Part shown: positions 1-46,291 of the stretch, in pieces
Layout: the number at the start of each line of letters is the position of its first letter
How positions within the stretch are numbered: the first letter of the stretch is position 1
Assembly: GCA_029267955.1 (NCBI GenBank)
Contig: JAJUHI010000002.1
Span: 1-46,291, forward strand
From: Sporobacter termitidis
GTDB taxonomy: Bacteria > Bacillota > Clostridia > Oscillospirales > Oscillospiraceae
Direction: 5' to 3'
DNA length: 46,291 bases
The notes under the pieces: model-generated
What the model saw: only the letters and a program-made list of their open reading frames with translations
What the model was told of the DNA's origin: nothing
Databases searched by the model: none
Position numbers and translations under genes: made by a program

Positions 1-321
1 CCATCCTCTCTCTTCTGCCTCGTCCCTGCATGCTTGTCCTTTTTCATGCTTGACCTTATAATTATCTCTCAATTCGCTCTGCTGTCAATCTTATCATCAA
101 CTTTGTCAGTTTTCCGGAGTTGACAAAACTCCTTGGCAACCAAAGCAGGGCGTCCATTTCGATGGGGTTTTCCATATCATTTGCCGTGAATCCTATTTTA
201 TAGCAGTCTCTTTTTTGTGTCAATTACCAAGTTTTTTTCCGTCTCAATCAGTGCTTTTAAATCAATAGTATATCTGATATAATAAAAAAAGCAAATCTAT
301 TGTCAATTTTGTTGAAAGAGA

Positions 322-1623
322 ATGGCCATGAGCAGCTGGAAAAACGATTACAACAGCAGTAATTCCCAAAATGACATAATGTCCTGGATCGTGGTTGTCA
401 TCTGCCTGGTCAGCCCCCTGTGGCCGCTCGGGCTTTTTCTGCTCCTGCGTAAAATTCGTTTCGGCAAACAGCGCGCCGGCGGCGGTTCCGGCACGCAAAA
501 CGCCTGGGGAAATACCGCCTGGCAGCAGCCTGTTTCCAACAGGCCCCAGCAGCCGCGCCAGGCCCCGCAGCAGCCTGCGCGCCCCGGGCAGGGGCAGAGC
601 CCGCGGCAGGCTTCCGGAACGTATCACGGCGCCGTACAGACGCCTTTAAATGCCCGGCAGGCGCCCCAGGGCCGGCAGAGCAAAAATAACAGGGACCGGG
701 ACGGGGCGGCCGACAAAAAACAGATGTTCGGGAAAGGTCTTGCCGTTATCATGACGCTGTCGGCCATCCTGCTGGGTCTTGCGGGCGTCGTGCTGCTGTC
801 TGCCGGCGCCGGCTCGGCCGCCGTGGCCGGGCTCAACGGCTCGAACCTCAGCATGTCCATCATCGGCGGCTTCTCCCTGCTGGGCAGCCTGATTTCTGCC
901 ATTACACGGGGCTTTGTCGTCAAACGCGGCCGCCGTTTTCAGAAGTACGCGGCTGTCGTGGGCAGCCGCCGCGTGATGGCCATCGACGATATCGCCAAGA
1001 TTGTGGGCGAGCCGCCCGAAAAAACGCAAAAATACCTGCAGATGATGATCGACGCGGGCATCTTCGGCCCTTCCGCCTACATTGACAACAATCTTGACAG
1101 CCTCGTCCTCTCCTTTGAGGACGCCGAAGAGGCGCTGAAGGAAAAACGGGGCAGGGAGGAGACCGCCGCGTCCGCCGGCAGCGACAACCCCTATGTCGCC
1201 GTCGTCAACGAGCTGCACATGCTCCGCACCGGCACATTGGACCCGAACATTTACGGCAAAATCCAGCGGATTGAAGACGTCACCGTCAAGATATTCCGGC
1301 TGGTGGAGGAAAAGCCGGAAAAGGCCCCCCAGCTCCGCCGCTTTATGAATTACTATCTGCCGACGACGCTCAAGCTGCTGCATTCCTACAATACCCTTGA
1401 AAAGCAGGGCGTTGCCGGGGAGAACATCAGCGCGGCGAAAAATGATATCGCCCGCATTCTGGACACGCTGGCGGAGGGGTTTGAACAGCAACTTGACAAA
1501 CTGTTCAGTTCCGACAAGCTGGATATTTCCGCCGACATTGACGTGCTGGAAAACCTCATGCGTCAAGACGGCCTGACGGACGACGGCATGATGATGCGGA
1601 CATCGGGCGGCGGCGGTTTTTAA
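322..1623 (+). CDS. XpaC-like (5-bromo-4-chloroindolyl phosphate hydrolysis family) membrane protein
   Basis: 433-aa ORF; N-terminal TM segments, Q/P-rich stretch, C-terminal region (NPYVAVVNELHMLR..., RFMNYYLPTTLKLLHSYNTLEKQ) resembles the XpaC family. Confidence 0.65.
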   Translation: MAMSSWKNDYNSSNSQNDIMSWIVVVICLVSPLWPLGLFLLLRKIRFGKQRAGGGSGTQNAWGNTAWQQPVSNRPQQPRQAPQQPARPGQGQSPRQASGTYHGAVQTPLNARQAPQGRQSKNNRDRDGAADKKQMFGKGLAVIMTLSAILLGLAGVVLLSAGAGSAAVAGLNGSNLSMSIIGGFSLLGSLISAITRGFVVKRGRRFQKYAAVVGSRRVMAIDDIAKIVGEPPEKTQKYLQMMIDAGIFGPSAYIDNNLDSLVLSFEDAEEALKEKRGREETAASAGSDNPYVAVVNELHMLRTGTLDPNIYGKIQRIEDVTVKIFRLVEEKPEKAPQLRRFMNYYLPTTLKLLHSYNTLEKQGVAGENISAAKNDIARILDTLAEGFEQQLDKLFSSDKLDISADIDVLENLMRQDGLTDDGMMMRTSGGGGF

Positions 1624-1655
1624 CCCCTGTAGGGCGGTATTGGGCGTTTAAGCCG

Positions 1656-2093
1656 TTACTTTAAAAGCATATACAAAATGCCGTAGATGACGGAAAAGGT
1701 GATGCCGAAAACGATCACAGGCCCTGCTATGACAAACATTTTGGCGCTCATGCCCATAATGATGCCCTCGCTTTTAAATTCCAGCGCCGGCGCCGCCACG
1801 GAGTTTGCAAAGCCGGTGATCGGCACCAGGGTCCCCGCGCCGGCGAATTTGGCGAGGTTGTCGTATATCTTCAGACCTGTCAGCAGCGCGCCGATAAAGA
1901 CCAGGACAATGGACGTGGCGGTTGCGGCGTTTTCCTTCGGCAGCCCGGCGCCGGTAAAGCCGTTGAGGATGGCCTGGCCGATGCAGCAGATAATCCCGCC
2001 GGAGACGAAGGCCTTGAGCATGTTCGTCCAGATCGGCGATTTCGGCGACTTTTTCTCCACGTACCGGCTGTATTCATCCTTTGACATTTTCAT
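1656..2093 (-). CDS. spoVAC: Stage V sporulation protein AC
   Basis: 145 aa; KSPIWTNMLKAFVSGGIICCIGQ... and GTLVPITGFANSVAAPALEFKSEG characteristic of SpoVAC. Confidence 0.85.
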   Translation of the reverse strand: MKMSKDEYSRYVEKKSPKSPIWTNMLKAFVSGGIICCIGQAILNGFTGAGLPKENAATATSIVLVFIGALLTGLKIYDNLAKFAGAGTLVPITGFANSVAAPALEFKSEGIIMGMSAKMFVIAGPVIVFGITFSVIYGILYMLLK

Positions 2094-2139
2094 TGGGGTT
2101 CCCTCCAGTAGGGTAATACGTCATCGATTGCTTCGGTTT

Positions 2140-2168
2140 TAGAATGGCCTGCCGGCTTTTGATTATTC
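2140..2168 (-). promoter_or_regulatory. Candidate sigma-G promoter of spoVAC
   Basis: Minus strand GAATA-N17-CATTCTA, matching GHATR/CATNHTA. Confidence 0.5.
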
Positions 2169-2181
2169 CTGAAATGCAAAT

Positions 2182-2240
2182 AAAACGGAGAGCAGCCAAG
2201 CGCCTTTAAAGGCGCGCAGCGTGCTCTCCGCATTTTATTG
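2182..2240 (-). terminator. Hairpin terminator downstream of rplQ
   Basis: CGGAGAGCA...TGCTCTCCG outer stem with inner GCGCC-TTTAAA-GGCGC; just after the rplQ stop. Confidence 0.5.
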
Positions 2241-2268
2241 CTTGAAATAGAAAATGTATCTGTGGGTG

Positions 2269-2610
2269 TCAGACCAGCTCAATGACGGCCATTTCGGCGG
2301 CGTCGCCGCGGCGCGGGCCGGTGCGCGTAATGCGCGTGTAGCCGCCGTTGCGCTCGGCATACTTCGGCGCAAGTTCCTTGAAAACCTTTGTCATGACATC
2401 CTCCCTGGTGAGAAAGGACATGGCCTGACGCCGGGCCGCCAGGGTGTTCTTCTTGCCAAGGGTGATCATTTTCTCGGCCAGCGGCGCAATCTCCTTCGCG
2501 CGCGTGACAGTGGTCTCCATGTTCCCGCGATCCAGGAAATCCGTAACCTGCTGTCTGAGCATCGCGATGCGCTGATCTGTCGGCTTGCCGAGCTTGCGAA
2601 TACCAGGCAT
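2269..2610 (-). CDS. rplQ: 50S ribosomal protein L17
   Basis: 113 aa L17-like sequence; last gene of alpha operon. Confidence 0.95.
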
Positions 2611-2641
2611 TTTATTTGCCTCCTTAACTCAGAGTAAAAAA

Positions 2642-3592
2642 TCAGTTGTTGTCATCACTGTGGAGCGAAAGCCCCATCATCGCCAGCTTGTGGACGACTT
2701 CCTCAAGCGATTTGCGCCCGAGATTTCTGACCTTTATCATTTCTTCCTCGGTCTTGGAAATGAGATCCTCAACCGTGTTGATGTTCGCGCGCTTGAGGCA
2801 GTTAAAGCTCCGGACAGACAGATCCAGCTCTTCGATGGTCATCTCAAGCACCTTGTCTCTTTGCGTCTCGGCCTTCTCAACAACGGTGGACTTGCTGCTG
2901 ATGGACTCCGAAAGGTCCGTAAAGAGCGTGAAATGGTCGCAGAGGATTTTTGCGCCCAGAGAAACGGCGTCTCTGGCCGAGATGGTTTTATCGGTCCACA
3001 CTTCCAGCGTCAGCTTGTCAAAGTCCGTCATGTTGCCCACGCGGGTATTCTCGACGGTATAATTGACCTTCAGCACCGGGGTGTATATCGAGTCGATGGG
3101 TATCACGCCGATAATGGGCTGCTGCAGCTTGTTGCGTTCAGCCGATACGTAGCCCCGGCCGTGTCCGATCGTCATTTCGATGTTCAGCGTCGCGTCCGCG
3201 CTGAGGGTTGCGATGTGGAGCTCCGGGTTTAGGATCTCCACCTCGCTGTCGGGCTTGATGTCGCCGGCGGTGACTTCACCCTCGCCGGAGGCTTCTATAT
3301 AAATCGTTTTCGTGCGCTGGGTATGAAGCCGCGCAATAATTTGTTTGATGTTCAGGATGATTTCAGTGACATCTTCCTTGACTCCCGGAATAGTTGAAAA
3401 CTCATGCTGTACTCCGGCAATTTTAACGGATGTGACCGCAGTCCCGGGAAGAGAGGACAAAAGTATCCTGCGTAGAGAGTTGCCTAAGGTCGTTCCGTAA
3501 CCACGCTCCAGAGGTTCGACAATGTATTTGCCGTAAGAGTCGTCACCGGGCGTTTCTATGCATTCGATACGGGGTCTCTCTATTTCTACCAT
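2642..3592 (-). CDS. rpoA: DNA-directed RNA polymerase subunit alpha
   Basis: 316 aa; [19 protein letters not shown] and C-terminal [20 protein letters not shown]. Confidence 0.98.
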
Positions 3593-3663
3593 ATATACCC
3601 TCCTTCAATGATGGCGCCATAAACGCCGCTTGTAGTCAGCTATCCAATAATGAGGGCTTGATA

Positions 3664-4290
3664 TTACTTCGAATAGAGCTCAACGATCAGCTGCTCTGTA
3701 ATCGGCAGGTCGATCTCATCTCTTGTCGGAGCGGCGACAACCTTCGCACTCAAGGAGGCAGCGTCATACTCAAGCCACTTCGGCGGCTGACGGAAGGAAT
3801 TGGCCTCGATGACGGATTTGAATTTCTCAAGATTCCGGCTTTGCTCCTTAAGCGCGATGACCATGCCGGGCTTCACCAGGAAGGACGGGATGTTGACCTT
3901 CCGGCCGTTGACGGTGAAATGCCCGTGCAGCACAAGCTGCCTGGCCTCGGCGCGGCTCATGGCAAAGCCAAGCCTGTACACTGTATTGTCAAGGCGCCGC
4001 TCTAAGAGGGAAAGCAGATTTTCACCGGTCTTGCCCTGCATTTTCCTTGCCATTTCGAAGTAACTTCTAAACTGGCTCTCAAGGACGCCGTAATATCTCT
4101 TTGCTTTTTGTTTTTCGCGCAGCTGCGTGCCGTATTCGGAGGCCTTCGCCCTGCCCTGGCCGTGCTGACCGGGCGCATAGGTGCGGCGATCGACGGCGCA
4201 TTTTTCCGTGTAGCATCTGTCGCCCTTCAGGAAGAGCTTCTGGCCTTCCCTGCGGCAAAGACGGCAGACTGCATCGGTATATCTTGCCAT
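3664..4290 (-). CDS. rpsD: 30S ribosomal protein S4 (zinc-ribbon form)
   Basis: 208 aa; N-terminal CRLCRREG...CYTEKC; S4 domain [21 protein letters not shown]. Confidence 0.97.
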
Positions 4291-4304
4291 AATCTGTTAC
4301 CTCC

Positions 4305-4706
4305 TTAAACTCTGCGTCTCTTCGGCGGACGGCAGCCGTTGTGAGGAATAGGCGTCACGTCTTTAATCATCGTGACCTCCAGTCCCGCCGACTGCAGTGC
4401 GCGAATTGCAGCTTCACGGCCGGAACCGGGCCCTTTGACAAAGACTTCCACGGTTTTCAGCCCATGCTCCATCGCCGCCTTCGCCGCCGCTTCGGCAGCC
4501 GTCTGCGCGGCAAAAGGCGTGGACTTTCTGCTGCCCCTGAACCCCATGCCGCCGGCCGAAGCCCAGGACAGCGCGTTGCCGCTGGTGTCAGTGATGGTGA
4601 CCATGGTGTTGTTGAAGGACGAGCTGATATGAACCGCGCCCTTTTCGATATTTTTGCGCTCGCGGCGCCTCTTGATTACTTTTTTGCCCTTAGCGGGTGC
4701 TGCCAT
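4305..4706 (-). CDS. rpsK: 30S ribosomal protein S11
   Basis: 133 aa; C-terminal [11 protein letters not shown]. Confidence 0.98.
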
Positions 4707-4721
4707 TATTAAGCCCCTCCC

Positions 4722-5090
4722 TTACTTCTTCTTATTGGCGATCGTGCGCTTGGGACCCTTACGGGTACGAGCGTTTGTCTTGCTTCTCTGTCCGCGCACG
4801 GGAAGGCCCTTTCTGTGGCGCATGCCGCGATAGCAGCCAATCTCCGTCAGCCGCTTGATATCCAGAGCAACGGTGCGCCGGAGGTCGCCTTCGACCACAT
4901 AATTCTTGTCAATGACCTCACGAAGGGCCGCTTCTTCCGCCTCGGTGAGATCCTTGACTCTTGTGTCGGGATTGATACCGGTCGCCTCAAGGATCTTCTT
5001 TGCGCGCGTCCTGCCGATACCGTAGACGTACGTCAGGCCGATTTCGATTCTTTTATCCTTGGGCAGGTCAACACCGGAAATACGTGCCAT
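4722..5090 (-). CDS. rpsM: 30S ribosomal protein S13
   Basis: 122 aa; [26 protein letters not shown]. Confidence 0.98.
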
Positions 5091-5131
5091 ACTTTTTAAT
5101 CATTCCTTTCAATCAGATGGGGTATCGGCAG

Positions 5132-5293
<162 letters not shown>

Positions 5294-5363
5294 TCATTTC
5301 TCGCCGGTGAAATGACAGGATGGTGTTTGTGTCCGCCGCTGCTGTTTTCATATATGTGGCTGG

Positions 5364-5582
5364 CTATTTGCTTCGCCATGTAATTCTGCCCCGGGTTAAG
5401 TCATATGGAGACATCTGAACGGTCACCTTGTCGCCCGGCAGGATACGGATGAAATTCATACGGAGCTTTCCGGAGATATGCGCCAGTATGGTGTGTCCGT
5501 TTCCGATATCCACATGGAACATGGTGTTGGGCAGAGATTCTACAACCGTGCCTTCAAGTTCAATCATGTCATCCTTTGCCAA
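5364..5582 (-). CDS. infA: Translation initiation factor IF-1
   Basis: Likely TTG start ([22 protein letters not shown]) preceded by AAAGGAGG; supplied ORF extends too far upstream. Confidence 0.93.
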
Positions 5583-5583
5583 T

Positions 5584-5871
5584 TTACATACCTCCTTTTT
5601 CTCCAGAATATTTTGACACGTATTCAGCCAGTGCACGTCGGATCTCACTGTTGGTCACCTTATCGCCGGCGCGTATTTTCTCCGCGGTCCGGCAGTCATG
5701 CCTGGCTTCCAGCCTGATATGCTTGAGCTTCTTGCGCTTCGGCTTTTCAGTGCGGCGTACCTTGCCGTCACATAGGAGCGCATAGGAGTCGTCTGTGTCC
5801 AGGACAAAAAAGATTTTGCCCTTGTCTCTGCCGTTGAGGGAGATAACTATATCGGATCTGCCTATGTCCAT
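5584..5871 (-). CDS. KOW domain-containing RNA-binding protein
   Basis: [31 protein letters not shown] motif; map-KOW-infA order common in Clostridia. Confidence 0.8.
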
Positions 5872-5875
5872 AACC

Positions 5876-6667
5876 CTAATCTCCTGACGGGGCCCCATCC
5901 TCCATCGAGGTTTTATCCCCCGCGAAGGTGAGTATCTCAGGAGCCCCCTCCGTAATGAGTATGGTATTTTCATAGTGAGCCGACAATGTGCCGTCCAGTG
6001 TCACAACGGTCCAGTTGTCGTCGAGGACCCGGATGGCGGCGCCGCCGGCATTCACCATCGGCTCGATTGCCAGCGTCATACCCCTGACAAGCCGCACGCC
6101 CCGCCCGGGACTTCCGAAATTGGGGACCTCGGGCGGCTCGTGCATATTGGCCCCGATCCCGTGGCCCACATAATCCCTTACGACGGAAAAGCCGTGTTGT
6201 TCCACATACCGTTGGATGGCGTGGGAGATGTCAGAGATCCGATAGCCTTCGCGGGCGTATTTGATACCCTCAAAAAAGCTCTGCTTGGTAACGGCGATCA
6301 GCCGCCGCATCTCCTCCGTGCCGCGGCCCACAATAAAGGTCGCGGCGCAATCGCCCACATATCCGTCTTTCGTCACCCCGACGTCGATGCTGACCAGGTC
6401 GCCGTCCCGAAGGGGCCGGTCGTTCGGAATCCCGTGGATGACCTGATCGTTGACCGAGGCGCAGATGCTTGCGGGAAAACCGTTGTAGCCCAGAAACGTG
6501 GGGGTTGCCCCCTGGGAAATGATGAAATTGTGCACTGCCGTATCGATCTGCTTGGTCGTCACGCCGCCGGCCGTCACCATATCCCCTGCTAAAGCACGGG
6601 CAGCCGCGGCAATTTTTCCGGCGCGGCGCATGAGTTCCGCTTCTCTAACCGACTTGAGCTTTATCAT
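5876..6667 (-). CDS. map: Type I methionyl aminopeptidase
   Basis: MIKLKSVREAELMRRAGKIAA...; GHGIGANMHEPPEVPNF; start trimmed relative to supplied ORF. Confidence 0.95.
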   Translation of the reverse strand: MIKLKSVREAELMRRAGKIAAAARALAGDMVTAGGVTTKQIDTAVHNFIISQGATPTFLGYNGFPASICASVNDQVIHGIPNDRPLRDGDLVSIDVGVTKDGYVGDCAATFIVGRGTEEMRRLIAVTKQSFFEGIKYAREGYRISDISHAIQRYVEQHGFSVVRDYVGHGIGANMHEPPEVPNFGSPGRGVRLVRGMTLAIEPMVNAGGAAIRVLDDNWTVVTLDGTLSAHYENTILITEGAPEILTFAGDKTSMEDGAPSGD

Positions 6668-7301
6668 TTTTAATCCCCAGGGCCTCGAAGATGGCCATCG
6701 TTGTCTCCTCAATGGTCGGCTGGTTGTTGACGGTGATGAGCTGTCCAAGGGACAGGTAGTACGCTTTGAGCGGCTCCGTCTCCTCATGAAACACCTTCAG
6801 GCGGCGCTTCACGGTCTCGGGCTCGTCATCCTTCCGGATTGTCAGAGCACCGCCGCAGCTGTCACAGATGCCCGGCTTGTGCGGCGGCGCCGACACGATG
6901 TGGTAGGTGGCGCCGCAGGAGGCGCAGGTGCGCCTGCCCGTCATCCGCTTGCCGATCTCGTCATCCGATATTTCAATGGAGAGCGCGGTATCTATTTCGA
7001 TGCCCGCCTTCTCCAGCGCCTCAGCCTGCTTGAGGGTCCTGGGCATACCGTCAAGGATATAGCCGTTTTTGCAGTCAGGCTCCTTCAGCCGATCTCTGAT
7101 AATGCTCAGGACCAAATCGTCCGGCACAAGCCCTCCCGAATCGATAACCGCTTTCACCTTGAGACCGACAGGCGTACCGTTTTTCACGGCGGCTCTCAGG
7201 AGATCTCCGGTAGAAATCGTCGGGAGCGAGAGTCTGTTGCTGAGTATTTTGGCCTGCGTGCCTTTCCCTGCTCCGGGCGCGCCCAGTAGAACCAGTTTCA
7301 T
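6645..7301 (-). CDS. adk: Adenylate kinase (Cys4 zinc LID)
   Basis: MKLVLLGAPGAGKGTQA; CASC...CDSC LID; overlaps map by 23 nt. Confidence 0.97.
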   Translation of the reverse strand: MKLVLLGAPGAGKGTQAKILSNRLSLPTISTGDLLRAAVKNGTPVGLKVKAVIDSGGLVPDDLVLSIIRDRLKEPDCKNGYILDGMPRTLKQAEALEKAGIEIDTALSIEISDDEIGKRMTGRRTCASCGATYHIVSAPPHKPGICDSCGGALTIRKDDEPETVKRRLKVFHEETEPLKAYYLSLGQLITVNNQPTIEETTMAIFEALGIKNDKAQVG

Positions 7302-7313
7302 TTTAAGCTCCTC

Positions 7314-8594
7314 CTATTCGAGGAAGCCCTTGTAGTGCCGCATGAGCATCTGCGCTTCCAGTTGCTTGATCGTATCCAGCGCGACGCCGACAACGATGAT
7401 GACCGATGTGCCGCCGAAGGATATGCCGGCCTTTGTATACTCGGGCATAAACCGGCTGACAATGATGGGCGCCAGCGCAATGATCGCCAGGTACAGCGCG
7501 CCGAAGAAGGTAATCTTCGTCAGCACCTTCTGGATAAACTCGCTTGTCGCCTTTCCGGGCCGGAAGCCCGGGATGAACCCGCCGTTCTTCTTGAGGTTGT
7601 TGGCAACCTCGATGGGGTTGAACTGAACGGTGGAGTAGAAATAAGCAAAGAACAAAATGAGCAGGAAGTAGATGACCGCATAGGTGACGGAGTTGGTGTC
7701 AAAGGCCTTGACAAACCAGCTGTTCGACCACTTGGGCACAAAGGAGGCAACCGTCGCGGGCAGGGATGCGATGGACTGCGCGAAGATAATCGGCATAACG
7801 CCCGACATGTTGACCTTCATCGGCAGATGGGTCGACTGTCCGCCGTACATCTTACGGCCCACAACACGCTTTGCGTACTGCACCGGGATGCGCCGCTCGG
7901 CCTGCGTCACGAGAACGATCAGTACCACCATTGCCAGGGCGCCGATCAGCAGCAGGGCCTGAGCCCACCACTGGGACTGGCCGTCCTGGACTTCCCGTAT
8001 GGAGGTGGCCAGCTGGGTCGGGAAACGGGAGACGATGCTCACAAAGAGGATCATGGAGATGCCGTTTCCGATGCCGAATTCCGTGATCTGCTCGCCCATC
8101 CACATGAGCAGGCAGCTGCCCGCGGTGAAAGAGGCAATGATCACGATGGCCGGCCAGACGCCGGTATCCACCAGCATACCGTTGTTTTTGATAAGGATAT
8201 AATAGCTGAAGCCCATGATCAGACCGATGAGAAGCGTGGAGTAGCGGGTGATGCTGGCAAGCTTCTTCTTGCCCTCCTCGCCGCCTTCCTTCTGCAGTCG
8301 CTCCAGCGCGGGGATTGCGATGGTTAAAAGCTGAATGATAATAGATGCGTTAATATACGGTTGAATGGACAGAGCGAAGATGGTCGCCCTGGAGAACGCG
8401 CTGCCCGACATGACGTTATACAGGCCGAGGACCGTATTCTGCAGGTTGCTGAAATACGTCGCCAGCTTTCCAACGTCCACGTAGGGCACGGGAACGGCAT
8501 TGCCCAGACGATACAGCAGCAGGATAAACAGCATGAAGACAAGCTTTTTCCTGAGGTCGTCTATTTTCCACGCGTTTCGTATAGTTTCAAGCAC
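7314..8594 (-). CDS. secY: Preprotein translocase subunit SecY
   Basis: 426 aa multi-TM; MLETIRNAWKIDDLRKKLVFMLFILLLYRLG; GFIPGFRPGKATSEF. Confidence 0.98.
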   Translation of the reverse strand: MLETIRNAWKIDDLRKKLVFMLFILLLYRLGNAVPVPYVDVGKLATYFSNLQNTVLGLYNVMSGSAFSRATIFALSIQPYINASIIIQLLTIAIPALERLQKEGGEEGKKKLASITRYSTLLIGLIMGFSYYILIKNNGMLVDTGVWPAIVIIASFTAGSCLLMWMGEQITEFGIGNGISMILFVSIVSRFPTQLATSIREVQDGQSQWWAQALLLIGALAMVVLIVLVTQAERRIPVQYAKRVVGRKMYGGQSTHLPMKVNMSGVMPIIFAQSIASLPATVASFVPKWSNSWFVKAFDTNSVTYAVIYFLLILFFAYFYSTVQFNPIEVANNLKKNGGFIPGFRPGKATSEFIQKVLTKITFFGALYLAIIALAPIIVSRFMPEYTKAGISFGGTSVIIVVGVALDTIKQLEAQMLMRHYKGFLE

Positions 8595-9035
8595 CTAAAC
8601 CACCTCGGCCTTTCCGCCGGCCGATTCGATCTTTTGCTTTGCCGACTCGGAGAACGCAGCGGCCTTGACCGTCAGTTTTTTTGTGAGGTTGCCATTGCCG
8701 AGAATCTTAACGCCGTAGGGGCATTTTGAAATGATCCCGGAGGAGAGAAGCTCCTCTGCGCCCACCGTCGCGCCGTCATCGAAGGCCTGGAGGGCCGAAA
8801 CGTTAACAGCCGTCAAGGGCTTTGCGAATATGTTGTTGAAACCCCTTTTCGGGACGCGGCGAACCAGAGGCATCTGGCCGCCTTCAAACCCGACCCGGAC
8901 GCCGCCGCCGGAACGCGCCTTCTGGCCTTTATGGCCGCGGCCGGCGGTTTTTCCGTTGCCGCTGCCGGGACCTCTGCCTTTGCGCTTGCCGACCTTGGTC
9001 GACCCTTTGGCGGGAGAGAGATCGTGTAAATACAT
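8595..9035 (-). CDS. rplO: 50S ribosomal protein L15
   Basis: 146 aa; [38 protein letters not shown]. Confidence 0.98.
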
Positions 9036-9048
9036 ACCCTGGGCCTCC

Positions 9049-9228
9049 TTATTCTTCAGTTACGGAGACGAGATAGCTGATGCGCGCAATCTTGCCTCTT
9101 GTCTGCGGATTATCGGGCTGCACGGTCTCGCTGCCGATCTTTTTCAGTCCCAAGGACTTGGCGGTTGCGACATGGCTTTCAAGTCTGCCGCTTAAGCTTT
9201 TAACAAGCTTAATTTTTAAGTTTGCCAT
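9049..9228 (-). CDS. rpmD: 50S ribosomal protein L30, absent from the ORF track
   Basis: Own translation: [59 protein letters not shown] (59 aa). Confidence 0.97.
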
Positions 9229-9239
9229 TGTTGTGCCCC

Positions 9240-9764
9240 CTAACCCTGGATTTCTTCCACGCTTTTTCCTCTGGTCTTGGCAACCTGAGCGGCATCGCGC
9301 AGTGATTTAAGGCCGACCATTGTCGCGGCGACGACATTCTGAGGATTGTTTGAGCGCAGGCATTTTGTTCTGATATCGCTGATACCGGCCGCTTCCACGA
9401 CAGCGCGGACAGCGCCGCCGGCGATAACGCCCGTACCGGCCGGGGCCGGTTTCAGCAGCACACGCCCGGCGCCGAAAGCGCCGATAACCTCGTGAGGAAT
9501 CGTGGACCCCGACAGGGTAATCGTTACGATGTTCTTTTTGGCATCCTCGATGCCCTTACGGATGGCTTCGGAAACCTCACCCGCTTTGCCGAGGCCGAAG
9601 CCGACGCGCCCCTTGCCGTCGCCGACGACGCAGAGGGCCGAAAACTTGAAGATACGTCCGCCCTTTACCGTTTTGGACACGCGGTTCAAGGAAACGACTT
9701 TCTCCATAAACTCAGACTGAGCTTCTTCTTTTCTGTTTTCTCTTCTGTTGCTTGAATAAGCCAT
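9240..9764 (-). CDS. rpsE: 30S ribosomal protein S5
   Basis: 174 aa; [29 protein letters not shown]-like. Confidence 0.98.
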
Positions 9765-9781
9765 GTTGTTTCCTCCCCCCG

Positions 9782-10141
9782 TTAAAAGATCAGACCGCCC
9801 TCGCGGGCCCCGTCTGCAAGTTCTTTGACACGTCCATGGTAGATATATCCGCCACGGTCGAAGACGACGTTTTCAATACCCTTGGCTTTCGCCCTCTCGG
9901 CAATCATCAGGCCGACCTTACGCGCGCCTTCCTTGTTGCCGCCGGAACCCTCGAAGCCTTTTTCAACCGAGGATGCCGAGCAGATGGTGGTCATGTTCAC
10001 ATCGTCAATAATCTGCGCGTATATGTGCTTCTCGCTGCGGAACACATTGAGCCTGGGGCGCTCGGGCGTGCCCGAGATCCGGCTTCTGACTCTCTTGTGG
10101 CGCTTTAAGCGCTGCGCTTTCGTATCCGGTCTTTTAATCAT
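9782..10141 (-). CDS. rplR: 50S ribosomal protein L18
   Basis: 119 aa; [27 protein letters not shown]. Confidence 0.98.
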
Positions 10142-10157
10142 TTAGGCACACCTCCCT

Positions 10158-10703
10158 TTACTTTTTGGCGCCGGTCTTGCCTTCTTTGCGGCGAATGACC
10201 TCGTCGGAATATTTGATACCCTTGCCCTTGTACGGCTCGGGCGGTCTCTTTTTGCGGACGTCGGCGGCAAACTGGCCGACAGCCTGCTTGTCAATGCCGG
10301 TGATGATAATCTTGTTGGGCGACGGGACCTCGATTTTGATGTCCTTCGTCTCTTCCACAACGACCTGGTGGGAATAGCCCAGGTTCATCACCAGCTTGTT
10401 GCCTTCTTTGGACGCTCTGTAGCCGACGCCGTTGACGTCGAGCTCCTTTTTAAAGCCCTCGGTCACGCCGGTGATCATGTTGGCCACAAGGGTTCTGGAC
10501 AGGCCGTGAAGCGCCCGGTGGGCCTGGATGTCGGACGCGCGCGTGAGCAGAACGGCGCCGTTATCCACGGTGACCTTGATATTCGGATTAATCGCTGTTT
10601 CCAGCGTCCCCTTCGGCCCTTTAACGGTGACGACATTGGCATCGGAAACCTTGACCTCAACGCCTTTGGGGATGGCAACAGGGGTTCTACCAATTCTCGA
10701 CAT
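10158..10703 (-). CDS. rplF: 50S ribosomal protein L6
   Basis: 181 aa; [32 protein letters not shown]. Confidence 0.98.
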
Positions 10704-10720
10704 AAGCTTAATTCTCCCCC

Positions 10721-11116
10721 TTACCAGACAAACGCAAGGACCTCGCCGCCGACATGGGCCGCTCTGGCTTTCTTGTCGGTCATGACGCCCTTGGATGTTG
10801 AAATAATGGCAATGCCAAGCCCTTTGAGAACCTGCGGGAGCTCATCCGCGCCGGCGTACATGCGCAGGCCGGGCTTCGACACGCGGCGCAGGCCGGTGAT
10901 GGCTTTCTCGTTGCCGTTGTATTTTAAGGTGATTTTAATGACGCCCTGCGCGCCGTCGTTGACAATCTGATAGTTTTTGATATAGCCTTCCTCGAGCAGG
11001 ATCTCGGCAATGGCCTTTTTGATGTTGGAGGCCGGTATGTCGACGGTGGCGTGTTTAGCAGCGCTGGCATTACGGATACGCGTGAGCATATCGGCAATCG
11101 GATCTGTGATCTGCAT
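10721..11116 (-). CDS. rpsH: 30S ribosomal protein S8
   Basis: 131 aa; [30 protein letters not shown]. Confidence 0.98.
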
Positions 11117-11246
11117 ATATTTTCCTCCTCATTAGAGTTACAGACAAATCGGCTTGGGCCGTTTGCGGCCTTATGCCGCTGGTCTGTTTTCGTGGCGAGG
11201 TTTCTGCCATGGCGCGGCAGACCTTTCGCCATCGGTTGGCGCAGCT

Positions 11247-11432
11247 TTACCAGGACGCTTTCTTGACACCCGGGATCTGGCCCTTGTAGGCAAGATTCCT
11301 AAAGCATATTCTGCAAATGCCGAAGTCTCTCAGGTATGCATGCGGACGGCCGCAGATTTTGCAGCGGTTGTAACGCCGCGTGGAGAACTTGGGCTCCCTC
11401 TGCTGTTTTAAAATCATCGATTTTTTAGCCAT
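11247..11432 (-). CDS. rpsZ: 30S ribosomal protein S14 type Z
   Basis: 61 aa; [38 protein letters not shown]. Confidence 0.97.
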
Positions 11433-11450
11433 ACATCTTCTCCTTCATTC

Positions 11451-11993
11451 TTACGCCTGAACAAACGGCGCGCCCAGGAGCGACAGCAGCTCTCTGGCCT
11501 CTTCGTCGGTTTTCGCCGTCGTGCAGATTGCGATGTCCATACCGCGGATCTTCTCAATCTTGTCGTAGTCGATTTCCGGGAAGATAAGCTGTTCCTTGAC
11601 GCCAAGGGCGTAGTTGCCTCTGCCGTCAAAGGAGTTGGCGGAGATGCCATGGAAGTCGCGGACGCGGGGCAGCGCGACGTTAAACAGCTTGTCAAGGAAC
11701 TCCCACATCTTGTCATGGCGGAGCGTTACCTTGACGCCCACGGGCATGCCTTCGCGGAGCTTGAAGTTGGCGACCGATTTTCTGGCCTTTGTGATAACGG
11801 CCTTCTGGCCGGCGATGGCGGTGATGTCACGGACGACGGCGTCCAGCGCCTTCACGTTGTCGCGGGCGTCGCCGCAGCCGACGTTGATGACGATCTTCTC
11901 CAGCTTCGGGATCTGCATCACGCTCTTGTAGCCGAACTTCTTCATCAGGGCGGGCGCGACGTCTTCGACATATTTCTTCTTCAATCTTGTCAT
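11451..11993 (-). CDS. rplE: 50S ribosomal protein L5
   Basis: 180 aa L5 sequence. Confidence 0.98.
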
Positions 11994-12011
11994 ATCTGTC
12001 TGCCTCCCCCT

Positions 12012-12329
12012 TTATATTTCCGCGCCGCATTTTTTGCACACGCGGACCTTTTCGCCGTCTTTTGTAAAGCCGTGCGCGGCGCGGGTCGGCTTGTGGCACT
12101 TCGGGCACACGCGCATGACCTTGCAGGCGTAAATCGGCGTTTCCTTCTTGATGATGCCGCCGGGGTCCCCCTGCTTGCGGGGCTTCGTATGGCGCTTGGC
12201 CATATTGACGCCCTCGACGATCACCTTGCCCTCTTTGGGGTTTACCTTGATGACCTTGCCCTCTTTGCCTTTATCGCGGCCGGACAGGACCACAACGGTA
12301 TCGTTGGTTCTGATATCCATGATCTTCAC
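12012..12329 (-). CDS. rplX: 50S ribosomal protein L24
   Basis: 105 aa; KOW motif [17 protein letters not shown]. Confidence 0.97.
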
Positions 12330-12337
12330 TTACCCCC

Positions 12338-12706
12338 CTATATTACTTCGGGAGCCAGAGACAGGATTTTCATGTAGTCCTTGTCACGCAGCTCTCTGGC
12401 CACAGGCCCGAAGATACGGGTACCTCTCGGGTTCTTGTCTTCCCTGATCAAAACGGCGGCGTTCTCGTCAAACCGGACATAGGTGCCGTCGGCCCGGTGC
12501 ACGCCCTTGCAGGAGCGCACGATGACCGCCCGGACAACGTCACCCTTCTTCACGGTGCCGCCCGGCGTTGCCTTGCGGACGGAGGCAACGATGACATCGC
12601 CGATATTGCCGTATTTTCTCTTCGAGCCGCCCAGGACCCGAATGCACTTGATTTCCTTGGCGCCGGTGTTGTCGGCGACCTTCAGATAAGATTCCTGCTG
12701 TATCAT
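12338..12706 (-). CDS. rplN: 50S ribosomal protein L14
   Basis: 122 aa; [27 protein letters not shown]. Confidence 0.98.
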
Positions 12707-12718
12707 GTCGGCGCCTCC

Positions 12719-12982
12719 TTACTTTGCTTTTTCAATGATCTCAACGAGACGCCAGCGCTTCTCCTTGGACAGCGGGCGCGTCTCCATGACGCGGACCCGG
12801 TCGCCAATGCCGCACTCGTTGTTTTCGTCGTGAGCTTTGAGTTTATAGGTTTTCTTGATAATTTTCTTGTAAAGCGGATGCTGGACACGGTCCTCGACGG
12901 CCACGACAATCGTTTTGTCCATCTTATCGGACACGACCCTGCCAACCCTTGTCTTTCTGGAAGTTGTTCTTTTTTCGTTCAT
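12719..12982 (-). CDS. rpsQ: 30S ribosomal protein S17
   Basis: 87 aa; [28 protein letters not shown]. Confidence 0.97.
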
Positions 12983-12996
12983 CTGCTACTTCCTCC

Positions 12997-13203
12997 TTAC
13001 TGCTCGAGCTGCTTTAAGCGAATAACTGTTTTGACTCGGGCAATATCCTTCTTGACTTGGGCGATTTTGAGGGGGTTATCAAGCTGATTCGTGGCGTGCT
13101 GCATTCTCAAATAGAACAGGTCCTTCTTCAGCCCGGCGAGCTTCTCCTCCAGTTCGGAGGCAGACAGCTTACGTACCTCGTTTGCCTTCATCTTATTCAC
13201 CAC
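12997..13203 (-). CDS. rpmC: 50S ribosomal protein L29
   Basis: 68 aa; [31 protein letters not shown]. Confidence 0.97.
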
Positions 13204-13618
13204 CTGTCTCGGTCTCGCGCTTGACGAATTTCGTCTTCAGCGGCAGCTTGTGCCCGGCGAGGCGGATAGCTTCGCGCGCGGCATCCTCGGGAACGCCAGC
13301 GATTTCAAAAAGAATTCTGCCGGGTTTGACGACGGCCACCCAGTACTCCGGCGAACCTTTACCGGAACCCATGCGGGTCTCGGCGGGCTTCGCCGTCACG
13401 GGCTTGTCGGGGAAAATCTTAATCCAGACCTTGCCGCCGCGCTTTGTATAGCGCGTCATGGCGATACGGGCCGCCTCAATCTGGTTGGATGTAATCCAGG
13501 CGGGCTCCAGGGCCTGCATGCCGTATTCACCGTACGAGACGGTGTTGCCGCGGGTGGCCTTACCCTTCATGCGGCCTCTCATAACCTTGCGGTATTTTAC
13601 TCTCTTAGGCAAAAGCAT
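13193..13618 (-). CDS. rplP: 50S ribosomal protein L16
   Basis: 141 aa; [25 protein letters not shown]. Confidence 0.98.
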
Positions 13619-14478
13619 TATTGCGCGCCTCCTTCTTTCGGAGTCTGTGGCGCCTGTCCGGCGGGACGGGCCGCGGCCGTCCCGCGGCTGCCGCCAGCCT
13701 GACCGCCGCGGCCGCTCTGGCCGCTGCGGGCGTTGGCGCTCTGGCCGCTGCGGCTGCCCTGACCGCCGCGCCCGCCGCGTTCGCCACGCTCACGGCGCTC
13801 TCTCAGCGGTTTTGTGAGATCCATCGTTCTGGGTGTTGTGCGCAGCGTCTGGCTGAGTATCTCACCGTTATAAATCCAGACCTTGACGCCGATGCGGCCA
13901 TAGGTAGTCGCCGCTTCGGCAAAGCCGTATTCGATATCGGCGCGGAGGGTCTGAAGGGGAATGGTGCCTTCGTGATATGTCTCGCTTCTGGCGATTTCGG
14001 CGCCGCCCAGGCGGCCGGAAACCATGACCTTAATGCCTCTGACGCCCAGACGCATGGCCCGGCTCATGGCGTTTTTCATGGCGCGCCGGAAGCCGATGCG
14101 CTTTTCCAGCTTCGCCGCGATGCTCTCGGCCACAAGCTGCGCGTTGGTATCGGGGTTCTTAACCTCGACGATCGACAGCGCCACGGGCTTGCCAAGACGC
14201 TTTTCCATGGTGGCGCGGAGCTTCTCGATCTCCTGGCCGCCCTTGCCGATGACGACGCCGGGGCGCGCGCAGTGGATGAGAATCTTGACCTTGGCGTTGT
14301 CGCGCTCGATCTCTATTTTGGGAACGCCTGCGGAATACAGGAGTTCTTTCAGATATTTGCGGATGTTGTAGTCTTCAACAATCAGTTCTCCGACCTTATC
14401 ATTTCTGGCATACCAGCGGGAATCCCAGTCTTTGATGACGCCGACGCGAAAGCCGTGCGGATTAACTTTCTGTCCCAT
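13618..14478 (-). CDS. rpsC: 30S ribosomal protein S3 with Arg/Gly-rich C-terminal tail
   Basis: 286 aa; [24 protein letters not shown]; tail of about 60 aa rich in R/G/S/Q. Confidence 0.98.
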
Positions 14479-14488
14479 AAGATACCCC

Positions 14489-14824
14489 CTACTCCTTTTC
14501 CTTCACAACAATCGTGATGTGTGATGTTCTTTTGTTGATGCGATAGCCTCGTCCCTGCGCCCGCGGCATCATGCGCTTGATGATGGGGCCGGGGTTTGCG
14601 TAGGTTTCGGAAATATAGAGGTTATCGGGGTCCATGTTATGGTTGTTTTCCGCGTTGGCAACAGCGCTCTTGAGGAGCTTGAGCAGAAGCTCGGAAGCGG
14701 CCTTGGGCGTTTGCATCAGGATGGCTGCCGCTGTTTTCGTATCTTTTCCTCTGATAAGGTCGCAGACTATTTTAACCTTTCTGGGGGATATGCGCGCATA
14801 TCTCAAATGTGCCTTGGCATCCAT
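14489..14824 (-). CDS. rplV: 50S ribosomal protein L22
   Basis: 111 aa; [20 protein letters not shown]. Confidence 0.98.
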
Positions 14825-14839
14825 TAACAGTCTACCTCC

Positions 14840-15112
14840 TTATTTCGTCGTCTTGCTGCCGGCGTGACCGCGGAAGGTGCGCGTCGGCGCAAACTCGCCC
14901 AGCTTATGGCCGACCATGTCCTCGGTGATGTACACCGGCACATGGCGGCGTCCGTCATGGACGGCGATGGTGTGTCCGACGAAGGAGGGGAAAATGGTCG
15001 ATGCGCGCGACCAGGTTTTCAGAACCTTCTTTTCGCCGGTTTTATTCATTTCTTCTACCCTCTTCAGCAGCTCGGGAGCGGCAAAGGGGCCCTTTTTAAT
15101 ACTTCTACTCAT
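14840..15112 (-). CDS. rpsS: 30S ribosomal protein S19
   Basis: 90 aa; [23 protein letters not shown]. Confidence 0.98.
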
Positions 15113-15132
15113 ATTATTCTGACCTCCTTACC

Positions 15133-15969
<837 letters not shown>

Positions 15970-15984
15970 GGCGTGCTTCCTCCC

Positions 15985-16281
15985 TTAAACCATTCCTTCG
16001 AAGAATTCGATGGTCTTGGAATCTTCGGTCAGTCGGATGACGGCCTTTTTCCACGAGCGGCGGCTGCCCTCCGGGAACCGCCCGGTGCGCTTGACCTTGC
16101 CCTGCATGTTGATGGTTGTCACCTTCTGAACCTTGACGCCAAAGATTTCTTCAATGGCCTTTTTAATTTCGATTTTGTTGGCATCGCGGGCGACCTCGAA
16201 GGCATATTTGTTAATATCCGTCTGCTCCATCGACTGCTCGGTGATGATGGGACGAATGATGATATCATAAGCGGACTTCAT
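15985..16281 (-). CDS. rplW: 50S ribosomal protein L23
   Basis: 98 aa L23 sequence. Confidence 0.97.
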   Translation of the reverse strand: MKSAYDIIIRPIITEQSMEQTDINKYAFEVARDANKIEIKKAIEEIFGVKVQKVTTINMQGKVKRTGRFPEGSRRSWKKAVIRLTEDSKTIEFFEGMV

Positions 16282-16904
16282 TACGCATATACCTCCTCAA
16301 TGGTCTGCAGCGCCGCCTTGTCAACAACGAATGCGTTGGCGTTGAGCACATCATATGCGCTGAGGATGGTGGCGATCGTCGTCTGGACGCCGGGGATGTT
16401 CCGCGCGCTTTTGACAACGGTCTCCCGGACCTCCGGCGTCACCACAAGAGCCTTGCCTTTGACGCCGACGGCGTCAAGGAACTTCTTGAACTCCTTCGTC
16501 TTGATGTTATCCATATCGATGTTGTCCACGACGATGACGGCATTGTCAATGGCCTTCTGGGACAGCGCCGATTTCAGCGCAAGTCTTTTAAGCTTCTTGT
16601 TGATTGTGTAGCTGTAGTCGCGGGGCTTGGGGGCAAACGCGATGCCGCCGTGGGTCCACTGAACAGCCCTTGTGGAACCTTGACGGGCACGGCCCGTGCC
16701 CTTCTGGCGGTACGGCTTCTGGCCGCCGCCGGAGACCTCCGCGCGTGTCAGAGCGGACTGGGTACCCTGGCGCATGTTGGCCAGATGATTTTTAACCGAC
16801 GCATGCAGGGCGGCTTCATTCGGCGTAATGCCAAAGATGGCTTCGGAGAGCTCAACCTCGCCGGTCGCCTGACCTGCCATGTTGTAAACTTTAACTGTAG
16901 GCAT
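16281..16904 (-). CDS. rplD: 50S ribosomal protein L4
   Basis: 207 aa; [28 protein letters not shown]. Confidence 0.98.
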
Positions 16905-16919
16905 CTGTCTCTCTCCTTC

Positions 16920-17615
16920 CTAGCCCCTGGCTGATCTCTTCTGGGGATTTGTGCTGACGGTTACTACCGTGTTCTTGACTCTGTTGTTCTTGACCGTGTT
17001 CATGATATAGACGATGCCGCCCTTGGGGCCGGGAATCGCGCCCTTGACAGCAATCAGGTTCAGGGCCGGATCGACCTTGACCACGTCAAGATTCTGGACC
17101 GTCACCTGCTCGTTGCCCATGTGGCCGGCGCCGATCTTGCCCTTAAAGATTCTGGACGGGTCGGTACCGGAGCCCATGGAGCCGGCATGGCGGTGAACGG
17201 GGCCGCCGCCGTGGGTCGTGGGCGTGCGCTGCGCGCCGAAGCGCTTGATAACGCCCGCAAAGCCCTTGCCTTTCGAAATGCCGGTAACGTCAACCTTGTC
17301 GCCCTCGGCGAAAACGTCCGCCTTCACCTCGTCGCCGACATTCATGCTCTCGGCGTTTGCGAGCTTGAATTCCTTCAGATACTTCTTCAGGGGCGTGCCC
17401 GCTTTTTTCAGATGGCCGAGCTCGGGTTTGGTGAGCCTTTTCTCTTTTACATCCTGAAAACCGAGCTGCACGGCGCTGTAGCCGTCCTTCTCCTTGGTTT
17501 TCTTCTGCACGACAACGCAGGGTCCGGCTTCGATAACGGTAACCGGAATGACCTTGCCATTATCATCGAAGATCTGCGTCATGCCGACCTTTTTGCCGAT
17601 GATTGCCTTGTTCAT
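16920..17615 (-). CDS. rplC: 50S ribosomal protein L3
   Basis: 231 aa; [33 protein letters not shown]. Confidence 0.98.
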
Positions 17616-17742
17616 GTTTCTTCCTCCTCATTTAAGGTTATTGGTTGACAAGCAGCCCGGAGGCCGCTTTGCCAACTTGACCCCGCCGCCTCGCCGCCGC
17701 AGACGGCGCTCCGACATGGGAATTTTACTGTTACTGATTGTT

Positions 17743-18066
17743 TTACAGCTTGATCTCGATTTCCACGCCGGCCGGCAGCTCCAAGGCCATCAGCGACTCG
17801 ACGGTTTTCTGGGTGGGGCTCATGATGTCGATGAGCCGCTTGTGGGTCAGCCGTTCAAACTGCTCGCGGCTGTCCTTATACTTATGGACGGCGCGCAGGA
17901 TCGTGATGATCTCCTTTTTCGTGGGCAGCGGAATGGGGCCGGAAACCTTCGCGTCGGTGCGCTTGGCCGTCTCAACGATCTGAGCCGCCGCCTGGTCAAT
18001 CAGCTGATGGTCATAGGCCTTCAGCCGGATACGGATCATTTTTTTGCTTGCGGATTTGGTCGCCAT
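17743..18066 (-). CDS. rpsJ: 30S ribosomal protein S10
   Basis: [37 protein letters not shown]; upstream AGGAGG; supplied ORF over-extended. Confidence 0.96.
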
Positions 18067-18185
18067 GACATTTTTCCTCCTGTTTTGTACGTTTTCATAC
18101 GCATTGCGTCTACAACAACGCGCGTCTCGTACGGAAGAGAAAATTCTGTACACATAACCGTGCGTATCATTTCTGCCCATAAAGC

Positions 18186-18211
18186 AAACCGGCTTGACTA
18201 CCGGCCGGTTT
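18186..18211 (-). other. Leader hairpin upstream of rpsJ
   Basis: AAACCGGC-(10 nt)-GCCGGTTT perfect 8-bp stem in S10 operon 5' leader. Confidence 0.55.
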
Positions 18212-18250
18212 GTTCCTGATCAGACGATATACGCCTTAAACAGCACTTTC

Positions 18251-18367
18251 TCAGCCGCCCGATTGCGTGCCCGTACGGGACGGACACCGGACATACTCCT
18301 CGGAAGTGACCAGGTCGCAATGCCTGCAATCTCCCGAATCATCGCATATTGCGCACTTTTTAGGCAT
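18251..18367 (-). CDS. Putative small Cys-rich protein (38 aa), DnaJ-type zinc-finger-like
   Basis: Own translation: MPKKCAICDDSGDCRHCDLVTSEEYVRCPSRTGTQSGG*; weak GGGA upstream of ATG; not in the supplied track. Confidence 0.4.
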   Translation of the reverse strand: MPKKCAICDDSGDCRHCDLVTSEEYVRCPSRTGTQSGG

Positions 18368-18391
18368 AATTATCCCATAAGGCGCTCTGAT

Positions 18392-18420
18392 AGAATATCA
18401 AAAGTTGCCCACCGTGTCAA
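18392..18420 (-). promoter_or_regulatory. Sigma-A type promoter for S10-spc-alpha superoperon
   Basis: Minus strand TTGACA-N17-TATTCT. Confidence 0.75.
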
Positions 18421-18565
18421 TAGAAATTTAGTGTTTGTACGAATATTTTTTTATTGCCCTGCGATTTTACAAAAATAGTATTCTTTTGAAGAAAGATTCT
18501 GCGGAATTATTCTGCCGGGCCGTGGCCAAATTATTCCGCGGTCCGGCATCATTTCCGATGGACGC

Positions 18566-18597
18566 TAAAAAATAAGCCCCCGGCTTTAACCGGGGGC
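18566..18597 (-). terminator. Intrinsic terminator downstream of feoAB
   Basis: GCCCCCGG-TTAAAG-CCGGGGGC followed by TTATTTTTTA on minus strand. Confidence 0.85.
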
Positions 18598-18607
18598 ATG
18601 CTTTCTT

Positions 18608-21040
18608 TTAAAACCCGAGTAGGCGGCCGATTTGGTAGACAAGCAGCGAGACGATATACGCGATGCCGATCTGCCAGAAAATCGACGCCAGCGTCCATTT
18701 CAGGCTGTTCATTTCCCGCAGCAGCGTCGACACGGCGGCCACGCAGGGGACGTACAGGAGGATGAACACCAGATAGGCATAGGCAGACAGCGGCGTAAAG
18801 CCCGTCATGGCCGCGGCCACCAGCGCGCCGCCCGCCGTCATGGAAAAGCCGTAAAACATGCTCAGGGACGCGACGACCGCCTCCTTGGCGATGAGCCCCG
18901 TCAGCAGGGCCACGGCCGCCTGCCACATGCCGTATCCCATGGGCTTGAAAACCGGCGCGATGACGCTGCCGATGCCCGCCAGGATGCCATCGGCGCTGTT
19001 TTCCACCATCTGAAGGTCAAAATTGAAGTTCTGCAGAAACCACAGCACGACGCTCATCAGGAAAATCAGGGTGCCCGCCTTGACAAGAAACCCCTTGACC
19101 CGGTCCCATACGTGGATGAGCGTGTTGTTTAAGGACGGCAGCCGGTAGGGCGGCAGCTCCATGACGAAGGGCGCGGGCTCCCCGGCAAAAATCGTCCGTT
19201 TGAAGATGACGCCCGAGACAACGCCCATGGCCATCCCCAACAGATACAATGAGAAAATGACAAGGCCGGACCAGGCGCCGAAGAAGGCCGACGCGATGAG
19301 CCCGTAGACGGGCAGCTTTGCCGAGCAGCTCATAAACGGGACGAGCATCATCGTCATGCGCCGGTCCTTGTCGTTTTCCATGGTGCGCGCGCCCATGATG
19401 GCCGGGACGGAGCAGCCAAAGCCCATGAGCATCGGGATAAACGCCTTCCCGGACAGGCCGAAATGGCGCAGCAGCCGGTCCATGATAAACGCCGCGCGGG
19501 CCATATAGCCGGAATCCTCCAGCAGGGACAGGAAGAAAAACAGCAGCGCGATCTGGGGCAAAAACGTCAGCACGCCGCCCACGCCGGCGATAATGCCGTC
19601 CGCCACGAGGCTCGTCAGCCACGGCGCCACCTGCGCCTCCGTCAGCGCGCGCGACACCCAGCCGCCGAAGGAATCAATAATCAGCGACGCGCCGTCGGAC
19701 AAAAACGAGCCCACGGGACCGAAGGTCACCGTGAACATTATAAGCATCATCAGGAGAAAAATGGGGACGGCAAATATCCGGTGGGTCGCGATCCTGTCGA
19801 TTTTCTCGGTCACCGTTTCCGAGCGGCGGGAACCGCCCTTTTTGACGGCGGCTTTGACCACCTTCTCAATATACTGGTACCGGCTGTCGGCAATCAGCGT
19901 CTCCCGGTCCCCGAGGCTCCCGGACGCATACTCGCGCACAATGGCCTCCACCTGCTCCGTTGTCTCCGCGTCCAGCTTCAAAGCCGCCCGCACCAGACTG
20001 TCGCCCTCAATCAGCTTGATGGACGCCCAGTGGGCGGGGATGTGGGCCGCGTAGGCGAAATCATGGATGAGCTGGCCGATGCGGTGGTGGATTTCATGGG
20101 TATACTCGTCGTATAGGTCGTCCGGCTCCAGGGTGTAGCCGATGTGCATCTGGCGGTGGGCCACATGCAGCAGCTCCTCCAGGTTCTCGCCGGTCTTGGC
20201 CGAAATGGGGACCACGGGGATGCCGATTTCCTTCGACAGGCGCGCCACGTCAATCTCGTCGCCGTTTTTGCGGGCCTCGTCCATGAAGTTGAGCGCCACG
20301 ACCATCGGGCGCTCCAGCTCCAACAGCTGCACGGTCAGATACATGTTGCGCTCGATATTCGTCGCGTCCACGATGTTGATGATGGCGTCGGGGCGCTCGT
20401 CGTTGTTCCCCGCGCCGATGATATAGTCCCGGGCGACGATCTCCTCCATGGAATACGGGGAGAGGGAATAGATGCCGGGCAGGTCCACGATGCCCACCTC
20501 GCGGCTGCCCAGCTTCGCCGTCCCTTCCTTCTTGTCAACGGTAACGCCGGGCCAGTTGCCCACATACTGGTTGGAGCCGGTCAGGGCGTTAAACAGCGTC
20601 GTCTTGCCGCTGTTGGGGTTGCCGACGAGGGCAATGCTCATGGTGCGCCGGTCGTGCACCTGGCTGTCATAGGGCACCGCGTGGTGGTCCAGCTCGTGCT
20701 CGTGATGGAGATGCTGCGCTTTTGCCATCCGCCGCAGCGTCTCCGGGTCCAGGGGCCTTGAGCTGTAGGTGACCGTGGAGGACTTCTTTTTCTGGCGCGG
20801 CGGCGGCACGTCGCCGATGACGATCTGACAGGCATCCTCCCGCCGCAGCGACAGCTCGTAGCCCCGGATCCGCACCTCGATGGGATCGCCGAAGGGAGCC
20901 ACCCGCCGGACGGTAACCTGCGTGCCGGGTGTGAGCCCCATGTCCACAAGCCGCCGTTTGACAGCCCCGGAGCGGCTGCCCACGGACAATATGATCCCGC
21001 TTTGCCCGGGCGCAAGATCACGCAGAGTCTTTTCTGTCAT
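18608..21040 (-). CDS. feoB: FeoA-FeoB fusion ferrous iron transporter
   Basis: 810 aa; N-terminal FeoA SH3-like domain, then G1 GNPNSGKTTLFN and FeoB gate/TM domains. Confidence 0.96.
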   Translation of the reverse strand: MTEKTLRDLAPGQSGIILSVGSRSGAVKRRLVDMGLTPGTQVTVRRVAPFGDPIEVRIRGYELSLRREDACQIVIGDVPPPRQKKKSSTVTYSSRPLDPETLRRMAKAQHLHHEHELDHHAVPYDSQVHDRRTMSIALVGNPNSGKTTLFNALTGSNQYVGNWPGVTVDKKEGTAKLGSREVGIVDLPGIYSLSPYSMEEIVARDYIIGAGNNDERPDAIINIVDATNIERNMYLTVQLLELERPMVVALNFMDEARKNGDEIDVARLSKEIGIPVVPISAKTGENLEELLHVAHRQMHIGYTLEPDDLYDEYTHEIHHRIGQLIHDFAYAAHIPAHWASIKLIEGDSLVRAALKLDAETTEQVEAIVREYASGSLGDRETLIADSRYQYIEKVVKAAVKKGGSRRSETVTEKIDRIATHRIFAVPIFLLMMLIMFTVTFGPVGSFLSDGASLIIDSFGGWVSRALTEAQVAPWLTSLVADGIIAGVGGVLTFLPQIALLFFFLSLLEDSGYMARAAFIMDRLLRHFGLSGKAFIPMLMGFGCSVPAIMGARTMENDKDRRMTMMLVPFMSCSAKLPVYGLIASAFFGAWSGLVIFSLYLLGMAMGVVSGVIFKRTIFAGEPAPFVMELPPYRLPSLNNTLIHVWDRVKGFLVKAGTLIFLMSVVLWFLQNFNFDLQMVENSADGILAGIGSVIAPVFKPMGYGMWQAAVALLTGLIAKEAVVASLSMFYGFSMTAGGALVAAAMTGFTPLSAYAYLVFILLYVPCVAAVSTLLREMNSLKWTLASIFWQIGIAYIVSLLVYQIGRLLGF

Positions 21041-21071
21041 TGGAGATGCTCCTATAAATATGATAATAAAA

Positions 21072-21091
21072 GTTAGCTTAGGCTAACTGTG
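21072..21091 (-). promoter_or_regulatory. DtxR/IdeR-like iron box upstream of feoAB
   Basis: GTTAGC-TTAG-GCTAAC inverted repeat; TTAGCTTAGGCTAACTGTG matches 14/19 of the recalled DtxR/IdeR consensus TTAGGTTAGGCTAACCTAA. Confidence 0.6.
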
Positions 21092-21150
21092 GTTCCCCTA
21101 AAAGGCCAGCCGCCTGTTTGCCGGACGCCTGGCCCCGCCGGTTCTGCCGG

Positions 21151-21870
21151 TCACCGTGACATCAGATAAATGACCAGCATGATCGTACCATACAACACCG
21201 GCTGGTGCAAGATATAAACCAGCAGCGATTTCCTGCCGACTGCTGGCAGAATGGGGAACTTTTTCTCGTAAAACCAGTTGGGCAGCCTGTTTTCTATGAT
21301 ATAGAACCCGGCGTTCGTCCCCAGCAGGAAAACGAAGAGCCACGGGAAAATCGGGAAGTAGTCGGCGCTGTAAAAATCCGGGCCGTACCAGCCGAACATC
21401 CACAGGTGCTCGGACGGTATCCGGATAAACCGGACGGCCAGCGCGCTTATGACAATAAGCAGGATGTACAGCGCCGGCGCTATTGCCCTGGGGAGCGCAT
21501 CCCACGCCCGCCGGGTCAGCCCGTAAAAGAGCATGGAAAAGCCCAGCAGGTGCAGGACGCCGAACCGGATCGGCATGTTGATAAAGGGCAGGCTCGTCAC
21601 GATGGTAAACACAAAGGCGATGGCCAGCACCTTGACGCCCCGCCGGATGTTGCTTCTGGAAAACTGCGAGGAGACGCCGGACAGGAAAATGAAAACCCCG
21701 GCGAAAAAATAATGCAGGACGTCAAACACGGGGTTTGAAAACAGCCATACCGGCGCCCCCAGAAAGGTGACCAGGTCATACAGCAGATGGTGGATGACCA
21801 TCAGGATCACCGAAAGCCCGCGCAGCGCATCGATGATGTCGATGCGTTTTCTCTTTGCCTCTCCGCTCAT
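21151..21870 (-). CDS. DUF1624/heparan-alpha-glucosaminide N-acetyltransferase-like membrane protein
   Basis: 239 aa; RIDIIDALRGLSVILMVIHHLLYDL and multi-TM. Confidence 0.75.
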   Translation of the reverse strand: MSGEAKRKRIDIIDALRGLSVILMVIHHLLYDLVTFLGAPVWLFSNPVFDVLHYFFAGVFIFLSGVSSQFSRSNIRRGVKVLAIAFVFTIVTSLPFINMPIRFGVLHLLGFSMLFYGLTRRAWDALPRAIAPALYILLIVISALAVRFIRIPSEHLWMFGWYGPDFYSADYFPIFPWLFVFLLGTNAGFYIIENRLPNWFYEKKFPILPAVGRKSLLVYILHQPVLYGTIMLVIYLMSR

Positions 21871-22961
21871 ACGTTGAACCGGTAGGTCACGACGTCGCCG
21901 TCTTTCATGACGTAATCCTTGCCCTCCGAGCGGATCAGGCCCCGCTCCCGGGCGGCGTTCATGGAGCCGCAGGCTTTTAAGTCCTCAAAGGCCACCACCT
22001 CGGCCCGGATAAAGCCCCGCTCAAAATCAGAATGGATTTTGCCCGCCGCCTGGGGCGCCTTTGTGCCGTTTTTAATCGTCCAGGCCCGGACCTCGTCCGG
22101 ACCCGCCGTGAGAAACGAGATTAACCCCAACAGGCTGTAGGAGCATTTGATCAGCCGGTCCAGCCCGGACTCCTTGAGCCCCAGCTCCTCCAGGAACAGC
22201 TGCTTGTCCGCCTCATCCAGCTGTGCGATTTCCGCCTCCGTTTTGGCGCAGATGGGCAACACTTGCGAGCCCTCAGCGTCGGCGTAGGCCTTGACGCTTT
22301 GATAGTAGCTGCTGTTTTCAAACCCGGCCAAAAAGGTCTTTTCATCAAAATTGGCCGCATAAATAACCGGCTTGAGGGTTAAAAGCTCGCTGGTGGCGAT
22401 CAGCTCCCTGTCCTCCGGGGAACAGTCGTAGTTTCTGGCGGCCTTTCCGTCGTTGAGATGGGCCAGCAGCCCCTCAAAAACCTCCGCCTCGCGGAGAAAC
22501 TTCTTGTCGCCCTTTCCGGCTTTTTTCGCCTTGTCAATGCGCCGTTCCACCATCTCCATATCGGCCATAACAAGCTCCAGGTTGATGATCTCAATATCCC
22601 GCAGGGGGTTGGCGCCGCCCTCCACGTGGACCACGTCCGGATCGTCAAAGCACCGGACCACATGGACAATGGCGTCGGTCATGCGGATGTTGGACAAAAA
22701 CTTGTTGCCTAGGCCCTCGCCCTTCGACGCGCCCCGGACAAGCCCCGCGATGTCCACAAACTCGATGACGGCGGGGGTGAATTTTTTCGGCGCGTACATG
22801 TCGCGCAGATAGACAAGCCGCTCGTCCGGCACGCTCACGACGCCTACATTGGGGTCGATGGTGCAAAAGGGGTAGTTGGCGCTCTCCGCGCCGGCATTTG
22901 TGATGGCATTGAATAAAGTGGACTTGCCCACGTTCGGCAGCCCGACGATGCCCAGCTTCAT
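21867..22961 (-). CDS. ychF: Redox-regulated ATPase YchF
   Basis: 364 aa; MKLGIVGLPNVGKSTLFNAITNAGAESANYPFCTIDPNVGVV; C-terminal TGS domain. Confidence 0.97.
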   Translation of the reverse strand: MKLGIVGLPNVGKSTLFNAITNAGAESANYPFCTIDPNVGVVSVPDERLVYLRDMYAPKKFTPAVIEFVDIAGLVRGASKGEGLGNKFLSNIRMTDAIVHVVRCFDDPDVVHVEGGANPLRDIEIINLELVMADMEMVERRIDKAKKAGKGDKKFLREAEVFEGLLAHLNDGKAARNYDCSPEDRELIATSELLTLKPVIYAANFDEKTFLAGFENSSYYQSVKAYADAEGSQVLPICAKTEAEIAQLDEADKQLFLEELGLKESGLDRLIKCSYSLLGLISFLTAGPDEVRAWTIKNGTKAPQAAGKIHSDFERGFIRAEVVAFEDLKACGSMNAARERGLIRSEGKDYVMKDGDVVTYRFNV

Positions 22962-23046
22962 TTGTGTATTCCTTTCTGTATCGGCTATTCTGTTCAGACT
23001 TTAACGGGATAAACCGGCCTGCCCGCAGTTTTGTCGCCGGCCAAGG

Positions 23047-23886
23047 CTATTCCTTGGCGATATAGGCAATGCCCGCGGCGCCGGGGCCCACATGGGTGCC
23101 CACAATGGTGCCGATATCCGACTCCAGATAGTCTGTCAGGCAAAATTCCTTCGTCAAATAGTCAACCGTCTGCCGCAGCGCGTCCGGGGCGTTGGTGTGG
23201 CCGAATATCACCGGGAAGTCCGGGTCGGGGGGACTGGCGGCCATCTGCTCCTGTATGATTTTAAGCCCCGCCTTAAGGCCCCGGGCCTTGCCGATGGAGA
23301 TAACGCGCCCGTCGGTGATGGCGATAATGGGGTTGATACCCAAAAGGCCGCCCACAAAGGCCGTCGTTGTCGATATCCGCCCGCTCATCTTCAGATATTT
23401 GAGCGTATCCACCACGGCATACAGCCGGGCGCGGCCGATGAGGGCCCGGATGCGCGCGTCGATTTCCGCGGCGGTCAGCCCGCTGTCCCGGTACCGGACA
23501 GCCAGGCGCACCAAGAGCGCCAGCTCAAAGGTTGTGGTGCGGGAATCGATGACGAACACGTTGTCCCGGCCCACCTGGGCCCGCGCCACCTCCGCCGACT
23601 GACAGGTGCCGGACATCTCCGAGGAGATGAAAATGCCGACAACGTCGTCTCCGGCATCCGCAAAGCTCTGAAACAGCGGCACAAACTCACCGGGCGGCAC
23701 CTGGGAGGTGGTGGGCAGCGTCTCGGCGGCGGCCAGCTTTTTATAGAACTCCTCAAGGGGCAAATCGACCCCGTCCTTATAGGCCTCTTCTCCGAAATGA
23801 ACGGTCAGCGGGACGACCGTAATCCCCAGGGCAGCGGCGTCCTTCTGCGAAATGTCGCTGGTGCTGTCCGTGATAATTCTAACCAT
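23047..23886 (-). CDS. DegV family protein
   Basis: MVRIITDSTSDISQKDAAALGITVVPLTVHFGEEAYKDG. Confidence 0.93.
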   Translation of the reverse strand: MVRIITDSTSDISQKDAAALGITVVPLTVHFGEEAYKDGVDLPLEEFYKKLAAAETLPTTSQVPPGEFVPLFQSFADAGDDVVGIFISSEMSGTCQSAEVARAQVGRDNVFVIDSRTTTFELALLVRLAVRYRDSGLTAAEIDARIRALIGRARLYAVVDTLKYLKMSGRISTTTAFVGGLLGINPIIAITDGRVISIGKARGLKAGLKIIQEQMAASPPDPDFPVIFGHTNAPDALRQTVDYLTKEFCLTDYLESDIGTIVGTHVGPGAAGIAYIAKE

Positions 23887-23917
23887 TTCATGCTCCTTAT
23901 GCTTTGCGAAAAATCGT

Positions 23918-23956
23918 CTTGTATCATTTACTTGTATCATTTACTTGTATCATTTA
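23918..23956. repeat. Three perfect tandem copies of 13-bp CTTGTATCATTTA
   Basis: Read directly; 23918-23930, 23931-23943, 23944-23956. Confidence 0.97.
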
Positions 23957-24036
23957 TATGCAGCGCGCCGGGCGCAGGATGATTATACGGCATATCCGCC
24001 GCCGTGGCAACCATAACCGCAGCATCGCCGCTTATA

Positions 24037-24071
24037 TAAAAAAGAAGCAGCCGATTGATACCGGCCGCCTC
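24037..24071 (-). terminator. Terminator downstream of anti-sigma gene
   Basis: GAGGCGGCCG/CGGCTGCTTC stem followed by TTTTTT on minus strand. Confidence 0.65.
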
Positions 24072-24092
24072 CTATTCAAAAAGCCAAAATCA

Positions 24093-24977
24093 TTAATCTT
24101 CGGTGTAATACACCAGCGCGGTCTCGGCGTCCTCGTTGCCGATGACATAATTGGTGTAGCCTTCATTGATCAGCTCCCGCGCCACGTCGGCTGTAACCAC
24201 AAGACTGTACAGGCCGCCGCCCCGGTCCGTCTTCTCCACACCGGTCACATGGTCCGGCAGCGCGCCTTCAAAGGTGAACACCGCGTAATATATGACCAGC
24301 GTGTTTTCATCAACGCCGGCGATGCCGAGCTTAACGCCCGGATGGCGCGTTACCTGCGACGTCGAATCCACAGGCTGCCCGTCCGTCGCGGCGCCGTTTG
24401 GCGCGGGCGAGTCGGTCGCGGTCGCCATACCCGTCTGGGGCGTCTCAACGTCGGCGGAGGCCCCGGCTGCTTCGTACAGGAAAAGGCTCTCTTCGTCGCT
24501 TTTTGCCGCTTCAGTGCCGCCAAATTCGCCGCTGCCGGCTTCCGGGACCGCACTGTCCATCAGGACGCTGTCCGTGCCCCGCTCCGCCGTGTCCGCCATG
24601 TCGGGCGCTTCTACCCGGGCGCTCATTTTCGCTTTATTCCGGCCAAAATCAAACCGCTGCGGCGACACCGTAAACACCAGCGCCAGGCAGGCCGCGGCCG
24701 CCGCAAAGCTGATAATCACGGGGCGGACGGCCTTCCAACCGCCCGACCGGCGGCGGGGCAGCTTGCGTATCTTTTCCATAACGCCGGCGGCAAAGCCGTC
24801 CGGCACCTGGACCAGCGTCTCTTCGGCCGCTTCTGCAATGCTCCGGTAAGCCGACAGAAGAGCCCGGCACGACGCGCACCCGTCAAGATGCGCCAGCAGC
24901 AGCTTCTGCTCCTGCTCCGGCAGCTCGCCGTCGGCATAGCAGCTGATCATGTCCATATATTTTTTGCAATCAGCCAT
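24093..24977 (-). CDS. Anti-sigma factor with N-terminal zinc finger (zf-HC2) and one TM
   Basis: CKKYMDMISCYADGELPEQEQKLLLAHLDGCASCRALL; TM PVIISFAAAAACLALVFTV; overlaps sigma gene. Confidence 0.85.
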   Translation of the reverse strand: MADCKKYMDMISCYADGELPEQEQKLLLAHLDGCASCRALLSAYRSIAEAAEETLVQVPDGFAAGVMEKIRKLPRRRSGGWKAVRPVIISFAAAAACLALVFTVSPQRFDFGRNKAKMSARVEAPDMADTAERGTDSVLMDSAVPEAGSGEFGGTEAAKSDEESLFLYEAAGASADVETPQTGMATATDSPAPNGAATDGQPVDSTSQVTRHPGVKLGIAGVDENTLVIYYAVFTFEGALPDHVTGVEKTDRGGGLYSLVVTADVARELINEGYTNYVIGNEDAETALVYYTED

Positions 24978-25593
24978 GGCCCTCCACCTCCTTACCGGTT
25001 TTATGACGACCGCTCTTTGAAAAAGTTCCGTAACTGTTTAGAAGTGATACGAGATTCTGCCTGGCCCGGGACAGCCGCGATTTCACCGTTCCCTCGCTGA
25101 TGCCCAGCGTCGTGGCGATCTCCTCATAGCTCATGCCCGTCATTTCCCGCATCACGATGATTTCCCTGTGATGCTGCGGGAGCTCGTCTATCCCTCTGGA
25201 CAGCGCCTCCCGGAGCTCCCTTTTTTCGGCCTCGACGGCCGGCTCATACCGCGTGTCGGGGATCTCAAGATCCATATACTCGCCGTCGTCGTCGGTATAT
25301 GTAAGCGACGAAACGGGCGTCCGCTGTTTTTTTCGGATAAAATCCACGCAAATATTATATGTCATTCTATACAGCCATACGGAAAACCGGCTTTCCGCCC
25401 TGAAGTTGTGAAGCCCCGTATAAGCCTTGATAAACACTTCCTGCGATATATCCAGCGCATCGTTTTCGTTGCCTGTCATCTTCAGCGCCAGGTTGTACAC
25501 TTTCTTCTGGTTATCCAGCACCAGTGCCTCAAATGCCTCCGTTTCGCCGCGGCGCACCCGGTCAATGACCGCGCGTTCCTCCGCTGCCGTCAT
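24970..25593 (-). CDS. ECF RNA polymerase sigma factor (SigW/RpoE-like)
   Basis: 207 aa; sigma-70 region 2 NDALDISQEVFIKAYTGLHNFR and region 4 MSYEEIATTLGISEGTVKSRLSRARQ. Confidence 0.93.
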   Translation of the reverse strand: MTAAEERAVIDRVRRGETEAFEALVLDNQKKVYNLALKMTGNENDALDISQEVFIKAYTGLHNFRAESRFSVWLYRMTYNICVDFIRKKQRTPVSSLTYTDDDGEYMDLEIPDTRYEPAVEAEKRELREALSRGIDELPQHHREIIVMREMTGMSYEEIATTLGISEGTVKSRLSRARQNLVSLLNSYGTFSKSGRHKTGKEVEGHG

Positions 25594-25597
25594 GATC

Positions 25598-26566
25598 TCA
25601 CCTCAATTCGGTCTTGATGGCTTCCGCGAGCTTATAGATATCGGCCATCGTTTCGATTTTCGTAATCCTCTCCCTGTACTGTCCGGCGTTGCGCATCCCC
25701 TTCAAATACCAGGCAAAGTGCTTTCTGGCCTCTAGGCAGGCGATTTTCTCGCCCTTGACCTTCTCCGCCAGCTGAAACTGCGCCACCGCCGTGTCCACGC
25801 GCTGGGCCGGCGTCGGCGGCGGGGGAAGGGGCTTCCCCTCCAAAAGCGCCTGCGCCCGGCTGAAAATCCAGGGGTTGCCGAAGGCGCCCCTGCCGATCAT
25901 GGCCATGTCCGCGCCGGTATAGGACAGTATCCGCACGGCGTCCTCGGGCGTGAAAACATCGCCGTTGGCCAACACCGGGATTGAAAGCTGACGCTTGACC
26001 TCCCGGATGATGTCCCAGTCGGCCGTGCCGGCGTACATCTGCACCCGTGTCCGGCCGTGGACGGCCACAGCCGCCACGCCGGTCTCCTCGGCCATTTTCG
26101 CAAATTCCACGGCGTTGACCTTGCCCTTATCCCAGCCTTTGCGGATCTTCACCGTCACCGGGCAGCTGACGCTGCGCCGGACGGCTTCGATTATCCGCAT
26201 GGCCTTGTCCGGGTCCAGCATCAGCGCGCTGCCGTCGCCGCTTTTGACAATTTTACCCACAGGGCAGCCCATGTTGATATCGATGATGTCGCACCCGGAT
26301 ATCTCCCGGGCGATGGCGGCCGCCTCGCCCATGCAGGCCTCGTCGCTGCCGAAAATCTGGGCGGCCGCCGGATGCTCGTCCTCCCCCAGGCGGAGCAGGG
26401 ACCGCGTTTTGCCGTCCTGGTACACAAGCGCCTTGGCGCTGACCATTTCCGTATACGTCAGCCCCGCGCCAAAGGACCGGCAAACGGTGCGAAAGGCCAG
26501 ATCGCAGACGCCGGCCATGGGGGCAAGCGCCAGTTTTGAGTTGACCGCCACAGCGCCGATCTGCAC
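25598..26566 (-). CDS. dusB: tRNA-dihydrouridine synthase
   Basis: VQIGAVAVNSKLALAPMAGVCDLAFR; DINMGCPVGKIVKSGDGSALM; likely GTG start preceded by GGAGGG. Confidence 0.93.
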   Translation of the reverse strand: MQIGAVAVNSKLALAPMAGVCDLAFRTVCRSFGAGLTYTEMVSAKALVYQDGKTRSLLRLGEDEHPAAAQIFGSDEACMGEAAAIAREISGCDIIDINMGCPVGKIVKSGDGSALMLDPDKAMRIIEAVRRSVSCPVTVKIRKGWDKGKVNAVEFAKMAEETGVAAVAVHGRTRVQMYAGTADWDIIREVKRQLSIPVLANGDVFTPEDAVRILSYTGADMAMIGRGAFGNPWIFSRAQALLEGKPLPPPPTPAQRVDTAVAQFQLAEKVKGEKIACLEARKHFAWYLKGMRNAGQYRERITKIETMADIYKLAEAIKTELR

Positions 26567-26708
26567 GCTTGTCCCTCCAGACCTAAAAATAAAGCAGACG
26601 AGCAATGGTAACATTGTAGCCCAAAACAAAGGTGAAAGTCAACGCCTCCACAGGCTCAGGCTGTGGAGGCGCCGGGGGCGGCCCCTTGCTGGTGTCGTTA
26701 TGTACCTT

Positions 26709-27014
26709 TTATTCAGCTATGATCTCCAGTTCGCGGATTTTCATACTGTTCTTGTAAACCTTGATCAGATACAGCACATTCCCCTCGATCGGTCCAAAGG
26801 AAAACTGCCCCTCCTGGTCCGTAAACTGGCGGTCGATGAGCTTTTTATCCTTTCCGGAACGAAACAGCAGCACCAGCGCGTCGGGCACGGCCGCGCCCGT
26901 TTTGTCCAGCACCGTTCCGCACACGGCCGCCGCTTTCTCCGGCTCGATTTTGACGGTGGTCTCTATATGTTCGCCCTCGGAGGGTTTGAAATAAAATTTA
27001 CCAACGGAACTCAT
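26709..27014 (-). CDS. Carboxypeptidase-regulatory-like domain protein
   Basis: 101 aa; [23 protein letters not shown]...[24 protein letters not shown]. Confidence 0.65.
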
Positions 27015-27079
27015 TTGTCAACACCTCTGATTCATACACGCTCCTGAGATATTGTATAGGCAGACAAGCCCTTCCGTGC

Positions 27080-27108
27080 TTGACATTCCTGTCAGATTTA
27101 TATAGACT
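27080..27108 (+). promoter_or_regulatory. Sigma-A-like promoter for proS
   Basis: TTGACA-N17-TAGACT. Confidence 0.5.
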
Positions 27109-27151
27109 GATTGGGTTACTTTTATATGCAGCAGAAGGAGCGTTAAAGCAT

Positions 27152-28588
27152 ATGGCAAAGGAAAAAAAGGTACAGCAGATCACCGATATGGACGTTGATT
27201 TTGCCCAGTGGTTTACCGATGTGGTAACGAAAGCCGAGCTCATCGATTACGCCGGTGTCAAGGGCTTTTTTATCCTGCGACCTTACGCCTTTGCCATCTG
27301 GGAGAACATCCAGTCCATCCTGGACAAGCGTTTTAAGGACCTCGGGCATGAAAACGTGTCGATGCCCGTCCTCATCCCCGAGAGCCTCCTCCAGAAGGAA
27401 AAGGACCATGTGGAGGGCTTTGCGCCCGAGGTGGCCTGGGTCACCCACGGCGGCTCGGAGGAGCTCAGCGAGCGGCTGTGCGTCCGCCCCACCTCCGAAA
27501 CGCTGTTTTGCGACCACTGGAGCCACGTCCTGCGCTCCTGGCGCGACCTGCCGATGCTGTACAACCAGTGGTGCAGCGTGGTGCGCTGGGAGAAAACCAC
27601 GCGCCCCTTCCTCCGGGGCCGGGAGTTCCACTGGCAGGAAGGCCACACCCTGCACGCCACGCGGGAAGAGGCCGAGTTTGAGACCCAGCAGATGCTCAAC
27701 GTCTACGCCGATTTCTGCGAGAACAGCCTGGCGATGCCGGTTATTAAGGGCCAGAAGACGGAGAAGGAGAAATTCGCCGGCGCCGTGGCCACCTACACCG
27801 TGGAGTGCATGATGCACGACAAGAAAGCGCTGCAGGGCGGCACGTCCCATTATTTCGGAGACGGCTTTGCCCGGGCCTTCAATATTCAGTTTACCGACAA
27901 GGACAACAAGCTGGCCTATCCGCACCAGACCTCCTGGGGTATGTCCACGCGGATCATCGGCGGCATCATTATGACCCACGGCGACAACTCCGGCCTGGTG
28001 CTGCCGCCCAAAATCGCCCCCATCCAGGTGATGGTCATCCCCATCGCCATGCACAAGGAGGGCGTCCTTGAAAAGGCCGCCGAGCTGGTGTCGCGGCTCA
28101 AGGTCGCGGGCATACGTGTTAAGAGCGACGTCTCCGACCAGAGCCCGGGCTGGAAGTTTGCCGAATATGAGATGAAGGGCATCCCCCTGCGCATTGAGAT
28201 CGGCCCCAAGGATATCGAAGCCGGCCAGTGCATGGCCGTCCGCCGGGACAACGGCGAAAAAATCCCCGTCAGCCTGGACAGCCTTGAAAAGAGAATCCCC
28301 GAGCTATTAGAGGAGGTCCATCAGGGGCTCTACCTTAAAGCGAAGAAGAACCTGACCGAGAACACCCGCCCGGCCAAAACGGTCGAGGAGGTCAAGAGCA
28401 TCATCGCGGAGAAGGGCGGCTTTGTCAAAACCATGTGGTGCCGGGACCTGGAATGCGAGATGAAAATGAAAGAGCAGGCGGGCGTCACCTCCCGCTGCAT
28501 GCCCTTTGAGCAGGAAACCATCGCCGACACCTGCGTGTGCTGCGGCAAGCCGGCGGACACCATGGTCATCTGGGGCGTGGCTTATTGA
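27152..28588 (+). CDS. proS: Proline--tRNA ligase (archaeal/eukaryotic-like short form)
   Basis: [33 protein letters not shown]; start trimmed to ATG with AAGGAG upstream. Confidence 0.96.
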
Positions 28589-28600
28589 CCGATATATCAC

Positions 28601-28639
28601 CCGGGGAGACGGCGTATCCGCGCCGCCTCCCCGGTTTTT
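28601..28639 (+). terminator. Intrinsic terminator downstream of proS
   Basis: CCGGGGAGACGGCG-TATCCG-CGCCGCCTCCCCGG followed by TTTTT. Confidence 0.85.
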
Positions 28640-28663
28640 GCAGCCCCACCGTTTTTATTTATG

Positions 28664-28692
28664 TTGAAAAATCGGGATTTTTGTTATAAAAT
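28664..28692 (+). promoter_or_regulatory. Candidate promoter upstream of riboswitch
   Basis: TTGAAA-N17-TAAAAT. Confidence 0.5.
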
Positions 28693-28726
28693 ATGGTTTA
28701 TCCATATTGAATCCATATTAAACACT

Positions 28727-28842
28727 GCTCCGATAATGGCAAACCCGGCGAAAGCCGGGGACGCAAAACCACGGGTCTAAAGATAAAGCGACTGGGCGCA
28801 CAGTTATATCGCTTATTCCATGACGGCCGGGCTGCCGAAGAG
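28727..28842 (+). ncRNA. Cyclic di-GMP-I (GEMM) riboswitch
   Basis: ATGGCAAACCCGGCGAAAGCCGGGGACGCAAAACCACGGGTCTAAA...ATGACGGCCGGGCTGCCGA: GNRA tetraloop stem, GGGACGCAAA core and tetraloop-receptor helix all present. Confidence 0.92.
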
Positions 28843-28845
28843 GCC

Positions 28846-28891
28846 GCTAGCGCATTTGGCTGTGTGCCTTTTACAGGCATGCGGCTTTTTT
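28846..28891 (+). terminator. Likely riboswitch expression-platform terminator
   Basis: TGCCT-TTTAC-AGGCA with flanking CCGC/GCGG, then CTTTTTT. Confidence 0.6.
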
Positions 28892-28921
28892 CTGCGCGGC
28901 CATGTCGGCAGGGAGGTTCAC

Positions 28922-30205
28922 ATGATTAATCTCAGCGTCATCAAAAACATCAAACGCCTTAAAAAATGCGCGGCCGGGACGGTGATCACCGGCACCGGCA
29001 GCAAACATATCCTTTTTGTCGTCATCAAGGGCGAAATCGGCGTTTACACCGATTACAAGTTCCCGAGCAGCACAAAGACCGCGGCGCTGGGCCCCGGCGA
29101 CCTGTTCGTGGACTCGGCCCTGCTGCAGGACAAAAAGACGTCGTATACAACCGTCGCCCAGAGCGAGTCCATTATCCTGCCAATCGACAAGCAGAACGCG
29201 CTGGAGTTTATGCAGGAGGAGCCGGCGTTGGCCCTTGAGCTGCTCAAGGAGCTGTCCGCCCGGTATGACAGCATCGGCGCCGCTTACAAGGCGCTCACCG
29301 GGCAGTACTATCAGCACAGCGCCCAGCCGTCAGACAACGGCGTGCCGGCGGCGTCTGAAAATGGCGGCGCGGCGGCGCCCGAACCGGCGCCCCAGCCGCC
29401 AAGCGGCGTTGCAGGCAAAACAAGCGGCGCTTTAAAGGCTGCCGCCGCAAACGAAACCGCCGGCGCGCCCCAGGTTGCCGGCCTGTTCCCCGAAGGGCAC
29501 GGCCTGTACAGCTTAAAGCTCTGCGACCCGGAATCCCCGTACCTGATGACCAAGTCGTTTACCTGCCCCGTATGCGGCGGCAGTTTTACCGCTTCCGTGG
29601 TGCGGTCGTCAAAGCTTGTCGTCACGGCCACCGACCCGGATCTCCGGAATTACTACAAGGATATTGAGCCGCTTTACTATGAGGTGGTCACCTGCCCCCA
29701 CTGCCTGTACAGCGCGTTGCAGGACGTTTTTGACAAGCCGGACAAAAAGCGGCCGGCCATCCGGGAGGCGATGGAGGCCGTCAGAAACGGGGTGCAGATA
29801 CCCCTCGGCCCCGATAAAACCACCGAAACGGTGTTCGCGGGATATTATCTGGCTCTTCACTGCGCGCCGGTCAGTTTTGACAACCACCGGCTTCACATGG
29901 GCAGGCTGCTGTACAAGCTCAGCCGCGTTTACCGTGACGCCGGGGATGAAGCCATGGAAAAAAGTACCGCCGGCCAGGCTCTGGAGCATTTTCTTCACGT
30001 CTATTCCACGACCAGCATGCCCCAAAGCCAGGAGCAGCAGCTCTGCATCAACATCGCCGAGCTGTATTTCAAGCAAAACGATTACAACAACGCCGTGACC
30101 TTCTTCGCGAAAGCCCGGTCCCTGCACTGCACGCCCGCCCTTAAAAACCACATCAACAACCGCATTTACGACGTGCGCACCGCAGCCACCGAAAAGCGTC
30201 AGTAA
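28922..30205 (+). CDS. Cyclic-nucleotide-binding-domain protein with C-terminal DUF2225
   Basis: N-terminal Crp-like beta-roll (GTVITGTGSKHILFVVIKGEIGVYTDYK); low-complexity linker; DUF2225 CPVCGGSF...CPHCLYSAL; GGGAGG RBS. Confidence 0.8.
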   Translation: MINLSVIKNIKRLKKCAAGTVITGTGSKHILFVVIKGEIGVYTDYKFPSSTKTAALGPGDLFVDSALLQDKKTSYTTVAQSESIILPIDKQNALEFMQEEPALALELLKELSARYDSIGAAYKALTGQYYQHSAQPSDNGVPAASENGGAAAPEPAPQPPSGVAGKTSGALKAAAANETAGAPQVAGLFPEGHGLYSLKLCDPESPYLMTKSFTCPVCGGSFTASVVRSSKLVVTATDPDLRNYYKDIEPLYYEVVTCPHCLYSALQDVFDKPDKKRPAIREAMEAVRNGVQIPLGPDKTTETVFAGYYLALHCAPVSFDNHRLHMGRLLYKLSRVYRDAGDEAMEKSTAGQALEHFLHVYSTTSMPQSQEQQLCINIAELYFKQNDYNNAVTFFAKARSLHCTPALKNHINNRIYDVRTAATEKRQ

Positions 30206-30223
30206 TATTTGCTTTGCATAATA

Positions 30224-30248
30224 AAACTGCCGGTCAATCCGGCAGTTT
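30224..30248. terminator. Bidirectional terminator between convergent CNB-DUF2225 gene and nfo
   Basis: AAACTGCCGG-TCAAT-CCGGCAGTTT with T/A tracts. Confidence 0.88.
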
Positions 30249-30253
30249 TTTCA

Positions 30254-31090
30254 TCATTCTTCCTCGTACAGGCTGCGCAGCAGGCGGATCTCCCGGGCAT
30301 AGCCCTCCAGCTCGTTGGGCGTCTCCAGGTAAAAGGGCAGGTGCCGCAGCCGGGGGTGGTTGATGATTGTTTTCAGCACCTCAACGCCCAGGGAGCCGTC
30401 GCCGATTTTCTCATGCCGGTCCTTATGGCTGCCGAAGGGGTTTTTGCTGTCATTGATATGGATGGCGCGCAGGCGCTCCAATCCGATGACGCGGTCAAAC
30501 TCCGCCAGCACGCCGTCAAGATCGCCGGCGATATCATAACCGGCGTCATAGACATGGCAGGTGTCCAGGCACACGCCCAGCTTCTCCTGCAGCATCACCT
30601 TGTCGATGATCGCCCGCAGCTCCTCAAACCGGCCGCCCACCTCGGAGCCCTTGCCCGACATGGTCTCCAGCAGGACGATGGTCGTCTGGTCCGGCGACAG
30701 GACGTCGTTGAGCAGGGCGGCAATCAGGTCAATCCCCGCCTCAACGCCCTGACCCACATGACTGCCGGGGTGGAAGTTGTACATATTCCCGGGGAGATAC
30801 TCCATCCGGCGTATATCATCCGCCATAGTCTCCCGGGCAAAGGTCCGCAAATTCTCCTTCGCGGCACAGGGGTTAAGGGTGTAGGGCGCATGGGCCAGCA
30901 GGTCGGTAATCCCATTTGCACCCGCAAGCTCCAAAAACGCGGCGATGTCCTTTTCGTCAATGGCCTTTGCAGCGCCGCCGCGGGGGTTGCGCGTAAAAAA
31001 CTGAAACACGTTGGCGTCTATGGAAACCGCGCTTTTTCCCATGGCCAGATAACCGTCGGAGGCGGACAGGTGGCAGCCGATCTTCAACAT
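30254..31090 (-). CDS. nfo: Deoxyribonuclease IV (endonuclease IV)
   Basis: 278 aa; [57 protein letters not shown]. Confidence 0.95.
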
Positions 31091-31154
31091 TGTTTTTTTA
31101 TCCTTTCACAGCTTTTGTATACAACCATTTTACCACACCGGCGTCATAAAGTCA

Positions 31155-31183
31155 TTGTGAACATGTCCTGCCGGTGTTAAAAT
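31155..31183 (+). promoter_or_regulatory. Candidate sigma-A promoter of fumarase-alpha-like gene
   Basis: TTGTGA-N17-TAAAAT. Confidence 0.5.
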
Positions 31184-31245
31184 AGGCCCATATACGTATC
31201 GGCCGGCAACATGCCGGTTTTGGACGATCTTGCCCGGAGGAACTT

Positions 31246-32088
31246 ATGAGAGAGATCACCGTTTGCGCCATTGCCGACGCTGTTGAAAGGCTGTGTATCC
31301 AGGCCGCCGTGTCACTGCCCCAGGACCTGGGCTGCCTGCTTGAAAAAGCCGAGCGGCGGGAGGAATCGCCGGCCGGGAAGGCGGCGCTTCACGATATCGT
31401 GGAAAACTTCAGGCTGGCAAAGGAAACAGGGCTGCCCATCTGTCAGGATACCGGGATGGCCGTTGTGTTTGCCGATATCGGCCAGGAGGTTCACATCACC
31501 GGCGGCCTGTTTGAGGACGCGGTCAACGAGGGCGTCCGTCGGGGCTACGACAAGGGCTATCTGCGCAAATCCGTGGTGGCCGACCCGCTGCGCCGGGTGA
31601 ATACGGAGGATAACACCCCCGCCATCCTGCACGTGCGTTTGGTCGCCGGGGACCGGCTTTCCCTCACCGTTGCGCCGAAGGGCTTCGGCAGCGAGAATAT
31701 GAGCGTCATGCGCCTGTTTTTGCCCTCCGACGGCGCGGCGGCCATCGAGGATTTTATCGTCGGGGCCGTTGAAAACGCCGGGTCAAACCCCTGCCCGCCG
31801 GTCGTCCTGGGCGTCGGCCTCGGCGGGACGGTGGAGCAGGCGGCGCTGCTGTCAAAACGGGCGCTGCTGCGCAAGGCGGGCACGGCCAATCCGGAGGCAT
31901 TTTACGCCGATATGGAGGCGCGCCTGCTGGAGAAAATCAACCGGCTCGGCATCGGGCCCCAGGGCTTCGGCGGGCGGACCACAGCCCTTGCCGTCCATGT
32001 GGAGGTTTATCCGACCCACATTGCCGGCCTGCCCTGCGTTGTCAGCATCGGCTGCCACGCCACGCGCCATGCCGCCTGTGTTTTATAA
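31246..32088 (+). CDS. Fumarate hydratase alpha-subunit-like (FumA/TtdA N-terminal family)
   Basis: LPICQDTGMAVVFADIGQEVHITGG; GSENMSVMRL; GIGPQGFGGRTTALAVHVE. Confidence 0.88.
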   Translation: MREITVCAIADAVERLCIQAAVSLPQDLGCLLEKAERREESPAGKAALHDIVENFRLAKETGLPICQDTGMAVVFADIGQEVHITGGLFEDAVNEGVRRGYDKGYLRKSVVADPLRRVNTEDNTPAILHVRLVAGDRLSLTVAPKGFGSENMSVMRLFLPSDGAAAIEDFIVGAVENAGSNPCPPVVLGVGLGGTVEQAALLSKRALLRKAGTANPEAFYADMEARLLEKINRLGIGPQGFGGRTTALAVHVEVYPTHIAGLPCVVSIGCHATRHAACVL

Positions 32089-32141
32089 TTGCTAAATGCC
32101 TCATGAAATCTCCGTTTCCTGTATCATAGCAAGGCAAACTG

Positions 32142-32150
32142 TGGTATAAT
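32142..32150 (+). promoter_or_regulatory. Extended -10 promoter for hpf
   Basis: TGGTATAAT about 60 bp upstream of hpf. Confidence 0.5.
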
Positions 32151-32211
32151 CAAAGCGTAGATACAACCCCCGCACCGCTGCCCGAAATACAATAAAAAGG
32201 AGATGACTCGA

Positions 32212-32751
32212 ATGAAATTCACGTTCACTGAAAAGAAGGTTCAGGTTTCAGATGAGCTGCGTGAATACGCACAGAAAAAAATCGGCAAACTGGACCGCTT
32301 CTTTAAAATCGAGTCGGAGGCATTTGTCACCTTTGCCATCGAGCGCGGCCGCCATAAGGCCGAGGTTACCTTAAACAACAACGGCATCTTCTTCCGTGTC
32401 ACCGAGACGACGAGCGACATGTACGCCTCAATAGATTCCGCCGTCGCCGCCATCGAGCGCCAGATCCGCAAGCACAAGTCACGGCTTTCCAAGCGCCTGC
32501 GCGACGGCGCCCTGGAGCGCGAGGCCGCGCCCGCCGTCTCTTATCCGCCCGAGGACGACGAGCAGGATTTCAACATTATCCGGACAAAGAGCTTTTCCAT
32601 CAAGCCCATGTCGCCGGAGGAGGCCATCCTCCAGATGAATCTGCTGGATCATGAGTTCTTCGTCTTCAGAAACCATGAAAAGCTGGACGCTTTTTCCGTG
32701 GTTTACAGGCGCAAGGACGGCGGTTACGGGCTGATAGAGAGTACGGACTGA
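32212..32751 (+). CDS. hpf: Ribosome hibernation-promoting factor, long form
   Basis: MKFTFTEKKVQVSDELREYAQKKIGKLDRFF; C-terminal FSIKPMSPEEAILQMNLLDHEFFVFRN. Confidence 0.95.
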   Translation: MKFTFTEKKVQVSDELREYAQKKIGKLDRFFKIESEAFVTFAIERGRHKAEVTLNNNGIFFRVTETTSDMYASIDSAVAAIERQIRKHKSRLSKRLRDGALEREAAPAVSYPPEDDEQDFNIIRTKSFSIKPMSPEEAILQMNLLDHEFFVFRNHEKLDAFSVVYRRKDGGYGLIESTD

Positions 32752-32796
32752 TCTAAAAAAAGTGCCGGCGATAAAACAGCGCCGGATATGGACCAA

Positions 32797-32840
32797 AAAC
32801 GGAACGGGGTTGCGGCTACTTGCCGCGCCCCGTTCCGTTT
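32797..32840. terminator. Long hairpin terminator between convergent hpf and spoVT
   Basis: AAACGGAACGGGG/CCCCGTTCCGTTT 13-bp perfect stem with inner GCGG/CCGC stem. Confidence 0.75.
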
Positions 32841-32857
32841 GTTACGGCGTATAAAGG

Positions 32858-33397
32858 TCAGCTCTCCATTTGTTTGCCGAGGAAGCCGGCGACCGTTTGG
32901 GCCAGCTTGTATTCCACCTCGCCGAGAACCTTGTCGCCCTCGGAGAAGAAGATGACGCAGCCCATCACATCCCCTTCGGAGATAATCGGCGCGGCTGTCT
33001 CGATGATATATTTATCGCTCGTATCCAAAACGGGCAGCCCCTTCTCGCCGCTCTTGCGCTGATAGAGGCGCCGTGCCTCCATCAGCTGTTCCAGATCATT
33101 GGAGATGTGTTTGTCCGCCAGTTCCCTTTTCGGGATGCCGCTCACAGATATATACGTGTCGCGGTCGGCCACGGCCGCACAGCAGCCTGCCGTCTTGAAC
33201 AGCGTCTCGCAGATTTGATTGGCGCTTTCCGACCATTCACCCATCGGCGAGTATTTTTTAAATATGACTTCGCCGTCTTTCTCGGTATATATCTCCAGCG
33301 GGTCGCCCTCGCGGATACGCATGGTGCGGCGGATCTCTTTTGGAATAACAACGCGCCCAAGATCGTCGATTCGGCGTACGATTCCGGTTGCTTTCAT
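32858..33397 (-). CDS. spoVT: Stage V sporulation protein T (AbrB-type regulator)
   Basis: MKATGIVRRIDDLGRVVIPKEIRRTMRIREGDPLEIYTEKDGEVIFKKYSP plus GAF-like C-terminus. Confidence 0.95.
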   Translation of the reverse strand: MKATGIVRRIDDLGRVVIPKEIRRTMRIREGDPLEIYTEKDGEVIFKKYSPMGEWSESANQICETLFKTAGCCAAVADRDTYISVSGIPKRELADKHISNDLEQLMEARRLYQRKSGEKGLPVLDTSDKYIIETAAPIISEGDVMGCVIFFSEGDKVLGEVEYKLAQTVAGFLGKQMES

Positions 33398-33426
33398 GTC
33401 TTTGACCCTCCCTTGTTTTACAGCAT

Positions 33427-33455
33427 TAGTATCCACAGTATTATTCTGTCTATGC
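33427..33455 (-). promoter_or_regulatory. Candidate sigma-G promoter of spoVT
   Basis: Minus strand GCATA-N17-GATACTA. Confidence 0.4.
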
Positions 33456-33762
33456 AGCCCCAGATGCGTTGCCTCATATTACCAAGGCTGTGAAAAAGAC
33501 AAACTCGTCCCCTTCCGATATAAAAAATGTCGCCAATAAAATGGGCCGTCCGGGATCGGAAAATCGGGTCATACCGGCCCGGCGCGAGCCTCAATATCAT
33601 GTAGCCCCCGTCATATGCCGTCGTATTTAATCAGTATCATGAAAAATGTTGATAATATGCGTGATATTTTAGAGATTCCAGTCGTTGTTTCCGGGAAAAA
33701 ATTATAATATAATGTCCTGGGTCATAATATAGCAGTTAAATCTTCAAGTCCGGGGGACATAT

Positions 33763-35379
33763 ATGAGCTTATTGATGGTTTTTTCCTTACTTGGCGGTCT
33801 CGGCCTGTTTCTGTACGGCATGAAAATGATGTCGGACGGCCTTGAAAACCTGGCCGGAGACAGGATGCGCCGCGTCCTGGAGCTTCTGACAAGTAAGCGG
33901 CTGGCGGCCGTGGGCGTCGGCGTCGGCGTGACGGCAATCATACAGAGCTCCTCGGCCACAACGGTCATGGTGGTCGGCTTTGTCAACGCGGGCCTCATGT
34001 CGCTGCTGCAGGCAACCGGCGTCATCATGGGCGCCAACATCGGTACAACCATCACCGCGCAGCTGATTGCCTTTAACCTGGCGGATATCGCCCCGTTCAT
34101 CCTGTTTATCGGCATGATCATGGCAATGTTTCTCAAGAGGCGGAGAATCGTCCGGCTCGGCGAGATTATCCTGGGCTTCGGCATGCTGTTTGTGGGTCTG
34201 ACGCTCATGTCCGACGCGATGACGCCCCTGCAGGATAACGAAGCTTTCCGTAATTTCCTCGTCAATTTTAAAAGCCCGCTTATAGGCGTTTTGGTCGGCG
34301 CCGTCTTCACGGCGATCATCCAAAGCTCCTCGGCGTCCGTTGGTATCCTCCAGGCTATGGCGGCGATGGGCCTCATCGGGCTCGACTCGGCGGTTTATGT
34401 GGTTCTGGGCCAGAACATCGGCACCTGTATCACCGCCATTCTGGCCGCCATCGGCACCAGCACCAACTCCAAGCGGACCGCAGGCATTCACCTGACGTTC
34501 AATATTATCGGCACGATCGTATACCTGATAGTCCTCTCCATCTTCCCTGTTATTGTAACCTGGCTGCAGTCCTTATCCCCGGACAGCGTTTCGCGGCAGA
34601 TTGCAAACTTCCACACGCTCTTCAACGTCTCGATCACCATTCTGCTGTTCCCCTTTGCAAAGCAGATTGTCAAGCTCATCTCCGTGATTATTCCCGAAAG
34701 GTCCCGGCCCGGGACCGCCGAGAAGCGGCTGGTCTATTTAGACGAGCGCATCGCCCAGACGCCGGCCATCGCGCTGTCCCAGACCCTCAAGGAGCTCTGC
34801 CGCATGGGCGCTATCACCCGCGACAATTTCAGCTACGCGCTGGACGCCTTCTTCAGCATGGACGAGCAGAAGGTTCAGAAGGTCATAGAAACCGAGAAAA
34901 CCGTCGACTTCCTCAGCGACAACATTACAAACTATATGATCGCCTTCAGGGGCGCGGAGCTGCCCATCGAAGACCTGAAGCAGCTGGGCAAGCTGCACCA
35001 CGTGATCATCGATATGGAGCGTATCAGCGACCGTGCTGAAAACATCGCCGAGTTCGCCATGACCCTCATCGACACCAGGGAGAAGATGACGCCCAAGGCC
35101 ATGGAAGAGCTGAAACGGATTTCGGAAAAAACCATGGAGCTTTTCACCAAGAGCCTGGAAATATTCGAAAACCGCGACGTGTCGCAGCTGGACGAGCTGG
35201 AGTCCATGAAAAAAGAGGTCGATATGATGCAGCGGGATTATACCGCTAATCATATCCAGAGGCTTCAGGAGGAGCTGTGCAGGCCCCACGCCGGCGTCGT
35301 GTTCACCAATATGCTGGCGTCCCTTGAGAGAATCGCCAGCCACTCCATCAATATCGCCTATTCCGTAGAACTCGAATAA
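33763..35379 (+). CDS. Na/Pi cotransporter family protein with C-terminal PhoU-like domain
   Basis: 538 aa; duplicated QSSSATTVMVVGFV / QSSSASVGILQAMA motifs. Confidence 0.93.
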   Translation: MSLLMVFSLLGGLGLFLYGMKMMSDGLENLAGDRMRRVLELLTSKRLAAVGVGVGVTAIIQSSSATTVMVVGFVNAGLMSLLQATGVIMGANIGTTITAQLIAFNLADIAPFILFIGMIMAMFLKRRRIVRLGEIILGFGMLFVGLTLMSDAMTPLQDNEAFRNFLVNFKSPLIGVLVGAVFTAIIQSSSASVGILQAMAAMGLIGLDSAVYVVLGQNIGTCITAILAAIGTSTNSKRTAGIHLTFNIIGTIVYLIVLSIFPVIVTWLQSLSPDSVSRQIANFHTLFNVSITILLFPFAKQIVKLISVIIPERSRPGTAEKRLVYLDERIAQTPAIALSQTLKELCRMGAITRDNFSYALDAFFSMDEQKVQKVIETEKTVDFLSDNITNYMIAFRGAELPIEDLKQLGKLHHVIIDMERISDRAENIAEFAMTLIDTREKMTPKAMEELKRISEKTMELFTKSLEIFENRDVSQLDELESMKKEVDMMQRDYTANHIQRLQEELCRPHAGVVFTNMLASLERIASHSINIAYSVELE

Positions 35380-35398
35380 ACCCAAACGCAGACAACTT

Positions 35399-35424
35399 AA
35401 AAGCCGGGGACGTCCCCGGCTTTT
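35399..35424. terminator. Palindromic bidirectional terminator
   Basis: AAAAGCCGGGGACGTCCCCGGCTTTT between convergent genes. Confidence 0.9.
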
Positions 35425-35440
35425 TAATTACTATTTTCCT

Positions 35441-35932
35441 TCATGACTGCCTTTTGGCCATATCCGCGAGAATGATGTCGGCAAGCGCCGATATGTCGTC
35501 AAACCCCAGGCAGGGCGTTTTTGTCTCCACGGGCACGTCGGTCACGACGGCCAGGCACTCCTCCGGCGGCAGCGGCAGGGGCTGATTGTTCTCCCGCCGC
35601 ATCAGGGCAATTTTTGGCCAGGGGCCGTGCTTGTACCCTTCGGTCAGGATAATGTCCACATCCTTGACGCGGGCGATCAGCTCCTCGATGGGGACAAAGC
35701 GGTTTTCCATGATGGCGGCCTTCGTGTGGGAGGCCACCACCGTTACCTGGGCGCCGGCCTTTGTCAGGCGCCAGCTGTCCTTGCCCTCCCGGTCGATTTC
35801 AAACTCGTGGGCGTCATGCTTGATCACCGCAACGCGCAGGCCGCGCCGCCCCAGCTCGGGTATCAGCTTCTCAAGAAGCGTTGTTTTGCCCGTGTTGGAA
35901 TAGGCCACCACGGAATAAACAGGAATCGTCAT
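35441..35932 (-). CDS. mobB: Molybdopterin-guanine dinucleotide biosynthesis protein B
   Basis: 163 aa; YSNTGKTTLLEKLIPELGRRGLRVAVIKHDAHEF. Confidence 0.92.
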   Translation of the reverse strand: MTIPVYSVVAYSNTGKTTLLEKLIPELGRRGLRVAVIKHDAHEFEIDREGKDSWRLTKAGAQVTVVASHTKAAIMENRFVPIEELIARVKDVDIILTEGYKHGPWPKIALMRRENNQPLPLPPEECLAVVTDVPVETKTPCLGFDDISALADIILADMAKRQS

Positions 35933-35955
35933 TATAAAACAACCTTTATGCGTTA

Positions 35956-36846
35956 TTAGTCCTGATGGGTCTTCTCAAGGTAACCCGCAAAAGCCGCGAC
36001 GGCTGGGTTTTCCTGGTCTTCGTGCCAAAAGCACTGGAGCTCTTCATTTTTGCCGACGGGATAACATATCAGCTCGCTGTGCAGGCTCATCCGGCTGAGC
36101 ATGGTGGACACCAAAACGCCCTGCCCCAGCTCCGTGGCCATGTACGCCGACTCGATGTTGGGCGAGATGATGATTTCTGACGGCGTAAAGCCGAGCTCCC
36201 GGCATTGCTTTCTTGCCCTGGCGCGGGTTTCAGACTCCGTCTCATGGCTGGAAGCCGCCTTTATAAAGGGCTCCGTCCTGAAATCCTCGACGGTGGCCCC
36301 CTCCCGCACCCGGGGATTGTCGGGTGATACAAGGAGCACCAGGGGCGTTTCCAGCACCTTCATTTTTTTGATCCCCGAGCCCTTCGGGGCAAACTCGGCG
36401 TAGGTGATGATCAGGTCCAGCTTCCGCTCCATAAACAGCTCGATCAGCTTAAACTGCGGGTGCCGTTCCCCGATGAAGCGGATGTCGGGGTTCTCGCTCT
36501 TTAAACTCTTAAACGCCTGCGTGATCTCTGAAGATATTTCCAGCCACTCCAGATACCCGATCCGGATGGTGCTGTAGACGGCGCTGTAGTACTGTTTTGT
36601 CTGGTCCATCGTGTCGTGATACTCTTTTTCAAACCTCGAAAACAACGCCATAAAGTTTTCCCCGGCCTTCGTCAGCGCAACATAATGGTGCGTCCGGATA
36701 AACAGCTTAAAGCCGATATCCTCCTCAAGCTTGGCGATATACTTGCTGACAGACTGCTGGGTCATAAACATCAGCTTCGCCGTTTCCGTAAAGCTGAGGG
36801 TCTTGCAGAGCGTCAAAAAGCACCGCACGGAAACTTCGTTGATCAA
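35956..36846 (-). CDS. LysR family transcriptional regulator
   Basis: 296 aa; N-terminal HTH CFLTLCKTLSFTETAKLMFMTQQSVSKYIAKLEEDIGFKLF. Confidence 0.92.
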   Translation of the reverse strand: MINEVSVRCFLTLCKTLSFTETAKLMFMTQQSVSKYIAKLEEDIGFKLFIRTHHYVALTKAGENFMALFSRFEKEYHDTMDQTKQYYSAVYSTIRIGYLEWLEISSEITQAFKSLKSENPDIRFIGERHPQFKLIELFMERKLDLIITYAEFAPKGSGIKKMKVLETPLVLLVSPDNPRVREGATVEDFRTEPFIKAASSHETESETRARARKQCRELGFTPSEIIISPNIESAYMATELGQGVLVSTMLSRMSLHSELICYPVGKNEELQCFWHEDQENPAVAAFAGYLEKTHQD

Positions 36847-36992
36847 GACAGCACCTCCCTGTCGCTTATTTTATCACAGCCCCCTGCCGGGTACAAACAG
36901 GCTTGCCCGGGGGCCGGGGTAATGACACAGAGCGCCGGGCGCCTCCCCGCCGGGGTCAGGCCAGTAAAAAAGCGCCGGCATACCGGTTATTT

Positions 36993-38399
36993 TTAAGCCC
37001 GCAGCCTGCCGGCATTCTTTCTGCCGGCGATGAGGCCGATAAGCCCGACCACAAGGCTGAAGGCCAGGCCGATAAACAGCGGGTCGAAGGTAAACACCTT
37101 CCACACGCCGAAAATCAGGACCATCAGCGGGCCGCCGGTGATGCAGGCCATGATGTATCTCCTGTCAACCCTGCCGCCTGCAAACAGCGCCAGCATGAGG
37201 GGTATAAACATCACCGCGCCGCGCAGTCCCATGGACATATAGGCAAAGCTCTGGATGGCCGTATTCCCCAGCACGGCGGCGAGAATAACGCCAACAGCCA
37301 TAACGATGACGATGATCAGTCTTGAAACAGCCAGCTCCCTTTTTGAATCGGGCGCCTTCTTTGACAGCTTTTTAATTATATCGTTGTTGATGATGGCGCT
37401 GATGCCGAGCGCCAGCCCCGCTCCGGTGCCGACGACGGCAAACAGGAGCGTCGCCAGCATGACGCCGCCCAAAAACGGCGGCACATGCTTGATGATGAAC
37501 GTTGTCATCGCCACCGCCGTATTTTTTGCGGTTTCAGGGTCGTTCACCGTGCGCATGTACAGCCCCACGAGAATACCGCCGATACCCACCGGCGGGATCA
37601 TCAGCGTGCTGATGAGGGCGCCGAGCCGCGCCGTCCTGTCGGTTTTGCCGCTCATGACCGCCTGGGCATAGGTCTGCGTTGTCAGAACGCCAAAGATCAG
37701 CGAGGCGCCGGCGCCCAGGTCGACGCCGATGCCCCGGGCAAAAAGCCCGAAATTCTGGTCAAGGGCGCGCACCTGCGACAGAAACGCCCCCGGCCCTTTT
37801 GCCAGCACAAGAACGGCCACGGCGCAGAAAACAACGGTAATATACAGCAATGTCAGTTTGAAAATGCCCACCATGCCGGCGCCGTTGATGCCGCCGAGGG
37901 TCACATAGATCACCATTAAAACCGCGCCGATAATCAGCGCCGGGACTGTCCCGACAGCGGGCAGGATCACGAGAATGACGGCAGCCGCCGACAGCAGCTG
38001 CGACAGGATGTTGATAAAAGTTCCGACAGAAGAGAGCACGGAGGCCAGCATGCCGGCCGTCTGCCCGTACTCCTTTGCGACAATGCCCACAAGGGTGGTC
38101 GAGCCCGACGCCCTGTACGGCTTGACGAATCCGATTGCCAGAAGCAGCGCCGCGATGCCGCCGCCCAGGGTAAACCACCAGGCCGACATGCCGTATTTAT
38201 ACGCCAGCTGCGCCGTTCCGATCGTGGAGGAGCCGCCGACCAGCGTGCCCATAATGGTGCCGGCGACGACGGCCGCGCCGCTTTTGCCGGCCCCTGACAT
38301 GAAGTCGGCGGCGGATTTTACGCGCGTTCCGGAGTAAATGCTCAGTCCTACAAATACAACGAGGGTAATAAGTATGCCCGCGAGGGTCATTGTGCTCAT
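36993..38399 (-). CDS. Sodium:solute symporter family protein
   Basis: 468 aa multi-TM; GGSSTIGTAQLAYKYGMSAWWFTLGGG typical of SSS family. Confidence 0.88.
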   Translation of the reverse strand: MSTMTLAGILITLVVFVGLSIYSGTRVKSAADFMSGAGKSGAAVVAGTIMGTLVGGSSTIGTAQLAYKYGMSAWWFTLGGGIAALLLAIGFVKPYRASGSTTLVGIVAKEYGQTAGMLASVLSSVGTFINILSQLLSAAAVILVILPAVGTVPALIIGAVLMVIYVTLGGINGAGMVGIFKLTLLYITVVFCAVAVLVLAKGPGAFLSQVRALDQNFGLFARGIGVDLGAGASLIFGVLTTQTYAQAVMSGKTDRTARLGALISTLMIPPVGIGGILVGLYMRTVNDPETAKNTAVAMTTFIIKHVPPFLGGVMLATLLFAVVGTGAGLALGISAIINNDIIKKLSKKAPDSKRELAVSRLIIVIVMAVGVILAAVLGNTAIQSFAYMSMGLRGAVMFIPLMLALFAGGRVDRRYIMACITGGPLMVLIFGVWKVFTFDPLFIGLAFSLVVGLIGLIAGRKNAGRLRA

Positions 38400-38401
38400 T
38401 A

Positions 38402-39079
38402 TTAAATCATGCTCCTAATCGTTTCGGGAATAATCAGCTCGGCTTCGGTCTTCGAGATAACCTCTTCCACCGTAACGCCGGGAGCAAGCTCTTCAAGCAC
38501 AAGCCCTTCCGCCGTGCGGTGCAAAACACACAGCTCGGTGACGATGTAATCCACCTCTCCCGCCGCCGTCAGCGGGAGCCTGCATTTTTTAAGTATCTTC
38601 GGTTTGCCCGTTTTATCGCAGTGTTCGGTCATGACAATCACCGTCCGCGCGCCGGAAACCAGGTCCATTGCCCCGCCCATGCCGGCCACCGTCTTGCCCG
38701 GAACCGTCCAGTTGGCGAGATTGCCCTCCTGGTCCACCTCATAGGCGCCCAGCACCGTCACCGCCACGTGGCCGCCCCGGATCAGGCCGAAGGAGGTAAA
38801 GCTGTCAAAGCAGCAGCCGCCGGGCCGCAGCAGCGACACCGCGCCGGCGGCGTCGACCACATTGGGGTCAAACTCCTCATCCTCCTTTGGCGCGCCCGTC
38901 AGACCGATCACGCCGTTTTCGGAATCAATCCATATATCAACGCCCTCCGGCAGAAAATTCAAACACATGGTGGGCATACCGATCCCGAGATTGACAAGAT
39001 CGCCGTCCTTGAAGAACCGGGCGGTTCTGTATGCGATCAATTCTCTTCCCTGAAGCGTCATATCCGTCATTTCCGTCAC
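38402..39079 (-). CDS. CoA-transferase subunit B (acetoacetate/3-oxoacid CoA-transferase type)
   Basis: 225 aa; NLGIGMPTM; DSENGVIGLTGAP; GGAMDLVSGARTVIVMTEH. Confidence 0.92.
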   Translation of the reverse strand: MTEMTDMTLQGRELIAYRTARFFKDGDLVNLGIGMPTMCLNFLPEGVDIWIDSENGVIGLTGAPKEDEEFDPNVVDAAGAVSLLRPGGCCFDSFTSFGLIRGGHVAVTVLGAYEVDQEGNLANWTVPGKTVAGMGGAMDLVSGARTVIVMTEHCDKTGKPKILKKCRLPLTAAGEVDYIVTELCVLHRTAEGLVLEELAPGVTVEEVISKTEAELIIPETIRSMI

Positions 39080-39083
39080 CCTC

Positions 39084-39731
39084 CTAAGCCTTCACGATCA
39101 TATCCACAAGGCAGCCCGGGGTGTGGATCATATCAGGATCAAGTGCGCCGACTTCTACAATTTCCTCGGCCTCACAGATAACGATGTCAGCCGCGGTTGC
39201 GAAAATTTGGTTAAAGTTGCGCGCTGTCCGGCGGTAGACCAGATTGCCCATTCTGTCGGCCTTCCAGGCGTGGATAATGGCCACATCCCCGCGCAGCGCC
39301 TTTTCCAGCAGATATTTTTTGCCGTCCAGCTCGATAATCTGCTTGCCTTCCTCCACAGGCGTCCCGATGCCCACGGGCGTCAAAACGCCGCCGATGCCGG
39401 CGCCGCCGGCCCGGACACGTTCGCACAGCGTCCCCTGGGGGACAAACGTCACGTCAATTTCTCCGGCAACCACCTTTTCCACCGTTTCGGTATTGCTGCC
39501 GATATGCGAGCAGGTGATATGGCGGATTCGGTTTTCATGTACCAGCAGGCCGATGCCGCGGCCCCGGACGCTGGTGTTGTTGGAGATGATGTTGAGATTT
39601 TTGCAGCCCTTATCAATAATCCCTTTGATCAGTGTTTCCGGCACGCCAATATTGACAAAGCCCGGGATAAGTATCGTCTGATTGTCGTGCAGGGCTTCCA
39701 TTGCTTTCTCAAGGGAAACTACCTTGTCCAT
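39084..39731 (-). CDS. CoA-transferase subunit A
   Basis: MDKVVSLEKAMEALHDNQTILIPGFVNIGVPETLIKG; FVPQGTLCERVRAGGAGIGGVLTPVG. Confidence 0.92.
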   Translation of the reverse strand: MDKVVSLEKAMEALHDNQTILIPGFVNIGVPETLIKGIIDKGCKNLNIISNNTSVRGRGIGLLVHENRIRHITCSHIGSNTETVEKVVAGEIDVTFVPQGTLCERVRAGGAGIGGVLTPVGIGTPVEEGKQIIELDGKKYLLEKALRGDVAIIHAWKADRMGNLVYRRTARNFNQIFATAADIVICEAEEIVEVGALDPDMIHTPGCLVDMIVKA

Positions 39732-39804
39732 CGGGGGTTTGTATCCTTTCCTTTGCCTAACCGCTCCGGGTATCCGTTCGGTACCCGGAGCGGTTCGTCC
39801 CAGC

Positions 39805-40719
39805 CTATTCGGCTTTAAACGTCGGTTCGTAGGTTCTTTCGTCGCGCAAGCAGTGGCGTGTGATGCCAAGCAACTCTCTCGCGTCGTCGGCGGTGGCGAT
39901 TTCGCGTCCGGCCAGCTTCGAGAGCTCAACGGCCCGCTCAACCAGCTGGAGGTTGGTGGCGATGACGCCCTTGGAGAGGTAAATGTTGTCCTCCAGGCCG
40001 ACACGGAGACCGTCGCAGCCCAGGGCCAGACCGGCCAGCATCATGGGCATGTGCGCCTTGCCGATACCGGAAACGGACCAGGTGGCCCCTTCCGGCAGCT
40101 TGCTGACAGCAAAGGCCAGATACTCCGCGCTGCCCGGCATGGCGCCGCCGACGCCCATAATGAACTGGATGTGCGGGGGCTTCGGGATGCCGTGCTTGTT
40201 GACATAATACATCACGCTGTCCAGATGGCCCGTATCAAACACCTCAAACTCCGGCTTGATGTCGTGCTTGATGACTTCCTGGCTCAACAGGTTCAGGAAG
40301 CGGGGGCTGTTCTCAAAGATATAGCTGTTGGCCCAGTTGAGGGTGTTGGGGTCAAAGGAGCACATCTCGGGCTTGAGGGCGCCCAGGTGCTGCAGGCGCT
40401 TGTAGTCCTCATACTCGCCGCCGGAGGTGGTGAGGTTGATGAGGATGTCCACGCCGGCCTTCTTGCAGGCCTCGCGGGTGGCCTCAACGGCCTCGGTGAA
40501 CTTCTGAAGGCTCATGGATTTGTAACCGATCTGCATCTCGCCGCCCACCACTTTGTCCTCACGGACATGGATATGGGCGATGGAAGCGCCCGCCTTCGCG
40601 CAGGCGACAATCTGCTCGGCAAGCTCCTCCGCAGTGTAGGGCACCGTGGGCGCCTGTTCCTTTTTCGTACCGGCGCCGCACAGGCAGACCTGGATCATTA
40701 TTTTATTGGACTTGGCCAT
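39805..40719 (-). CDS. BKACE family (beta-keto acid cleavage enzyme, DUF849; Kce-like)
   Basis: 304 aa; AGASIAHIHVRED metal site; LINLTTSGG; GKAHMPMMLAGLALGCDGLRVGLEDNIYLSKG. Confidence 0.92.
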   Translation of the reverse strand: MAKSNKIMIQVCLCGAGTKKEQAPTVPYTAEELAEQIVACAKAGASIAHIHVREDKVVGGEMQIGYKSMSLQKFTEAVEATREACKKAGVDILINLTTSGGEYEDYKRLQHLGALKPEMCSFDPNTLNWANSYIFENSPRFLNLLSQEVIKHDIKPEFEVFDTGHLDSVMYYVNKHGIPKPPHIQFIMGVGGAMPGSAEYLAFAVSKLPEGATWSVSGIGKAHMPMMLAGLALGCDGLRVGLEDNIYLSKGVIATNLQLVERAVELSKLAGREIATADDARELLGITRHCLRDERTYEPTFKAE

Positions 40720-40781
40720 GATACAATCTTTCCTTTCAAATACTCAAATTGAACGGTTTTATATATGGGGTTGAGACGTTA

Positions 40782-41747
40782 TTACACAGGATCGTCTAAA
40801 AATTTCTTGGCCAGCTTGAAGACCTCGAACAGCTGCTTGTCGCGCTTTTTCTTAATCTCGCTTAAATCGAGGCCCTCGTAGTCGTAAAAGCCTTTGCCGG
40901 TTTTGATGCCCAGCCTGCCCTCGTCGACCATCTTGGCCAGGGTGACGGGCAGCTCGTCGCCGTTTTTTGGCATTGTGTAGCTGCGGTTTTTGTAGTTGTT
41001 GGCGGTCATGTCCACGCCGCCGAAATCGATGCGCTTGAGCAGGCCCAGCACGACGGCGCGGGGAATGAAGGAGGCCTTTGCGGCAAGGTCAATGGCCTCG
41101 GCGTCGCAGTAGCCGTTGTCCAGCAGGAAGAACACCTCGCGGTTGAGGCACTGTTGCAGGCGGTTGACGATATAGCCCTGGATAAATTTCTTCATCAGGA
41201 CGGCCGTTTTGCCGCATTTTTTGAGCATGGCCAGCGCGATGTCCGCATACTCCTGGGGCGCCTCCTCGCTCTTTACCACCTCGACCAGGGGTATCAGCTC
41301 CGGCGGGGCGTACCAGTGGCAGATAATCGTCTGGGGCAGCAGCTTTTTCGGAACGATTTCAAAAATATTGAGCGCCGACGTGTTGGACGCGACAATGACG
41401 TCGCCGGGCAGGATGTCGGCCAGTTCCGCATAAAGCTCTTCCTTGGCGTCTTTTTTCTCGACAATGGTCTCCATGACGAAATCGGCGCCCCGGACGGCCT
41501 CGGCCACGGTTTCCTTAAAGCTGATTCTGGCATAGATGGCGTCTATATCCTCCGCCTTGATTTCGCCCTCTTCGGCAAAGGTCTTAAGGCTCGATTGAAG
41601 CGCGGCTTTCGCCTTCTCGCGGGTTGCCTCGCTTCTCGTCCACATGGTAACCTCGTAGCCGCCGATGGCAAATGTCTGTGCGATGCCCGGGCCCATCGTG
41701 CCCGCGCCGAGAACGGCAATTTTCTTAATATCGCTGATACTCTTCAT
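40782..41747 (-). CDS. 3-hydroxyacyl-CoA dehydrogenase family protein
   Basis: IKKIAVLGAGTMGPGIAQTFAIGGYEVTMWTR; C-terminal DEGRLGIKTGKGFYDYEG. Confidence 0.92.
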   Translation of the reverse strand: MKSISDIKKIAVLGAGTMGPGIAQTFAIGGYEVTMWTRSEATREKAKAALQSSLKTFAEEGEIKAEDIDAIYARISFKETVAEAVRGADFVMETIVEKKDAKEELYAELADILPGDVIVASNTSALNIFEIVPKKLLPQTIICHWYAPPELIPLVEVVKSEEAPQEYADIALAMLKKCGKTAVLMKKFIQGYIVNRLQQCLNREVFFLLDNGYCDAEAIDLAAKASFIPRAVVLGLLKRIDFGGVDMTANNYKNRSYTMPKNGDELPVTLAKMVDEGRLGIKTGKGFYDYEGLDLSEIKKKRDKQLFEVFKLAKKFLDDPV

Positions 41748-41813
41748 AGTGAAATCCTCATTTTTTGTTATATTGCCCCACAAGGCGGACTTGTGGGGCA
41801 ATTGTTTTCCGTC

Positions 41814-42701
41814 TTAGAAAGAGCCTTCTTCCCAGGCAACCAGACGGACAAAGCCGCCGTCTGCCATCTCGCAGCGGAACGGGAACGCGGCGATGATCAT
41901 GCGTTTGCCGGTGACCAGGTCGATGTCGCCGCCGGCGTTTTCAACGGTGCAGACGCCGGCCTGCATGAAGAGTCTGTGGCAGGGCTCGTAGTCCGGGTAC
42001 TCAACCGCGGGGTCCTTGCCGGTGGCCTTGCGGTAAGCCGTGTCGAGCCAGGGCATCTGCTCTTTGAGGGGGTGATGCCACAGCGGCGCGTCGGTGGCGC
42101 CCCAGGTGCCGGTAATACCCTTGATCTTCTTCTCGTGGATCAGCCAGTTGGCAACCTCGGGGCCCATGCCGGGATAGTAGTTGAAGTACTTGTCGTTGTT
42201 GATTCTCCAGTAGTGGTGGAAGCCCGTGTTGACAACAACCCAGTCGTTCTCGCGGATCTCAAGTCCGTCCTTTTTACAGGCGGCCTCAAAATCGGAGGGC
42301 TTCAGCTCATACCACAGGCCGTCCTCAAAGCCGGTTTTCCATTTGGCCTCAAACTCGTCTCTCAGGTGGCGCATGTCCAGGATAACGCCGGTGCCGATGC
42401 AGTACTCCAGCGGAATCTCGTTGAGAGAGTAGCCGTTGCGGGCGCGGTCAACCTCTTCCTCGTGGAGAACGTGGTTGGGCGCGTCCATGTGCGTGCCGGC
42501 GTGCAGAGTGCCGGTGTAGGTCATGGTGCGCTTGTGGAACCGACCCAGATACTGGCCGCGGGGGAAGATAAGGTCCTGCCGGGCGCCGGGGAAGGGCCAC
42601 AGCGGGGTGTCGACGCCCCAGGGCTGCGAAAGGTCGTAAATCTTCGTCATCTTGTTCCTGTCAAGATACATCCTGTTTTTGTCGAGCGGCATATAAGCCA
42701 T
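41814..42701 (-). CDS. Cyclase family protein (kynurenine formamidase-like metal hydrolase)
   Basis: TLHAGTHMDAPNHV (HxGTHxDxPxH motif). Confidence 0.9.
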   Translation of the reverse strand: MAYMPLDKNRMYLDRNKMTKIYDLSQPWGVDTPLWPFPGARQDLIFPRGQYLGRFHKRTMTYTGTLHAGTHMDAPNHVLHEEEVDRARNGYSLNEIPLEYCIGTGVILDMRHLRDEFEAKWKTGFEDGLWYELKPSDFEAACKKDGLEIRENDWVVVNTGFHHYWRINNDKYFNYYPGMGPEVANWLIHEKKIKGITGTWGATDAPLWHHPLKEQMPWLDTAYRKATGKDPAVEYPDYEPCHRLFMQAGVCTVENAGGDIDLVTGKRMIIAAFPFRCEMADGGFVRLVAWEEGSF

Positions 42702-42760
42702 ATGAAAAACCTCCATTCAATTTGTATTGTCGGTGACTGGTTTAAGCTTGCTGCTCACTA

Positions 42761-42791
42761 ATACTAAACCTTGGAATCATTCCAAAGTCAA
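42761..42791 (-). promoter_or_regulatory. MerR-type promoter of catabolic operon
   Basis: Minus strand TTGACT-N19-TAGTAT; spacer holds perfect dyad TTGGAAT-G-ATTCCAA. Confidence 0.78.
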
Positions 42792-42811
42792 GGGTTAATC
42801 TTTAATTATTA

Positions 42812-42840
42812 TTGGACTTTCAACAAAAATCATATATAAT
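42812..42840 (+). promoter_or_regulatory. Sigma-A promoter for merR-family gene
   Basis: TTGGAC-N17-TATAAT. Confidence 0.6.
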
Positions 42841-43015
42841 ATTTTAGAAACGGTCAAAACAGTACCCGAAGGCTATATTCCGGGCATTTTACCCAAGCGT
42901 TTTAACGCCTGGATTAGAGCGCCTGCCTTAATATGCTCAGGTTTTGTCCGTTTCATTTCAATACGCGCCTGACAAAGTACTTTTTTCCGCATCGATTGAC
43001 AAGGGGGTTGCGGCC

Positions 43016-43837
43016 GTGCGGTATAAAATCGGCGATGTTGCCCGGATCCTCGGGATTTCACCCGATTTGATCCGTTATTATGAGGAAAAGGGCGTCGTCA
43101 CCCCGCAAAAGGACCCTTTCAACAATTACAGATATTTCGATACCTGGGACATCAATTTTTTAATTGACTGCCTGTGGTTTAAAAACTTCGGCTTCGGCAT
43201 CGAGCAGGTGGCCAACATTGTCTCCCAGAACACCTATGACGATTTGATCGGCAACCTGATCCGGCGGGGCGACGAAATTGAGGAGTCCATCCGGTATCAG
43301 GAGCTGCTCTTGCAGCGCATCCGGAAGTATACCGAAATTCTGCACAAGCTCCGGGGCTATATCGGCAAGTGCGCCATCCGGCGCAGCTCCGAGTTCGTCC
43401 GGTACATCAACCGCCACAACACCACCTACGACGAAAATACCGAGCTGCAGCAACTCAGCCGCCAGTGGCTGAAATACATGCCCTTTTCCCGGCGGTATTT
43501 CGAGGTCCCCGAGGACGGCCTGACCGGCGAGGGCGACGATTACGCATGGGGCTTTTCCATCGCCATGCCCTATGTGGAGGCTTTTAAAATAGAGGTGAAG
43601 CCGCCCGTTCAGCTCGTGCCGTCTCAGCTGTGCATCCATTCGGCCTTTACCAGCACCGGAAAGGACAAGTTCACCGCCCGCCATTTGGACTATATGATGG
43701 AATACGCCGAAAAGAACGGCCACCGGATCGCCGGCCGCGCCTTCGGCAATCTGGCCTGCAGCGTTGTGGAAAACGGCGAGATCACCGGGTTTTTTGAGGT
43801 CTGGCTCCCGATTGAGGATAAAAAACACCAAAAATGA
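43016..43837 (+). CDS. MerR family transcriptional regulator with C-terminal effector domain
   Basis: YKIGDVARILGISPDLIRYYEEKGVVTPQKDPFNNYRYFDTWDI; likely GTG start preceded by AAGGGGG. Confidence 0.9.
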   Translation: MRYKIGDVARILGISPDLIRYYEEKGVVTPQKDPFNNYRYFDTWDINFLIDCLWFKNFGFGIEQVANIVSQNTYDDLIGNLIRRGDEIEESIRYQELLLQRIRKYTEILHKLRGYIGKCAIRRSSEFVRYINRHNTTYDENTELQQLSRQWLKYMPFSRRYFEVPEDGLTGEGDDYAWGFSIAMPYVEAFKIEVKPPVQLVPSQLCIHSAFTSTGKDKFTARHLDYMMEYAEKNGHRIAGRAFGNLACSVVENGEITGFFEVWLPIEDKKHQK

Positions 43838-43850
43838 CGGAGGGATTCCG

Positions 43851-44171
43851 CTGTCATCCATCTTTCAGCAAATCTATCATATAGCCCGCCAAATCCCCTA
43901 TGGGCGCGTCACAACCTACGGGCAGCTGGCGCGGCTCTTAGGCTCTCCTGTGAACGCCCGGGTGGTGGGCTATGCCATGAACGGCTGCAAAGACAGCTCC
44001 GTGCCCTGCCACCGGGTTGTCAACCGCTTCGGCGGCCTGTGCGGCGCCTTTTTGCCTCTGGGTAAAGAAACCCACCGGACGCTCTTAGAGATGGAAGGGG
44101 TCGCGTTTACCCCCGACGGCAACGTGGATATGGACCGGTTTATGTGGTACGGACCGGAGGAAGAGAAATAA
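43851..44171 (+). CDS. MGMT family protein (O6-alkylguanine-DNA alkyltransferase catalytic/DNA-binding domain)
   Basis: FQQIYHIARQIPYGRVTTYGQLARLLG...VPCHRVVNRFGGL; probable non-ATG start. Confidence 0.8.
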   Translation: MSSIFQQIYHIARQIPYGRVTTYGQLARLLGSPVNARVVGYAMNGCKDSSVPCHRVVNRFGGLCGAFLPLGKETHRTLLEMEGVAFTPDGNVDMDRFMWYGPEEEK

Positions 44172-44175
44172 TGGG

Positions 44176-44223
44176 CAGAGCCCTTGCCCTCAATATCGGT
44201 AATACCGTCGGGCAAGGGCTCTG
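44176..44223. repeat. Palindromic repeat A
   Basis: CAGAGCCCTTGCCC/GGGCAAGGGCTCTG 14-bp perfect arms with inner CGGTAATACCG. Confidence 0.9.
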
Positions 44224-44261
44224 TATATAAACCGGTATGATGGTATACAGCTAAGCATACC

Positions 44262-44334
44262 GTAGGGGCCGCCGTCCTCGGCGGCCTGATTTGTTACGCC
44301 TGATTGACGGGTCGCCGAAGACGGCGACCCCTAC
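44262..44334. repeat. Palindromic repeat B (REP/MITE-like, two hairpins within terminal inverted repeats)
   Basis: GTAGGGGCCGCCGTC ... GACGGCGACCCCTAC (14/15) enclosing hairpins 44267-44286 and 44309-44330. Confidence 0.85.
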
Positions 44335-44400
44335 GCATTATACGGAAACCTCGGGAAACCGCACAGGGCCTCCCTAGCGAGGTTGGTTATGGTGCACACA

Positions 44401-44468
44401 CGGCAAGGGTAGAACCCTTGCCCTACATAGCATTACCGATTCGTAGGGCAAGGGCTCTGCCCTTGCCG
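44401..44468. repeat. Palindromic repeat C, 26-bp arms
   Basis: CGGCAAGGGTAGAACCCTTGCCCTAC / GTAGGGCAAGGGCTCTGCCCTTGCCG, 24/26 complementary. Confidence 0.9.
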
Positions 44469-44539
44469 TTAGATTGTAGATAACCTGCTTTTATGTAAAG
44501 TGTTCGTAAGGTTTGCCGACAACCTGATTTTCCAGCCTT

Positions 44540-45229
44540 TTATAGCCGCACCTTGACCGGGTCCGCAGCGGTGATGCTGTTTTCCGTAACGGTACAGTCC
44601 ACAGCCAGTATGTTGACACCCGCCGCCTTGGCGTCCCGGAGCGCCTCCCCAAAGGCGGGGTGCGTCGCCCAGTTGGGCTCCATATGGCGCACGCCCTTCA
44701 TCTGGATGATAAAAACGGCATACGCCTCATAACCGTCCGCCGCGGCGGATTTCAGCTCCAGCAGGTGGCGGACGCCCCGCTCGGTGGGCGCGTCGGGGAA
44801 CCGGGCCACACCGTCCTCCTCCAGGGTGACGCCCTTCACCTCCACCAGCGCCCGGCGGCCGCCGGCCTCGATGTAAAAGTCAAAGCGCGAGCCGCCGTAC
44901 CGGTATTCCGGCTGGATGAGGCTGATATCGCGGAACACCCCGCCGCCGCGCACCCATTCGGCGAAGACCTTGTTGGGCGCGCTGGAATCGATATTGACAA
45001 GCCGGTTTCCCTTCCATACGGCGATCAGGTCGTATACCGTCTTCCGTAAGGGCTTGTCAGTTACCCCGGCGTCCTGCACCAATACCGCAGCGCCGGGTAT
45101 TAAGAGCTCCCGGCACCGGCCGGTATTCTTTACATGGCAGACCTCTTTTTTGCCGTCAAGCTCGATATGGGCGATAAACCGGTTGGGGCGGTCGATAAAG
45201 ACTGCCCGGCGGATGTTTTCATAGGTCAT
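44540..45229 (-). CDS. sfsA: Sugar fermentation stimulation protein SfsA homolog (DNA-binding/nuclease-like)
   Basis: RFIAHIELDGKKEVCHVKNTGRCRELLIPGAAVLV; RFDFYIEAGGRRALVEVKGVTLEEDGVARFPDAPTERGVRHL. Confidence 0.93.
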   Translation of the reverse strand: MTYENIRRAVFIDRPNRFIAHIELDGKKEVCHVKNTGRCRELLIPGAAVLVQDAGVTDKPLRKTVYDLIAVWKGNRLVNIDSSAPNKVFAEWVRGGGVFRDISLIQPEYRYGGSRFDFYIEAGGRRALVEVKGVTLEEDGVARFPDAPTERGVRHLLELKSAAADGYEAYAVFIIQMKGVRHMEPNWATHPAFGEALRDAKAAGVNILAVDCTVTENSITAADPVKVRL

Positions 45230-45253
45230 TGTTGCATATTTCTCCCCGGTGTA

Positions 45254-45321
45254 GTGGCAGGTCAAAGCCCCGCCATACAGGAGTGTGGCAGGTCAAAGCC
45301 CCGCCACAGTGGCGGGGCTTT
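45254..45321 (-). repeat. 22-bp direct repeat plus 12-bp hairpin downstream of SDR gene
   Basis: GTGGCAGGTCAAAGCCCCGCCA at 45254-45275 and 45285-45306; AAAGCCCCGCCA-CAG-TGGCGGGGCTTT 45295-45321. Confidence 0.9.
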
Positions 45322-45337
45322 AGCCTGTTTTTATATC

Positions 45338-46144
45338 TTAGCCAATCGCGGTCAGGCCGCCGTCGGGATAGAGGATGTTGCCGGTCATAAAGTCGGAGGC
45401 GGGAGCGGCCAGGAAGACGGCGGTGCCGACGATGTCTTCCGGCGTGCCCATCCTGCGCATGGGGTTGCCTTCGCCCTGCTGCTTGAGATACTCGTCGACG
45501 GTGACGCCGGCGTCGGCGGCGCGCTTTTCAAAGACGGAGACCATCATGGGCGTGGCGGTGATGTTGGGGCCAATGGCGTTGACCGTGACGCCGAAGGGGC
45601 CGAACTCGGAGGCCAGCTGCTTTGTCAGCATGTCAACGGCGCCCTTGGTGGCGCAGTAACCGGCGTTGCCGGGGCCCTTTGTGGCGATCTTGCCGCGGAC
45701 GGAGGAGAGGTTGATGATCTTGCCGTAGCCGTTCTCCTTGAAGTGGCGGCCGAAATGCTTGGCGGAAATCATAAAGCTGGTGATGTTGGCGTCCAGCATT
45801 TGACGGAAGGTTTCGATGTCAAAGTCCAGCGCGTCCTGCTTCTTGTTGAAGCCCTGCGCGTTGACAAGAATGGTGATCTTGCCTCCCAGCTGCTTCTTGG
45901 CTTCGGCGACGAGGGCCTCCACATGGGCCTCGTTGGTGGCGTCGGCAGCGTAGTAGCAGACCGTTTCGCCGGTAGCGGCCTTGATCTCCTCCTGGGCCTT
46001 CTTGAGGGAATCCTCCTTGCGGCTGGAGATGAGCACATTGGCGCCCGCTTCCACGAGCCCCTGGGCAATCGCCTGGCCAAGTCCGCCGGCGCCGCCGATG
46101 ACAACCGCGGTTTTGCCGGAAAGGTCAAAAAGTTTGCATGCCAT
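45338..46144 (-). CDS. SDR family oxidoreductase (3-oxoacyl-ACP reductase/gluconate 5-dehydrogenase-like)
   Basis: MACKLFDLSGKTAVVIGGAGGLGQAIAQGL; YCATKGAVDMLTKQLASEFGPFGVTVNAIGP. Confidence 0.92.
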   Translation of the reverse strand: MACKLFDLSGKTAVVIGGAGGLGQAIAQGLVEAGANVLISSRKEDSLKKAQEEIKAATGETVCYYAADATNEAHVEALVAEAKKQLGGKITILVNAQGFNKKQDALDFDIETFRQMLDANITSFMISAKHFGRHFKENGYGKIINLSSVRGKIATKGPGNAGYCATKGAVDMLTKQLASEFGPFGVTVNAIGPNITATPMMVSVFEKRAADAGVTVDEYLKQQGEGNPMRRMGTPEDIVGTAVFLAAPASDFMTGNILYPDGGLTAIG

Positions 46145-46291
46145 GATTTTTGCTCCTTTGCTACAATAAATTTGGAACTGGAGCACGGCGGCCAGCCGTG
46201 CTTCTTTCCATCTCATGCCTAAGCTACAATGAAGGGGTTAATTGGCCTGACGGTACCTCCTTTGGACTCATCACGTCCGCAACTGAAACAG

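Follow-up and report, generated by a model that had tools for sequence, protein, structure and literature searches.

The class I cyclic di-GMP (c-di-GMP-I, or GEMM) riboswitches that are functional in C. difficile all act as OFF switches by termination, and Bc2 of B. thuringiensis is a class I switch that acts in the ON direction (PMC6366702). One described system, C. difficile Cd1, carries an RF01051 aptamer located before the flgB operon. A second precedent concerns DUF2225, a protein family labelled as being of unknown function. Leptospira biflexa requires the DUF2225-family gene LEPBIa0550, found by phylogenetic profiling, for full motility, according to a preprint that describes a mutant with partial complementation (PMC12236494).

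The window considered here is a 46,291-nucleotide stretch of Sporobacter termitidis DNA, namely contig 2 of a genome that is fragmented, 2.64 Mb in size, and 87% complete. On its plus strand, a c-di-GMP-I aptamer at 28728-28840 precedes a gene (28922-30205) for a 427-aa protein with a cyclic nucleotide-binding (CNB) domain, a DUF2225 domain, and a TPR-like C-terminus. The locus resembles Cd1 in its aptamer fold, contact residues, and intrinsic terminator, and also in its OFF logic (here predicted) and motility-type target; it differs in that the target is a single CNB-DUF2225 gene rather than a flagellar operon. On balance, we favor a reading in which a canonical c-di-GMP-I riboswitch controls this gene by termination, most likely in the OFF direction, and in which the product is a motility-associated protein. 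The riboswitch itself is ordinary and conserved; the interest lies in what its target suggests about DUF2225. No earlier report of this riboswitch target was found in the literature searched, and searches there for GEMM together with cyclic nucleotide-binding, or for COG1655, likewise found nothing. The presence of a GEMM riboswitch identifies a gene as part of the c-di-GMP regulon, to which the locus would add an unstudied family. Combined with the Leptospira mutant and the flagellin co-occurrence described below, it lets the label "function unknown" give way to a motility hypothesis, testable in a genus for which a type strain, Sporobacter termitidis, is in culture.

Leader architecture and the direction of switching

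A sigma-70-like promoter candidate, TTGAAA-17-TAAAAT, lies upstream of the aptamer (28664-28692, plus strand) and has 10/12 matches in a consensus scan, although such a match alone is no evidence of function. Beyond the aptamer, the 5' UTR holds a complete expression platform of terminator, antiterminator, Shine-Dalgarno sequence, and start codon, all on the plus strand. The intrinsic terminator (28858-28891) is composed of a hairpin with a 12-pair stem (28858-28886) and a T6 run (28886-28891), and is the single terminator-like hairpin in the region 28560-28960, as compared to a mean of 0.4 in shuffled sequence. The Shine-Dalgarno sequence AGGGAGG is found at 28910-28916 and the ATG at 28922. 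This predicted layout agrees with the transcription termination arrangement proposed in the initial annotation, which had also placed the hairpin and its CTTTTTT immediately before the ribosome-binding site and ATG; the hairpin and T6 are as described, but "immediately" is slightly loose, as 18 nt separate the end of the T-run from AGGGAGG. A second terminator, with the hairpin AAAACTGCCGG...CCGGCAGTTTT and a T-run, follows the gene (30223-30251, plus strand), and the transcript is probably monocistronic because the next gene is convergent.

The antiterminator is formed by a 5' strand at 28838-28851, which overlaps the 3' strand of P1, and a 3' strand at 28859-28872, which coincides with the terminator's 5' arm and loop; its assignment draws on fold probabilities and on pairing that is kept in four species. 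In the four Sporobacter leaders the 12 pairs of the terminator helix are standard in 95.7% of cells, and those of the antiterminator (AAGAGG-N-CRY... just after P1) in 89.4%, with one double change. Sliding either helix by 1-3 columns lowers the pairing to 17-62%. Covariation across the four leaders is little (the one double change) and does not exceed a shuffle control, so that the evidence for both helices is conservation of pairing and not proof by covariation. When the upstream segment is shuffled, only 0.006 to 0.042 of the shuffles, depending on the species, reach the native antiterminator (2000 shuffles each).

Because some antiterminator bases also belong to the P1 3' strand, stabilization of P1 by ligand should favor termination. 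At low c-di-GMP, the bases following P1 (AAGAGG...) would sequester the terminator's 5' arm and loop by base pairing, allowing RNA polymerase to read through; with c-di-GMP bound, P1 would be held, the antiterminator would lose its outer pairs, and the terminator would form. Equilibrium folding of the window RNA is consistent with this scheme, giving the antiterminator a probability of 0.82 in the free ensemble and the terminator 0.97 once P1 is forced. In the leader of a second Sporobacter genome (G001), the terminator rises from 0.15 to 1.00 when P1 is forced. The equilibrium folds of the remaining two leaders (G003 and G005) favor the terminator with or without P1 and do not discriminate between directions. 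P1 and the antiterminator have only a few bases in common, and in nascent-chain folds the antiterminator can form even with P1 forced. Taken together, and in keeping with the functional class I switches of C. difficile (PMC6366702), an OFF switch is the probable direction, and the protein would thus be made in the low-c-di-GMP, motile state.

The opposite direction, in which bound c-di-GMP would favor read-through and the protein would be a product of the sessile state, has a real but clearly smaller chance of being correct. Two other c-di-GMP-I riboswitches of this genome, one before an S-layer-homology protein (L008) and one before a gene that we take to be signal peptidase-like, with no Pfam match (L005), have a terminator that incorporates the P1 3' strand; this geometry predicts ON switching, opposite to the DUF2225 riboswitch. 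Bc2 demonstrates that class I ON switches exist (PMC6366702). In the window, however, the terminator begins 18 nt past the aptamer, the P1 3' strand lies outside it, and it is the 5' arm of the terminator itself that the competing helix engages.

The CNB-DUF2225-TPR protein and its degenerate phosphate-binding cassette

The AlphaFold model of the protein has a mean pLDDT of 85.5. The Crp-like CNB domain spans aa 14-99 (28961-29218, plus strand) and is recognized both by sequence (PF00027, cNMP_binding, E 5e-10; 39.6 bits, cut-off 27.5) and by structure (Foldseek to CRP-family structures, E 8e-8). It is followed by a low-confidence linker at aa 133-184 and by the DUF2225 domain at aa 208-417 (29543-30172, plus strand; PF09986, E 1e-34; 120.2 bits, cut-off 21), whose C-terminal half is helical and TPR-like. 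Cysteines 215, 218, 258, and 261 of DUF2225 are invariant in an alignment of 31 sequences. TPR matches are sub-threshold in the window protein, a profile search of the 427 residues found no HTH family, and there is no PHROG match. Foldseek results were dominated by CNB matches and yielded no fold assignment for the DUF2225 half. The Pfam matches and the model agree with the initial annotation's description of a Crp-like fold, DUF2225, and a TPR-like C-terminus lacking an HTH. CRP/FNR-type regulators have a similar N-terminal CNB fold, but the window protein has no HTH and its phosphate-binding Glu and Arg are replaced.

The cyclic nucleotide is bound by a motif termed the phosphate-binding cassette (PMC12422582). 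In the window protein the cassette is degenerate (aa 59-79, GDLFVDSALLQDKKTSYTTVA; 29096-29158, plus strand), with Asp64 and Thr73 at the positions of the conserved Glu and Arg; in the other three Sporobacter proteins, Asp and Ala replace the same Glu and Arg. Since both residues are replaced, binding of cAMP or cGMP by the window CNB domain is unlikely, while an unusual, non-classical ligand is possible. The initial annotation had envisaged one second messenger controlling the synthesis of a second-messenger-binding protein, so that c-di-GMP would set the amount of receptor for another messenger. The CNB fold is supported by sequence and model, and the GE...R cassette is kept by several more distant relatives without the riboswitch and by many relatives labeled Family XIII. 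This receptor role is nevertheless improbable for the Sporobacter protein, as cassette Glu and Arg are replaced in 4/4 Sporobacter proteins. The preferred reading instead describes a zinc-ribbon/TPR scaffold that would carry a Crp-like domain no longer binding cAMP or cGMP.

DUF2225, motility, and gene neighborhoods

The window protein is probably a motility-linked factor, a reading that draws on the LEPBIa0550 mutant (PMC12236494) and on the co-occurrence of DUF2225 with flagellin. Among 297 genomes of the order, flagellin is present in 11/11 genomes with a strong DUF2225 match and in 40/286 others (Fisher p 1e-9), where the strong set (E below 1e-20) was chosen after seeing the table and the p values are inflated by relatedness. 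Counted by genus, the figures are 6/6 and 23/139 (p 4e-5), and with three marginal DUF2225 matches added to the genomes, flagellin is present in 12/14 (p 1e-8). Flagellin was also matched in each of six additional DUF2225 genomes (G007, G010, G011, G013, G039, and G052), although G007 has a single match and that of G052 is weak. DUF2225 is absent from the majority of flagellated genomes in the order, and any dependence therefore runs one way only.

LEPBIa0550 belongs to the same Pfam domain family as the window protein, as named in the preprint (PMC12236494), although the L. biflexa homologue is distant from it. PF09986 matches the homologues identified in Leptospirales and Brachyspira. The spirochaete homologues fetched showed neither a CNB match nor a riboswitch. 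A broader and decidedly more tentative proposal is that DUF2225 is a motility factor from Spirochaetes to Clostridia, that Sporobacter uses an OFF riboswitch on DUF2225 and ON riboswitches for S-layer and export genes, and that the Crp-like domain is a ligand-free structural or interaction module. If true, this arrangement would be an RNA-based toggle that regulates swimming and settling inversely.

A prolyl-tRNA-synthetase-like gene precedes the window gene, and an endonuclease-IV-like gene faces it (both named from sequence). Neighbors of the homologues are unrelated (FtsW/RodA, TRCF, an amino-acid permease, an ECF transporter), and the neighborhood was rejected as a functional clue for this reason. 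No flagellar genes were present next to the homologues at the loci examined. GGDEF motifs occur near the gene in 3/35 loci, which was judged to be about chance level. At one locus in another genome (L103:1839-3962), 14 nt separate the end of a GGDEF-HDOD gene from a downstream CNB-DUF2225 homologue; the two may form an operon, which would connect the family with c-di-GMP. At a second (L106:1802-5245), genes for a SpoIIE-type phosphatase/anti-sigma protein and a STAS protein are located directly upstream of the homologue.

Aptamer conservation, ligand specificity, and other riboswitches

Covariance-model searches place RF01051 (c-di-GMP-I, GEMM) at 28728-28839 on the plus strand with 75.6 bits (gathering score 35) and RF03167 (c-di-GMP-I-GGC) at 28729-28840 with 72.5 bits (E 2e-15; gathering score 59); both scores are far beyond chance. 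The ligand contacts G20, A47, and C92 in Vc2 numbering, which we take from known structures to be positions 28738, 28765, and 28835, are G, A, and C in the window. Because this specificity triad is canonical, c-di-GMP is the likely ligand. The 3',3'-cGAMP variant of GEMM-I has A at position 20, and a cGAMP preference was rejected for the window aptamer, which has G. The initial annotation's clear GEMM aptamer, its G at the Vc2 G20 position, and its predicted preference for c-di-GMP over cGAMP are all borne out, the first by the Infernal/Rfam check that it had called for.

The DUF2225 gene is present in 4/6 Sporobacter genomes examined, and in 4/4 of these the aptamer lies directly upstream, together with a terminator and with an antiterminator built partly from P1 3' strand bases. 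The other two Sporobacter genomes have no DUF2225 gene, but they do have flagellin and GGDEF genes as well as c-di-GMP-I riboswitches at other loci. No aptamer was found in the DNA fetched around homologues outside Sporobacter, which implies that the pairing of riboswitch and gene either arose in the genus or was lost elsewhere. That the aptamer is a non-functional remnant is very improbable: only 11 C. difficile c-di-GMP riboswitches are functional (PMC6366702), but the window aptamer combines a high model score with intact binding residues, and both aptamer and expression platform are kept in four species whose proteins are only ~50% identical. The idea that it is a c-di-GMP-I-GGC variant with another ligand, prompted by cmscan, which chooses by E-value and prints RF03167 for this aptamer, can be set aside almost entirely, given the higher RF01051 bit score and an A, not the GGC-consensus G, at position 47 (28765).

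The G at the A47 position of the RF03167 consensus is taken here as the mark of the GGC variant. The window aptamer resembles that family in overall sequence, above gathering, and differs from it at this residue, so the GGC label is no sign of altered specificity and filing under RF03167 was rejected. Oscillospirales c-di-GMP-I aptamers reported under RF03167 have CGCAAA, that is, A47, in those read by eye, and a loose pattern count of position 47 across Oscillospirales aptamer loci gives A in 64, G in 3, and T in 1. In this order, the RF03167 model thus seems to pick up c-di-GMP-I aptamers of the canonical type.

The genome has six GGDEF matches and one weak EAL match, and c-di-GMP is therefore probably made in this organism. 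No c-di-GMP-II riboswitch was matched in the genome, and the control likewise gave no match. Further c-di-GMP-I riboswitches of the genome (L001, L002, L006, L007, and L008), with two tandem pairs among them, lie ahead of genes whose products are exported or located at the surface: a CAP-family protein, a subtilase (Peptidase_S8), and the S-layer-homology protein. On the minus strand of the window, an S10-Clostridia ribosomal leader (18267-18350) scores 35.3 bits, barely above its gathering score of 35.1, and is followed downstream by ribosomal-protein-like ORFs.
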